NCBI GenBank assembly: GCA_029834535.1 | Contig: JAQMWT010000565.1 | Span: 57,953-121,952, forward strand | Length of the DNA stretch: 64,000 nucleotides | Source of the DNA: Chrysophaeum taylorii | Lineage: Eukaryota; Sar; Pelagophyceae; Pelagomonadales; Pelagomonadaceae | Direction: 5' to 3' | Shown: piece after piece, positions 1-64,000 of the stretch | How the letters are laid out: each line of letters begins with the position of its first letter | How positions within the stretch are numbered: position 1 is the stretch's first letter | Made by a program: the position numbers and the translations under genes | Notes under the pieces: model-generated | The model's database searches: none | What the model was told of the DNA's origin: nothing | The model's input: only the letters and a program-made list of their open reading frames with translations

Positions 1-1457
1 ACTCAGCGTTGTCGATGAGCTTGCGCGCCTTTTGTTTGCCGTCGGGTGCGACGCAGAGGATGGTGTTGTTGGGACAGCGCATCGCCACTCGGATTTCAAG
101 CGGCACATTCGGCGCGGAAAACACACCCTCCGTCACGATGACGACGAAAATGGCCGAGCCGCCGACGTTGTAGATAAGCGTCTCTTTGTCGTCCAAGGGT
201 TGCATCATGCGCACTTTCTTGTAGCCGCGCATTTTGAGGAGCTTGGCGAGGTCCGAGGCCGCATGCTCGGCGGAAGCATTCCGCGTGTCTCGGGAGATGT
301 AAAACGCATACTCGTGAGCGGCGCTCGCCTCGTTCTTGCCGAGGATCCGCGCGATGCGCTCGTTCGTGATGGCGTCGACGTCGGCGTCGCCGTTCTCGAA
401 GACGCGCCATTCCCGGTATCGTGACAAGAATCTGCCGGCACCCCAGCTCAGATTTGCAAAGTCGCAAACTAACGGCATAAAAATGACTTGGGGTTTGAGT
501 TGCGAGCGTATCCGCCGAGACCGTCCGCAGACCTCTGAGCACAGGTAGTTCAGGACGTGTTGCAGACGAGTGGCGTCAACCCGATCCTCTTGGGACCGAT
601 TTGGCTGAGTTGACCATCCGTGGAGCTCGTCACAGACCTGCTCGTGGGGCAAATATCCTTCGGACTTGATGAGCTCCGCGCCCGCGGCCGAACCGAAGAC
701 GTCGCGCGACACGACGAACCGGACGGGGCCGTTTGCGTTGGCGGCGGTCATCTCGAGTCTTTTTCCGAGTTGCTCGAGACTCTCTTTGACGCTGCTGGGC
801 TGCTGGTACCATGCCAAGCTCCCGTCGGTTGTGAAAATCCCACTGCGCGGGAAGGGCACGTAGATTGAGTAGGGTTGCACGGTCACCGTCAAGCCGCCGG
901 CGTCGCCGGTTATCATGCCATTCGGGGGCTCGCTCTCGTTGGCACCATTTGCCTTCTTCTTTTGCTGCCTCGTGAACCAGGCCAAGACTGCATACCAGCG
1001 GTAAAACTCTTCCTGGCGCCAATCGAGCAAACAAGTCGTGGCGTCCCGTTTGGAAGCGTGTCCTCCGAGCGTCTCCCGCTCGATCTGCCAGGTCGTTGGC
1101 TTCTTCGGCGCCGCCTTCTCGATGCTTTCGAGTACCTTCAAACACAGCGGAGTGTTGCCGTCGCCACTTTTTTGCGCGAGGCTGGGGCGGTTCTGGCCAT
1201 ACGCCAACAAGAGCTTGGCGGTCGCGGATTTATGGTTGCCGGCAAACTCGGCCTTTAGTTCCTCATCCCAGGCTTTTCCGAGGAGACCCCAGAGCTCTTG
1301 CGCATACGCTGCCAGTCGTTTCTCGCTTTTGATTTGGGCCGTCGAAAGCCGGGGCAACGCTCCTAGAGTCCCGCAGCGAAACGGCATTTGTCCGGCGCGC
1401 GTTGCTTCGGGGGTCGACGTTGGTACGAAGTACGTTACTTTCACGTCGAACTTCGAG

Positions 1458-1488
<31 letters not shown>

Positions 1489-2308
1489 CAGTGGCCTCAT
1501 CACCGTCATCGTCGTCGAGTGGACGTACATATACAAGTAGCTGGATCGATTTCTGCCAGTCTTCGGCCAATTCGACGTCGTCGAGTGGTGACGACACGTC
1601 GCGCTGCGCCCGAAGGAGAGTCTCGCATTTGATGAACGTGTCGTCGCAGTTCAAAAGGATGTCATGGATGAGCGAGGCGTACGGTGGCTTAGCAGCTTTG
1701 AACCGCATGGTCTCCCTTTGGTCCAACCGCTCCGCCAACCAGCGCTTGACGTCGGGGAGCTTGCATCCCGTCGCGAGCCGCTTATAAACGGTTGCATCGT
1801 CATCCGCCGATGTCTCTGGGTCATCGAAGACAACTAGGCTCCGCGTCATGAATACGAGGGCGGCTCGAATTGCCAAGAGAGCCACGTCGGTCTCCGTGCT
1901 TAGTCCGCCTCGAATCTTGCCGGCGTGGACGCCCTCGCCGTTGATGAGCTCGAGCATCTGCGGCGTGAGTACCAACAAAAACAGCGCGCATTTGTTGACG
2001 GCGTCGACCACGCCTTCAGGGCTCGCGTGCCGCAGATGCGACTTGGGACCGATGTCCAGGCACGACAGTTGCTGCGAAACGTGGTAGACGTGTCGCTTGA
2101 GCGCCTCGCCCAGGCTGGGCTCGGCCGGGCTCGAAACAATAAAGAAGCTGTGGGTCTTGAGCTTGAGATCCACCTTCCCGTTGTTCTCCTTGAATCGCCG
2201 CACAAAATTGTAGTACTTGTTTTTGCGGTCGAGGCTCGCGGACTGTCCTCCACCGGAAGACGCGTCGAACCCCAAAGAGGAAGAGATGGTGGGCCACGGC
2301 TCGCTCAT
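1..2308 (-). CDS. TIR-like multidomain protein, C-terminal end outside the window
   Basis: One open frame runs on the minus strand from an ATG at 2308 to the window edge with no stop (at least 769 codons), so the C-terminus is missing. Residues about 30-125 look like a TIR-type alpha/beta module: a hydrophobic strand (HSFFIVSS), then a later strand-loop (CALFLLVLTP). The last ~110 residues repeat this pattern (strand YAFYISRD, an alpha helix, then strand SAIFVVIVTEGVF), and a stretch near residues 500-560 may be a third, weaker copy. A run of about 10 alanines lies near residue 275, encoded by a GCA/GCT-type triplet run at 1459-1488. TIR domains act in immune signalling or NAD cleavage; the catalytic Glu was not identified here. 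It is divergently arranged with the RelA/SpoT gene across about 500 bp. That this is a real gene is fairly sure from the long frame; the TIR call is moderate. Confidence 0.6.
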
Positions 2309-2807
2309 CGTCGTGCTGCACACTAACAACAAATCTGCGAGTGTTCGTTGTCGCGTGTGTCGTGATGATGATTGTACTCCTCGAGCGGAGCGCGTGGGGG
2401 GCGCCCCATATTAGTTTGTTCGTCGTTCATTTAAGACACACACGGCAAGCCGAAACAGCTTCAACAAACAACGCCCCAAGACAGATATACAGCGTTTTTG
2501 GATATACGCGAAATAATTGTTGTTTTTTTCTAGTTAGCAAATTACATTTGTAATTGCCACCATAGCGCAGTAATAAATAATAAGAACAACTTCGGGGATT
2601 TATATCTTTATTTACCTTAAACCGAAACGCGAAAGACGCATATCTCTCAGGGTAGTAGTAGAGTCTCCAACCACCGAAGATGGTGGTGTTGCATGGTCGT
2701 CTGCTGACCGCGACTTTTATCATATCATGATTCTTCTTCGGAGGAGGAGGATGACTCTTTCTCGAAGAAGACAGCCGCCGTGCTGGTGGTGCTGACGTTG
2801 ACAACAA
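2309..2807. promoter_or_regulatory. Divergent intergenic region (probable shared promoter)
   Basis: About 500 bp separate two genes transcribed away from each other. The centre (2500-2640) is markedly AT-rich compared with both flanking genes, as expected for a promoter region in this GC-rich genome. No convincing TATA box, coding frame or repeat was found. Confidence 0.35.
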
Positions 2808-4910
2808 ATGGAGAGTGTGCCTGGCAAGTTTTTCGAGCGGCTCCACGCGATGGCGAGCGTGCGGCGGGAGGTCGATGCCGCTGTGGCGAGGTGCACGCGA
2901 GGAACCATCGCGTCGTGCTTGTGCGACGTCGAGCCCCCAGCACCACTCGTGCAGAGCTTTGGTCCGCACGAATCGTACGAGATAGAAGCAGTACCGCAGG
3001 CGCCTGCCGAGGAGCTCCAGTGGATCAAGGCGCTCGATTCGGCGTACTTGGTGCTGAACGATGCGGCCGCTCGGCGATTGCGGTCTCTCTATGCCGTGGC
3101 CGACGCGGTGCAGCCTCGGTTCCGGGCGTTCGTGCGGTCGGCGCTGCGCGCGTCCCTACCGAACTGCAACCCCGACGAGGTACTGTTTTCCGTCCGAGAG
3201 CCTGGCCGGCCCGAGCGCAATTTTCGGTGCTTCACGCCCGGCCAGCCGAAAAGGTGGATCCGCGCGGTGGAGAAGACAGTCTTCGAGAACGGCAGCGACC
3301 CGAGCCGGCTCCTGGACCTCGCGCGCGGGCTCGTCCTGCTCGACACCGAGGCTGAGCTCGTCGAGTTTGTGAAGTTCATCGTCAGTTCCTCCTCGTCGCC
3401 CGGCGGCGAGACCGTCACTTTGGCGCGCCTGAAGAACCGGTTCCGGAGCCCCAGGGTCAACGGCTACCGCGACGTGCTCCTCAACCTGCGGTTCTCGGTG
3501 CCGGGCGTCGGGCACCACTACGCCGAGCTCCAGCTCAACCTGACTGCCGTCGCCGAACTCCAGCGCGAGCAGTTTCGACTCCACAGGCAATACGAGTTCT
3601 GGCGCTCCTACTTTGTTGGCAACCACGAGCTCATTGCCCGTTGCGCGCGAGCCCTCGCGGCGACCGACGACGTCCGAGGTGCGCGGGCCCTGTGGGACGA
3701 TGCTCCCGGGCTCGAGCGATACGATGATGTGTTGCTGGATCTGTCGCTCGACTACGACGCCCAGGTTGCGGTACGGCGACGTCTCGTGGAACTCGCACCC
3801 GTCGACGCGGCGCGACACTACGGTCGGCTCGGGCGTATCGCGCTCGAACGCGGCGCGCTCGCCGACGCTCGCGCGCATTTCGACAGGGCCCTCGGGCATG
3901 CCGCCGGTCGCCCGTTGGACGTCGCGCGGACGCTGAGCGACCTAGCCGCGCTCGAAATCGCGCGCGGCTTCGACGAGGACGCGCTACGGCTCGTCGAGCG
4001 CGCGATAGCGTTGCATCGCAAACATGGCGCCGCCGCCGCCGCCGCCGCCGCTTTCGACTCGGTCCCGTATGCGGTGGCTCTCAGCCAGCTTGCGTGTTTG
4101 GTAGAGAGCCGCGAACGAGCGGCGCAGTGCGCTCGACGAGCTGTCGCCATCCTGGGCCGCTGTTGCCGCGAGCATGTTCGTAACGAGGCGCGCGCGCTCC
4201 TCGCTCTCGCGTCGCTCCAAGACGTCACAACAGCCAGAAATCATCAGCTTCGGGCGATACAATTGCTGCGCCACTGGCGCGGACCGTTCGATCCAGTTCT
4301 CGCACAGGCGTATTCAGCCTACGCGACGTCGCTCGCTCATCTCGGCGACCCGCGGGCTTCGCGATTCCACGAGTCTTCCCTCGAGATCGTGGCGTCCCAT
4401 TTCGGAAAAAGACATCTTGCTCGCGTCGGCCTCCTCCGCGCGTACGCCTCGACCCTCGCCCGCACCGGCCAGATCGCCGACGCTCGCAAAATGCTGCACG
4501 AGGCTCTCGACGTCTACGCCGCCAATCCCGACCTCCGGCCCACCGTCAAGGCGGCCTGCCTCCACGACCTCGCGACCGTGATGAGAACCGACGCCGAGGC
4601 CATCAAGTTGCATCGCCAGGCGCTCGCCATTGCCATGCGCGAGCTCGGCCGGACGCACGCCCTAACGCGACGCTTTCAGGCCGCCTGGTATGCGGCGTGC
4701 GGCCGAGACCCGCCCACCACCTCCAACGGCCCCCCGGCGACGATGACCCCGCGAAAAACGCCATCCCCCCTGCAGCAGCAGCCGCAGCAGCAGCCGCAGC
4801 CGCAGCCGCAGCCGCAGCCGCAGCCGCGCGGCGGAAGAGGAGGAGTAGCCGCCTCGGTAGTGCGGCGGCGCCTCCTAAAGGCCGCGGCGGTACCACGCTC
4901 CCGTTCTTAA
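2808..4910 (+). CDS. RelA/SpoT-like domain protein with C-terminal TPR repeats
   Basis: A 700-residue single-exon ORF starts at an ATG. Residues about 100-265 resemble the RelA/SpoT nucleotidyltransferase fold of eukaryotic proteins: a basic helix (LARLKNRF, near 204), then NGYRDVLLNL (near 218) and the signature strand AELQLNL (near 238), equivalent to the ExQ strand of (p)ppGpp synthetases. Residues about 290-640 form a tetratricopeptide array of paired helices rich in Ala, Leu and Arg. The C-terminus has a glutamine-proline run (QQQPQQQPQPQPQ, near 655-675) and a basic tail. The fold suggests alarmone-type or other nucleotidyl transfer controlled by protein binding through the TPRs. Activity is unproven and the full set of catalytic residues was not checked. 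The gene converges on the WLM protease gene with only 13 bp between stop codons, so their 3' UTRs must overlap. Confidence 0.68.
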   Translation: MESVPGKFFERLHAMASVRREVDAAVARCTRGTIASCLCDVEPPAPLVQSFGPHESYEIEAVPQAPAEELQWIKALDSAYLVLNDAAARRLRSLYAVADAVQPRFRAFVRSALRASLPNCNPDEVLFSVREPGRPERNFRCFTPGQPKRWIRAVEKTVFENGSDPSRLLDLARGLVLLDTEAELVEFVKFIVSSSSSPGGETVTLARLKNRFRSPRVNGYRDVLLNLRFSVPGVGHHYAELQLNLTAVAELQREQFRLHRQYEFWRSYFVGNHELIARCARALAATDDVRGARALWDDAPGLERYDDVLLDLSLDYDAQVAVRRRLVELAPVDAARHYGRLGRIALERGALADARAHFDRALGHAAGRPLDVARTLSDLAALEIARGFDEDALRLVERAIALHRKHGAAAAAAAAFDSVPYAVALSQLACLVESRERAAQCARRAVAILGRCCREHVRNEARALLALASLQDVTTARNHQLRAIQLLRHWRGPFDPVLAQAYSAYATSLAHLGDPRASRFHESSLEIVASHFGKRHLARVGLLRAYASTLARTGQIADARKMLHEALDVYAANPDLRPTVKAACLHDLATVMRTDAEAIKLHRQALAIAMRELGRTHALTRRFQAAWYAACGRDPPTTSNGPPATMTPRKTPSPLQQQPQQQPQPQPQPQPQPRGGRGGVAASVVRRRLLKAAAVPRSRS

Positions 4911-4923
4911 TATACAACGAGAT

Positions 4924-5832
4924 TCATTTGCCTTGGTTGAAACGGCGCATGGCGGCGGCCGCGGCGGCGTCGCGCGGGTCGGTTTGGAGTTTGGTCTGCT
5001 TGGCCATCTTGCCGCCCTTGGTGCGCTCGTCGATCATCTTCTTCCCCTCGAGAAGAAGCGGGCGCTTTTTTTTGTTGGACCGGGCAGCAGCAGAGGGCGC
5101 GCGGTACCGAGCGCGTCGTCGGTGCCGTCGGACGCCGCCGCAGGGCAGGGGAGCCGCCTCCTCCTCGGGGAGAGCGACCCCCCCTCCTCCGACGAGGCCG
5201 GCGTAGTCGCGACGGAGCTCGGCGCAGAGCGCTCTAAAGGGAGGACCGTGGCTGTTCGAGTTCATCTCGATGTGCGTCATCTCGTGCAACATGACGCCGA
5301 GGATCGAGCGGTAGGGTCGGAGCGGACCGCGCCGGCCGCCCGCCCTCAAGACGAGCGCGATCGACGCGCCGCCGCGGCCGTTCGGCCAGCAGGTTCCCGA
5401 GACTTTGTCGCTCGTCCACTCGTGAAGTTCGTGGACTCGCCACGCGTGCCGCCGCAAGATCGGGTCGCACTCGCGCTTGAGCCGTTCCATGACGGCCATC
5501 GCCTCGGGTGCGTCGTCGAGAACCTTTATACCCGAAGACCACACGTTGTTGTACTCGGCGTCGTGGATCGTGTGCTGGTCGCGCGCGCTTCCCCCGCGCC
5601 TTCCCGCGCGGTCGGGGTCGACCAGGTCGTCGTAGGGGCTTCGCAGCCGCGCGAGCGCGGTCGAGTCGCGAAACCTTGACTCGAACGGACCACGCATCGA
5701 CGTCTTGCCGTCGTCGCCGCCGCTCGAGTCCTCCGTGATCGCCTCCGCCGCATCCCTCGTCGACCCGCACAGCTCGCACGCGACAATCTCCTCATCTTCG
5801 TTTATAAAGTTGCACGCCTCGCACACCCACAT
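4924..5832 (-). CDS. WLM-type metalloprotease with N-terminal RanBP2 zinc finger
   Basis: 302 residues. The first 25 residues form a RanBP2-type zinc finger (W2, C4-x2-C7, N11, C19-x2-C22). Residues about 110-215 match the WLM (Wss1-like) protease domain, with a zinc-binding HEMTH at about 183-187 and a further His downstream (SHGPPF). The Wss1/SPRTN class removes DNA-protein crosslinks, so a nuclear repair role is likely. In Wss1 the WLM domain is usually N-terminal; here the ubiquitin/RNA-binding type finger comes first. The C-terminus is basic and low-complexity (KKKRP, then alanine-rich), consistent with DNA binding or nuclear localisation. The ATG begins directly at the zinc finger, which supports this start. 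It is convergent with the upstream RelA/SpoT gene. Confidence 0.72.
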   Translation of the reverse strand: MWVCEACNFINEDEEIVACELCGSTRDAAEAITEDSSGGDDGKTSMRGPFESRFRDSTALARLRSPYDDLVDPDRAGRRGGSARDQHTIHDAEYNNVWSSGIKVLDDAPEAMAVMERLKRECDPILRRHAWRVHELHEWTSDKVSGTCWPNGRGGASIALVLRAGGRRGPLRPYRSILGVMLHEMTHIEMNSNSHGPPFRALCAELRRDYAGLVGGGGVALPEEEAAPLPCGGVRRHRRRARYRAPSAAARSNKKKRPLLLEGKKMIDERTKGGKMAKQTKLQTDPRDAAAAAAMRRFNQGK

Positions 5833-6359
5833 CTCTTCACGTGGTCACAAGAGCGTGGTCACGGCGGTGCTAAAGGTGAGACGAGAACGGCGGCAGAGGT
5901 AAGGCTGTGGCGGCGCGGAGGTCAGTCTCAGTTATGGTGGGGGCAGGCCGTGGTTGGCCGGCGACAGCAGCGGTATAGTCATCACGGGCAAGAAAGCACG
6001 CAATACCACCGAGGCTCGAAGCGCCGCCGGAGACTCCTCGCAGCAGGCACGGCGGCGAGCCGAGTTATCACGAACCAAACAGGACAAACAAACACTGAGG
6101 CGACAAGACAAGCAAGCACCCCCCAGTCCGTAGTAGTATAGTATAGTATAGTATGTCCCACGGTGTTAATAATTCCGAGACTGGCAGACAGACGATCCCT
6201 CCTACCCCACCCACATCCTTCATGGTCCCCACACACACCCCCCTCTTAAGAGTCGACATTTAAAGACAGACAGACGACGGGCGGCGTAGCACCAAATTCA
6301 TACGATTCCGACGACGATGATAACAAAAAGACACAACAAAAGAGAGACGATGAGGAAAA
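5833..6359. other. Intergenic region with an R1 repeat fragment
   Basis: No coding frame of note. It contains a short GTATA pentamer run near 6133-6155 and, at about 6197-6277, a minus-strand fragment of the dispersed repeat R1 (CATTTAAAGACAGACAG end). It would serve as the WLM gene promoter and the 3' end of the CXXC gene. Confidence 0.5.
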
Positions 6360-8297
6360 CTAGTCTCCCGCGGGCGGGTCGGGCACGGGGACCTCGGGGG
6401 AGGGAAGAGCAGGAGCATCGCGAAGAAGAAGGTCGTCATCCGTCGGGCCGGCCAGGTTGAGGCAGGTCCGGCGGACGCAGGGCTGGCGGAGCTTGTTCTC
6501 GCCGCCGCGCTTGGGCCTGTCGAGGCAGAACTTGCAGACGCCGCACTCGTCGGCGGTGCAGCCCGCGCAAGAGCCGCAGCGTTGTCGTCGCGCGGCGCGC
6601 GGCTTCTTGCTGCTACTGGTGGTGGCGTGGCCGTTGTTGTTGTTGTTGTTCGTCGAAGGGCTGGTCGGGGGGGACGGCTGGGGGAATGGTTGTTGCGGCC
6701 TGGGGGCGACAACGAGAGGGGTATCGACGCTGACGGGCGTGATGCGCTGCTTTTTCTTCGCGGGGAGTGGCGCGGGCTCCTCCTGGGGCGGCGGCGGCGG
6801 CGGCCTTTTTTTCTTTTTTTTCCTCTTTGGCAGCAACGGCTTGAGCGAACTCCCGCTCGACTGTCGTTGCAAAAAGTGGCGGGCGACCGAGGCGTTTAGG
6901 TCTCTTCTGTCCGAGACGACGACGTATCCTTTCTGAATGTCGTTCCGGAGATCGGCCTTGGTGGCCCCGAGGTCGAGGGCCTGGGTCGCGGTCGTGGCTT
7001 CCTTGTAGGCCTCGTAGCGGATGGCGGACTCGCCCCGTTTTGGGTTTTCCTTTGCGAACTCGAGCTCGGCGTCCTCGGCGAGAAGCTCGTTGATTTCGGC
7101 CGCGCTTATGTTCGGCTCGAGGTCGCTCTTGCGAGGCGTGTCGGTCCGTCTTGCAGAGTTGGGTGATTTTTTCTTCTTGATAGCTAGTCTTTGCGGTTGC
7201 TTGGCGGCAGTCGTTTCCGTCGCAATGTCGCCGGTCGACGCGAAGAAGCCGTCGAACTCGACCGGTTTGGTCCTCGAAGCTTCTTCGCGTTCGAAGGCCG
7301 TCTTGATGATGTCGGCGTCGTCGATGAACGAGTCGTCCGAATCGTAGTAGCTCATCGCCTCTTCCTCCTCCTCCTCCTCGTCGCTGAGGGCGAGCTCGCC
7401 CCCGCCGAAGAGCCTCTCGAGCTTCTCGACCACGTCGTACCGTCGTCTCCGCGAGGGCGGCTTGGAGAGCAGCTCCACCTGCTGGGCATCCTCGAGGAGC
7501 TGCGGCACCGTGTCCTCGGGAATATCGTCCTCCTCTTCCTCGTTATTTTTATCCCCCTCTTCTTCTATTTCCTCCGGGGGTGTGTGAGCCTCGCGCGCGA
7601 CGCGTTCCGCGCGAGTCTCGTCGGCGCCCGCGCCGAGAGCGGCCTCCCTAGCGGCCTCGCGCGCGCGCTTCTCGACGTACGCCGCCGCCTCCGCAGCCAT
7701 CGCGACTTCCTCTGCGACCGCGGCCTCCCATGCTCCGGGGTCGAACCCCCGCCGCGCGGCCGCGAGGACGGCCGCCTCGTCCACGGGAGGAGGACCTTCC
7801 TCGTCCTCCGACCAGAAGTGACTCTCGAGCAGCCGCTTGCCGTCGGGCCCGCCCGTCATCGCGTGCGCAGCGTGGGAATCGAGGTACTTGCGAACGTCCC
7901 GCGCCGACCGCACGAGTTCGCCCGTCGGCGCGACGTAGCCGCCCTTCTGACGGTGCCAGCCCCGGGCCGGCCGGTCGTTCGCCGCGCCCCCGAGCACCCC
8001 GAGCCGCGCCTCGGCGAGCGCGCGTGTCCGGTCGCAGTACATCTCGAATCCCGACTGCGCCGGCTTGACGAACCCCTGCGCGATCGCCTCCGCGTAGGCC
8101 CGCCGCGCCGCCTGCGCCGGCGTTTCTTCTTTAGCTTCCTCCCGCGCCCCGAGCCTTCGCCTCTTGGGAAACCCCACCGGGTGGAGCTCCGACATGACGA
8201 ACTCCCGCCGACCCTCGGCCACGTCCAGCGTGAACTCGTAGATGCGCCGCGGCTCCTGCGGCTGCTTGTGCTTGGAAGAGAGGGACGACGACAACAT
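6360..8297 (-). CDS. CXXC zinc-finger chromatin protein with ubinuclein/HPC2-like motif
   Basis: 645 residues from the ATG at 8297; an in-frame TTG further upstream is less likely. Near the C-terminus (about 567-612) is a CXXC zinc finger with two CGxCxxC half-sites (CGSCAGC, CGVCKFC) and the trailing Cys residues; this finger binds unmethylated CpG in KMT2, CFP1, TET and DNMT1. At about 306-332, after a run of acidic residues, is the block YYDSDDSFIDDADI, matching the conserved HPC2/ubinuclein motif that contacts HIRA in the H3.3 chaperone. An Ala/Arg/Glu-rich helical region spans about 185-250. Proline-rich and basic linkers surround the finger. The likely role is recruitment of a histone chaperone or modifier to CpG-rich DNA; the combination is inferred from motifs. 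It is divergent from the sulfotransferase-like gene. Confidence 0.7.
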   Translation of the reverse strand: MLSSSLSSKHKQPQEPRRIYEFTLDVAEGRREFVMSELHPVGFPKRRRLGAREEAKEETPAQAARRAYAEAIAQGFVKPAQSGFEMYCDRTRALAEARLGVLGGAANDRPARGWHRQKGGYVAPTGELVRSARDVRKYLDSHAAHAMTGGPDGKRLLESHFWSEDEEGPPPVDEAAVLAAARRGFDPGAWEAAVAEEVAMAAEAAAYVEKRAREAAREAALGAGADETRAERVAREAHTPPEEIEEEGDKNNEEEEDDIPEDTVPQLLEDAQQVELLSKPPSRRRRYDVVEKLERLFGGGELALSDEEEEEEEAMSYYDSDDSFIDDADIIKTAFEREEASRTKPVEFDGFFASTGDIATETTAAKQPQRLAIKKKKSPNSARRTDTPRKSDLEPNISAAEINELLAEDAELEFAKENPKRGESAIRYEAYKEATTATQALDLGATKADLRNDIQKGYVVVSDRRDLNASVARHFLQRQSSGSSLKPLLPKRKKKKKRPPPPPPQEEPAPLPAKKKQRITPVSVDTPLVVAPRPQQPFPQPSPPTSPSTNNNNNNGHATTSSSKKPRAARRQRCGSCAGCTADECGVCKFCLDRPKRGGENKLRQPCVRRTCLNLAGPTDDDLLLRDAPALPSPEVPVPDPPAGD

Positions 8298-8348
8298 CGC
8301 GGCGCTCCTGGTAGCAGATGCTACCAACGACGCTTACCCGAACCAAAA
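8298..8348. promoter_or_regulatory. 51-bp bidirectional promoter gap
   Basis: Only 51 bp separate the divergent ATGs of the CXXC protein (8297, minus) and the sulfotransferase-like protein (8349, plus). It must contain or overlap both core promoters and 5' UTRs. A short palindrome-like GTAGCAGATGCTAC occurs inside it at 8311-8324. Confidence 0.45.
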
Positions 8349-9257
8349 ATGTTGTCCTACTCCTGGGAGCCCGGGGTGACCGTCCTCCAGTACGGCAAGC
8401 CGCGGACGGCCTCGACCTTCCAGTACTATCTCCTCTGCAGCATCGTCGCGATCAAACTCGGCGGCGGCAATTTCCAGCGCAAGTTCCTCGCCGACGGCGA
8501 TGTGCCGTCGACACTCCTCAACACCTCCTCCTCGAGCGTCTTCAAGACGCACAAAAACCCCGAGCTCGTGCTGCGGCGCGCCCGCAGCGCCAAGACACTC
8601 CTGTTCTACTCGGCCTCCTCGCACGAGACTCTCTCCCGGGGCCTGAAGGATAAAGTTGTCTACGCGCAACGATACGAAAGGATGCTCGACTGTCCTCTCG
8701 GCGAAATCGACTTCTACGCGCCGATCTTCAACTTGACCCAGGACGAGACCCGCGACCTCAAGGAGCACATGGAGTACTGGGCAATTCTCAGGGTGTGCTG
8801 CGGCCTTCAACAGTCGCTCGACAACCGCCTGCGTTTGCACGGCTGTCCCCCTCGCCGGAAATTCGACGACCCAGCCCACCCCCACTGCGAGTTTTATGAC
8901 TTAACGGCGGTCGAGCGCCGCTTCGCCAACACATCCCTTTCCCGCCGCGTCCCGGGCTACAATCTCCGTCCCATCGGACGCTGTGCCGAGGACGAGTCTA
9001 TAATCAGGAAAGGCACCGAGTTCCATCGCGAAAAGTTCGCGCCCGCGCCGGACGCCTGCGCGCACCTCGTCGGCATCTGGGCCAAGTACGACGCCGCGGC
9101 CGGATACCCTGCGACCAAACCCCGTGCGTCCTCGTCAACCGGCCGCGCCCTTTCCGAAGCTCTCCTCGCCCGTCGTTGCCGGGACCACTCCGACCCTCGA
9201 CCGGGGTCGGGGGATGATACTACTACTAAAAATGTCGACAAAGCCGCGCCCTCCTGA
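8349..9257 (+). CDS. Sulfotransferase-like protein
   Basis: 302 residues from ATG 8349; the same frame is open far upstream but that part is antisense to the CXXC gene. Residues 14-28 (YGKPRTASTFQYYLL) fit the phosphate-binding loop of PAPS sulfotransferases (PRSGTT/S-type loop after a beta strand). The rest is alpha/beta-like, with several Cys residues and no obvious signal peptide. The 3'-phosphate-binding region was not identified with confidence, so a general P-loop or sulfotransferase-fold assignment is safest. Such small sulfotransferase-like genes are common in marine algae (family knowledge). The C-terminal 30 residues are low-complexity (SSSTGRA, DHSDPRPGSGDDTTTK). Confidence 0.5.
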   Translation: MLSYSWEPGVTVLQYGKPRTASTFQYYLLCSIVAIKLGGGNFQRKFLADGDVPSTLLNTSSSSVFKTHKNPELVLRRARSAKTLLFYSASSHETLSRGLKDKVVYAQRYERMLDCPLGEIDFYAPIFNLTQDETRDLKEHMEYWAILRVCCGLQQSLDNRLRLHGCPPRRKFDDPAHPHCEFYDLTAVERRFANTSLSRRVPGYNLRPIGRCAEDESIIRKGTEFHREKFAPAPDACAHLVGIWAKYDAAAGYPATKPRASSSTGRALSEALLARRCRDHSDPRPGSGDDTTTKNVDKAAPS

Positions 9258-9853
9258 TCTTTATCGATCACCGCCACACATCAGTAGTGTGCTGGGGGTT
9301 GTTGACTTGACGAGACGAGACGAGACGAAACGAGACGAGACGATCGTCACCCCCGCGTTTTTGTATTCAAAATCGCGAGCGCGAGCCCGTCCGTCGTCGC
9401 ACATGGTGTCGATCTTCGCACCAAAAACAATCACGCGTCTCAACACGCGACGTGCAGTCCTCGCGTCGGTAGAGACAACAGGACGCTAAAGGGCAGCCCG
9501 ACCAATACCCCATCCTTCTTCTTCGTTACTTTTCCAGAGGGCAAAGGAGAATTGTTTGTGCGGGTTCAATACATAATACTGGGGAGGTGTGCTGCCATCA
9601 TCACCATCATCATTTTCATAAATAAAATAAGGGGGTGCACGTGGGGTGATCGGCAGTCGACCTGACCTCACCTTATTTGGTGAAGCGCGCTTGCTTTGGG
9701 CCGTGGGGAGGTTAGTCCCGGGTTCAGGAGGCGGGGTCTAAAATGGAAATAAAAGCGCGTGTCGCGGCTCCGAGTTGATGTTAGAGTCGCCGAACAACTA
9801 GAGACCGAAATCATCATCATCATCATCATCATCATCGTCGTCGTCGTCGTAAA
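9258..9853. other. Intergenic region with simple repeats
   Basis: No supported gene. It contains an ACGAG-type pentamer run (about 9307-9344) and an ATC/GTC trinucleotide run (about 9811-9850) directly after the Mpv17-like stop codon, in its 3' UTR. Confidence 0.5.
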
Positions 9854-10834
9854 TTAGTCCGAAGATGCGGGGGCTTCTTGTTCTTCGTCTTCGACTTCCG
9901 CTTCTTCGGGGGCGGCGTCCGAGTCCTCGCCATCCTCGACTACGGGGTCGGCGTCCTCGACGAATTTGATGTGAAGGTCATCTTGGTCGGCAGAGGCGAG
10001 AGTTAGATCGGCCGCGGCGGCGACAGGTACGGGCGGCTTCCTGTTGCCGACGATCGAGAGGAAGCAGTTGTAGAAGATCTGGATGGTGTTGATGTAGAGG
10101 ACGCGCTGCTGGTTGGGAACGAACTTGAAGTTGATCGCGTGGGCGAGCGGCCACACCGTCCACGAACCGGTGACCTGCGTGATGAGGTCGCGCTTAATCT
10201 TGAGAATAGTTCCCTCGATGCCCGAGCCCTCGAGGATGCCCATGTAGCCAAAAAACATGACGCCAAAGATGGGGTTCCAGAGGATCTGGTCGATGGCGAC
10301 CTTGCTCGCGACGGCCCCGGCGGTCGTTCCGGGAATCTTGCCGTCGAGCACGCCGTAAAACCAATGGGAGGTCGTTCCGTGGACCAAAAAGCCGAAGGAT
10401 GCGAGCCTCGCCGTGCGGACGGGGTCGTAGGGGCCCTTCTTCTCGATAAAGAGCTGCGCGAGGATGTCGCCCAAGGTGAATCCGACGAAGCTCGTCAGCC
10501 CTTTGATTAGGAGCGGGTTCTCCTCGAGGGCTTTCTCGTACGCCGCCCACATGCCCTGCTTCTCTTCCTCTTCCTCGGGCTCCTCGTCCCCGGCGGCCGT
10601 CGCCCGCCGCGACACGATCCCTCCGCCGCCGTTTCCCGACGGCGGCTGCGGCGGCTTCTTACCCCCCCAAAACAACTTGCCCCGAATTCGCGAGCTCCAG
10701 CAACCCTTACTGCTGCCCGAGCCCGATCGACCGCCGCCCAGACGCATGCTCACGACGCTCCGCCTCGCCGGAGTCCTCACGGGCGCCTGGAACGCTAGCG
10801 CGCCGCCGACCAACGCCAGTGCAACACACACCAT
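9854..10834 (-). CDS. Mpv17/PMP22-family membrane protein, plastid-targeted
   Basis: 326 residues from ATG 10834. The N-terminus is a signal peptide (MVCVALALVGGALAFQAP) with an ALAF-QAP cleavage region, the heterokont bipartite plastid presequence pattern. An acidic linker follows at about 75-95. Residues about 95-265 carry the Mpv17 family pattern: NPLLIKGLTSFVGFTLGD, then HGTTSHWFYGVLD, then IDQILWNPIFGVMFFGYMG, then NFKFVPNQQRVLYINTI, with four predicted membrane segments. Family members form non-selective channels or metabolite pores in inner mitochondrial, peroxisomal or plastid membranes. The C-terminal ~50 residues are very acidic (EDEEQE). Mpv17 identity is secure; plastid location is inferred from the leader. 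Confidence 0.85.
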   Translation of the reverse strand: MVCVALALVGGALAFQAPVRTPARRSVVSMRLGGGRSGSGSSKGCWSSRIRGKLFWGGKKPPQPPSGNGGGGIVSRRATAAGDEEPEEEEEKQGMWAAYEKALEENPLLIKGLTSFVGFTLGDILAQLFIEKKGPYDPVRTARLASFGFLVHGTTSHWFYGVLDGKIPGTTAGAVASKVAIDQILWNPIFGVMFFGYMGILEGSGIEGTILKIKRDLITQVTGSWTVWPLAHAINFKFVPNQQRVLYINTIQIFYNCFLSIVGNRKPPVPVAAAADLTLASADQDDLHIKFVEDADPVVEDGEDSDAAPEEAEVEDEEQEAPASSD

Positions 10835-11168
10835 CTTGTTTACTTTTGCAAAGATCGTACTGACTTCGTTTTTCAAGTCCCAACGTCAACAGCAACTTAA
10901 GGTCCGTTGGCCCTTTTGAATCAACGCACCTCTTTTGGGGCCGTTTTCGTAGACGCGAGATGGGCCGCTGCGGATGCCACACCTCCCTCCCTCCCTCCCT
11001 CCGAAGCCAGCTTGCTTGCTTGCTTGCTTCTGAGAGCCCCGAACACACCTCGCTTTCTTTCTTTCTTTCTTTCGCCGTCACGGCATGGCTGTTTTTTTCA
11101 TCATCATCATTATAAAGAAGAGGACTCCCAACTTCCTACATGCAATAACCAACAACCATAAAAGCCTG
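10835..11168. repeat. Intergenic region with consecutive tetranucleotide repeats
   Basis: Upstream of the Mpv17-like gene lie three different tetranucleotide runs in succession: CTCC (about 10983-11002), GCTT (about 11010-11028) and CTTT (about 11051-11072). No gene was seen. Confidence 0.6.
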
Positions 11169-11477
11169 CTAGTTGGATCTCCCTTCGTCAGAGGTTGGTT
11201 CGTTGGCCCGTGGTGCTCTCGGGGAGCCCGAAGCGGGGGTCGAGGCGAAGCTCGCCCGATCGGTCGAAGAACGCGTCGTGAGGGCCCTCGGCTTTTGGGG
11301 CGTGTTGAGCGGAGCCTCCAGCAGCAGGAGGTCAGCCGTCGGATCGAGCGGCCTCAGGTTGGTGGTGTCCTTGGGACTCTGAGGCTTCGCATGGTGCTCC
11401 TTCCACTCGGTCTTCGCGGGCTCGCGCGAGTTGATCACTTGCGTCTGGGCCCCGCGGCCGCAGGTGAACCACGGCAT
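11169..11477 (-). CDS. Small hydrophilic hypothetical protein
   Basis: 102 residues from a proper ATG at 11477 (MPWFTCGRG start). It is Pro-, Ser-, Thr- and Arg-rich in its second half, with no membrane segment, and no family was recognised. The N-terminal half (PLDPTADLLLLEAPLNTP) looks ordered enough to be protein. It is divergent from the TBL-like gene 78 bp away. It could also be a chance frame in GC-rich DNA. Confidence 0.35.
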   Translation of the reverse strand: MPWFTCGRGAQTQVINSREPAKTEWKEHHAKPQSPKDTTNLRPLDPTADLLLLEAPLNTPQKPRALTTRSSTDRASFASTPASGSPRAPRANEPTSDEGRSN

Positions 11478-11555
11478 CTGGTTTGGGTGTCGACGTCGAC
11501 TGACGATTAGTGTTTAGGGAACTGTAATACCCTACCTCATAAGGGTTAGGGTTTG

Positions 11556-12755
11556 ATGTGGACTCTAATCATGATCACGTCGTTCGTCGGTTTCGGCAGG
11601 AGCGACGTCGTCGATCTCCGCGGCGCTCTCATCCACGAGTTCTTTGACCACCCAACGCGCGACGGCCCCGATGGCGTCGAGGCAGCCGTCGACTTCCTCG
11701 TCGACCAAGAGACGCAGGCGGTGGCGCCGCCGTTGCACAAGAGCGTCGTCGAGAGCGACATCCCGCGGCAAGGGAGAAACCCCCCGATCTGCCGCGTGAC
11801 GCACGAACGGATTCGGGCGGAGGGCGTCTTCGAGCGCACTAATGCTACCGCCCCCTACAACCGGTCGTGCTTCTGCGCTCGTGCTAGATACCACGTCGCG
11901 GCCGCGTGCGACAGCCTCGAGCTCTACGAGTGGCGATGGACCCTGCGGTCTGCGCAACAAAAAAGGTGCGAGATGCCCGATCCCTCGCCCACGAAAGCCG
12001 CGAAACTGTTTCGAAGACACACCAAGACGCTCCAAGTGGTTATGTTAGGACTCTCGTTCATGGGTCAGCCGTTCCAGAGTCTCGGCTGCCTCTACGAACG
12101 ACTTGTCTCCGACGGCTTCGTCTACGGGGCGCGGCGTTCCAGAGACTCGCCGGGAGCTAAAGTCTCGCTCGCCGAGGTCCGCAAGGACGGGGGACAATGC
12201 CTTGGCCTCGACCAAGACCATATCCCCCAGTACTTTCCGGAAACGCCCGCTAAATCCGCCGCGCTCCCGACCCAGAACTTGTACTCCTGCACGACCGACC
12301 ACGCCCAGTTTGAATACACCGACGACCACAACGTCAAGGTTCGCGTCTGCTTCAAGTACCTCTTCAACATGAAGAAAAACGTCAAGCCCAACGAGAGGCT
12401 TCCGTGCGATCTCTCCTGGCGCGACGTCGACGTCGTTCTCCACTTGTTTCCAAACCGCGTCTTCAGAGACGTCTATTTAAAACGCACCAACGCCCCCCGG
12501 GACCTCCGAACAAAAATCGTCTCCGTCCTAGACATATACCAAGCGACCCTCGAGCGCCAGCTCTTCGACGCTTTCGTCCGAGCCGGACTCCCCAAGCCCT
12601 CGCACGCCAATCTTCTCGCCCAGCCCCTCGACTGTTCTCGCCGCGACGTCCACTACGCGCTTCCAGGCTTCACCGATCACGCCGTCCAAGTCTGGTTCTC
12701 CCTCATCGCTACCGGCCTCGACAATGCCACCACATTTTATGGCCGAGAATCTTAG
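11556..12755 (+). CDS. TBL/PC-esterase-like polysaccharide acyltransferase homologue
   Basis: 399 residues from ATG 11556 (a TTG lies just before it). The layout follows the plant TRICHOME BIREFRINGENCE-LIKE and PC-esterase family: a YEWRW-then-CEMPD segment (about 128-145), then VVMLGLSFMGQPFQSLGC (about 163-180), which replaces the family GDSL block with GLSF but keeps the Ser and the trailing S-L-x-C, and near the C-terminus DCSRRDVHYALPGF (about 365), replacing DCxHWCLPG but keeping Asp, His and LPG. In plants these enzymes O-acetylate cell-wall polysaccharides in the Golgi. An N-terminal hydrophobic stretch (LIMITSFVGF) could be a signal anchor. The changed GDSL motif could mean altered chemistry. 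Family assignment is by motif order only. Confidence 0.55.
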   Translation: MWTLIMITSFVGFGRSDVVDLRGALIHEFFDHPTRDGPDGVEAAVDFLVDQETQAVAPPLHKSVVESDIPRQGRNPPICRVTHERIRAEGVFERTNATAPYNRSCFCARARYHVAAACDSLELYEWRWTLRSAQQKRCEMPDPSPTKAAKLFRRHTKTLQVVMLGLSFMGQPFQSLGCLYERLVSDGFVYGARRSRDSPGAKVSLAEVRKDGGQCLGLDQDHIPQYFPETPAKSAALPTQNLYSCTTDHAQFEYTDDHNVKVRVCFKYLFNMKKNVKPNERLPCDLSWRDVDVVLHLFPNRVFRDVYLKRTNAPRDLRTKIVSVLDIYQATLERQLFDAFVRAGLPKPSHANLLAQPLDCSRRDVHYALPGFTDHAVQVWFSLIATGLDNATTFYGRES

Positions 12756-12803
12756 ATATCTTTTTTTTTTCTCGCGCTATATTGATATTCTTCTTGTTGT
12801 TGG

Positions 12804-12953
12804 GCTGCGTGCCAGAGGGCCTCCAGGGAGGTATCGTGCGGCCGGGCAACTGATGTTGCTGCTGGGGATATGCGACTCGCTGCGTGCCAGAGGGCCTCCA
12901 GAGAGGTATCGCGCGGCCGGGCAACTGATGTTGCTGCTGGGGATATGCGACTC
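12804..12953. repeat. Two tandem copies of a 75-bp repeat
   Basis: Copy 1 (12804-12878) and copy 2 (12879-12953) are nearly identical, beginning GCTGCGTGCCAGAGGGCC and ending GGGATATGCGACTC. They differ at only a couple of positions. They lie just after the TBL-like stop codon, probably in its 3' UTR. Confidence 0.85.
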
Positions 12954-13384
12954 ACCTTGTGACGTTGTCGACGCATCTTTTCATGGGACTCTCCTCATCT
13001 GGGAAGGAATATCCTGTGTTGGCGCTCCGAATTCTTCTTCTTCTTCTTCCTCCTAGAGGAGAGGGAGAGAAGAGAGCCCATATGTGCTAGCTGGCGTTCA
13101 AGACCAACTTGGTTTTTCGACGTATATCTGTCTTCTTTCGCACAACTCCCCCAGGGGTGTCCGACGTCGGCGCAGACGTTAAAGTATGCGGAATATCAAT
13201 GACCACACCTTTGAGTCCCAGCGTCGTAGTCGCCGGTAGGCGGACATGGTCTTTTGTGGCAGGGTACAGCATTGGGAGTTCTGCGCAGCATCGCGTCCTG
13301 CTGGACGAAAAGGAGCCTCGCTTACTATTGAGGTGTCGATTGGTATCAGCCGGTTCCGGAATCGCACTCTGACTATCTCCATAC
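12954..13384. other. Intergenic region, no gene recognised
   Basis: A TTC run at about 13030-13053 and otherwise unremarkable sequence. A 71-87 codon frame exists on each strand, but neither has a recognisable motif. Confidence 0.4.
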
Positions 13385-13656
13385 GTCCTAACTACTAATC
13401 GACAGATGTTTGTCTGTCTGTTTGTTTGTCTGTCTTTAAATGTCGACTGCTAAGAGGGGGGGGTGTGTGTGGGGAGCATGAAGGATGTGGGTGGGTTTGT
13501 GGGGTATGAGGGATGTGCCTGACGGGCGGAGATAAGTACGCGGGACCTAGTCGGGGTCATCGCCGAGGCGTGGGGCAGGCGAAGAGAGGACGGGCCCCGC
13601 CCGTAGGTCGTACGCATGCTGCCGCCGGACGTATGTGCGACGAAGGGTGACGTCCT
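13385..13656 (+). repeat. Dispersed repeat R1, fullest copy
   Basis: This starts near TCCTAACTACTAATCGAC and passes through GTTTGTCTGTCTTTAAATG, a G8-like run, and TACGCGGGACCTAGTCGG. Related copies occur at 18062-18235 (+), 37857-38066 (-), about 6197-6277 (-, fragment) and about 48800-48985 (+, diverged). It is non-coding. The DNA transposon at 13664-18039 inserted directly at its downstream end. Confidence 0.75.
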
Positions 13657-13663
13657 GCTGGGA
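13657..13663. repeat. Left 7-bp target-site duplication (GCTGGGA)
   Basis: Directly precedes the TAGGGTCGG terminus; the same 7 bp follow the other terminus at 18040-18046. Confidence 0.8.
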
Positions 13664-13751
13664 TAGGGTCGGATAAGAAAGCTCAAAACTAGGCCCTAGC
13701 CTACATTTCGGAACACCAAACGAGAAACCCTCATTCAAAAGTGGATTGTCT

Positions 13752-13776
13752 CAGGCTATGTTTCAAACATAGCCTG
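13752..13776. repeat. Perfect 25-bp palindrome
   Basis: CAGGCTATGTTT, one C, then AAACATAGCCTG: 12-bp arms around one central base, in the leader before the transposase ATG at 13804. In RNA it could form a hairpin; in DNA it could be a dimeric protein site. Confidence 0.8.
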
Positions 13777-13803
13777 CAAAATCACAAAATCGGCGTTCCG
13801 CCC

Positions 13804-16800
13804 ATGGAATCGGCCGAAACGAGCAAAGAGTCGGCCCCGGGTCCTTCTGTAACCCCTGTGGACCCTTCGGTCCCGGCTGAGTTGACGAAAGTGTCGAAAA
13901 AACCCGCTGCCAAACGTCAACGGCGAAAAAACCTCTTGAGGGGAGAGTGCGTGTGGTGCGTAGCGAGGCTCGACCCCGACGAGACGGCCAGGGGCCAGCC
14001 GCTCGACCTGGAGCGACTCCTGAATATCGAGGGCGAGCTGCCCGACAAGTTCTACGTGTGCTCGAAAATGTGCCGGGACGACTTCACCCCGAGCAAGCTA
14101 CACACGACGAAGGGCGCGAAGGCCGTTCTCGCCCGGATCTCCGCGTCGCTAACTAGGACTCTCAAGACAACCATCCGCAGCGGGGACGAGGTCCTCATCG
14201 AGCACGACTTCTCGGCGGGGCACAACATCCAGGGCGGCAACGGCGTTGTCCTGGGCCTAATCTACAACAACACTGTGTGTCGGGTCGAGTCATACGACGT
14301 GAAAACGATTCAGCAGGGAGAGATCCGCGTCCCGTTCTCCCACGTCAAGGCCAAGCCCGACAAGGAGAACGACACCCCCCCGATTCGGCGACTACCACCC
14401 GGACGGCCAGCGCGTCCGACGCTTGGATCGAGTGGGTCATCGGTTATCTCCACACTGTCGTCGTCGTCGGACTCGAATGTGCGGATCTCGGAGCTCGAGA
14501 AGGAGGTGTCGAAACTCCGGAGCACGGTCGACAAGCTCACGGCGGCCAAGACGGCTCAGCACTCTCGCTCTGTCACCGCCGAACGCGAGACGAAAGAAGC
14601 CCACGCCGACGCCTTCGCCGCGGAAATGGCGGCCGCCAAGGCAGACGCGGCGCGTCTCGAGGCCAAGTGGAAGTACGAGGACGAGGTCCGGGATGCCGCA
14701 CGTCGGGAGGCACGGCTCCAGGTCCGCATCGAACGCCACCAGGCCTCCAATGAGAAGCAGCGCGACCGCGATGCCGCGAGGCTGCAGCGAGCCATCGACG
14801 AGCTCAACGCGACCAAGGCCCAGTCGAACGAGGCGGCGAGACAGGCTGCGGCGGCGGCCGAGTTTCGGGAGAGGAACCGACTGAAGAAATCGGACCCTCG
14901 GGCCATGCGACAACTCAAGAACAATTACGCCGCCCTCAACCAGGAAGCGAAGCAAATGGAGATAAAGCTCGCGGCTGCCGAGGACCGCGTCCAGGCCCGG
15001 GAGGGGAGATCGAGCGGCTGCGGGAGCGGGTCGCGGTCCTCGAGAAGCAGAACGCCGAAGTGTGGGTACCGCGGAAGCCGTCCGGCAAGGGATCCGGCAA
15101 GCACTCCGTGGGACTCGAAGCTCAGGGTGCTGTGTATGAAACTGCTCGCCTCGCGGGTTGCGCCTGCGGAAATCCCCGAGGTCCTGGTCTCGGTCGTCGA
15201 GGCGGTCGTTGGCCCGGAGCGAGTGCGCGACATGGAGCTCCCGTCCGCACGCTTCATTCGCGACCTGCGCTCCGAGATGGGTGTCCTTCACGAGGCCGCC
15301 GTCGCCCTCGCCGTGGGATACGGTGACGTCGACGCGGCGACGGACGCGTCGCCGCTCGACGGCAAGGAGATCGCGACTACCCAACTTCGCGTCACACGCG
15401 GCGGCGTGACGGAGAACTGGACGCTGGGCGCGAGCGAGATCTCCGACCAGAGCGCGCCTGGCGAGGCCAAGGCGATCAACGATCGGTTTGGTGACCTGAA
15501 TCGAGCGCTCCAGCTCGTTAATCAAGTTTACCAGGAGCTCTACGGAGCCGACGCTGCTGCGGCGCGCTCGGCCGCCGGCAGCCGGGTGCAGAATCTCGCC
15601 GGCCGGGCCATCGTTACCGACAACGCCTCCGCCGCCATCGCATCGGTCCGCGAGCTCCAGGACATGTCCTCGCGGCGGTGCAGAAGGAGATCGGGGAAGA
15701 GCTGTGGAATTTGATGACGCAAGACGAGCGCGACGCGAAGACTCGTGTCTTTCACGGGAACTGCCAGCGACATCTCGGTACGTCGTGCCGTCCCACCAGC
15801 AATTTGTTGAGCAGGCAACACATGGCTCGACGGCGGCGCCGCCGAGGAGGCCAAGATGCTCGACACGCTGCTGAAGGATAGCATCGAGAGCTCGGAGGCG
15901 AAGCACCTGCGCCTCACCGGCGAGTTGAACAAGGTCATTCATGCCTTGTCCAAGTGTATCGGCGAGGGCGTGGATCGCTACGGGAAGGGCTTCGGGACCC
16001 CTCAACGGGCATTCCTCGAGGAGAAGCACCCGTCGGAGCTCTACCTCACGCTCGGCCGCATCGAGCGAGTGCATGCCTTCTTCCAAGTCTGCCAGGATAA
16101 TCCACAACTCGTTGCGACCGCCGGTTACGCGGCCTTCGACACTGAGATCGCCACCTACGCCCAGTTTCTCGAGACGCGGGCCGGGTCGGCGAAGCTGTCC
16201 GTCGACGGCCAGTCCACGATCCGCGACGTCGCGGCCGTTCGGGCGCGGCTCTACGCTCCGACTGACACCAATGATCCAGAGGCCAAGACCATGCTCGACG
16301 CGCCCGGGCCTGGGCCAGGCATGCGCCGCACGTTCGAGGGGGGCAGTCTATGCGCTACGTCGGCGACGGCGACCTCGCGGCGGTCAACCAGACGTCGGAG
16401 CTCCGAGGGCCTTCGACGGCGCGCGGCGGAACTCGAACGAGGTCGAAGGCGAGTTTGGCGTATTGAAGTATTACAACGCCTCCTACGTCAACATGAGCGT
16501 CGCGAACTGCGTCGGGGTCGTCGCGTGCCAACGGGACCACATGTTCGACCGCCACACGTTTTTTACGACAGCGCCGGCGACGCGTCGCCGACGAGGTCGC
16601 TGGTCGAACGACGACGAAGGCTCGAATGCGCGATCGAGTTGGTGGAGGACGTCTCGCCACGCTCGGCGACGACTTTCGAGGAGTGTTGATGGAGGCGGCT
16701 CGTCGTGGTCGGCAGAACCACAAGGAGCAGGCTGCCGCGCGCGCGGAGGCGGCGAAGGAGCACCATCGCCGTCGCGCCGCCGCGTTCGTCGAGAAGGCCC

Positions 16801-17661
16801 TCGAGCGCCAGGTGAACGACTACGCCAAGGCCCAGGAGGCCATGAAAGTCAAGCCTGTCGTCGACGAGCAGGCCCTCGTCGGGAGGACCCTACTCGACGG
16901 TCAAGAAGCGACTTGATGCGGCACTTAAGCAGATCTCGAGCGACGCTGCGCGGTCGAAGGTCCTCAAGGAGAACATCGACAGGCACATCGTCGACATGGG
17001 CATGGGCGACCTCAAACCCAAGTCCTACACCTCGGGCAAGGACCCGACGATCGGCTCGGCCGGTTCCAAGGCCAACATCGAATTCCTCACCGCGCACCTC
17101 GAGTACGTCTACGAGCAGATCAAGACCAACTCCCGCGAGTTGGTCGCCGAGGCGGTAGTCCCGGGCGAGCGCCGACGGCAGCTGCCAGTGCTCGGGACCG
17201 CGACGGCCCAGCGTCTCGAACTCGACGCGAGGCGGCACTTGAGCGTTGACGAGCTCAAGGCCAAGGTTGAGGAGGAGTGCCGCGCCTTTCGCCATCCGAG
17301 GAAGCGGACGCGGACAACGAGTGGCCGCTCGAAGCTACCGACGATTGACGTGGCGTTGGTCACGCGTCGAGGTTCTCTGGGAGTTGTCGGGGCACCCGGC
17401 TGCTACTGGATGCCCGGCACCATCGAGGCGGTATCCGACGAGAACTCCAAGGACGGTCGCAAGAAACTCGGGCTGGGTTGGATCTTCGTTTCCTATGACG
17501 ACGGTTTCAGCGGGTGGCTCCTCGCGAACCGCCCCACCTTCTTCAACGGCTCCAAGCCGGCTTCCTGGCGCTTCGAGTCCGAGGACAACGAATACGACGA
17601 CGACGACGACGACGAGGAGGAGGAGGACGCGATGGACGTCGACCACGACGACTACGCATAG
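13804..17661 (+). pseudogene. Decayed DDE-type transposase
   Basis: From ATG 13804 an N-terminal zinc-finger-like block (CVWC then CSKMC), an SH3/Tudor-like strand-rich segment (about 14185-14345) and a long coiled coil (14460-15050) lead into the presumed catalytic core: first Asp in GDVDAATDASPLDGKE (about 15325-15370), second in RAIVTDNASAA (about 15605), a Cys/His segment (GNCQRH, about 15760) and a Glu-bearing helix (NEVEGEFGVLKYY, about 16434-16475). A second Tudor-like segment (YWMPGTIEAV then SYDDGFSGWLL) and an acidic tail end at 17661. The frame changes near 15000, 15100, 15670, 15800, 16340 and again by 17000. I see no convincing splice sites at these points, so I read it as inactivated by indels rather than intron-split. 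Confidence 0.65.
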
Positions 17662-18039
17662 CTGCATTCGCGGGCCCCGACGCCGGTCTCCCGAGGACGC
17701 CCGGAAAGACGAGGACACTAGAACTGGCCCCAGCGAACAAAAGGCGCCGTCTAAACGCCCACACGACCCTCATTGGGCCTACGGACATTCCCGATGCGCC
17801 GGTTGTTGTATTTGGAGCCGATGGCGTCGTGCAGAGTAGAGCCACCTAGGCCCCCGCCTCCACCGAGGCGCCAAAATACCTCACTCCCAAGTAGATTCGC
17901 CAAATCGGCAGCTACGGACTTCGTTCCAAGATAAAATCGGCACCATTTTGGGTCAACTTGGCGACGGACAAAAAAGCCCGCCAATCCTTGGGGATTTTCG
18001 GCCCCGGCGCGGGACCCCCGAGTTCCTTATCCGACCCTA

Positions 18040-18046
18040 GCTGGGA
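18040..18046. repeat. Right 7-bp target-site duplication (GCTGGGA)
   Basis: Matches 13657-13663 exactly. Confidence 0.8.
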
Positions 18047-18302
18047 TCGGGCGGCCTGGGCGGGGGTTTGTTTGTCTGTCTTAAATGTCGACTGCTAAGA
18101 GGGGGGGGGGTGTGTGGGGAGCATGAAGGATGTGGGGGGGTTTGTGGGGTAGGAGGGATGTGCCTGACGGGCGGAGATAAGTACGCGGGACCTAGTCGGG
18201 GTCATCGCCGAGGCGTGGGGCAGGCGAAGAGAGGGCCCCCTCGATTTAGGGTAAGGATCAGGTAGGCGCAAGAGTAAGGATCAGGTAGAAGCGAGAGCCA
18301 GA

Positions 18303-18815
18303 CAGTGATCCTCCAAGCCGTCTACGGCGACCTCGCAGACTATTTCCACGACCCGCGGCGGCTCTTTCAGCGCGCCATTCTCACGCCCCGTCGAAACGAT
18401 GTTGTCGATGCTGACAACGCGCATGACCGCGGCCTTTTTTTCCCGGAGACGAGGCGTCGGAGTTCTTTTCGGCTGACTAGGCTGGGTCGGAAGACGACGC
18501 CTCGCTCTTTACAGTAGAGTTTTCAACTCCCTGACAACCAACGGCATGCTGACTTTGATCGCGAGCTTAATGTCTTCGCAATCTCGACCCGTCGCACGGC
18601 CACTGCAACGGTACCAGATACATGATCGATCGTGTCGTTGTCACCGAGGCTCCTCCAACCTGTATCCCGTAAGGCCCGCCGACGCCAAACGATCACCAAG
18701 AGCCAGGGCCAGACGCCCCGCGAGGTCGGCGTCCTCTTGGCGAAGCCCGTCTTCTGCCACGTCCAGCTCTACGTGGCTCTCTGTCGATCGGCAACCCCGG
18801 GATATCCTCTTCTGA
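18303..18815 (+). pseudogene. PIF1/Helitron helicase C-terminal remnant
   Basis: Broken frames preserve PIF1-family landmarks in order: AVYGDLADYFHDPRRLF followed by QRAILTPRRNDVVDADN (about 18306-18410), then NLDPSHGHCNGTRYMIDRV (about 18590-18645), then KSQGQTPREVGVLLAKPVF and HVQLYVALCR (about 18700-18790), the last being the conserved motif V/VI region of Helitron helicases. The reading frame changes between these blocks and the Walker A region is absent, so it cannot encode an active enzyme. Confidence 0.7.
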
Positions 18816-18934
18816 GTCGACGGCCCACCCTACCCCACACGTGCTGCGCAATACCGATAAGCCCTCCCGGCGTCTACACGCGCACGGTAGGTGAATCTAC
18901 GGACCGGCAACTTTGGGGCTGGGTTTTGGGACTG

Positions 18935-19215
18935 TAACTAGTGAACTTAGGACCAGGTGAACTTACTGGACCGGTGAAACTTACTGGGTTTTTAGAGTGA
19001 ACGCAAAGGCCAGCGGCGTGCGCGATCAAAGCAGCTTAGATTGGCGGAGGTGAGCGACGAGCCGAAGGAGAGTGGGGTGAGTGGATGTGAGCACGAGTGG
19101 GCTTACGCCGAACTTACTGGGGTTAGAGATTGGGACTAGGTGAACTTACTGGGACCAGGTGAACTTACTGGGGTTAGAGATTGGGACCAGGTGAACTTAC
19201 TGGCGAACTTACTGG
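18935..19215 (+). repeat. GAACTTACTGG minisatellite
   Basis: Irregular tandem units built from GTGAACTTACTGGG and GGTTAGAGATTGGGAC are repeated several times. The reverse complement (CCAGTAAGTTCACC) forms the matching array in copy B at 28375-28490 and 37085-37215. Confidence 0.75.
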
Positions 19216-19408
19216 CCTGCACTTGTGTTTTAATAACTTTGTACAACAAGTACTTTTCTTCTCGTTAAAGATCCTGTCAACTCTCACATACGCCGCCGCC
19301 TGGCGCTTCAAAGAAGCGACTAAAAAGCAAGTGTCGCTCTGCGCGGGGCGGTAGGCAACGATGGGCAATCACCTCCGGACTTGACACACTCGCAGCGTGG
19401 TGGGAGAC

Positions 19409-22400
19409 TCACGAAGACGCGGTTGTTGTTGGCGCGTCGATGCAGGACGCGAGGTACTCTGTGACCTCGGCAGCGGAGCTTTTCTTGAGCATGTCGAGGG
19501 TGATTGGTTTGCCACAGACAGGGTCGAGGATGGGCTGGGGCTGGGCGCCCGGGGATTCGGCGGCGGTGGCTTTGGTCTCTTCTTTGATAAACTTGCAATA
19601 CTCCGAGTAGAGTGCCGGCATTCTGCTGTTGGGGCAAATACACCAATCGTCCTTGACCATGTGCAATCCAGTGACGACGCACATGGGAATCTCATCCTTG
19701 TTGGTCGGGCATTCAAGCTGTGTGCGGGGGATCGGCTGCTCGGAGATTGGGCAGGGCGATCTTGCCTCTTCCGGATCTGGTTTTTCCTCGTCGTCGTTAT
19801 TGCTTCTCGCGGGCCGACGAACCATAGCTTCAATCTTTCGCTTGAATTTGCCATCGATTTTTTGGCGATACTCTGGTCGCATGAGCATAGCGGCGTACTC
19901 GTAGGCGGCCTGCCTTAGGCCGGCGCGCTGGCACTCGATGACGGTCGACGTCAGGATTGGCGTCACGTGCGCGGGGAACTTCGAAATGTTCTTGGCGACG
20001 CGGAGCAGCATGCGGGCCGCCGCCTCGTGGTCGCCGCGCTTGATGAGCCGCCTCACGATAATGTAGGAGTGGAGCAGGATGAATGCCCGGCGAAGGCTTT
20101 GGGGGACGTGGACACCCTGCTCGATGAGCTGGATGTTCGTCTCGTAGAGGATCGCGTGCGCCTGCTTGTAGTTGCCGAGCTCTTGTTCCTGGCGCGCGAT
20201 GATGACGGCAGTCTTGGCTGCCTGCGGATAGTTGCCTATGGAAACGCCGTTGTGAGGAGCCAAGAGAGGTAACGAAAATGGGTTGTTGTCGCGTGCAATA
20301 CGTATGGCTTTCCGAATGATCAAGACAACTCAAACGAGCACCTTGAAAACGAGACAGACAGACAGACAGACAGGTAGGAAGGACAAACGAAACGGCGATA
20401 GGCCAGAATGTCTCCAGCACGTATTATTGAGAAGCATGTCGAAACCAAAAGGAGGCGAAGCCGTGGTATTGGAAGCTCCGTAAATCTATCAATTTTTCTA
20501 ACAAAGCGCATCCTGCAGAACTGGGCGAACACGGTATACTGTCAAAAGGCTTGGTGCGATCGACGTCGGCGAATGTCATCCTTGTGGACTATACGTGCTA
20601 TCGTCGACTCGTGCTCCATCAGATTTCTCGTAGGCTTTGCGAACGCTTCGGTCGCGGCGAAGGATGAGGTTGTGTCCGAGCAGTGCCGTGAATATGATCG
20701 TTGAGACCCTCCTCCTCGAGCTTTCGAAGACGGCGGCAGCTGCCGTCATTTTGGGGCCGGGTCCGCGGGACAGGAAAATATATGTATTCCCTCTTCACCT
20801 GGCCTCAGCCCGAATACGAGTTGCTGTCTTCAGGCAGGCACGCGTTGTTCAACTTTTCGGGCTCGTCCTTTTCAAGTAGAACTGACCCGCTTCAACGCCT
20901 CGGCCTTCGAAGCAAGGATGTCGAACAGCATGACGAAAACCCACGAATAGACATGTTTCCCGAGGAATAGTGCGAGGAAGACGAAAGTCGTGCAGTTCGG
21001 GGATTCTGTTTCTTGGTTGTTGAGTTGGTCTTCCGACTTGTACTTGCCAGAACTGCAGCGCCCCAGATGGTCGACACGATATGCATCATCTTTTCCAAGG
21101 GCAGTGAGTTCACCGGCGCCTTGGCCAAGGACAAACCACGCAGGATCTAAGTAGACGATGCCGCCGAGCGACACGAGGAGATGAGGGCCTGTCACATTTT
21201 GGCCAGCGATGAAGGTGGGCTACGGTGCGAAGACGAAGGTCATGACAAAGTCGAGAGGCTATAGCGCGTAGGCCGCGCCGACATAGAATACCGACTTGAG
21301 AGGATACGGACTTGAGGAAGATACCCGAAGACATCAAGCTCAACGTCTAGCGAATGTCGATGTCGGCAGTGTCAGCGTGATATGGGTGTCGTGCGGCTCA
21401 AGTGGGAATTTGAGCACAACAAGGGATATTTAGGGCCGCTTCGTTCCAGATCTTGCGGCGGGTTGTTTGCACCACGATCTCATAAGTGCTTTTGCTGGTT
21501 ACGAACGCGTAGCTTTGTTCCCTCCGCAACGTCAAAAATTGCAATCTGACTGCAGGCCATCTTAGGAACGGCAGCCATGATTAATCGCGTCGCCGCCGTC
21601 TCCCCATCATGTCGCTCGTGGCGCGCTTCTTGACGAAGTTTGTGAACACAATCGTGTATAGATCGCTGCACGCACGCTTTCGCACTTTTTAGCCACGACT
21701 ACGGCAACGGCTTTCGCAGAGCCTGTTTCGGGGTAGTGGTATGCGGCCATCCTATCTGCGGCCTGGGCAAGATATTGAGACGTCGATGGCCCAACTTACT
21801 CAGGAAGAACGCTGAATGCGCGAGCCAGGTCGCGAAGTTTTCCGAAAAAATAGTTTGGCTCAGAAGCGCTCGCTCGAGGGAACACAGTAGTAGACTGTTT
21901 CGAGCCCAGTCTGTTGAACACGGGCAGACACGACAAGGCCACCATTTTGAAGTAGACCACAAAGATGAACGCGGCACAGACAACAAGACGAGCTGGCGGG
22001 AGGGAAATTCGACGCTGGAAATTGCCGAGCGCGATGTAGAGCCGGTAGATGTAGTTTGGGTCTTTGGGCACGCCGTCGGGCTCGCCCATCAGAAAGTCGA
22101 TCAACGTGTGCGTCAACGCGTCCGACCTCGCTTTGCCCACGATCTCGATCGCGCTGTTGATCTCCTTCTCCCCGCACTGGATGAAGAGCTTGAGGGCACG
22201 GCCGTACTGGCCGCAGATTGCGTAGAATTTTCCTGCCTTCCCGAACTCATGGACGGTCTCGTAAAATTGCGCAACGTTGAGAGCGTCGTCGGGAGCAATC
22301 GCGTCGCCGAGGACATCCGTGTAGACCTCCATTTTACCCTGGGCCTTGGCGAGACCAAAGGCCTCGTCCGAACGTTTAGCCATCAGCATGAACTCGATAG

Positions 22401-25400
22401 CGCCGTGAAAGTCGCCGTGTTGCTGGCAAAATCGAGCGACAAGCACGGCGCCATCGCTCGAAAACGTCCGGCGTACGATGTCAAACGCGCGTTCGGGTTG
22501 GTTGAGCTGGTTGAGGTACAGCCGCACGACAGAGTCCATGTCGTTGGCGACTTCGTATGCCTTGACGGCGTCCTCGAACTTGTTGGCAGCTTCGCACGCC
22601 TTGGCGTACTGCGAGTGGAGCTTAGGGAGCGTCACCTTGTCCATGATGGCGGCGGCTTGCGGCAAGTTGAGCTTTTTGACGTAGATCGCCGCTGCCTTTT
22701 CGAACTGGTCGGCCATCTCGTACAGCGCAGCCGCCTCTGAGTGCTGCGACATCGATTCGAGGATTGCCGCGCAGTCGCTGCACAGGCTCTTGTTCTTGGC
22801 TTCCTTAACATAGCTGATGCCACGCCGCAAGTCGCCGAGGCGAAGGGTGCATCGCGAGACGCCCGCGACGCACGTGCAGCGCATCGCCTCGTCGTCGTCG
22901 CTCTTGCGCTCGTCTCGGCTGTAGGATTCGAGCGCCGATCGAAACATGTTCAACGCGGGCTCGTACTCGCCCTTAAACTCGAGCTGCTGCGCGTATTCGA
23001 CAGAGATGTATGGCTCCTGGTCGGGATCGAGCGTGTGCGCGAGCTTGAGAGCCTGGTCCCAATGCAGTAAGTCCCGGCGCATCTCGAGCGCGGTGACGGG
23101 CCTCGACGACGAAAGAAAAAGGTCCTGCGCGGCGCCGTAGTTCGAAAACAACAGGAGTATGTGGCCGGCGAGCAGGTTCTTATCCTCGCAGTGAACGATG
23201 CGTTCCAGCCCCACGACCATCCCAGCATCGCCGAGTTGCCGGTACACGCGGATCGCGAGGTCGACCTCCATGACCTCCATCGCCTTGCCGCTCAACGCGA
23301 GCCAGTACGCTCTTCCGTTCAAGTTGAGCGCCGCGTCCCAGGCGTCCTTGAGCCTGAGGAGCGCGAGGTTCTGCGAGAACGCGAGCTCGCGCGGCGCGTT
23401 GGGGTCTTTGTGCTCGTAGTACGGCGACTGGATGGTCGTCAAGCTGCCGGTGCTGATCTGGCACGTGATAGTACCCTCGCGCGAGCATATCGGGAAGAGG
23501 CCGTGGGCGATAGGCGTTGCCTTGGGGATCATGCTGACCTCGCCGTCGGCCGAGATGTCGACGGGGCCGAGCTTGGATACGATGGCGCCCTTGATCGTGG
23601 TTTGCGCGTACACGAACGTGTGGAGCTCGGCGCCATCCGCCACGAGGATCACGTTCTTGTCGGCGGTGTCCCACGAGACGACGACGGGCTGCTTTGTCTC
23701 GGCGGCGGCCGACACGGGAAACTCGGGCATCGGCGTCAACTCGGCGGTCGCAGGGTTGTAGACGAATCCTTCGTCGAGGGCGTCGACCACCACGATGCGC
23801 GTCCCGAGGATATTTGGATAGAGATGGCGGACGGTCGTCGCGTGACGGAGCTCGGCGCCCGCGAGCAAGCACCAATCGTCCGGGTCGAGCGAGAAGAACT
23901 CGACCGTGGCGGCCTCGGTCCCAAACACCAAAAAATGGTCGGTCAGCGCGACAGCAGAGGCGCAATTTCCCTTGCTGTCGGGGGACTCGTCTCGATTCGG
24001 AAATATTTTGTTGGTGTTCGCGCCCGAGGGCTCGAGTTCGTGCAACGTCACCTTACTCCCCGACAGCACGGCCGCGAACCTTCGGTTGAGGCAGATCTTG
24101 TCTACGCTGCCCAGGTACGCCTGCTCGTTCACCTTGCGACCCGGAGGACCCTCGTCGAGATATCTATAGAACATGACGACGTTGTTCATGCCGACGGCGA
24201 CGTGGGCGGCGCCGACGGCGACGTAGGCGGGCTCGAGGTCTATCGGAAACACGATCGGCCTGGCGCCCGGCGCGGACGAATTGACGACCGTCATCTCGCG
24301 CAGGCTGCTCAAGTACGCGACCACGGGTCCGATCGAAGCGTGGACGATGGGCATCCGCGCCAAATACGCGCGAATCGTTCCCGCCTCGGTCGCCGCCGTG
24401 AGAATGTGGCCGTCGGGCGACCACGCGACGCGGCCAACGCGATCGCCGCGCTGTCCGCCAGCACTGCCGAGCGCGTCGGGCGCGATCGCCTCTCGCTTGA
24501 GTTCCTTGAATTGCGTCATCTCGACGAGCTTGATGCCCATGTCGCCAGCGACGGCCGTGTACTTGAGCGTCGGCGAATACGCGACGTCGTAAAGGGCGCG
24601 TTGATGGAAGCGCCCGCTAAAAAGCTCCTCGCCGATCTCGGAGATGTGCGTCGAGATGACGACGAAAAAGCCCTCGGAAAATCCTAACATCATGAAGCCA
24701 TCGCCAAACCACTTGTGTGTCACGATCGACCCGTAGCGCTGCTGGAACGCGAGCTCGAGCGGATTGTCTGGGTCGTTGAGGTCGTAGAGAAGGAGCGACT
24801 GCCCGCCCATGTTGATCGACAAATGCGACTCTCGCGGGTCCCCCGCGTCCGACGATCCCCCCCCATCGTTCGTCTTCTGCGTCGCAAACACCATTTCCGT
24901 CGCCGCGTGCTTGAGCTCGGTCTGCTCGATCGTGTCGCCCGACTCGTTGCTCAGCGTCAGCGTGCGGTCCTCCGACCCGAGAGCGAGCCTGTTGTCCGAG
25001 CTCCACGCGCCGCACGTGATCCGTCTCGGGTGTTTGCCGAGCACCGGAATCTTCTTTCGGGTCTGGCGGTTGTACACGAGCACGTTCCCCTTGGCCGTGC
25101 CGACAACCAGCTGCGGGCCGACCCTCGACCACTTGGCATAACTCGGATCCTTCAAGTTCGTGTCGAGTCTCGCGACCATCCTCTTGTGCGTGTCGAACAG
25201 CGTCACGAGACCTTCCCCGTCCTGCACAATAGCTAGCGTTTCGCCATCCTTGTCCCACTCGAGAGCGATCACGCCCGCCGTCGTCGACGGCGTCACTTCG
25301 TGCACGTGCTCGCCGTGCCGATCCCACACGTGCACGATGCTCCCCTCGGCCGTCGCGAGATAGTTTCCCTTGGGGTCCCACGAGAAGATGGCCTCCTCCT

Positions 25401-25443
25401 CCTCGCCGCGGTCGCCCGCATTCACCTTGAACAGCTCCCGCAT
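19409..25443 (-). CDS. WDR19: WDR19 / IFT144, intraflagellar transport complex A subunit, interrupted by one long intron
   Basis: Two minus-strand pieces join into a 1414-residue protein: 25443-22026 and 20235-19409. The first has the N-terminal beta-propellers (WD repeats: YLATAEGSIVHVWDRHG near 25, GKHPRRITCGAW near 140, then HKWFGDGFMMLGFSEGFFV) and TPR-like helices ending ...NYIYRLYIALG. The second resumes exactly at the equivalent position of the family (NYPQAAKTAVIIARQEQELGN), then NISKFPAHVTPILTSTVIEC, MLMRPEYRQKIDGKFKRKIE and a C-terminal Cys-rich zinc-binding region (CPISEQP, CPTNKDE, WCICPN, PVCGKP). The joined coding length is divisible by three. WDR19 works in the IFT-A complex for retrograde transport in cilia, so this organism makes flagella. 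The start was moved from an upstream TTG to the ATG at 25443. Confidence 0.93.
20236..22025 (-). other. 1790-bp intron or insertion inside WDR19
   Basis: This is the segment that must be removed to join the two WDR19 pieces in frame. Its boundaries read CTCG then GCAATTT at the 5' side and CCATAG then GCAAC at the 3' side, compatible with a GC-AG intron. Both boundaries also carry the same 5 bp GGCAA, as expected if the segment arose by insertion with a short target duplication. It contains no recognisable gene; the frames present are short. It is far longer than the 43-bp intron proposed in the kinase gene. Confidence 0.75.
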
Positions 25444-25609
25444 CACCTTCGTCGTCGTCGTCGTCAACTCATCATTTCAAAACAGTTTTTTGCAGGACAA
25501 AAAAAAAACGAAACGCGATAGGGACGTCGTCGGACCACCACCGCCATAAGGGTAAGCGGTTGTGGTTCCTCGAGAGCGAGAGGGAGGAGCCCTATAAAGA
25601 AAACCCTCC

Positions 25610-26389
25610 TCACTTCCGACACACACCTTGTGCACCTTGCGACCATGAACTACAAACCCGAGAGGGAGGAAGGAAGGAAGGAAGGAGCCACCTACTACCT
25701 ATTCGGAGTGCTTTTTTGAGATTAATGTGAAGAATGGCGCAGCGCCGTAATCGGCGACTCTCGACAGTCGTCATTGGCGCACACCCAGATGCTGCTGCTG
25801 CTGAGATGCGTGAAGGAGCGGCGTACGAGGCTCGGTGCTGCACGGCCAGAAAACCCGGGCTCTCTCGAACGAATACATTTTGTTGTCGCACGGCGGCGGC
25901 GGCGCTAGGGTCTACTCTCGGGGCGTCCGTTACGCGTACTTCTCCACGCTTGATGTCACGGCGTCTGCGACAAATAATAAGCGCGTCGGCCACAACTCGC
26001 TCACCGATGTTTGCGCCGTTGACGACCTCGACCCTCTCGCCGTTTTTCCAAAAATGAAAGGAGGGGACGGCCCGGACGCCCTCTCTTTTCATAAGTGAAG
26101 ACGCGTCGGCTGAGCTGTCGCCCGTTACTTTGTAGAAGAGCGTGTCGGTGTACTCTTCGCTCAGTTTGTTCACTTTGGGCTCCATCACTTTGCACGGGCC
26201 GCACCACGTCGTCGCGAAGTCGACGACGACGAGCTTGTCCTTGGCGGCTTTCTTGACGGCGGCGTCGAACGCTCGCTCCGACGAGAGTTCTTTCATCGCG
26301 TGCAGCTTCAACGGGGCCGGTCGGACCGGCTGCTGCTGGAAGCCGCACGCACCGCTGGCAAGGACGACCACGAGTATAAAGGACCGCAT
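25610..26389 (-). CDS. Thioredoxin with plastid-type presequence
   Basis: ATG 26389 starts a signal peptide (MRSFILVVVLASGACGF) ending in a GFQQQP motif typical of heterokont plastid leaders. The thioredoxin domain spans about 33-125 with the active site WCGPC (Cys63 and Cys66), the cis-Pro region RAVPSFHFWKNGERV, and the final strand VVNGAN. It would be a stromal dithiol-disulfide reductase. After about residue 128 the frame runs on for some 130 residues with no thioredoxin similarity (CRRRRDIKRGE...). At 26004 the minus strand has a good splice donor, GTGAGC, right after the end of the fold, so the true gene may splice there into a short last exon whose acceptor I could not fix. Thioredoxin identity is certain; the C-terminus is not. 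Confidence 0.85.
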   Translation of the reverse strand: MRSFILVVVLASGACGFQQQPVRPAPLKLHAMKELSSERAFDAAVKKAAKDKLVVVDFATTWCGPCKVMEPKVNKLSEEYTDTLFYKVTGDSSADASSLMKREGVRAVPSFHFWKNGERVEVVNGANIGERVVADALIICRRRRDIKRGEVRVTDAPRVDPSAAAAVRQQNVFVRESPGFLAVQHRASYAAPSRISAAAASGCAPMTTVESRRLRRCAILHINLKKALRIGSRWLLPSFLPPSRVCSSWSQGAQGVCRK

Positions 26390-26664
26390 CGTTCGAGAAT
26401 AAGATTCCGCCAGATCGCGGCGGCGACAGATGCTCTTTCTACGCGGGGGGGGCTGGCTTCCTTCAACAAAGAAACATTGTCCGTCCGTTCGTCACGGGGT
26501 GGGGGGGTATTATTGAACAGCGAATAACGAGAAAGGGGCGCCCCATTCTTGGTAATGGCACGCGAGTAGTCGGCTAGCTTGGGGGAGGAAACAAACAAAG
26601 AAAGAAAGAAACATACGGTGCTGCCCCTCGAATATAGGGAAGGGCGTGGCACGGAAAAGATCAC

Positions 26665-28257
26665 TCACTCACTCACTCGCCGAGGGCCCGGCAGGACGCA
26701 GCGCGAAGCATTAGGCGAGACGAGGCCCTTGATGGTGCCGAAGGCCGTGGGGCCGTCGTCGCAGATCCAGGCGCGTTCGGCGCCGAAGTGGTCGGCCTGG
26801 ATGTCGACGTTGTAGAAGTGGAGACCGCGGCAGGGGTTAGAGGCGTTGCAGCGTATGACGCCCGCGGCCTCCGGCCAGTAGCCGCCGGTCGCGGTGACGT
26901 TGTCGAGGGTGATGTTAACGACTGTTGTTCGCGGGTCGGGCGCTGGCCAGATGCCGCTCCCCTGGCCCGTGGGCTCGAGCTGCTGCTGGACGCCGATGTA
27001 GACGGGCCAGAGGAAGCACAAGAAGTCGTAGGTTCCACAGCTGAAGTCGGCGATGTCGTCGGTGTCGTCGCGCCGCGCTGTTTCGGGATTAAGGAGGCGA
27101 CGGCGGCGGCTTGGGAGTCCCTTCGCCCTCGCGGCCTTCTCGAATTCCAGCCAGCCGTCGGGAAAGGACGCCTTGTCGATCGAGATGTTTGCGTAGGTGA
27201 TGTTGGCGATGAGAGCCGCGCACGGCGATACGCCAGGCCTGTCGCAGTCGTCCTCGGCGACGTCGGGTTTCACGTAGACGCCCTTCAGCGGGCTGTACAT
27301 CCGAACGTCGGCAAAGAGGACATCCTTGACGCAGGCGTCGTCGCGCGAGGGGTGGACAGAGCCAACCGAGATCCCTGCACCCCAGACGGTGGTGAGGTTG
27401 CTTACTGTGACGTTCCGCGTGCACCAGCTCCACAGCCACTCGTCCTCCGCGTCGCGGCCGCGGTGGTGGCCCTCGTCGTCGTCGTCGTCGTCGTCTATCA
27501 CGTCCCGAATAATCTTGTCGAGGAGGCGGGTCCTCTTCGAAGGCTTGACGGCGATGGTGTCGTCCCAGTTGGATACGACGCAGTCCTCGACGAGAATATC
27601 TCTCCCGGCGACGTCGATGCCGTCCGTGTTAAAGGGGAACATGGGGAGCGAGGTTTGGGTGGTCATGGAAAGCTGGGCGCGCCAATCGACCAGAATGGTG
27701 ACGCGCGAGATTCTCGCCGTTCTCGTAAATTCGCCGAGATAGATGTTGAACCTCGGCGCGTCGAGGAGAACGAGGCCGGAGACGGCGACGTCGACGCAGT
27801 TGTCGAGCCGGATCAAGACGGGTCGCTTCGCGTCGCCGAGCTGGTTAAGGAGAAAGGCCCACCACCACCGGTGCCCCTGGCCTGCGATGGATCCCGAGCC
27901 CTCGAAAGCGATCCCGACGGTGTCGGAAGCGCCGAACAAAGGGAGATAATCGCCGCCGTACTCGCTCGGCCACGCCTCGATCGCGTCCGACGCGACAACC
28001 TGGCCCTCGATCCGCACCGTCACGTACGGTGCGAGGTGCGAAAATGATTCGTTCGCGGGAATCATGTACCATTGGGCATTCGCCGGGAACACGAGCTCCG
28101 AAAACGCCGGCGCTGCCAAAAGACCTGCCGCGAACGCCAGCCCGTTCCTCAGCGCCACCTCGGTGCTCGAGTTGTCGGGGATGCCCCCGTATTCCACGAT
28201 ACTATGGCTCCTCCGGCTCGCCGCCGCGCCGTACGCCAACAACAGCAACAACTGCAT
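26665..28257 (-). CDS. Glycoside hydrolase 28 (polygalacturonase-like), secreted
   Basis: 530 residues with a signal peptide (MQLLLLLAYGAAAS) and a beta-helix architecture. GH28 landmarks: NTDGIDV (about 212), the Asp pair in NWDDTIAVKPS (about 232), GISVGSVHP (about 290) and KGVYVKPD (about 325), standing for the family RIK motif. The usual GHG before ISIGS reads GAG here, so the conserved catalytic-site His is replaced by Ala. GH28 enzymes hydrolyse galacturonic-acid linkages in pectin-like polymers. An acidic DDDDDDD stretch and a basic SRRRR loop are lineage-specific insertions. It could act on matrix polysaccharide of the cell itself or of prey; activity may be altered. Confidence 0.8.
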   Translation of the reverse strand: MQLLLLLAYGAAASRRSHSIVEYGGIPDNSSTEVALRNGLAFAAGLLAAPAFSELVFPANAQWYMIPANESFSHLAPYVTVRIEGQVVASDAIEAWPSEYGGDYLPLFGASDTVGIAFEGSGSIAGQGHRWWWAFLLNQLGDAKRPVLIRLDNCVDVAVSGLVLLDAPRFNIYLGEFTRTARISRVTILVDWRAQLSMTTQTSLPMFPFNTDGIDVAGRDILVEDCVVSNWDDTIAVKPSKRTRLLDKIIRDVIDDDDDDDEGHHRGRDAEDEWLWSWCTRNVTVSNLTTVWGAGISVGSVHPSRDDACVKDVLFADVRMYSPLKGVYVKPDVAEDDCDRPGVSPCAALIANITYANISIDKASFPDGWLEFEKAARAKGLPSRRRRLLNPETARRDDTDDIADFSCGTYDFLCFLWPVYIGVQQQLEPTGQGSGIWPAPDPRTTVVNITLDNVTATGGYWPEAAGVIRCNASNPCRGLHFYNVDIQADHFGAERAWICDDGPTAFGTIKGLVSPNASRCVLPGPRRVSE

Positions 28258-28374
28258 TGTTTTTGCCTCGATGTCTGCTGATCCAATCAGAATGTTAAGC
28301 TCTTCGCTGCCGTTATCGATTATATATCCCCGATAGCCCCTTATTTGTCTCTCGATTTATAGCAAGTCCAGGCC

Positions 28375-28506
28375 AGTAAGTTCACCTAGTCCCAATCTCT
28401 AACCCCAGCAAGTTCACCTGTTCCCGTTAAGTTCACCTCGTCCCAATCTCTAACCCCAGTAAATTCGGCGTAAACCCAATCTCTATAGTTCGGCGTAAAC
28501 CCACAC
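28375..28506 (-). repeat. Helitron-related remnant copy B, left part (minisatellite)
   Basis: An array of AAGTTCACC and CCCAATCTCTAACCCC units, the inverted counterpart of the copy A minisatellite. It continues beyond the retrotransposon at 36997; the two halves were one sequence before the LTR element inserted. Confidence 0.7.
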
Positions 28507-28511
28507 CCACT
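28507..28511. repeat. Left target-site duplication CCACT
   Basis: CCACT directly precedes the 5' LTR and is repeated directly after the 3' LTR (36997-37001). Copy A of the host repeat keeps the undisturbed sequence CATCCACTCACCCCACTC at about 19085-19102 (reverse strand), confirming the empty site. Confidence 0.95.
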
Positions 28512-28847
28512 TGTGGCGGCAACTCCCGCCTCCTAAGGCTTACCCCTCTTCTAGGGCCCCCCCTTATCAGGGGCACCCTACTCCGTTCCGAGGATGTCAG
28601 AGTTTTCTCTGACATCATCTTCTTTTTCCGTGACATGTGTCACCCTGATTTCTGTTTTCGATTATCCTTGATCATAAAGCAACAGCCGATCCTCAAGTTG
28701 AGAGGACCAGGCGCAGGAGTTGTTTGTGGTCGCGTGGCGGGAGAACGGCCATCCTCGTCCAGTGATCCCACCAAGGGCACGGACGCGATCGGCGAGCCAG
28801 GATTCGAAGGCACGCCAGGTAGCCCCTAAAATTCTCCTTACGCCACA
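28512..28847 (+). repeat. 5' LTR (336 bp)
   Basis: Begins TGTGGCG and ends CGCCACA, a 7-bp terminal inverted repeat with TG...CA ends. The sequence right after it (GG then TGGTGGAGGATATGAG, from 28848) starts like a primer-binding site, TGG complementing the CCA end of a tRNA; the tRNA was not identified. Confidence 0.95.
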
Positions 28848-28889
28848 GGTGGTGGAGGATATGAGATAAAGAAAGATCCCGAACATACT

Positions 28890-29990
28890 ATGAGGGATGA
28901 GTATAGCTGCCGCCCGGAACCGAATTTGGACGGGACGATCAGCATGGATAATAGGAAGATGAGCGTACCGACGTTAAGGATACGAGCTCAATGTTTCCTG
29001 AGGAAGAAACCGCCAGAGCGGAAAGAAGTACAATTCCGACCCCGAACCACGGATTTATTGGCCAACCGAGATTTAATTTACGTTTGGTCGGAGTTTTGGC
29101 AAAAAGACGACGAAGGCGTCGATATTTCGATAGAAGAGACGATTGAGCCAGTTCGGATAGACTTGGGAGCACCAGTCGCCTACAGGGACGATCCAGAGGT
29201 ACTAGGACCTGCCGAACTGACGCCAGAGAGAGACAAAGATAACAAGAGCCCCAGTCGAAGTTCGCGCCGGCACAGACGACGCCGATCGCGCGACGACGAA
29301 TACGACGGAGGCCGACACCAATATAATTCGAGTTTTTTGAGCGCAACGCTCACATTTACGACCCCTTGCGGTCAACACTTACCATTAGGAGTGACGGTGT
29401 ACCCGAACACGGACACCCGCACCGACGACGCAGCCGACGCCCTTGCCGCGGCCGCATTCGAAGATCTTGCTCGCCCACCGATGGACGAGCCACCCAACGA
29501 CGTGCTGACCAATCGTCGGTCTTTGGCACAGATTTATGAGCAGATGTCGAGCGATGAGCTCGAAGATTCGAGCGAGGAACTTGAAGCTACACGATACTGG
29601 GAAGGCGATTCAGATTCGGAAGATGAAGAAGCTACACTTTGTGAACCAGTGTCTGCGTTAACGTTATTTGACGAGTCGTCCATGGACGACCCACCGTTTA
29701 TTTTTGATGAGGAAGCCCTCGATGCCATCGGCTTATCTTTGGACCCTCCAGAGACGACCGCTGGCGACCGAACTGGCTGTGAGCCAGACATGAATTTCTG
29801 CAGTGATAGCTCGTGCGCGCATTCGACTGATGAGACGATGACCAGCGCGAGTATTGCAGACGACGATTTTACGACAGAGTTGACGTCGGGGACGACGCCA
29901 TCTTTTCCTGCGGACCCCCCCCCGAAACGGTTTCGATTACTACGGATCGAGACACGGATACGCCGCCGGAAGAAAAGGATAGATTTATGA
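28890..29990 (+). CDS. Retrotransposon ORF1, gag-like
   Basis: 366 residues from ATG 28890, about 40 bp after the LTR. It is strongly acidic in the middle and C-terminal half (SSDELEDSSEELEA, SDSEDEEA) with a basic C-terminus (RIRRRKKRIDL). No CCHC knuckle was seen. Position makes it the gag equivalent. It contains FLRKKPPERKEV and SEFWQKDDEG, a pattern that recurs at the start of ORF2. Its stop overlaps the ORF2 start as ATGA at 29987-29990. Confidence 0.7.
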   Translation: MRDEYSCRPEPNLDGTISMDNRKMSVPTLRIRAQCFLRKKPPERKEVQFRPRTTDLLANRDLIYVWSEFWQKDDEGVDISIEETIEPVRIDLGAPVAYRDDPEVLGPAELTPERDKDNKSPSRSSRRHRRRRSRDDEYDGGRHQYNSSFLSATLTFTTPCGQHLPLGVTVYPNTDTRTDDAADALAAAAFEDLARPPMDEPPNDVLTNRRSLAQIYEQMSSDELEDSSEELEATRYWEGDSDSEDEEATLCEPVSALTLFDESSMDDPPFIFDEEALDAIGLSLDPPETTAGDRTGCEPDMNFCSDSSCAHSTDETMTSASIADDDFTTELTSGTTPSFPADPPPKRFRLLRIETRIRRRKKRIDL

Positions 29991-31576
29991 AGAAGATTAG
30001 CAGCGTTCTCAAGTGTGACGAAGACGAGCAGACGTGGAACCTGCAGGATTGGTGGACGAAAGCTCGGAATTTCTTGCTGAAGAAGCCACCAGAACAACCG
30101 CGCAGCTGCAGACTCAAAGCCGCAGCTGACACGGAACCGATCGCCGATGCTGATGAGGATCAGCAGGCGACGAATGAATTTACAGATGCATTCTGGAAAG
30201 ACGAAATGAATGATTTATGGGAGGGGTCCTTTGCTTCCGTGAACTACGAAGACCAGGATCCCCTACCAGCACTGATTCCCTCTGAGATTGTCTTGGAGGA
30301 AGAGCGGAAGCCGCCAGATAAAGAGGCTGCCGCGAGCATTATGGCGAAGACGCCAACAACAGATAATACGAAAGCTCAAGCCGCGGTATCGATGCCCAAC
30401 CCCGGAGATGAGCGATTCAGAGCCCGATGTGCTCACACTTCGTTGACGCCGCGAGATGGCAAGACGATCGAAGATGATTTGATTACCCTCAGTTGTTTAG
30501 ATACGGGTACTCTAACGTTTATAGCCTGTCACATCTACAGGAATCGTGACGGACCGAAATTCTCGACGACCATCGGTGTCGATGGAATGGCAGATGTTTC
30601 TTATATTTGCCGAGAAATGGTCAAAAAGTTGACCAAAGATCAGTTGATTTTCGATGAAGGCGAACTTCCGATTAAGCGCAAGCTGTACGGATCAGGGTTG
30701 AATACGACGACGATCCATCGTTGGATCGCCCTTCGGGTCGCTTTCGCCGACGACTTCGCTGCCCCCATTGTTGCTATTGTAGCCGATACGAATTATCTGT
30801 TCCTGTTGGGAGGGCGCGATATACGAGTTTTAGGAGCCATCGTGGATTTTCCCCATGATCGGATCTGTTTTTGTCGAACCCAAGTCGTCTACGGGCGCAA
30901 GAAGATTAAAGTTAAGGATGAACGAGTCGATGCACCAATCGTGACCTTTCGGTCTATTTACGATCGAAATCCGATAACCGTACCGATTTACAATCATCAA
31001 CACGATGCCTTTCGGCAGAGTCTCGACCTGGTCAAGACTCGAGTTTATGCTCGTTTGAGCACGATTAAAGATCTCCGAAGCCCGCCGCCGGAACGTAAGG
31101 TAGCCATGGCTACGCGGGGACATGCTACGACCAAATTCTCCCCAGCTCCGGGAGAAGACGCGCGAGAAGTAATCGCTTATGCCGCGCGCACGCTTCAAAT
31201 CGAGCCCGGTCGAACGTACAATCTACCGGTTATTTTGTCGAAGCCTATGGAAAAAGGACAGGTTTTCGTCGCTACGTTTGCTGAGAACGAGCAGTTGGGA
31301 GTTGTCGAAGGAATGTGTTCTTCTTGCGAAGAGCGCGACCGGTCCGCTGCTCGGGTGGCAGTTACTGCCACGGAAGAAGTGCCGACGATCGTCACTCAAG
31401 GCGAAGCCCTTGCGATTGGTGATATCGTTAGGTACGAAGATGAGTTGAACGTCTCTACGATCAACGAACTTACGAAAGAATGTGAAGAAGGATACGACAA
31501 GGGGAACCTTTCTTTCACCGTTTCTGTCGCTAGTCATTTGACGCGATGCGACGAATCTCCCCGCCGATGCTGCTGA
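29987..31576 (+). CDS. Retrotransposon ORF2, retropepsin-like protease region
   Basis: 529 residues. The N-terminal part (FLLKKPPEQPRS, then DAFWKDEMNDLW) resembles the ORF1 start. Residues about 180-300 fit a retroviral-type aspartic protease fold: STTIGVDGMADVSYICREMV, where the family has the active-site D-T/S-G-A, and LFLLGGRDIRVLGAIVDF, the second conserved strand-helix. The site reads V-D-G-M-A rather than D-T-G-A, so the enzyme is unusual or the alignment is offset. The C-terminal region (330-529) is uncharacterised, perhaps a linker or scaffold. It overlaps ORF3 by 31 bp in another frame. Confidence 0.65.
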   Translation: MKKISSVLKCDEDEQTWNLQDWWTKARNFLLKKPPEQPRSCRLKAAADTEPIADADEDQQATNEFTDAFWKDEMNDLWEGSFASVNYEDQDPLPALIPSEIVLEEERKPPDKEAAASIMAKTPTTDNTKAQAAVSMPNPGDERFRARCAHTSLTPRDGKTIEDDLITLSCLDTGTLTFIACHIYRNRDGPKFSTTIGVDGMADVSYICREMVKKLTKDQLIFDEGELPIKRKLYGSGLNTTTIHRWIALRVAFADDFAAPIVAIVADTNYLFLLGGRDIRVLGAIVDFPHDRICFCRTQVVYGRKKIKVKDERVDAPIVTFRSIYDRNPITVPIYNHQHDAFRQSLDLVKTRVYARLSTIKDLRSPPPERKVAMATRGHATTKFSPAPGEDAREVIAYAARTLQIEPGRTYNLPVILSKPMEKGQVFVATFAENEQLGVVEGMCSSCEERDRSAARVAVTATEEVPTIVTQGEALAIGDIVRYEDELNVSTINELTKECEEGYDKGNLSFTVSVASHLTRCDESPRRCC

Positions 31577-32895
31577 GCACGGTGCAGAAGGACGCTATGA
31601 CCGCTATGACGGACAAGTCCACCCTCAAACGACCTGAAGGCAGCGACGATTTCGCTCGAAGGTCAGAAAAAGATGAAAAGAAATGCCGCGAGATCACCGA
31701 AGCGGAGATCCGCCGCCGATATGAAAAGGTTCAATGGCTTCCAATCACTTATCGCAAGGTGGTGATGCTGTTCAGTGGAGCCGGAGGCAGTACTTTAGGT
31801 CTCCAACGAGCCAACGAAACGTGTGGGACGTCGTTTCGAGTCGTGTTAGCACTCGATGCGTCGGACACCGCCAACCAGATCCACCACAAGAACTTTCCGA
31901 ATATTCCTGTGGTGCAGCACACATTGTGTGGTCGCTATGTTACAACCTTACGGTTGATCGAATCTTATTTACCCTACGCGGAATGGTCGTCGTCGATGTG
32001 TGTCGCGTCGCCACCCTGCGTACACTCCGCTCTGTGCAACTTGACTTCCAGAGATGTTGGGAAGGGAGTCACCGCTACCCACTGGACGATGAAATTATGC
32101 AAGATGGCTGGTTTCTTCATGTGGTTGATAGAGCAGGAGGCTTCGATTATTTCTTACGTTGCACGTTTGCACCCTTACGTTTACGTCGTCAATTTTTACG
32201 ACATAACTCCTAGTTTGATGAGCTGTCGCGTGCGATTGTTGGTTTCCAGCCATCCGCTCCATTTACGCGTAGTTCCAAAGACTTGCAAGAATATGCAGCA
32301 AAAGTTCGCCGCAGCACTTGGTTACGCCGACGAACGACATTTACTTCAGATGAACAATTTAGGATCATCACGAGCCGCGACAGACGCAGCTTATACTGTT
32401 ACGCGTGTCCCGCTTCGCGTAGGACCGCACCGTTCCGATTACAGATCTCTGAATCTGGAAATGACTTCGGAGTTGCTGACGATGCCCCCTGATTTTGATT
32501 GGGCCGGCTTCTCCAGGACGACCTCGTTGAAACACTTGGCGTCCGTCGTGCCACCTGACACGATGGCCTTATTAATGCTCGATCTGCACAACTCTGTGAC
32601 CAAGGAATTTCACCTGAGCGGCGAAGCTTTGCCGTCAGCGTTGAGTCCTGCAGACCGACCGTTTGATTATTATTTACAAATTGATGAAACCACCCTTCGT
32701 CACGTCCAAGTTCCGCTGTTAAACACGCGCACACGTGTCATACGATGGGTGTCGACTGATGATCTTCAAGATCGCACCAAATGGAAACCTCCAGAGGTAC
32801 CGTTGATTCCGCCTGCAACAGATGAGCCGGGGACGTCTCATGCTTCTTCTGCTGGGCCCCCGACAACCAAATTTAGACGTTCCGCCAGATCCTGA
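31546..32895 (+). CDS. Retrotransposon-encoded cytosine-5 DNA methyltransferase (ORF3)
   Basis: 449 residues from ATG 31546. C5-methyltransferase motifs appear in order: motif I VVMLFSGAGGSTLGLQRA (about 70-87), which binds AdoMet; motif II region ALDASDTANQIHHKNFPN (about 102-119); motif IV ASPPC (about 153-157), with the catalytic Cys; a Glu in WLIEQE for motif VI (about 198); motif VIII-like SCRVRLLV (about 226); motif IX LNLEMTSELLTMPPDF (about 303-318); and motif X-like SVVPPDTMALLM (about 336-347). No extra reader domain was seen. It should methylate cytosine in DNA, possibly the element's own copies. Methyltransferase capture by retrotransposons is known in dinoflagellates and charophytes. 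The stop is TGA 32893-32895, with a second in-frame stop TAA at 32917. Confidence 0.9.
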   Translation: MRRISPPMLLSTVQKDAMTAMTDKSTLKRPEGSDDFARRSEKDEKKCREITEAEIRRRYEKVQWLPITYRKVVMLFSGAGGSTLGLQRANETCGTSFRVVLALDASDTANQIHHKNFPNIPVVQHTLCGRYVTTLRLIESYLPYAEWSSSMCVASPPCVHSALCNLTSRDVGKGVTATHWTMKLCKMAGFFMWLIEQEASIISYVARLHPYVYVVNFYDITPSLMSCRVRLLVSSHPLHLRVVPKTCKNMQQKFAAALGYADERHLLQMNNLGSSRAATDAAYTVTRVPLRVGPHRSDYRSLNLEMTSELLTMPPDFDWAGFSRTTSLKHLASVVPPDTMALLMLDLHNSVTKEFHLSGEALPSALSPADRPFDYYLQIDETTLRHVQVPLLNTRTRVIRWVSTDDLQDRTKWKPPEVPLIPPATDEPGTSHASSAGPPTTKFRRSARS

Positions 32896-33088
32896 GCGAG
32901 ATCGGGAACCGAAGATTAAGAGCGAGCCGAGTGTTCGTGTCAAAGGCGAGAGGATCAACAAAAGCCACCCGGAAGTGAAACTAAAATACGAGAAAAGTTC
33001 GATGTGCCATGGAAAGATGCGCCGCGCGATGCCGAGGGTGCACCACTGCCGCAGACTCCTGAGCATGTCAAGGACAACGAAGCGATGA
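32822..33088 (+). CDS. Short linker ORF bridging methyltransferase and reverse transcriptase
   Basis: 88 codons from ATG 32822, in a third frame, overlapping the end of ORF3 by 74 bp and running 85 bp past the point where the RT frame becomes protein-like. Its stop overlaps an RT-frame ATG as ATGA (33085-33088). The middle (PKIKSEPSVRVKGE, HPEVKLKYEK) reads like a natural continuation into the RT-frame segment FDVPWKDAP at about 32998, so a frameshift at the AAAAG near 32993-32997 is an alternative to reinitiation. Confidence 0.5.
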   Translation: MSRGRLMLLLLGPRQPNLDVPPDPERDREPKIKSEPSVRVKGERINKSHPEVKLKYEKSSMCHGKMRRAMPRVHHCRRLLSMSRTTKR

Positions 33089-34728
33089 AAGTTAAAATTC
33101 CTACGAAGGAAGAAGTTGACAAGGTTGTGCAGGAGCTGGGAATTCCTGACAATCCGCACTTAGATGACGAGGCGAAACTGATGCTCCGTCACTGTGTGCA
33201 ATATTCTTGGGCCTTTTTCGACCCGATTATGAGACCTGTGGACTCGCCTCCTGTGTCTCTACGATTCAAAGACGCGAATCCGCGACCGATTAAGATGACG
33301 CCCTACCGATTGACGCCTGCGAAGCTCGATTGTCTCCGCAAGCAGATCAGCGAGTGGTGCCGGGATGGAGTCATTCGTCCGGCCAACTCACCTTGGGGCT
33401 TTCCTGTGTTGATGCTTCCGAAGAAAGGAGCTGAGATTGGAACGTCAAACGCGTTCCGTGCTGCAGTTGACTTACGTCAGCTCAACGATCAATTGGTCAA
33501 TGACAGTTGGCCAAACATTCGACAAGATGATGCTTTAGCCTTTCTCGCGATGAGACGATGGCGGACATGCATTGATATTAGATGGGGATACCACAACCTT
33601 CGTCTGGATCCGGCAGCGCAGGACGCTGTCACGATGGTTAGCCCACTTGGCGCTCACAGTTTCTTGCGATTACCTCTAGGTGTGAAGACAGCCGGAGCTC
33701 TTTTCTGCAAGCAAATGGCGAGCGACCTTTCGAAATGGATGTATCAAGACTTGGTTGCGTTTGTTGACGATATTATGATGGGATCCGACGATCTTCATCG
33801 ACATTTACAAGTTTTGATCGAAGTGATGTGTCATTTGGCACAGAGAGGGTACAGCGGTCGAACCGCGAAGTTCCACCTTCTCAAGGATGATATAGAATTT
33901 CTGGGACACATTTCTACCCCAGAAGGCTTGAAGCCGAATCCAAAGACGCTGGAAGCACTGCAGAAGATGCCGATTCCAGGTACTTTACCGAATACTTCCC
34001 CGAAGACCCAGATACGCTCTTTCATCGGCATGAGTAATTACTGCCGGCGATATGTGAAGGGCTACTCGAAGATTGTGGAACCGTTGAGACGATTATGCCT
34101 CGAAGGTGTAAAGTTCGAGTGGACGCCCGAGTGTCAGAAAGCTTGGGATACGATTATTGAAGCTTTGGTTGATTCCCGTGGAGTCTACCACGCCGATTAT
34201 GATCTGCCTTTTCAGATCCGATCCGATGCTTCCAAGGATGGACTTGGAGCATATCTCTTCCAGATTGTCGAAGTCAAGGACGATGCCGGAAGAGTGACTC
34301 GAGAAGAACGAGTAATTGAATACTGGAGCCGAGCTGTGCCGAAGGAGATGCGGAATTATGAGCCCCGTCGGCTAGAGCTGCTGGCAGTTATACTTTCTCT
34401 AGAGCACTTTCGAGCCTACATCGAAGGGCACCGGACTGTTTTGGAGACCGATCACCGAAATTTGACGTTTTTACGTAAGGCGACGCACTCGTCTGGGCAG
34501 CTTGCTCGTTGGGCGATGCGCCTCGCCAATTTTGACCCTGAACTTGGTTACAAGCCGGGAAAGTCACCGGGAATGAGTATCCCTGACTGTCTCTCCCGCA
34601 ACCCGATTGATCATGTCATCGAGACTGACGAGTTTGGAGAACCTTTGAACCACGCGTATTTAGTGTTCCAAGAGCTTCCCGACCTGTTGATGACCGAGGA
34701 GTTCCCGTCTCTGGCTGCCACTTCATAA
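33085..34728 (+). CDS. Retrotransposon ORF4, reverse transcriptase-RNase H
   Basis: About 547 residues from the ATGA-overlap ATG at 33085; the frame is open from 32920, with a GTG at 33004. The RT domain shows SPWGFPVLMLPKKG, AAVDLRQLNDQL, TCIDIRWGYHNLRLDP, HSFLRLPLGVKTAGALFCK, the polymerase box VAFVDDIMMGSDD and FLGHISTPEGLKPN. The RNase H domain follows, with FQIRSDASKDGLGAYL, a Glu in RRLELLAVI and an Asp in ETDHRNLTFL, ending near IPDCLSRNP. All expected catalytic residues are present. The stop and next start overlap as TAATG at 34726-34730. Confidence 0.95.
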   Translation: MKVKIPTKEEVDKVVQELGIPDNPHLDDEAKLMLRHCVQYSWAFFDPIMRPVDSPPVSLRFKDANPRPIKMTPYRLTPAKLDCLRKQISEWCRDGVIRPANSPWGFPVLMLPKKGAEIGTSNAFRAAVDLRQLNDQLVNDSWPNIRQDDALAFLAMRRWRTCIDIRWGYHNLRLDPAAQDAVTMVSPLGAHSFLRLPLGVKTAGALFCKQMASDLSKWMYQDLVAFVDDIMMGSDDLHRHLQVLIEVMCHLAQRGYSGRTAKFHLLKDDIEFLGHISTPEGLKPNPKTLEALQKMPIPGTLPNTSPKTQIRSFIGMSNYCRRYVKGYSKIVEPLRRLCLEGVKFEWTPECQKAWDTIIEALVDSRGVYHADYDLPFQIRSDASKDGLGAYLFQIVEVKDDAGRVTREERVIEYWSRAVPKEMRNYEPRRLELLAVILSLEHFRAYIEGHRTVLETDHRNLTFLRKATHSSGQLARWAMRLANFDPELGYKPGKSPGMSIPDCLSRNPIDHVIETDEFGEPLNHAYLVFQELPDLLMTEEFPSLAATS

Positions 34729-36620
34729 TGTCGTTTATTACGACCGAACTGCCGGAAGACGGAGACGAAGACCCTGAAAAGGATCCGATGAAATTGGCTA
34801 CGTCTCACGCTACGAGACAACGTCGGAAGAACCGTGCGCGTGATGAGCCACAGATCTTCAAGGACGCAGCCGCTTACAAAGATTATATCGATAAGATACC
34901 CGATAATATGACGCTCGCTGAGATCGCACGTGAGCAAGAATCTGATGCTACGTGCGAGGATATTCGCTACCGAATGGCCCAAGGTCAGACGCCGCGACGT
35001 TCCCGAGCGAACGAACGATTCGAAGTCGTTAAAGATGTTCTTTACCGCATTTCTGCTGATTTGCACCCGATGATTGTTGCACCTGCTACGTTGCGCAAAC
35101 GCATTATTCGACTCTATCATGACACTCCGGTTAACGGTGGTCATATGGGACGTCACAGTACCGTCCAGGCTATCCAAGAACGATTTTGGTGGCCTCACAT
35201 GTCGAACGAAGTTGGAGTCTTCATTGCTGAATGCTTAGTTTGTCAGAAAGCTCGTACGCCTGAGCCGAAACGAGCTGGACTCTTGCAGCAGCCCGTCTAC
35301 GATGGTGATGGTGCTGTTCTTTGCATGGATTTATTTGGACCCTTGCCCAGCGCTGGTCCCGAGACGTATCTTCTAGTATTTTTTGATCCGTTCTCGCATT
35401 TCTTGATTCTGGATGTTTTGAACGATAAGACTGCTGAGTCTGTCCTCGAGTCTTTTGTCATTAACATTCTCCTCAAGGGCTACTTGCCCCAGATGATTCG
35501 TACCGACAACGGTAAAGAGTTCGTGAACAAGTTGATGCGCGAGTTTTGCCATCTCTTTAACACACGATACCAAACTACGATTCCTTATCATGCCCAGTCG
35601 AACCCGGCTGAGCGTGTCAACCGATTTATCAAGGCCTTCCTCCGTGCTTGCCTTCAAGGCCGGAACATCACGGATTGGCCTGACTTTGCTCATTATATTG
35701 CGTTTTGCTACAACCGCAAGTTTATTCCAGGCACGCAGATTTCTCCCTTTATGCTGCGCCTGAACCGTCAGCCGATGCTACCGACTGACTACACGCTCAT
35801 GGATTTTGATACACGATTATTGCCGAAGACTCGCTCTGATGCAGTCGCCGAGACTCGCGAACGATTGAAATATTATACAAAGATCGTCCGCGAGGCTCGT
35901 GATAAAGCTTTGAAGAAACAGCGATTGGCTTACAATGCTGATCATGTTGATGTTGAATACAAGGAAGGATCGCACGTTTTGCTCTACATCCCTTTCCTTC
36001 AGAACAAACTTCGACCGGAATGGCGAGGGCCGTTTATTATCAAGGAACGCCTCTCCCCGGTCACCTATAGGATTGAGTCTCTCGACTCTCCGCCCGAAGA
36101 ACGACGTGTTCATGTAAGTCAGATCACGCCGGTGATGGTACCTCCGATCGTTGATCAAACCATCCGCAAACCCGAAGAAACCTTCCGTGATGATTATCAG
36201 CACGGTAAGTTTGTTGTTTTCCGGATTCCTGACCGGAAGCGCTCTGATTGGCGCAAGAAGATTTATGTTGCCGAAGTTTACGAGCCTTACGATTACCAAA
36301 ATGATCGTGTCGCTCTACATTTCTATTCCGATTTGGGTCCGAACGATGATGTCGCTTATTTCAAGCCGACCTCTCACCTTTCGCACCGCAAGCTCAAGCC
36401 CGAATTCAAGGACGTTGAAGGTCGAAGTTTCACCGACAAGTCCCGAATTTCCTCCAACACAACTCCTTGTGTCACGGATTTCGCTCCGCACGAGATTGAC
36501 GTGTTGGTCCCCAAGTTTACTCTACGCAGTGGTCGAGTTCCTGAACCGATCATCACCCGCGTTTACCAGAAGATTCGTTCACGAGATGCTCGTAAGGTGA
36601 AGCCGCGCTCCTCGCGCTAG
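34728..36620 (+). CDS. Retrotransposon ORF5, integrase with GPY/F-type tail
   Basis: 630 residues. The HHCC zinc module is at about 126-170 (RLYHDTPVNGGHMGRH, then AECLVCQKA), the DDE catalytic core has Asp in VLCMDLFGPLP (about 200), Asp in MIRTDNGKEF (about 259) and Glu in NPAERVNRFIK (about 295), and the GPY/F-type module is KLRPEWRGPFIIKERLSPV (about 425-445). About 150 further residues resemble no chromodomain I could recognise (FRDDYQHGKFVVFRIPDRK region). It catalyses insertion of the cDNA, producing the 5-bp duplication seen here. It ends 40 bp before the 3' LTR. Confidence 0.95.
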   Translation: MSFITTELPEDGDEDPEKDPMKLATSHATRQRRKNRARDEPQIFKDAAAYKDYIDKIPDNMTLAEIAREQESDATCEDIRYRMAQGQTPRRSRANERFEVVKDVLYRISADLHPMIVAPATLRKRIIRLYHDTPVNGGHMGRHSTVQAIQERFWWPHMSNEVGVFIAECLVCQKARTPEPKRAGLLQQPVYDGDGAVLCMDLFGPLPSAGPETYLLVFFDPFSHFLILDVLNDKTAESVLESFVINILLKGYLPQMIRTDNGKEFVNKLMREFCHLFNTRYQTTIPYHAQSNPAERVNRFIKAFLRACLQGRNITDWPDFAHYIAFCYNRKFIPGTQISPFMLRLNRQPMLPTDYTLMDFDTRLLPKTRSDAVAETRERLKYYTKIVREARDKALKKQRLAYNADHVDVEYKEGSHVLLYIPFLQNKLRPEWRGPFIIKERLSPVTYRIESLDSPPEERRVHVSQITPVMVPPIVDQTIRKPEETFRDDYQHGKFVVFRIPDRKRSDWRKKIYVAEVYEPYDYQNDRVALHFYSDLGPNDDVAYFKPTSHLSHRKLKPEFKDVEGRSFTDKSRISSNTTPCVTDFAPHEIDVLVPKFTLRSGRVPEPIITRVYQKIRSRDARKVKPRSSR

Positions 36621-36660
36621 CACCTCGCTGGGGCAGCTCGAATTCTTACCAGGGGAGTCC

Positions 36661-36996
36661 TGTGGCGGCAACTCCCGCCTCCTAAGGCTTACCCCTCTTC
36701 TAGGGCCCCCCCTTATCAGGGGCACCCTACTCCGTTCCGAGGATGTCAGAGTTTTCTCTGACATCATCTTCTTTTTCCGTGACATGTGTCACCCTGATTT
36801 CTGTTTTCGATTATCCTTGATCATAAAGCAACAGCCGATCCTCAAGTTGAGAGGACCAGGCGCAGGAGTTGTTTGTGGTCGCGTGGCGGGAGAACGGCCA
36901 TCCTCGTCCAGTGATCCCACCAAGGGCACGGACGCGATCGGCGAGCCAGGATTCGAAGGCACGCCAGGTAGCCCCTAAAATTCTCCTTACGCCACA
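36661..36996 (+). repeat. 3' LTR (336 bp)
   Basis: Identical in all positions I compared to the 5' LTR; even the chance 64-codon frames inside match residue for residue. A short purine-rich AGGGGAG precedes it (36651-36657), a weak polypurine tract candidate. Confidence 0.95.
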
Positions 36997-37001
36997 CCAC
37001 T
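36997..37001. repeat. Right target-site duplication CCACT
   Basis: Matches 28507-28511. Confidence 0.95.
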
Positions 37002-37213
37002 CACCCCACTCCCCTCTGAGCTGGTCGCTCTCACCCCCGCCAATCCAAGCTGCTTTGATCCGCACACGCCGCTAAGCTTTGAGTTTACTCTAAAAGCCCC
37101 AGTAAGTTCGCACTTGGTCTCAGTAAGTTCACCTGGTCACTAAGTTCACCTAATCCCAATCTCTAACCCCAGTAAGTTTATCTGGTTCCAGTAAGTTCAC
37201 TGGCCCCAGTAAG

Positions 37214-37830
37214 TTAACTTTTGGTGCGCGTGTAGACGCCGGGAGAGAGCTTATCGGTATTGCGCAGCACGTGTGGGGTAGGGTGGAGTCGTCGACCCAG
37301 AAGAGGATATCCTCGGGGTTGCCGATCGACAGAGAGCCACGTAGAGCTGGACGTGGCAGAAGACGGGCTTCGCCAAGAGGACGCCGACCTCGCGGGGTGT
37401 CTGGCCCTGGCTCTTGGTGATCGTTTGGCGTCGGCGGGCCTTAAGGGATACAGGTTGGAGGAGCCTCGGTGACAACGACACGATCGATCATGTATCTGGT
37501 ACCGTTGCAGTCGCCGTGCGACGGGTCGAGGTTGCGAAGACTTTAAGCTCGCGATCAAAGTCACCATGACGTTGGTTGTCGGGGAGTTCAAAACTCGACT
37601 CTTGAGAGCAAGGCGTCGTCTTCCGACCCAACCTAGTCGGCCGAAAAGAACTCCGACGCCTCGTCTCCGGGAAAAAAAGGCCGCGGTCATGCGCGCGTTG
37701 TCAGCATCGACAACATCGTTTCGACGGGCGTGAGAATGGCGCGCTGAAAGAGCCGCCGCGGGTCGTGGAAACAGTCTGCGAGGTCGCCGTAGACGGCTTG
37801 GAGGATCACTGTCTGGCTCGCGGGCCTAAC
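37214..37830 (-). pseudogene. PIF1/Helitron helicase remnant, second copy
   Basis: The minus strand keeps the same broken blocks as copy A: KSQGQTPREVGVLLAKPVF then HVQLYVALCRSATP in one frame, and the region encoding NGTRYMIDRVVVTEAP in another. It has small differences from copy A (for example LKARRRQ instead of RKARRRQ), so the two copies diverged after duplication or descend from separate insertions. Confidence 0.68.
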
Positions 37831-38066
37831 TGATCCTTACCCTAAATCGAGGGACAAACGGGGCCCGTCCTCTCTTCGCCTGTCCCACGCCTCGGCGATG
37901 GCCCCGACTAGGTCCCGCGTACTTATCTCCGCCCGTCAGGCACATCCCTCATACCCCACAAACCCACCCACATCCTTCATGCTCCCCACACACACCCCCC
38001 TCTTAGCCGTCGACATTTAAAAACAACCAGACAAACAGACAAACATCTGTCGATTAGTAGTTAGGA

Positions 38067-39589
38067 TTTCGACGCCGCAGTGCGCCCCCCCCCCCGTTAT
38101 CCATTCTGCGGCCATAGTCGCCTTTATGACACCCGTCAACGATTGTCGCCGATTTCGCCACACGTGGCAAACAAGTTTGGGAGAATTAAGGATGTTCCAC
38201 GCGCATTGCATTACATTACATTACATTGCATTACGGGAGAGAAAGCAATACATAAATCCATGTCCACGAGCTCGTCCCGGAGCTGGAGAAGCGTGTCGTC
38301 GATGCCGCCACCGATGAGCAAACTTCCGGAGCTCCAGAACCAATCTGGTGATCTCGTGGCCGCCTTACTCACTCCGGAGCGGCCGAGGAACTCACTCTGT
38401 CGAGCTCGACGCTCTCGAGGCCTTCGGCAGGAAGCGCGTACCACCGCGCGTACCCTTTTTTCGTCCCAACACGGCAACGAGGTCAAGCGGGCCAAAGCCG
38501 AGTGACAGAAACGGCCGACGAGCCTTTAGGAGATTTTTTGAGCGCGGCGCGTGGAGGTGACCAACAGTGTCGGACTGGGTATACCAGAAGTGTGATTTTC
38601 TCGCCGTAAAAAAAGAGGACGCGCAGACTGGCCGCGAACCAACGCGTAACCCAGGGCTGCGTTGGCGAACGGCAGCGGTGGGACGATGATACCGTTGACC
38701 TCGCAGCACCACCGCCGCCGTCGTACAACTCTTGCTTCCGATACAGTTTCCCGGCAGGCTTCAAACCAGTATCACGGTTTTTGAAGTGCTTCTCTGCGCC
38801 ACCGATGCTACCGCGCTGGTCGAGTCACGACAACCTAACCCGGGCTGACGATGGCGAACCGGAAGCGTCGAGATGAACCACAAGCGTGGTACGACCGCCG
38901 GCCTAAGAAGCGATCGATCGCCGCAGCTGCGAAAGGTTTCGAGAATCTCCCAGTGTATGAGCCCGTCGTCTCGCCGAACCTCACAAACGAGTTCCCGTTA
39001 ACAACCTCGTTCGACAACACCGCCAAGGTCTGGGCTGATCTCGTCGTACGACAAGACCCCGCGCAGAACAACGCGGTTGGCAAATCACCCGGCGCTGCTC
39101 GAGTTGCTCAAGCCCCACGCGGTGATGCACCTCGAGTACAAGATTTTTTACGTCACACGTCTTGCCCCTCCTTGGAGCTATGGGCCCATCGTCGCGGGAA
39201 AGTCCCCCGCCGCAGTCGTTGTTGTCGCCCCGTTGACCGACACCGAGGCCGACAACCTCCCCCGCGACCCCGGGCGGGAGCCGAGTAAACGTCTACATGG
39301 ATGTACCCAGTCAACTACTACAGTCGTTGGCTCTTTTGGCTAGCCCCGCGGCGTCCTTGAAGGACCTGGAGGAGGCCTTGCATTCATTTTAGTACCACTC
39401 CCGAACAAATCTTTGCCCGTGAACAAATCTTTAACCCTATTTATTAGCCTATAGGTATCCACAACTGTTGTTGTTGTGGATACAGAGTTATTTATAGCGG
39501 TAGGGAGGTATTTAGTAAAAGTCTATGTGCAATAAGAAGTTCAACACTAGAGAGCGGATGACATGACATGCGCGCCCGCCGAAGCTGTG
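38067..39589. other. Gene debris, no intact gene recognised
   Basis: A C-run (38088-38097), short ATTACATTAC repeats (about 38210-38240) and fragmented frames. The best one, plus strand 38851 to about 39070 (MANRKRRDEPQAW start), reads on in a shifted frame at 39077-39343 (HPALLELLKPHAVMHLEYK), suggesting a small gene broken by one indel. No family was recognised. Confidence 0.35.
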
Positions 39590-40150
39590 GCTCAGAGGCG
39601 CATCGTAACGCAGACCCGCCTCGTCGAAATCTCGAACCTCTTCGACAAAGTTGGCGTCGACCGGCACCAGCACGTGCGCGAGCTCCCGAGATGATATGAT
39701 GCCCTCAAACGGCTACGGCTCAAGGTCGACAACAACGTCCGGTTGCCGAGTGGCTTAACAAGGGACCCTAAGAAGAGCCGAAGGAATTTGTCGGCGTCAT
39801 CGACTGGTGGTGTCTCCGTCAGCACGTCTCGAACGTTGCGTATGCTCGATTGCCTCTCCTCAGACGGCCCAGCGCGAGGTCCTCGAGTAGGCGCGCGCCA
39901 ACGAGTGTCCGTGGAACGAAGACGCGTGCGCTAGCTATTCACGGCCATCTCGAGGTTCTCGAGTGGTTGCTCACCAGCAAGTGTCCGTGGGACAAAGTAA
40001 AGTATTCCAACGCAGGTTTCCACGGCCATCTCGAGGTCCTCTCGAGCGGGCGCGCGCTAAGCGACGTCCGAGGAACGACGAAAGCACGGGCTCGAACGAA
40101 GCTAGAAATCGCAAGGGTTCTCTCGATTGGGCACGCACTATAACGGGTCT
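39590..40150 (+). pseudogene. Ankyrin-repeat gene remnant
   Basis: Fragments in changing frames spell out algal-type ankyrin units: IHGHLEVLEWLLTSKCPWDK (about 39931-39990), then FHGHLEVL, with ECPWNEDACA before it. Units of the GHLEVLxWAxxxxCPW type are typical of large ankyrin families in stramenopile algae. Stop codons and frame changes between units show it is not functional. Confidence 0.6.
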
Positions 40151-40718
40151 CCGTCGCACGCCGCGACGTTTACGTTTACGACCTCCGGTCGCGACATATA
40201 TCTCGATCTAGTCGCGGAAGGGCTAATCGCGGAGGTCAAGATTGGTTTCGGAACAACAACTACCCAGCAGCCGCCTTCAAATCCGGCGGACGCCGCGATG
40301 TCGACCACCGCGCGTCCCTCGATGCGCCCCAACCAACAGGAAAACCATGCTCGCGACGCTCGTGCTGGCCTCTCCGGTTTGTACCTCGCCAATAAATGTG
40401 CCTTCAAGGCTACGGCGGCTGTCAAGGCATCGTCCTCGGCAACTTGGGTGATTGTTGCACCTACCTTGGCGACCTTGTCCCCTGTGACATTGCTGATCAT
40501 GATGATTGGCGACGGATGGAAGCTCGATGCATATGGCGCGCCTCCTCAGAGCACCACCACCATCCATCGCGGCCGTTCCCGCGCACTATCCGTCCCATCG
40601 CTCACCCTCACCAACGTACTACGTCGAGCTGTCCACGATGGGCGTCGCGCCACGCGGTGAGAGCAGCTTTCATAGTAGTGGTCTGTCGAGCTTAGCGTAG
40701 GTCCTCCTTGGACAGAAA
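40151..40718. other. Intergenic, no gene recognised
   Basis: Overlapping frames of 100-177 codons occur on both strands without recognisable motifs. It contains the promoter of the nucleoside hydrolase gene. Confidence 0.35.
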
Positions 40719-41681
40719 ATGTGGCGGTTGATGAGATTGTGGTTCTTCGGAGCCTTGGCCTCATTTGAAGAAGAAAAGGTGCGGCGGGTGTGGGTGGACC
40801 TGGATAACAGCGCGGGAGTCGAGGGTGTTCGCGACGTGGACGACGCGCTCGCTTTGATTCAAATTTTGCATTCGCCCGAGGTCAGAGTCGTGGGTGTTTC
40901 GACGGTCTTTGGGAACGCGGCGGAGGCGGAGGTTTACGAGGCGACGCGGTCTTTCCTCGACGCGCATTTCTCCGGGGTACCCCTCTTTCGCAGCATCGAT
41001 GCGTCAGCAGTGGCGAACACGACGATTATCGCGCTTGGGCCGCTCACGAATGTTGCGGAGGTGCTAAAGCGAGCGTTGCCCGAAGAGATCGTGTTCGTCG
41101 GCGGACGAAGGCCCGGGCACCGGTTCACGGTCGGGAACGCGAACGCGGACGCCCTCGCCGACATGAACTTTGAGAAGGATCCTGTCGCGGCGGCCAGCGT
41201 CCTCGAGTCGGGCGTTCGAGTCGTCCTCGCGCCGTTCGAGCTCTCGGAGCAGGTGAGGCTCGGGGCCTTTGGAAGAGGCGGGGGTCCCCTCGCGACGTGG
41301 GTCGCCGAGGTCACGGACCCGTGGCTCGAATTTTGGGTCTCGGCCTTTTCCGTCGATTATTTCAATCCTTACGACTGCCTCGCCGTCGTCGCCATCACGC
41401 ACCCCCATCTCCTGCGCTGCGACCAACGACGCGCCACTATCGAGGAAGGTCCCTCGGACGGCGTGTCCCTCGCCTTCTCGAACCACGCCGAGAGCCCCGC
41501 CGCTCACGGCATTGGGACGCCCACGAAACCCTACCTCCACGTCAGACCCCGAGGCGACGGCGCGCCCGTCACCTTCTGCCACGCTCCAGTCAACGCGGCC
41601 GAGGTCACCTCCCTCATCCTGGACCGGATCATCCTCGGCGTAGAAGAAGAAGACCCGCGGCCTTCTCGCGAACTACTTTGA
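40719..41681 (+). CDS. Inosine-uridine-preferring nucleoside hydrolase family protein
   Basis: 320 residues from ATG 40719 with a hydrophobic N-terminus (LMRLWFFGALASF) that may be a signal peptide. The Ca-binding N-terminal motif of the family (DxDxGxDDxxAL) appears as VDLDNSAG, a short insertion, then RDVDDALALI (about 27-50). Further landmarks are VVGVSTVFGNA (about 58), IIALGPLTNVAEVL (about 107), IVFVGG (about 124) and NPYDCLAVVAITHP (about 219), carrying the C-terminal Ca-ligand Asp. The enzyme cleaves the N-glycosidic bond of nucleosides for purine/pyrimidine salvage. The insertion between the Asp residues could change metal binding. Its stop is 41 bp from that of the convergent helicase gene. 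Confidence 0.8.
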   Translation: MWRLMRLWFFGALASFEEEKVRRVWVDLDNSAGVEGVRDVDDALALIQILHSPEVRVVGVSTVFGNAAEAEVYEATRSFLDAHFSGVPLFRSIDASAVANTTIIALGPLTNVAEVLKRALPEEIVFVGGRRPGHRFTVGNANADALADMNFEKDPVAAASVLESGVRVVLAPFELSEQVRLGAFGRGGGPLATWVAEVTDPWLEFWVSAFSVDYFNPYDCLAVVAITHPHLLRCDQRRATIEEGPSDGVSLAFSNHAESPAAHGIGTPTKPYLHVRPRGDGAPVTFCHAPVNAAEVTSLILDRIILGVEEEDPRPSRELL

Positions 41682-41722
41682 TAAATGAATGAATGAATGA
41701 AAGAAGCCACAAATATACAATA

Positions 41723-43723
41723 TTATCTTCCAAGGACAGCACCGTCATCATCATCGTCGTCGTCGAGGGGCGGGCAGCGGCAGTCGAGGTCGTCGCAGAA
41801 AGTCACGAAGGCAGCCCAGTGGCGGTCGGCTCGGAGGGTGTGGGCGTCGCCGAAGCAGATCAAGGCGTGCCTCGCGCGCGTGAGGGCCACGTTGAGTCTC
41901 CGGAAGTCGGCGAGAAAGCCGAGAGTCTGGTCTCGGTTGGATCGGACGGTGCTTATGATGATGACGTCCTTCTCTCGACCCTGGTAGGCGTCGACGGTGG
42001 CGACCTCGGGGAGCGTGATGAGGTTTGCAAAAAGGAGGGCGTCCGCGATCGCCCGGGCCTGGGCCGCGTAGGGCGTGACGATGCCGATGTCGTCGGGCCC
42101 GACGTCGCCGGCCGCGGCGAGATTTACGACGGTCCTCACGACGGCCGCGACTTCGCCGTCGTTGACGTACGAGTCCCCCGAACCTTGGCGCTCGGGGGAG
42201 GCAATTATTGGGACGAAGGCGAGGGGCTCGTGGGGGGTCGGCCAGTCGAAGCCGCGGGGGGGGGGGACGCTGCGGCGCTGTCTCTCGACGAGAGGGTCGG
42301 TGAGTACGCGCGACGCGTAGAATCGCGTCGACGAGTAGGCGTTGAGGGTGGGGTGCATTCGGTACTGGCGCGAGAGGAGGGAGGTGCCGAGGCCGCCGGC
42401 GACGAGGCGCGCAAACAAGGAGGTCCCGAGGCCCCCGCGGTGCGCCGCCCGCGAGACGACCGTCGGCGGAAGCTGGTTGTGGTCGCCAACGAGGACGAGC
42501 TGCGAGGCGCCCGAGGCCGTCGCGACCGGCACGAGGCACGCGGGCTCCGTAGCCTGGGAAGCTTCGTCGACGACCACCAAGCCAAAACACAACGGCTCGT
42601 CGTGCTCGTCCAGCACGGCGTGGCCAGCGCCAACGCAGCTCGCGACGACGACGTCGGCGTCGCCGAGGATTCGACGCCGCGAAACGCCCAAGCGCCGTGC
42701 TCGCGCGTCGAGCGTCGCGTTCCGCAGCGCGGGCCGCGTCGACGCGGGGTGACCCACGCGCACCGCGTCGACCCCGAGCTCCAAAAGCCGCTCGAGCAAG
42801 TTGTCGGTGGCGACGTTGCTGGCCGCGCACGCGAGGACGCGCTTCTTAAGGCGGTTCGCCGACGGCAGCGCTCGCTCGCGCTTGGACGTCTCGGCGTCGC
42901 GGAGCCGGACGGCCGCAGCCACGACGGCGGCGGCGACGCGCGTCTTCCCGGTGCCCGGGGGCCCCACGATCAACGAGACGCGCCGTCGGAGCGCCCTCGC
43001 GGCCGCCTCGCGCTGCGCGCCGTCGAGCGCGTCGGTCGCGCGAGCGACCGCTCGCCGCGCGGCCGCCTCCGAGGGCGCGCGCCGACACAGCCCGGCGGCG
43101 GGTTCGTTCGCGAGGTCGAGCCAGGCCGGCCCGCCCACGAACGACTGGACCACCACGCGCCTCAACTCGAGCGCTACCTCGTCGACGACGGCGTCGATCG
43201 CCGAATCCATTCGCTCGTACGACGTCGCGCTGTAGTACTGGTCCAGACGGTACCCCCGCGACGGCTCGACGGCCTGCGCCAAAACCACGTCCAGGTGCGC
43301 GGCACCGCGCTCCAACACGGCGCCCTCGACCACCACCGCCTTGCGGCTCAGCGCGACGAGGTCCCCCGTACCGAACCGGTGAAACGGCAAAGCCTCGCCG
43401 TCCGACCGCCGCAGCCTCGCGACCGGCCGCCCGAAAAACGCCCCCTTCTTGCGCGCCTCGAGCTCCAGCAGAGCGAGACCCAGCTCTGCGAGCCGCCGCC
43501 GAGACCACCGCTCGATACGCTCCTTGGCGGCCGCCTCTTCGGTCTCGCGCTCCTCCCGCAGCAACCCCCGGAGGTGCGACGAGTACAACTGCTCGCCCTG
43601 CGCCTCCATTACGCGCTTCGACGCGCGCCCGCGACCGCGCTTCGCCCAGCAACACACCTGGGCACCTTTCGGCGTGGAACTTTGGAACGCGCCGACCACA
43701 ATCACCAGCCACCACCACACCAT
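41723..43723 (-). CDS. UPF1/SMUBP2-like superfamily 1 helicase with plastid-type leader
   Basis: 666 residues. Helicase motifs: Walker A GPPGTGKT (about 250-257), motif Ia-like LACAASNVATDNLLERL, motif II VVVDEASQATEPA (about 385), motif III VLVGDHNQLPPTV, then SLLSRQYRMHP, motif V VDAYQGREKDVIIIS (about 590) and motif VI RRLNVALTRARHAL. These place it in the UPF1/IGHMBP2/SETX group of RNA/DNA helicases. The N-terminus MVWWWLVIVVGAFQSSTP is a hydrophobic signal-like stretch ending in AFQ, followed by a basic region (KRGRGRASKR), the pattern of a heterokont plastid presequence. If so it would act on plastid RNA or DNA rather than in cytosolic decay. It ends with an acidic DDDDDDD run. Helicase class is certain; location is inferred. 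Confidence 0.87.
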   Translation of the reverse strand: MVWWWLVIVVGAFQSSTPKGAQVCCWAKRGRGRASKRVMEAQGEQLYSSHLRGLLREERETEEAAAKERIERWSRRRLAELGLALLELEARKKGAFFGRPVARLRRSDGEALPFHRFGTGDLVALSRKAVVVEGAVLERGAAHLDVVLAQAVEPSRGYRLDQYYSATSYERMDSAIDAVVDEVALELRRVVVQSFVGGPAWLDLANEPAAGLCRRAPSEAAARRAVARATDALDGAQREAAARALRRRVSLIVGPPGTGKTRVAAAVVAAAVRLRDAETSKRERALPSANRLKKRVLACAASNVATDNLLERLLELGVDAVRVGHPASTRPALRNATLDARARRLGVSRRRILGDADVVVASCVGAGHAVLDEHDEPLCFGLVVVDEASQATEPACLVPVATASGASQLVLVGDHNQLPPTVVSRAAHRGGLGTSLFARLVAGGLGTSLLSRQYRMHPTLNAYSSTRFYASRVLTDPLVERQRRSVPPPRGFDWPTPHEPLAFVPIIASPERQGSGDSYVNDGEVAAVVRTVVNLAAAGDVGPDDIGIVTPYAAQARAIADALLFANLITLPEVATVDAYQGREKDVIIISTVRSNRDQTLGFLADFRRLNVALTRARHALICFGDAHTLRADRHWAAFVTFCDDLDCRCPPLDDDDDDDGAVLGR

Positions 43724-45674
43724 AATATGACCGACCTTCTTGCTGGCGGGTGAATCTCCAACCGACCCACGTCATGCATGACCCCAAGATTCGAACCAAA
43801 CCCTCTCTTCGGCTGATTCGATTTTACCTTTTTCTTCTTCTGGCCTCTTCTGCCGAGAATGCCTCTGTCGAGTCGAGGGGGTGCAGCGAACGACATTCGT
43901 CATCAGCAACGACGGCCTCAGATGTTGGAGTTTTCTCTATAAGTTCCATCTTGATTCGCGTCAGGAATTGTTATTATCAATGATAGACCGTAGGTTCTAA
44001 ATTGCGTCCAGCTTTGATATACAGAGAAATAAAGCGCGGTGCAGAGACCGGGTGAGTTAATTTACTTCGGCGTGATCCCGGAGCTTCCCCGCGAGGAGGC
44101 TTTGAAGAAGAAGAAGAAGAAGAAGAAGAAGAAGAAGAAGAAGAAGAAGGAACGTTGCCCGATTCCGAGCCGCGATGGAGTATAGCCTCTCTACGCCGGC
44201 AGCTAGCTGTCATTGAACAGCAGGCAACCATAGCTTAGGCTTGGCATAGCTGCATAGTACGAGCTGTGTGCGGTTGCGAATGAACCCGAAACCCATCAAC
44301 ACGGTTGAGCCGAGATGTGCTCGACACTCACTTTCCGGTGAATATGCACGCGTCTTGACGTTAGTTAACCAGCTTATTATTATCGCGGACGACGACAACT
44401 AGCATAAGGACAACCTTGTCCTCTTACCATACATATTAAAAAGACAAAATCTTCATCAGTGGAATCGAATCCATAGTAGTAATAATAAAGAACTCCCCGG
44501 GTGTGTGTAACAGCGACAACGGCGGTTGTGCAGCCCTGCCTCTGAATCCTCTCTCGCCTCGACCACAAAATCCACATCCGCCCCTCGCTTCAAATTCTGC
44601 CCCCTTTTTGCTTGCGCCTCCTCCCAACACGCCCTCTTTTTGCTGTTCTCACCATGCTTCTCTCTGCTTTTTCGCCACTCCTGCCTTCTTCTCCCGTCTG
44701 CTTTGCCGTTTTGCTTTTGCTACTTCGCCGTCCTCTAAGGTCGTCCTTGGTCATCCCTTTTTGAGAAAGCTGCTGTCGCAACTGACGAATGTGTTCAAAG
44801 TAATCGACGCCGTGTATTAAACGAGGCGCGCCTTAGGACGATCAAATTTACCAACTCCGAGCGTTTTTCTTCCCTAATATCCACTCTAAACCGTGCCAAG
44901 AAAGTCGAGCTGGAGCCAGGCGACAGACATCCCTGTGCCCATGATACGCTTCTTTCATTGCACTGACGCTCGGCAGAGCCAAGGCCTCACGAATAGCAGA
45001 CTTAATGATATGCCTTATTACTTTGCAAACAACCAGGGGTTGTCGTACCATGGTAAAAGAGGAACTGAGATCGGTAGTGGCAGGCGCCAAAGCAATAAGA
45101 AAGAATGCGCGTAGAATCAACGTTTGAAGGTCGACGTAATAGTGGTTCCGGGCTTAATTAAATTGGGGCGCCCTCATACTGACGCGTCAGTTATTATATT
45201 TTAGTGGCGCGTGGTCGGTAAACAAGTCGGTGGTAGCACGCCTCTGTGTCTGTCACTCGCGCGGTTGTGGCAAGTTTCGCGGAGTGTATGTGATCCGATT
45301 CGGACGCTGCAGTAGCAGGCGGAACCACGTCAGAGCTAGTAAATTCTCAAATGATGAGTCAAGGTACATAGTTGTGATGAGGGCAGAACGCCTCAGCATG
45401 TGCAAATTGAACATTGGAGTCAGAATCAGGAGGTTTTGGCGCTTTACCCTCCATCGTGGCGGTTTTTCGGTTGTGATTGTTCGGGGAGTTACTAAATATT
45501 AATAATGACAACCAAGGTGCATCCTGCTGCGGTCAACGATGGCGCCGACCGGTGCGAGTAGTGTGTTGTTCAAGAAAAAAGTCTTGAAATGGTGCGCGCA
45601 GGCCGGTGTGCGTGCTGGGCGGATGCGCGTGCAACTCGAGCGGCCTATGCGGCGTGCGCGGCCCAACAAGCAGC
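43724..45674. other. Intergenic region, about 1.95 kb
   Basis: An AAG trinucleotide run is at 44104-44150. Frames are short. A 90-codon minus-strand frame (45120-44848) has a hydrophobic start but no family. The region is AT-richer than the flanking genes. Confidence 0.45.
44104..44150. repeat. (GAA)n microsatellite
   Basis: About 15 uninterrupted GAA units, purine-only on the plus strand, so it could form triplex DNA. Confidence 0.9.
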
Positions 45675-47147
45675 ATGGTCTGCGGCATGTTCCCACGGTC
45701 ATTGTGCCACCTTGTCGCGTGCGTCATCAACCTGTTCCTAGCGCCGCCCTTCCTTGTCATCAACTGGGTCCGAGTCTACCTCGCCCCATGCGTCCTCGCG
45801 ACAATCCACCTCGGTCTCGCGCGACTCTGTTGCAACATCCTAAGCTTCAACCGGTGCTGCCCAAAGTACCGAGACCCCGCGTTCCCCGCGAACGACGAGA
45901 GCATCGGGTATAACATCATCGAGGACGGCGCGACCCTTCCGTGCTGTGACCTTGTGTGCTGCTGCTGCGCGCGGATCGCGTGTTTTTGCAGAGACCCTTG
46001 CGGCACGCAGCACGTCAAGTGGAAGAGAGCCTCCGAGCTCTTTCCCAAGACAAAAGGCCGACGCCCAAAACTCTTCGACGGCAAGATCGAGGCCGCAGAC
46101 GTCAAGCAGGGCCGCCTCGGCGACTGCTGGCTGCTCGCGGCGATCGCGGCGTGCGCGGAGCACCACCCAGATCTCATTCGCCGACTCTTCCTGACGAAAT
46201 TCCAGGAGGAGTGCGGGTGCTACCGGATCCGGCTCTACGACACGCGACGCAACCGCTGGACGACCCAAGTCATCGACGACCGGATCCCGCTCGACGACAC
46301 CGGCTCGAGGCCGCGCTTCACTCAGCCCCACGATAACGAGCTGTGGGTCCTTCTCCTCGAGAAGGCGTTCGCGCGCATGTGGTCCTCGTACGGGTACCTG
46401 AAAGGCAACGACGGGAGTCTCGCGTTACAAAGCTTTACAGGGAACCACGCGGTCAACATCGCCACGGCCGATTTCGTGCGACGCAACGGCATCGACAAGT
46501 TTTTCGCTGTGCTCCGCGGCGCGCTCCACTTGGACGTCACGCGACTCAAGAAGCCCGCGATCATTGCGGGCGCGTCCTGCGTCTCGAGTCAGCACGGCCT
46601 CGTCGCGAACCACGCCTACTCTCTCTTGGATGCCGCGACCCTCGAAAGCGGCCGCGTCAAGCTAGTCCAGCTCCGCAATCCGTGGGGTAACACGTCGTGG
46701 ACCGGCGCCTACTCGAACGCCGAGCCCTCCTGGATGGAGCACGCTGGCCTCTCCGTGCTCGGTTGCGACATCAAGCCAGAGCCTGGAAAGTTTTGGATGA
46801 AAGTCGACGACTTCGTCCACAACTTCTCGCGCGTCTACTTTGTCGGCACCTCCATCAGCATAGCCACGACCACGATGAATTACCACGAGAGTGCCGGCCT
46901 CTGCGGTCCGGCTCTCGGGTGCGCCAAGGGCTCGGTGGCCTACTGGTGCGGCTGTCGCGGTCTCAGGACCATGTGCTTTCCAGAGCGTCGCACCACGCTC
47001 CAGATGCTCATCGACGCGGGCCTCGATCCCAGCTCCAAGGGATGGTACACGCAGCGTTATACCGACCAAAACACCGGCGCCGGCAGACACAACAAGGCAT
47101 CCTGGGCCGAAAGCGTCGTGCTCGAATCACCCAAGTCTGCCAAGTGA
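45675..47147 (+). CDS. Calpain-like cysteine protease
   Basis: 490 residues from ATG 45675; the frame is open from 45588 with a GTG at 45606. Residues about 10-60 are hydrophobic with scattered Cys (LFLAPPFLVINWVRVYLAPC), a possible membrane anchor or palmitoylated region, followed by Cys-rich CCDLVCCCCAR. The calpain catalytic domain follows: LFDGKIEAADVKQGRLGDCWLLAAIAA (Cys near 150), then GLVANHAYSLLDA (His near 311) and LVQLRNPWGN (Asn near 335). All three catalytic residues are present. No C2L or EF-hand domain is evident; the end has another Cys-rich patch (CGPALGCAK, YWCGCRG). It would be a membrane-associated regulatory protease. Confidence 0.85.
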   Translation: MVCGMFPRSLCHLVACVINLFLAPPFLVINWVRVYLAPCVLATIHLGLARLCCNILSFNRCCPKYRDPAFPANDESIGYNIIEDGATLPCCDLVCCCCARIACFCRDPCGTQHVKWKRASELFPKTKGRRPKLFDGKIEAADVKQGRLGDCWLLAAIAACAEHHPDLIRRLFLTKFQEECGCYRIRLYDTRRNRWTTQVIDDRIPLDDTGSRPRFTQPHDNELWVLLLEKAFARMWSSYGYLKGNDGSLALQSFTGNHAVNIATADFVRRNGIDKFFAVLRGALHLDVTRLKKPAIIAGASCVSSQHGLVANHAYSLLDAATLESGRVKLVQLRNPWGNTSWTGAYSNAEPSWMEHAGLSVLGCDIKPEPGKFWMKVDDFVHNFSRVYFVGTSISIATTTMNYHESAGLCGPALGCAKGSVAYWCGCRGLRTMCFPERRTTLQMLIDAGLDPSSKGWYTQRYTDQNTGAGRHNKASWAESVVLESPKSAK

Positions 47148-50100
47148 AGTTCACCGTTGGTTTATGAATTGAATTTCCACTGATATTTTGTTCTCCTCGA
47201 GCGTCACGCTGAACGGCGAGGCGTCCTAAAAGCTCGAACGCATCTGCGCGAAACACACGGATCAACGCGCGGGCGTTGGTCGACCGCGGCTACGCCAACG
47301 TCACCGAGGCCACAGTGGGCTAGCTCCGCCGCATCTACTTCGAGCGGGGCCTTGCAGCTACCGTGGGGCGGGCCCCCCGTGCCCTCACTGCCCCCAGCCA
47401 ATTCGCCAACTCGAGCAGCCCATCCCAGGGCGCCCGCGCCCAGCAAGACACGTCAAATTCCATGCATCGCAGATATCATCGGGGATGGTGGTGGTCTTCT
47501 CGCTCAAAGGTCAAAAGCGGCGCGAGGGCTTTTGTTGGATATCGCAGCCTGATTCGCAGCAGCGTAGCGGTGTTCGAGGAACATGTAGAGGACATAGTTT
47601 GGTTCCCCCAGTCACCGCAGCCCTCTCATGGGCTCCGTTTCGCTCGACAAACATATGTTGGCCACCTGAAGCGTGATCGGTGATCGCCACTCCGTAATTG
47701 TACTCGAGGCAGGTACATCTCGCTCTCCGCCCTCGAGCACTTCCCATCCATAGCCGTCCAGCGTATCAAACTGGCGACCAAGATTTGCGGCACGTCGTCC
47801 GGTTGTCGGTGAAGATACCAAAGAGACTGGTCGTGCGTCGCGTTCGGTAGGCCGTAGCAGTCGTGGAGAAAATCGTCCTTGGACATAACAGGATACCCCT
47901 CGACGGGCTGCTTCTTGAGCCACTCGAGATACGCGGGCAGATTCTGTCGTCACGAAACACGTTTCGAACGCGAAACTTTGAGTCTATTCTTCGGGAGATC
48001 CACGCCACGTATGTCAGGGCTATGGCCTGCACTGCGTAGTAGTGGCCGTCGTCGATCCACTGGTGCCGTGGAGTCGCGGCGACACGCGCGCTGCGCACGG
48101 GTGGCGTGCAGGTCCCCAGGCACACGCACTCGCGGAGACCCGCGAGGACTCGTTAAGTGCGCAAACGATGGCCACGGCATCAGCACCAACCACACAAAGT
48201 GACGTCATGAGAAGAAAACTATCACTTCTTCGTAGGCAGCTAGCCCGGCCAGCGCCTGTTGCCAGACGTACGCCCTGACCGGCGGTGGCCAAGTCGTTGG
48301 TCTTTTTCTTGAGATGATGGCTGTCCCGCGCTTTCAACTTAGCTATCTCCTTCGAGGAGTTGCCTACATACCCTAGCTTGCGCTTCATCATAATTGCTCT
48401 GGACTCTCGGCATGGTGCCGGCGCCGGCCGCGTCTTTGACAATGGACCGCACCTGAATCCAGGTGAGAAGCAAGATAGCCGAATCATAATGAAAGTCGAC
48501 TAATAGAGAGGTGGTTTTGTAGAAGTCGACTACTAGAGAGATGAGTGTAGCGGTAGAGTTGGTTGGCTTCTTCGGATCTGCCTGATTACCCATTTTCTTT
48601 CCGCTACTTAATGGTGTACTCTCACAGCGAGTGCGTTGGTGCGCCCAAGGGGCTTGGGAAAGTGTGAGTGGCTGAACAGGTCATGGTAGCCCCTAAACCT
48701 CTGAACGCCCTGCGTGCTCCCTCCGACCCCCCTTCCCCTCTCGACCCCCCCCCGATACCCTCCCCCTCCCCTGCGTGGTTCGGTCCCCCGACCCCCCGTT
48801 CGCACACCCCTCTATTAGCAGTCGACCTTCAAATCCCAACGCCGCACGAGGGGCGATACCTGGCACATGGAAGGCGGATGTACCCCGGGGTCGTCGCCGA
48901 GCCGCGGGACAGGCGAAGAGAGGAGGGTCCCTCCCGCAGGTCGTACGCGTTCTGCTGCCGAACGTAAGTGCGACGGAGCGTGACATTATGGGTTGACAAT
49001 AATACAAGTGTCGACTGAAGCTTGGTGGCATCATTCACCGACAACTTCGTGATGAAACGGCCCGTGCGCAGTGATGACCTTGCACCACGATGATGCAGGG
49101 TCGTTCTCCACGGAGGGGAGTGGATAGCTGGCCAGCTACCTTCATCGCCAATTCTGCAGCCTCGAGCGGTGGAGCCCATTCCAGCATCATCAGTGTGGAA
49201 TCTTTGGGAGTTGCGTGTCCTCCACCAAAGCGCGTGATAACGACGGCCCCTTCTGCTTGCTCTGCGCTGCAGGCAGCGGTGTGAACTTCCGTCTTGAAGA
49301 CCCCCGAGTCAGCGACTTATACAGCTGGCAGGGAACACGTTTTCTTAAGATCACGAGATCTCTGACGGCATTCAACGAGCAGCGCCCGAGAACCTGTCAA
49401 TGACGGGAACCGCGAAGCGGCGATTTTGAGTCAAGCTCTCAAACTGCAGGGTGCCCTGCACCAGGTAGGTTTGCAAGACACACCGCGGCGCAATGAGTCG
49501 CGCACCCACCGAGGGCACCCTGGTCGTCGAGAACACGACTCGGTCGCCTCGCGTCGCCAGTAGCGAAAGATCTCGACCTATGAGTTTTTTTGATCTGCCA
49601 GAATGTCACCATAGGGGCCGATTGTTTGGCCGGCAACCACTCATTCAGTCCCTTCGGGTTGAAAGAGCAAGCTCGGCGATGTTTGCGAAGAATCTGCTTA
49701 CGTGCAGCGGCGAGCTGGACCTGGGAAACCCGTCGGAAGCTCCGCTTGGCTGACGTCCGGACTATCGGGGCAGCCAAGGAAGGATCAAACTCTCTTTTGA
49801 TCCGTGCGTCTTTGACTTGACACGAATATCGTGCTGTAATTCTCGTGCTGATACTCAAGCGCCATCTTCTCGGGCTGCTAGAACTCACCGCGACGCCGTC
49901 TCCGTTCGTGCTTTTTTTTGAGGGAGACCCCATTGGCTTGTTGTTTCGATGAACGGGGTCATCTCCGATCTGAACCCACTGCCGGGTTTACGTGTAACCG
50001 CCGGCAGTCTGATCCGCCAACCAGCATCGACCGACGGGGCGCATCCACGGCGCCTCGCGCTGGGTCACCGCAACTCCCTTTGGGGATACGCTCCTCAGCC

Positions 50101-50560
50101 CGTTCGGAAAAGGCCCAAGTCCTTTCTAATTAAAGGGCTTGCTCTCTGCGAGATTTTTCTTGCTCGGAACACGAAAGATGCGCGGGCCCCTTTGTCCTCC
50201 GACCGACCCGGTGGCGGCGAGTCCTCGTCTCGCATCACGTCCTCAGAAAGTCAACCACAGCCTGTTGCGCCAGCTGGCACGCAGCTTCGACTGTGGCACC
50301 ATCAGTAGTTGGGACTGCTGGTAGGTCGGTCGCTAATACCGTGATCGCTTACTCGGAAACGCCCCGCGAGGACGTTGTCGCGGAACACGAGGTCTTGGCG
50401 CGCGAAGTCCAACGTTCGCCACCGCCGCAAGTTGTCTCCGCTGGGCCCGTCTCACGTCGAGAATCGAACTTCAAGAACAACAAGTCCACCCTTTAAAATT
50501 GGGCGGGCGATGACTTGGTGCAGAGGAATGTCTCCGCGCACGGGCACTCGTCCGGGCGTC
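47148..50560. other. Relic-rich intergenic region, about 3.4 kb
   Basis: No intact gene recognised. The minus strand at about 48010-47600 spells a protein-like fragment in shifting frames (YLEWLKKQPVEGYPVMSKDD, then CYGLPNATHDQSLWYLHRQP), probably a dead gene of unknown family. A diverged R1 copy lies at about 48800-48985. Frames of 116-164 codons at 49439-50308 have no motif. Confidence 0.4.
48800..48985 (+). repeat. Diverged R1 repeat copy
   Basis: It shares AGCAGTCGAC, the segment around GTCGTCGCCGAG, GGACAGGCGAAGAGAGGA, then GCAGGTCGTACGCGTTCTGC with the copy at 13385-13656, with many substitutions. Confidence 0.6.
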
Positions 50561-50567
50561 GCTTCAG

Positions 50568-50826
50568 CAGGGTCGGATAAGAAAACGAGACTACCCCGCG
50601 CCGCAACGACGGGTCCTACAACGCGTGGGCTTTTTCCTTTTTTTGCGTGAGGGGACGAAAGGATGCCGACTTCACTATGGGGACTAGTTCCATCGCGACG
50701 ATCTCGCGGCGTGGCGGCACATACTGCTTGAGTACAAACGAACATAGCTCAGCGATCCGTTGAGTATGTCTTAGTACAAACTGAAACATAGTTAACGGCT
50801 CGTACGAACTTTCTTATCCGACCCTA
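50568..50826. mobile_element. Non-autonomous 259-bp copy of the TAGGGTCGG transposon family
   Basis: The left end is CAGGGTCGGATAAGAAAA and the right end TTCTTATCCGACCCTA, flanked by the 7-bp duplication GCTTCAG (50561-50567 and 50827-50833). The termini match the 4.4-kb element at 13664-18039, but there is no transposase inside, as in a MITE. Both duplications start with GCT, hinting at a target preference. Confidence 0.85.
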
Positions 50827-51199
50827 GCTTCAGTGAATTCAGAATGTCAGGAGAATGGGGGCGTGGGACCTCAACGGATAACTACATCTCTCCTCGGCTC
50901 GGGAGAAGCAGCAGGTGATCACGGACAGCAAGTGAGTGGTTCAGAGTTATCTTTCGCCGGCTGTCGGATTATCATGGTCTCTGCTTATTCTATCCTAGCA
51001 GGTCCTCTCAGGGGACACCAGACTTTTGGAAGTACTCTACCTGCAATCCTCAAACCGATGTTTGTCGACGGGTTGATGTAGGAGTTGTAAGGAGATAACA
51101 CTTCAAGGAGACAGCGCGCGGAATAATGTTGTGTTGTGTGTTAAGGTTTCTAGGAATGTGATGAAGTGGAGGAGATGGGGATTTGTGTTCTCGTTTAGA

Positions 51200-51208
51200 T
51201 TACTATAA
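51200..51208. repeat. Left 9-bp target-site duplication TTACTATAA
   Basis: TTACTATAA directly before GGGATCCGTCAAGTTT; identical 9 bp follow the other end at 56107-56115. Confidence 0.92.
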
Positions 51209-51214
51209 GGGATC

Positions 51215-51475
51215 CGTCAAGTTTGGTCAAAAAGTTTGGTGAATTTCTCTCATGTTTGCTCGATTTTGATGTATGATTAAGGAAAAACTCACATGTGTGG
51301 TCACTTTCCATAGAAGTTAGGTCAGTTAAGTTTGGTCACTCCGAAGTTGCATTAAGTTTGATCAATCAACCCTTCAAGTTTGACTAATTTCCTTGTAAGT
51401 TTGGTCAACAAGTTTGGTCACTACTCCTCAAACTTCCACAGTATTGACCAAACTTCGGCCTTTTAAATCAAACTT
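51215..51475. repeat. Subterminal AAGTTTGGTCA array, left
   Basis: About 12 loosely spaced copies of AAGTTTGGTCA or close variants on the plus strand, switching to the inverted form (TGACCAAACTT) near 51455. Such subterminal motifs are often transposase-binding sites; that role is inferred here. Confidence 0.8.
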
Positions 51476-51550
51476 AAGGAGGCTTTTTAAGGGGGCGCGT
51501 GAGCGCTTTTGGTGCGAAAATGCTTTTAAAACGAAAGCTAGGTGCTGCAG

Positions 51551-52261
51551 CTACGCAGAATCTACCGTGGCGTTACACGCGCGGCATGGACACCCCCCCA
51601 TGACCGCCTTAGAAGGAGATCCTAACGCAGCGCGGCGATACGCAAGGAGCTTCGCATATTGAGGGCTGCGACGCGCGGCCTCGCCAGCAGTTTCCCACGG
51701 CTTGACGCGGTTAAGCTGGGCCCATTTTCGCACCTTCCATCGTAGGAGCATCCCATACCGCGACTCACCATGGTGCTGTTGCCGTGGTCGTCCGCCATTC
51801 TTCGGCAAGAGGCAGACGCCAAAAGACAAAGGTAAATGGTCAGCGTGACACGGATCACCCCATTCTGGATCCCAAAATCCGAGAGGGAGAGCGTCTTTGC
51901 GAATCGATTCAGGGTCGAGAGCGCGCATCAGAGGTTCTAAGGAGGGTGCCTCTTGATAGTGTTGTGGAGGTTGTCGTCGGCGGTCTTGTCGAGGCAACCA
52001 CACGGCTATGTCGAAGTGCCCCCCGGGCGTTAATGAACCATGGATTTGAAGTCGACGCGGGAGCTTGGAAATAAACAAGTCACGTGTGAGCCTTGTTGAA
52101 CGAGCGGAGAACATGGCGCACTGGGTCCTTTTCTTGGAGCGAGGCTTTCCGGCCGGTGGAGCACGCGTAGGCCGTCCTGATTGATTGGATTCCTGCACGA
52201 AGCCTGTTGTTTCCGTGTCGAGTGCGTTGGGTGTACATGCCCGATAGGACCGTGGGGTCAC
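51551..52261 (-). CDS. Hypothetical ORF inside the MULE, downstream of the transposase
   Basis: 236 codons beginning at a non-ATG codon; the protein-like core starts around residue 115 (LDPESIRKDALPLGFWDPEWGD region) and ends CPCRACNATVDSA. It overlaps the last bases of the transposase exon in another frame. It could be a further exon or a cargo gene; no family was recognised. It may also be a chance frame. Confidence 0.3.
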   Translation of the reverse strand: MTPRSYRACTPNALDTETTGFVQESNQSGRPTRAPPAGKPRSKKRTQCAMFSARSTRLTRDLFISKLPRRLQIHGSLTPGGHFDIAVWLPRQDRRRQPPQHYQEAPSLEPLMRALDPESIRKDALPLGFWDPEWGDPCHADHLPLSFGVCLLPKNGGRPRQQHHGESRYGMLLRWKVRKWAQLNRVKPWETAGEAARRSPQYAKLLAYRRAALGSPSKAVMGGCPCRACNATVDSA

Positions 52262-53544
52262 ACGAGCTCGCTGCTACAAACATTCTTGGACACTCCCATA
52301 AAAACACACATCATTGAACTCGGCTTCAAATATCGCACCGAATCGTTCTCGAAAGGTAAGAAGTACCCCATACTCAGCTCGGCAAGGATTCCCTTGTCTT
52401 CGTCGTTCGCATCATATCGCTCCGTATCGTCCCCGTTGTCGTACGTGACGGCGAACTTGTTTCTGTCGTAGGTGACTGTTCCAGGAACGTAGTGTTTAGG
52501 CTGCGCAGCGGGATATGGCACATCCGAAGCCATCACCCGGACTGATTTGAAACTCCTTCCGCGCGCCGTAAGCATATTGAGGGTGGTGGTGAGCTCGGCG
52601 CGCGCACGGTCCCACGCTTCTTTGTCTGTTGGCCACCAGGGAGGAAACGAGCTTGTAGACGACTCTTTCTGCTGCTTGTTTGGGGGCTCGGTCGACGCGG
52701 GAGGCTCGGTAGACGCGGGAGGCTCGGTAGACGCGGGAGGCTCGGTATAAGCGGGAGGCTCGGTCGACGCGGGAGGCTCGGTATACGCGGGAGACGCGGG
52801 AGGCTCGGTAGCCTTGGTAGACGCAGGAGGCTCGGTAGACGCGGGAGGCTCGGTAGGCTCGGGAGGCTCGGTTGCTTTGCGGCCTCCTTTCCTCCGCTTT
52901 TTACCGGCGACCCGGGCTGCAGTTCCTTCTGGGTCCAACCCGGCGAACGTCTTGGCCATTTCTTTTCGTGCTCGCTTCCGGTCCTTCTTTGACCCCGACC
53001 CCGTATTCTTCCGCAGCGAGGATTCTTGGCGTTGGTCGGTCTTTGGCCTGCCTGTCCGTCGGGGCCCGATCGCGGATGGCAGCCAAGGCTTAAACTCCTT
53101 ACCAGCTTCTTTGCATTCGGCTTCAATTTCTCCTTGCGCCGACTCAATTTCCGTTGCGTTGAGAATCGGAAACACCCCCCCGACCCGATATTTATTTTCC
53201 CAACGCTGCGTCGTGGTCCAAAGTGGATAGAGATCCTCAGCATGCTCACCGCGAGCTATCTGAGCTCCAATCACGCAAACGCACGGCAAGCGAGAGAACG
53301 CGTAGTTGCCACAGCTACAGGAAAGTACGTCGAGTTGCTCCGAATCTTCAAAATTCACGTATCCCTTCTGCCCGATAACAACGACGGACGTAAGTTGCTG
53401 ATTGTTGTCACCTTTGACATACACCAAGAACGTCCCCTTATTGGCCCCAGCGCCGCCGCCGTAAGGCTGAACTCTTGTTATCCGGGTCTTGCTTTTTGCA
53501 ACCTTGACTTGGGCATCATTATTGTAGTTGGGCCTACGGTTCAC
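52258..53544 (-). CDS. MULE transposase C-terminal exon: SWIM-type finger, repeat linker, Tudor-like end
   Basis: 428 codons, the last part of the transposase. Residues about 70-100 form a SWIM-like zinc segment (CSCGNYAFSRLPCVCV) in which the final His of CxC...CxH is Cys. Then come a basic region (GKKRRKGGRK) and a run of about 15 proline-rich PPASTE-type units (52690-52875 on DNA), then a C-terminal block (HYVPGTVTYDRNKF, then VTYDNGDDTERYD) resembling a Tudor/SH3-like fold. The SWIM segment following a DDE core is typical of MULE transposases. The frame continues upstream through an intron or indel to the exons at 53.7-55.9 kb. Confidence 0.75.
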   Translation of the reverse strand: MNRRPNYNNDAQVKVAKSKTRITRVQPYGGGAGANKGTFLVYVKGDNNQQLTSVVVIGQKGYVNFEDSEQLDVLSCSCGNYAFSRLPCVCVIGAQIARGEHAEDLYPLWTTTQRWENKYRVGGVFPILNATEIESAQGEIEAECKEAGKEFKPWLPSAIGPRRTGRPKTDQRQESSLRKNTGSGSKKDRKRARKEMAKTFAGLDPEGTAARVAGKKRRKGGRKATEPPEPTEPPASTEPPASTKATEPPASPAYTEPPASTEPPAYTEPPASTEPPASTEPPASTEPPNKQQKESSTSSFPPWWPTDKEAWDRARAELTTTLNMLTARGRSFKSVRVMASDVPYPAAQPKHYVPGTVTYDRNKFAVTYDNGDDTERYDANDEDKGILAELSMGYFLPFENDSVRYLKPSSMMCVFMGVSKNVCSSELV

Positions 53545-53742
53545 GATTAGATATCACATAGAACAACCCGACAAGTGTGAACATAACAACGGGAGTGTAA
53601 TCTGAAAAGACAAAGGCCCGTAGGCCCGTACGTATTTGAGATGGTTGAGACCCTTGAGATTATTGGCCGAAAACACGCCATTTTGATCGAAGACAAGACG
53701 AAACTAATGACGCAACAATTTGCATCCGAACACGAGGAACAC

Positions 53743-55927
53743 TCACGTGAGCCTCTCGCCGGTTTTTGCGCACCGGATGGCCGCTGCGCTCGTATCCGCG
53801 TAGGTCGTTGCCTGCTCAGCGAACAAGGTCTGGAGGGACTTGGGTCCGTTGCATAACCTCGCGTTGATGTGCTTCTTGTTGAAAGCCTCCGCCGGGTTGT
53901 TCGTACTCGTGCCAAAGAGTGCCCTGGGCCCGTCTAACACTGTGACGGTGTCTGCTTCCTGATCGTTCAGATGCTTTCGCGCATATTCGCGCCGACTGGC
54001 AACCTGTAGTGCCAGAAAACTCAATGCCACGAGGAGATTATGACTCACCCAACGCTGGGCCTTGGGAGAAAGTTCGGCATGAAAAGCGTCGCTGGCCGCC
54101 TTCGTAGGCGCCTCAACAAAGCGACGAAAGATAGCGGCATCCCGGATTCCGCGATCTTTGCGATGTTCTCGCTGCCGTGGTTCACTGTGAATAGGACGTA
54201 TTCACGAAGAGTAAACAGTTCATCAAAGACTTACTGCACGAGAAGGCGTCGGCCTCGGGCGTATGCTGCGCAGGAATCGGAATTAGACGAGGAATCAAAT
54301 GGTGCTAGCGAGGTCACTCACGGTGACGTGCGCTATGAGGCTTCCCTTTGGAAGTCCTGTACTATGACGAATCCCTGACAGTTTCTGTGCGGGATGTTCT
54401 CGACGGTCAGTTTAATGACCTTGCCGATCGATTCCGCAGACTCGGTCATGTTCCACCACGAAGTGGATATCATCACGAGGTGGTTGTTGGCATCACGGCC
54501 GGTCACAGAAATCATCACCTGGTTGTCGAGGCAGTAAACGCCGTCAATAAACGCCTGCCGGCGCAGGAGGCCCGCATTCATCATGCGTATGGCGGGTTTC
54601 GACACGACGACATAACCTAAGAAGAACTTCCTATCAGCCAAGGCAGGTGACTGCAGCGTTTCAGGGATCTTGTAGTCGTTGAGGTCTAAGCTCTTGTGCC
54701 GGCTCCTGTCGGAGCCATGCCTGAACTCTTGTTCCGACTTGTGCTCAGACTTGAGCCTCTTCATGAATACCTTCAGGAGATCTCCTTGTTTCGCGCCATA
54801 CAACTTAACCGCATGACCGTGGGCTCGCAACGCGCGCTGGCAAGCGTGCAACTCCGCCTAAGAGAATGACAAGTGTGACTTTGATGCACACACGTGAATG
54901 TAGATGTGGCGAAGTATACTAACACACTAAGCTACGATTTTCAAGTGTGGTCACGAAACCAAAAGAGTTTGATCAGAAAGCTACAAGTTTAATCACAAAG
55001 TTTGATCACACGAACATAAGTTTGATCATTAAGTCACAAGTTTGGTCACCAAGTCAAAAGTTTGGTCATAAAGTCACACGTTTGGTCATACAGTCACAAG
55101 TTTTGTCACAAAGTTTGGTCAGAACATTACAAGTTTGATCACACACATGCACCTCCTCGCAGGACAACAGCCACAAACAAGACCTGCGCAAGACACCGCT
55201 GATACCGCGTTCCTCTCCTCGTTCCCCAAGAGCGCTAGGATGACTTGAGCTAGATGTTCTCGACGGATGAGAGTGTATGCTCACGGTTCGTCATCTCATT
55301 GAGCCTTTCCTTGATGACGTTGTTGTGGACATCTACCAGACGCCTTTCCGAGTAGTGCCTCCTGACTTGCTCTCCATAGAGCCCTTCTTGATGATGGTCG
55401 TCACGGCCTCTAAGAAGTGCTCTGTGCGGTAGTTCGACTTGGGCTGGGTTTTCGTCGGTGTAAAAACTCCTGTGTGAGGTTCATCATGCGTGACGACGAA
55501 GTCTATAAGCCCATCACGACGAGCAGCGCGCTTAAAGAAGCCGCAGCCCTCTACTTTACACTTGAACGACAACGCCGTCGCGGAATTGATCATGTTATGC
55601 ACGCTGTTGCTTCCCCCCCGTGTCGACCATCTTCTGCTGCAACTCGGCCTCTTCCCGAACGCACATACTAAATTCGGATTTCGTCGGGTAGCGTGAAAGC
55701 AGCGAAACGTGGTGCTTGAACATTCTGAGCTGCGACAGCGTACGCGGCGATCTGTCACAGTCGTTAACCTTCGTCAGGCCACGCTTGCCGTTCTTGGTGT
55801 CGTCGTCGCCCGACGTCAGCGTGATACCAGCACGGTCCCGCTCGACCTGAGCGAAGCCCTCGTCGATATCGACCTCCTCGTCATCCGTGTCGAAGTCGAA
55901 GGACGCTCCGGAGTCACGACGCGACAT
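53743..55927 (-). CDS. MULE transposase N-terminal and catalytic exons (intron-split)
   Basis: Pieces, in transcription order. About 55927-55610 is the N-terminus (MSRRDSGASFDFDTDDEE) leading to a helix with FKHHVSLLSRYPTKSEF. About 55610-55340 has a WRKY/FAR1-like finger (FKCKVEGCGFFKRAARRDG then FVVTHDEPHTG) reached by a frame change at a G7 run near 55612. 54857-54340, with a splice-acceptor-like TTCTCTTAG before it, carries the first catalytic Asp in AFIDGVYCLD and the strand GFVIVQDF. About 54190-53743 has AIFRRFVEAPTKAASDAFHAEL and TSTNNPAEAFNKKHI, the conserved MULE N-x3-E segment. Exact exon borders are unresolved and one or more frame changes could be true mutations. Confidence 0.65.
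54935..55145. repeat. Internal AAGTTTGGTCA array
   Basis: About 12 copies of AAGTTTGGTCA/AAGTTTGATCA alternating with AAGTCAC spacers, lying in the inferred intron between the transposase finger exon and the catalytic exon. Confidence 0.8.
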
Positions 55928-55984
55928 GCAGAACCTCCAAATGCTTGATCACAGCGGGCCTTGTTTTGTCAGCGAGCCCTATCC

Positions 55985-56106
55985 TTGCTTTCCTCAAGCA
56001 TAAGTTTAGTCAGCCAAGATACGGATTGACTAAACTTAAGTGACCAAACTTGTTGGGGATTTACGGTGACCAAACATACATGGTGGTTGGAAACTTGACT
56101 TTTCCC
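55985..56106. repeat. Right subterminal region of the MULE
   Basis: A few copies of AAGTTTAGTCA and inverted TGACCAAACTT lead into the terminal inverted repeat (56091-56106). Confidence 0.75.
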
Positions 56107-56115
56107 TTACTATAA
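56107..56115. repeat. Right 9-bp target-site duplication TTACTATAA
   Basis: Matches 51200-51208 exactly. Confidence 0.92.
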
Positions 56116-56249
56116 TGCGCTGGATACAGCAAAAAAAGAAAATCCCGAGTGGTACTCTACTTGCACGATCTACTTGCACGAGGAGACCCTCAATGCTCGA
56201 CAACACTACTGAGTGAACTAGTAGGATTTTGAGAACAAGTTCGGAGAGC

Positions 56250-59200
56250 ATGGCGCAGACCGCGGCGATCATCATCAACATCGTCAAAACGGCGTACGAC
56301 ACCGCGTTGGAGGTCAAGGCTAACAAGCGGCGTTGTCGCCGGCTCGGGGAGCGTCTGCACGCGCTTATCGGCCCTCTGGGGAATTTACAAGATGACGAGC
56401 GAGCGACGGACAAGGAGAATGCGCTCAAACAGACGCTCGCGGTCGTTCGCGAGGCTGAGAGCCTCATCAAGAAATATCAGCATGCCAAATGGTACGGGCG
56501 TGCGATCGGCGCCGCTCTAGGAACTCACAAGGGTGACTTCGAGGAAATTAACGAGCGGCTCCAGGGGTGCGTCGAGGCGCTCCAGTTCGGGATGATCACG
56601 GAGACGATGTTCGCCGTGCGCGACGACCGCGACGACGAGCAGAAGGATCTCTTCGAGAACCATGCCACCCTCGAAGCCATGTTGGCCGTGCAAGGTCGTC
56701 CACCTCAAGAAGTCGCGGCGATGGAGGACGAGCTGAGCGCGGTAGATGCGAGGCTGCAGCAACTCGGCGAGAACATCAGCGAGAATCTTTGCCGGTTGGG
56801 ATCGGACGCCGAGGAGGGCCGAGCCGACATCATAGCTGCTGTCAAGGAGGGCCAAGCCGATATGATCGCGAGGCTGGAGGCGATCGAGGCGCAAATCGGA
56901 CGATCTCGAGGTCGTCGTCGCGGCGTCGAGGCTCGAGATGCACGCTCGCGGTCCTTTCGGGAACAACAACATACTCTGCACGAAATCAAGCGGAGCGAGC
57001 TCATCGAGACCGATGTCATCCTTGGCAAGGGGGCGTTTGGCGTGGTCCGCGCCGCGACCTGGGGCTCGTGCCAAGTAGCGCTGAAGCAGCTCGACGTTCT
57101 GAGTTCGGTTTTTGCTGCTAGCGCGCGCGAAGAGCTGAAAAAAGAAGCGATAGTGCACCAGTCCCTCAGCCATCCCAACATTCTCGCGTTTTACGGCTTC
57201 TGTCCGGAGAATCTCTCGTTGGTCATCGAGCGTTCGTTCGGTGGAAGTCTCGCCGCGAGGCTGTACGCCCAGCCGACGAGATCTCTCGCGCCTGCTCTCG
57301 TGCTCGCGTACGTCAGCGACATCCTCGGGGGTTTGACCTATCTGCACGACTTCGGCGTGTTCCACCGTGACCTCAAGTCATGGAATCTTCTCATCTGCGT
57401 TGGAGGCGTGATCAAGCTCGCCGACTTTGGCTTAGCTAAAGTGAAGGAAGCATCGAGCACGTTGAGCGCTTCAGCGACGGGCCGAACCGCTAGCTCGCTG
57501 GGCAAAGGTCCCGGGACCTGTCAATGGATGGCTCCGGAGTAAGTTATTTTGCATGCGACCTCTCAGTGACTGCATGCGCAGACGCCTCAAACCCGACGGC
57601 ACGAAACCTCGGTGGAGGGAAGCCGACGTCTACGCGCTCGGCGTGGTGTGCTACGAGCTGTGTACTTGCTCGCCTCCGTGGGCTGGCAAGATTGACGCGC
57701 AGATTATTACGGCGGTCGTCTACGAAAACCAACGTCCCGAAATCCCCGATACTGCGCGCGCCGCGAATCCTGTCATCGTCGAGCTCTTGGAGCAGTTCTG
57801 GGCTCACGACCCGATCGCGCGCCCCGTGCTCGCCGAGGGTTGGGTGCAACGACGAGTCGCATCGGCCCTCGAAACGCCCGGTGGCGACCCGCGAAGGTTC
57901 GACGTGGTCCTTGACGCATGTTCCCCAGAATCGAGAGCAGACGCACGGAATGATTGCGGCATGCAAGAAGGTGGTGAAACTCTTGGGCGACGACGAAAAG
58001 GCTCGAGCACCCTAGCTTTTGGTCGGAAGGCATTTTCTGCCCTGTTTCGTGGTGGACAGCTAATTGACGTCGTGGTGTCAAATTTGGGCCACGGAAGGGA
58101 CGCCCGCACCCGAATGCGTGCCGCCGAGAAGACTGCGCGTTTGTGCCAAAAAGATATCTCCTACGCAGGTTTCGGGAGTTGGGCGCGATTCCGCTGCTCG
58201 TCGAGCTTGGGATGTCCGGGAGTGATCGGGCAAAACGGAACGTCGCGCGCGTGTTGTCGCAACTCGCATGCAACGACGAAAACAAAAAAACGATCGCGAA
58301 GGCGGGCGCGATACCGGTGCTCGTCAAACTCGTTGAAGGCGGTAATGATAATGACGCGGCGAGAGAGTGGGCGGCGGGAACGTTGCAGGATCTTGCTGTC
58401 AACGACGAGAACAAAATCTCGATCGCGAATGCGGGTGCGATTCCTGTTCTCGTCAAACTCGCGAAGGATGGTACCGACGGGGCCAAAACGCGGGCGACGG
58501 GAGCGTTGCTTAATCTCGCATGCAACTCCGAAAACCAAATCGCGATCGCGAATGCGGGCGCGATTCCGGTACTTATCGAACTCGCGGAGGGTGGAAACGA
58601 TGCGGCGCGAGAGAATGCGGCGGGGGCGATGGGGAATCTCGCAGTCAACGCCGAAAACCAAATCGCGATTGCGAAAGCTGGGGCGATTCCGGTGCTCGTC
58701 AAGCTCACAAAGGATGGGAACGATGCAGCGAGAAAGAATGCACCGGGGGCGTTGGCGTATCTCGCGGTCAACGCCGAAAACAAAATCGCGATCGCGAAGG
58801 CGGGCGCGATTCCGGTGCTCGTCAAAGTCGCAAGGGATGGGGACGAGGAGGCGAGAGAGAATGCGGCGGCGGCGTTGTCGAATCTCGCCCTCAACGACGA
58901 AAATAAAATCGCGATCGCGAAGGCGGGCGCGATACCGGTGCTCGTCAAACTCGCAAGGGATGGGAACGAGGAGGCGAGAATGAATGCGGCGGCGGCGTTG
59001 TTGGATCTCGCATGCAACTCCGAAAACAAAATCGCGATCGCGAAGGCGGGCGCGATTCCGGTGCTCGTCAAACTCGCAAGGGATGAGAACGAGGAGGCGA
59101 GAGAGAAGGCGGCGGCAGCGTTGTGGAATCTCGCCGCCAACGCCGAAAACCAAATCGCGATCGCGAAGGCGGGCGCGATTCCGGTGCTCGTCAAACTCGC

Positions 59201-64000: not shown

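Follow-up and report, generated by a model that had tools for sequence, protein, structure and literature searches.

Does the LTR retrotransposon at this locus in the pelagophyte alga Chrysophaeum taylorii encode a cytosine-5 (C5) DNA methyltransferase (MTase) that belongs to the element, and if so, what might an element do with such an enzyme? The initial annotation described an apparently young and intact Ty3/gypsy-type element with a full-length MTase open reading frame between protease and reverse transcriptase (RT), and we examined its structure, its relatives in the same genome, and the affinities of the putative enzyme. The window, a stretch of 64,000 nucleotides, is part of contig C565 in a 70.8-Mb assembly of 697 contigs. 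A protein encoded on contig C634 of this assembly is 100% identical to C. taylorii CTAYLR_008533, and the source of the window, a member of the Pelagophyceae, bears out the stramenopile-type host that had been supposed from the letters.

Structure and state of the window element

The features of the element are as follows (window positions, strand in brackets):

28507..37001 (+): Ty3/Gypsy-type LTR retrotransposon including its target-site duplications; the element itself is 28512..36996
28507..28511 (no strand): target-site duplication CCACT, 5' copy, 5 bp
28512..28847 (+): 5' LTR, 336 bp, TG..CA, identical to the 3' LTR
28890..29990 (+): gag-like ORF1, 366 aa, assigned by position
29987..31576 (+): ORF2, 529 aa, with a retropepsin-like region by eye (VDGMAD ... 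LLGGRDI)
31546..32895 (+): ORF3, 449 aa, C5-cytosine MTase domain, from profiles and motifs
33004..34728 (+): reverse transcriptase and RNase H (PF00078, PF17917, PF17919)
34728..36620 (+): integrase (PF17921, PF00665, PF22938)
36661..36996 (+): 3' LTR, 336 bp, identical to the 5' LTR
36997..37001 (no strand): target-site duplication CCACT, 3' copy, 5 bp

The LTRs are identical at 336 of 336 bp, have TG..CA ends, and are flanked on both sides by CCACT, which together argue for recent movement of this copy. The order of RT, RNase H and integrase determined with Pfam is that of Ty3/Gypsy elements, and together with the LTRs, the duplications and the profile matches described below it upholds the assignment to a Ty3/gypsy-type element with an MTase between a protease-like region and RT. 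No Pfam family scored above cut-off in ORF1, and the Pfam search of the protease-like region of ORF2 gave no match.

The description of the element as young and intact holds only in its first part. The coding region is divided among five overlapping or adjacent ORFs, and comparison with a relative at another locus (L030; 99% identity over 8.1 kb) shows that the coding match starts only at L030 position 1610, whereas the L030 frame begins near 173. The window copy is thus missing some 1.4 kb at the 5' end of the coding region found in L030, and is young but damaged, with identical LTRs, an internal deletion and a split frame. Similarly, an ORF is present at 31546-32895 as described, but it is a piece of a Gag-Pol frame rather than a full-length MTase gene: its start methionine is explained by the splitting of that frame in the window copy, most of the listed ORF3 relatives align from residue 5, and those that were read run on upstream in frame. 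This insertion probably moved with proteins supplied by other copies.

The element has a G+C content of 0.513 compared with 0.587 for the rest of the window. Short TAAGTTCACCT-like repeats flank it on both sides (28368-28487 and 37132-37200), and two ORFs to its left, 25610-26389 (-) and 26665-28257 (-), resemble by eye a thioredoxin and a pectin-degrading glycosidase. No tRNA genes were found within the 64-kb window (ARAGORN, bacterial code).

The methyltransferase domain of ORF3

The Pfam family PF00145 matches ORF3 with 24.7 bits against a curated cut-off of 22, covering only residues 71-126 (motifs I and II); it scores 18.4 bits, below cut-off, on the 3063-aa fusion protein of L030, and the NCBIfam dcm match to ORF3 is weak (0.0017). 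Fifteen PADLOC families match at E <= 1, eight of them below 1e-4 and the best, of DruM2 type, at 1.3e-9; four are labelled 'DNA cytosine methylase', nine 'type II methyltransferase', and two DrmMII. PHROG contributes matches to two MTase families, at 3.7e-7 and 1.5e-6. Because PADLOC and PHROG consist solely of prokaryotic and phage families, a bacterial or eukaryotic origin is not decidable from them. The likeness to bacterial DruM2 and type II C5 methyltransferases extends over motifs I-IV plus a C-terminal part, although those are restriction or defence enzymes and not parts of retroelement polyproteins. Profile-profile comparison with 30 DNMT2 proteins gave 96.6% (E 6.7e-10) over motifs I-IV, with SPPC aligned on SPPC, whereas the RT used as a control against the same profile gave 1%; DNMT5 alone gave no profile match to the Gypsy MTase family. 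Judged by profile, ORF3 is a C5 MTase domain, well beyond chance.

Motif I of ORF3 is LFSGAGGSTLGL and motif IV is ASPPC, and the alignment to the DNMT2 profile sustains the earlier reading of these two blocks. Later motifs were read by eye as, in order, IEQE (VI), SCRVRLL (VIII), SLNLEMTSELLTMPPDF (IX) and LASVVPPDT (X). Canonical C5 MTases have ENV at motif VI, a Gln in motif IV, and QxRxR at motif VIII, and the canonical ENV and motif IV Gln were also seen in sequences examined in this analysis; ORF3 departs from these with IEQE in place of ENV and with a motif IV that lacks the usual Gln. Nonetheless ASPPC, IEQE and RVR are unchanged in 11 of 11 aligned family copies, including the motif IV Cys. 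For the second half of the protein, the PADLOC family PDLC00026 (2.5e-9) matches two separate stretches of ORF3 (each at E <= 1), and the better one aligns residues 246-353 with profile positions 219-320 of 336; this is the expected place of motifs IX-X and so supports the second half, although in a copy from a distant subfamily (L037) the better stretch is N-terminal. The DNMT2 profile scores the second half no higher than shuffled sequence, and the reading of the later motifs therefore comes from one PADLOC family and from inspection by eye. Predicted structures of this MTase and of the Copia-type MTase described below have a pLDDT of about 30.

Copy number, linkage and selection in the Gypsy family

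A search of the C. taylorii genome with ORF3 gave matches in all 94 scored candidates (of 1171), with 76-100% identity, and 24 of the 94 listed matches carry internal stops. When 100-residue pieces from the MTase start, the RT, and the MTase end were used, 150 of 150 scored candidates matched in each case (687, 758, and 584 candidates, respectively), so that there are at least 150 genomic matches. Linkage was counted for the first 118 of the 150 RT matches, which are 96-100% identical; the last 32 form a block of 95% identity whose MTases fall outside the listed matches, and were left out. An MTase is present in 108 of the 118 close RT copies: in 82 an MTase-start match lies about 1.44 kb upstream of RT (13 of these places being taken from the ORF3 search), in a further 25 the MTase end lies 0.57-0.62 kb upstream, and in one the MTase was identified by direct reading. 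In the other ten it lies outside the listed matches, at a contig end, or is truly absent. The matches and their linkage to RT rule out a chance or one-copy insertion of ORF3, the outcome that would have undone the original proposal.

In 34 of 70 stop-free copies (full or partial) the MTase lies in an open frame of at least 900 aa, the longest being 3067 aa, and with stops read through this rises to 42 of the 94 listed copies. In two relatives, L030 and L032, one frame runs through 9.2 kb (3063 and 3067 aa, respectively), and in the L030 frame Pfam recognises, in order, MTase (below cut-off), RT, RNase H, and integrase. The natural form of the MTase in the best preserved copies is therefore an in-frame part of a Gag-Pol ORF of about 3060 residues. 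A 1233-aa RT-integrase frame is common to five copies (C331, C388, C122, C486, and C14), hinting that a frame change between MTase and RT is common to copies that are still spreading.

Such a family could carry the MTase as a passenger remnant without a function of its own, as the broken window copy and the internal stops elsewhere might suggest. We determined dN/dS (NG86, medians over copy pairs) for 24 copies out of the at least 150 (the window copy, three loci, and 20 fetched), comprising a near subfamily of 19 and a far subfamily of five. Between subfamilies the median is 0.091 for the MTase (95 pairs; dS 1.58, where values near 1.6 are close to saturation), compared with 0.066 for RT (90 pairs), 0.060 for integrase (60 pairs), and 0.147 for gag/protease (94 pairs). 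Within the near subfamily the values are 0.220, 0.288, 0.167, and 0.342 for MTase, RT, integrase, and gag/protease, and within the far subfamily, from 9-10 pairs, they are 0.085, 0.421, 0.267, and 0.284; raised values in some copies are due to misaligned pieces outside the MTase. The MTase is under purifying selection about as strict as that on the core enzymes RT and integrase, and this constraint, with the invariant catalytic-motif residues and the linkage to RT, largely refutes the passenger interpretation, which we regard as very improbable.

A Copia-type family, host enzymes and possible roles of the domains

Scoring 123 of 474 candidates gave at least 57 genomic matches to PF00145, of which 55 lie in places belonging to a second, Copia-type family and two are host genes. 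Two regions of this family were fetched, L042 (1805-9652) and L043, on contigs C96 and C314. Each has a gag-like ORF followed by a Pol ORF (1952 and 1868 aa, respectively) that carries DGGAS, by eye a protease-like motif, then PF00145, integrase (a weak match, below cut-off and in L042 only), and PF07727 RVT_2, which is the Ty1/Copia-type order. The MTase directly follows the protease-like region, the identical slot to that in the Gypsy family; it has LPCQ, ENV, and, far downstream, a motif-X-like ANAVP, and its matches are to phage and type II MTases. All 150 scored candidates of 318, many of them fragments, match the Copia-type MTase pieces, giving at least 150 matches, and an MTase lies 3.0-5.2 kb upstream in 67 of the first 95 of 150 RT matches. 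Among distant Copia RTs (47-56% identity) none of 19 has an MTase among the matches listed, and MTase-free Copia lineages thus seem to coexist; the remaining 36 of the 150 RT matches were left out of the count. The core of this MTase has a dN/dS of 0.131 (28 pairs, eight copies). A Copia-type family with its own selected C5 MTase in the same genome is new here, as judged against the literature searched.

The best solved relatives of ORF3 by sequence are DNMT2 proteins, with PDB matches of E 0.058-0.14 only, and no DNMT3 chain is among the PDB matches up to E 10. In a shallow tree of 24 sequences over motifs I-VIII, built without a DNMT3 reference, the Gypsy MTase falls beside DNMT2 on a long branch (80/78 support, not starred) and the Copia-type MTase falls apart from it, weakly beside a phage MTase. 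Both placements are weak. A single clade for the two MTases was not rejected (p-AU 0.177); their profiles do not match each other, and on these comparisons two separate captures appear likelier. Neither MTase had a match among 5.8 billion proteins, a search confined to subjects of 0.55-1.75 times the query length and hence one in which long fusion proteins were outside the range. Two scans of viral contigs by sequence pattern turned up no relative. With ORF3, tblastn gave no phage match at E <= 1, and weak, short matches to MTases of bacterial plasmids (best E 3e-3, at most 41.5% identity). The host C5 MTases detected among the 123 of 474 candidates scored, where introns and divergence may hide others, are DNMT2 (L001 on C634; PDB 1g55, E 3.9e-39) and DNMT5 (L002 on C621; PDB 7r76, E 3e-143). 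In the pelagophyte Aureococcus, DNMT5 is tied to heavy methylation of linkers, and DNMT6 is placed in Pelagophyceae (PMC9998398).

Capture of MTases by retrotransposons is, as initially noted, already published for dinoflagellates and the charophyte Klebsormidium, with purifying selection on the captured domains (de Mendoza 2018, PMC5890265). The closest known system is KnitGypsy-Dnmt3 of Klebsormidium nitens, which shares the Ty3/Gypsy domains, a C5 MTase in the Pol frame, several copies, and purifying selection, but has a DNMT3-related MTase and repeats arranged like those of a DIRS element (PMC5890265); the C. taylorii family differs in its LTR-element-LTR structure, in showing no DNMT3 affinity in our searches, in IEQE at motif VI, in its stramenopile host, and in having at least 150 matches. 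SymbioDIRS-Dnmt3 and SymbioLINE-Dnmt of Symbiodinium likewise have C5 MTases, hundreds of copies, and purifying selection, but are DIRS and LINE elements with DNMT3-type or orphan MTases, compared with the LTR Gypsy and Copia elements here (PMC5890265). In yeast, CG methylation was obtained with both of the SymbioDIRS domains tested, whereas the Klebsormidium Gypsy domain gave no methylation, a result its authors call inconclusive (PMC5890265). Sarre 2025 (PMC12344493), with de Mendoza 2018 as its source, assigns some DNMT3 members to DIRS elements and to LTR elements of the Copia type; since the cited paper says Gypsy for Klebsormidium, 'Copia' may be a slip, and the C. taylorii Copia-type family has its own divergent MTase. 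Published work also describes DAM- and DCM-encoding Gypsy and DIRS elements in stramenopiles among others (PMC6338049), and a brown-algal DNA transposon whose methyltransferase is of another type, N4C or N6A (PMC12477816). Chrysophaeum taylorii is named in none of 20 papers listed in a literature search largely outside subscription journals. The new independent capture proposed at the outset is probably separate from those published.

We somewhat favor the explanation that this is a multicopy Ty3/Gypsy family whose selected C5 MTase, made within Gag-Pol, would be freed by the element protease, packaged in the particle alongside RT and integrase, and would methylate the newly made cDNA ahead of integration or at about that time. 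In Cryptococcus, DNMT5 acts in maintenance, and the host DNMT5 may then keep the methyl mark. Methylation of cDNA by a packaged MTase has been proposed for DIRS elements (de Mendoza et al., PMC5890265). Counting against our explanation are the lack of a CpG footprint (see below), the odd motifs IV and VI, and the restriction of the PF00145 match to motifs I-II. It is an improbable alternative that the MTase acts instead on host or rival DNA (viruses, other elements, or silencing loci); bacterial defence MTases are among the profile matches, and Morozov 2019 speculates on antiviral roles of such domains (PMC6338049), but a location within Pol, with protease on one side and RT on the other, suggests that the domain acts in the particle. 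A broader proposal, that Gypsy and Copia elements independently took different non-DNMT3 MTases into the same slot and that these serve as de novo methylases whose marks DNMT5 copies, seems to us doubtful. A retrotransposon-borne DNA methylase reverses the usual silencing story, and this case adds a stramenopile example, in which a single small genome harbours two such LTR superfamilies and the host set detected includes no obvious de novo methylase. Should the domains be active, C. taylorii could reveal directly whether retroelements lay down methylation on themselves and whether that methylation is preserved by DNMT5.

The initial annotation also suggested that self-methylation could hide new copies, and here the mutational record gave no support. 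CpG observed/expected ratios are 1.21-1.35 in six Gypsy-family relatives, 1.25 in the window element, and 1.27 in its flank, so that none of the seven copies shows CpG depletion, unlike SymbioLINE, which is CG-depleted (PMC5890265). Private C-to-T changes in 13 copies number 44/9598 at CG, 27/7013 at CA, 21/6025 at CC, and 30/6254 at CT, or 4.58 per 1000 at CG versus 3.49-4.80 in the other contexts. The count in 19 copies, six of which were dropped as partial or misaligned to give the 13, shows no rise at CG but a rise at CT, and pairwise and third-position C-to-T counts give no consistent CG excess. The target may therefore be non-CpG, RNA, or DNA whose mark is unmaintained, or the method may be too weak. 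The fold could accordingly have been kept as an RNA- or nucleic-acid-binding or RNA-modifying module (with genomic RNA or the tRNA primer as conceivable substrates) rather than as a DNA methylase, a reading that the DNMT2-like neighbours in PDB and in the tree and the non-canonical motif VI also favor. However, the DNMT2 affinity covers motifs I-VIII only and on a long branch, the PADLOC and PHROG matches are to DNA methylases (if from prokaryotic and phage libraries only), and the motif IV Cys is invariant, and we consider this reading rather unlikely. In two copies of the Copia-type family, CpG observed/expected is 1.02-1.05 and TG/CA is 1.13-1.14 versus 0.91 in the window flank, a mild hint of deamination or an effect of codon use.
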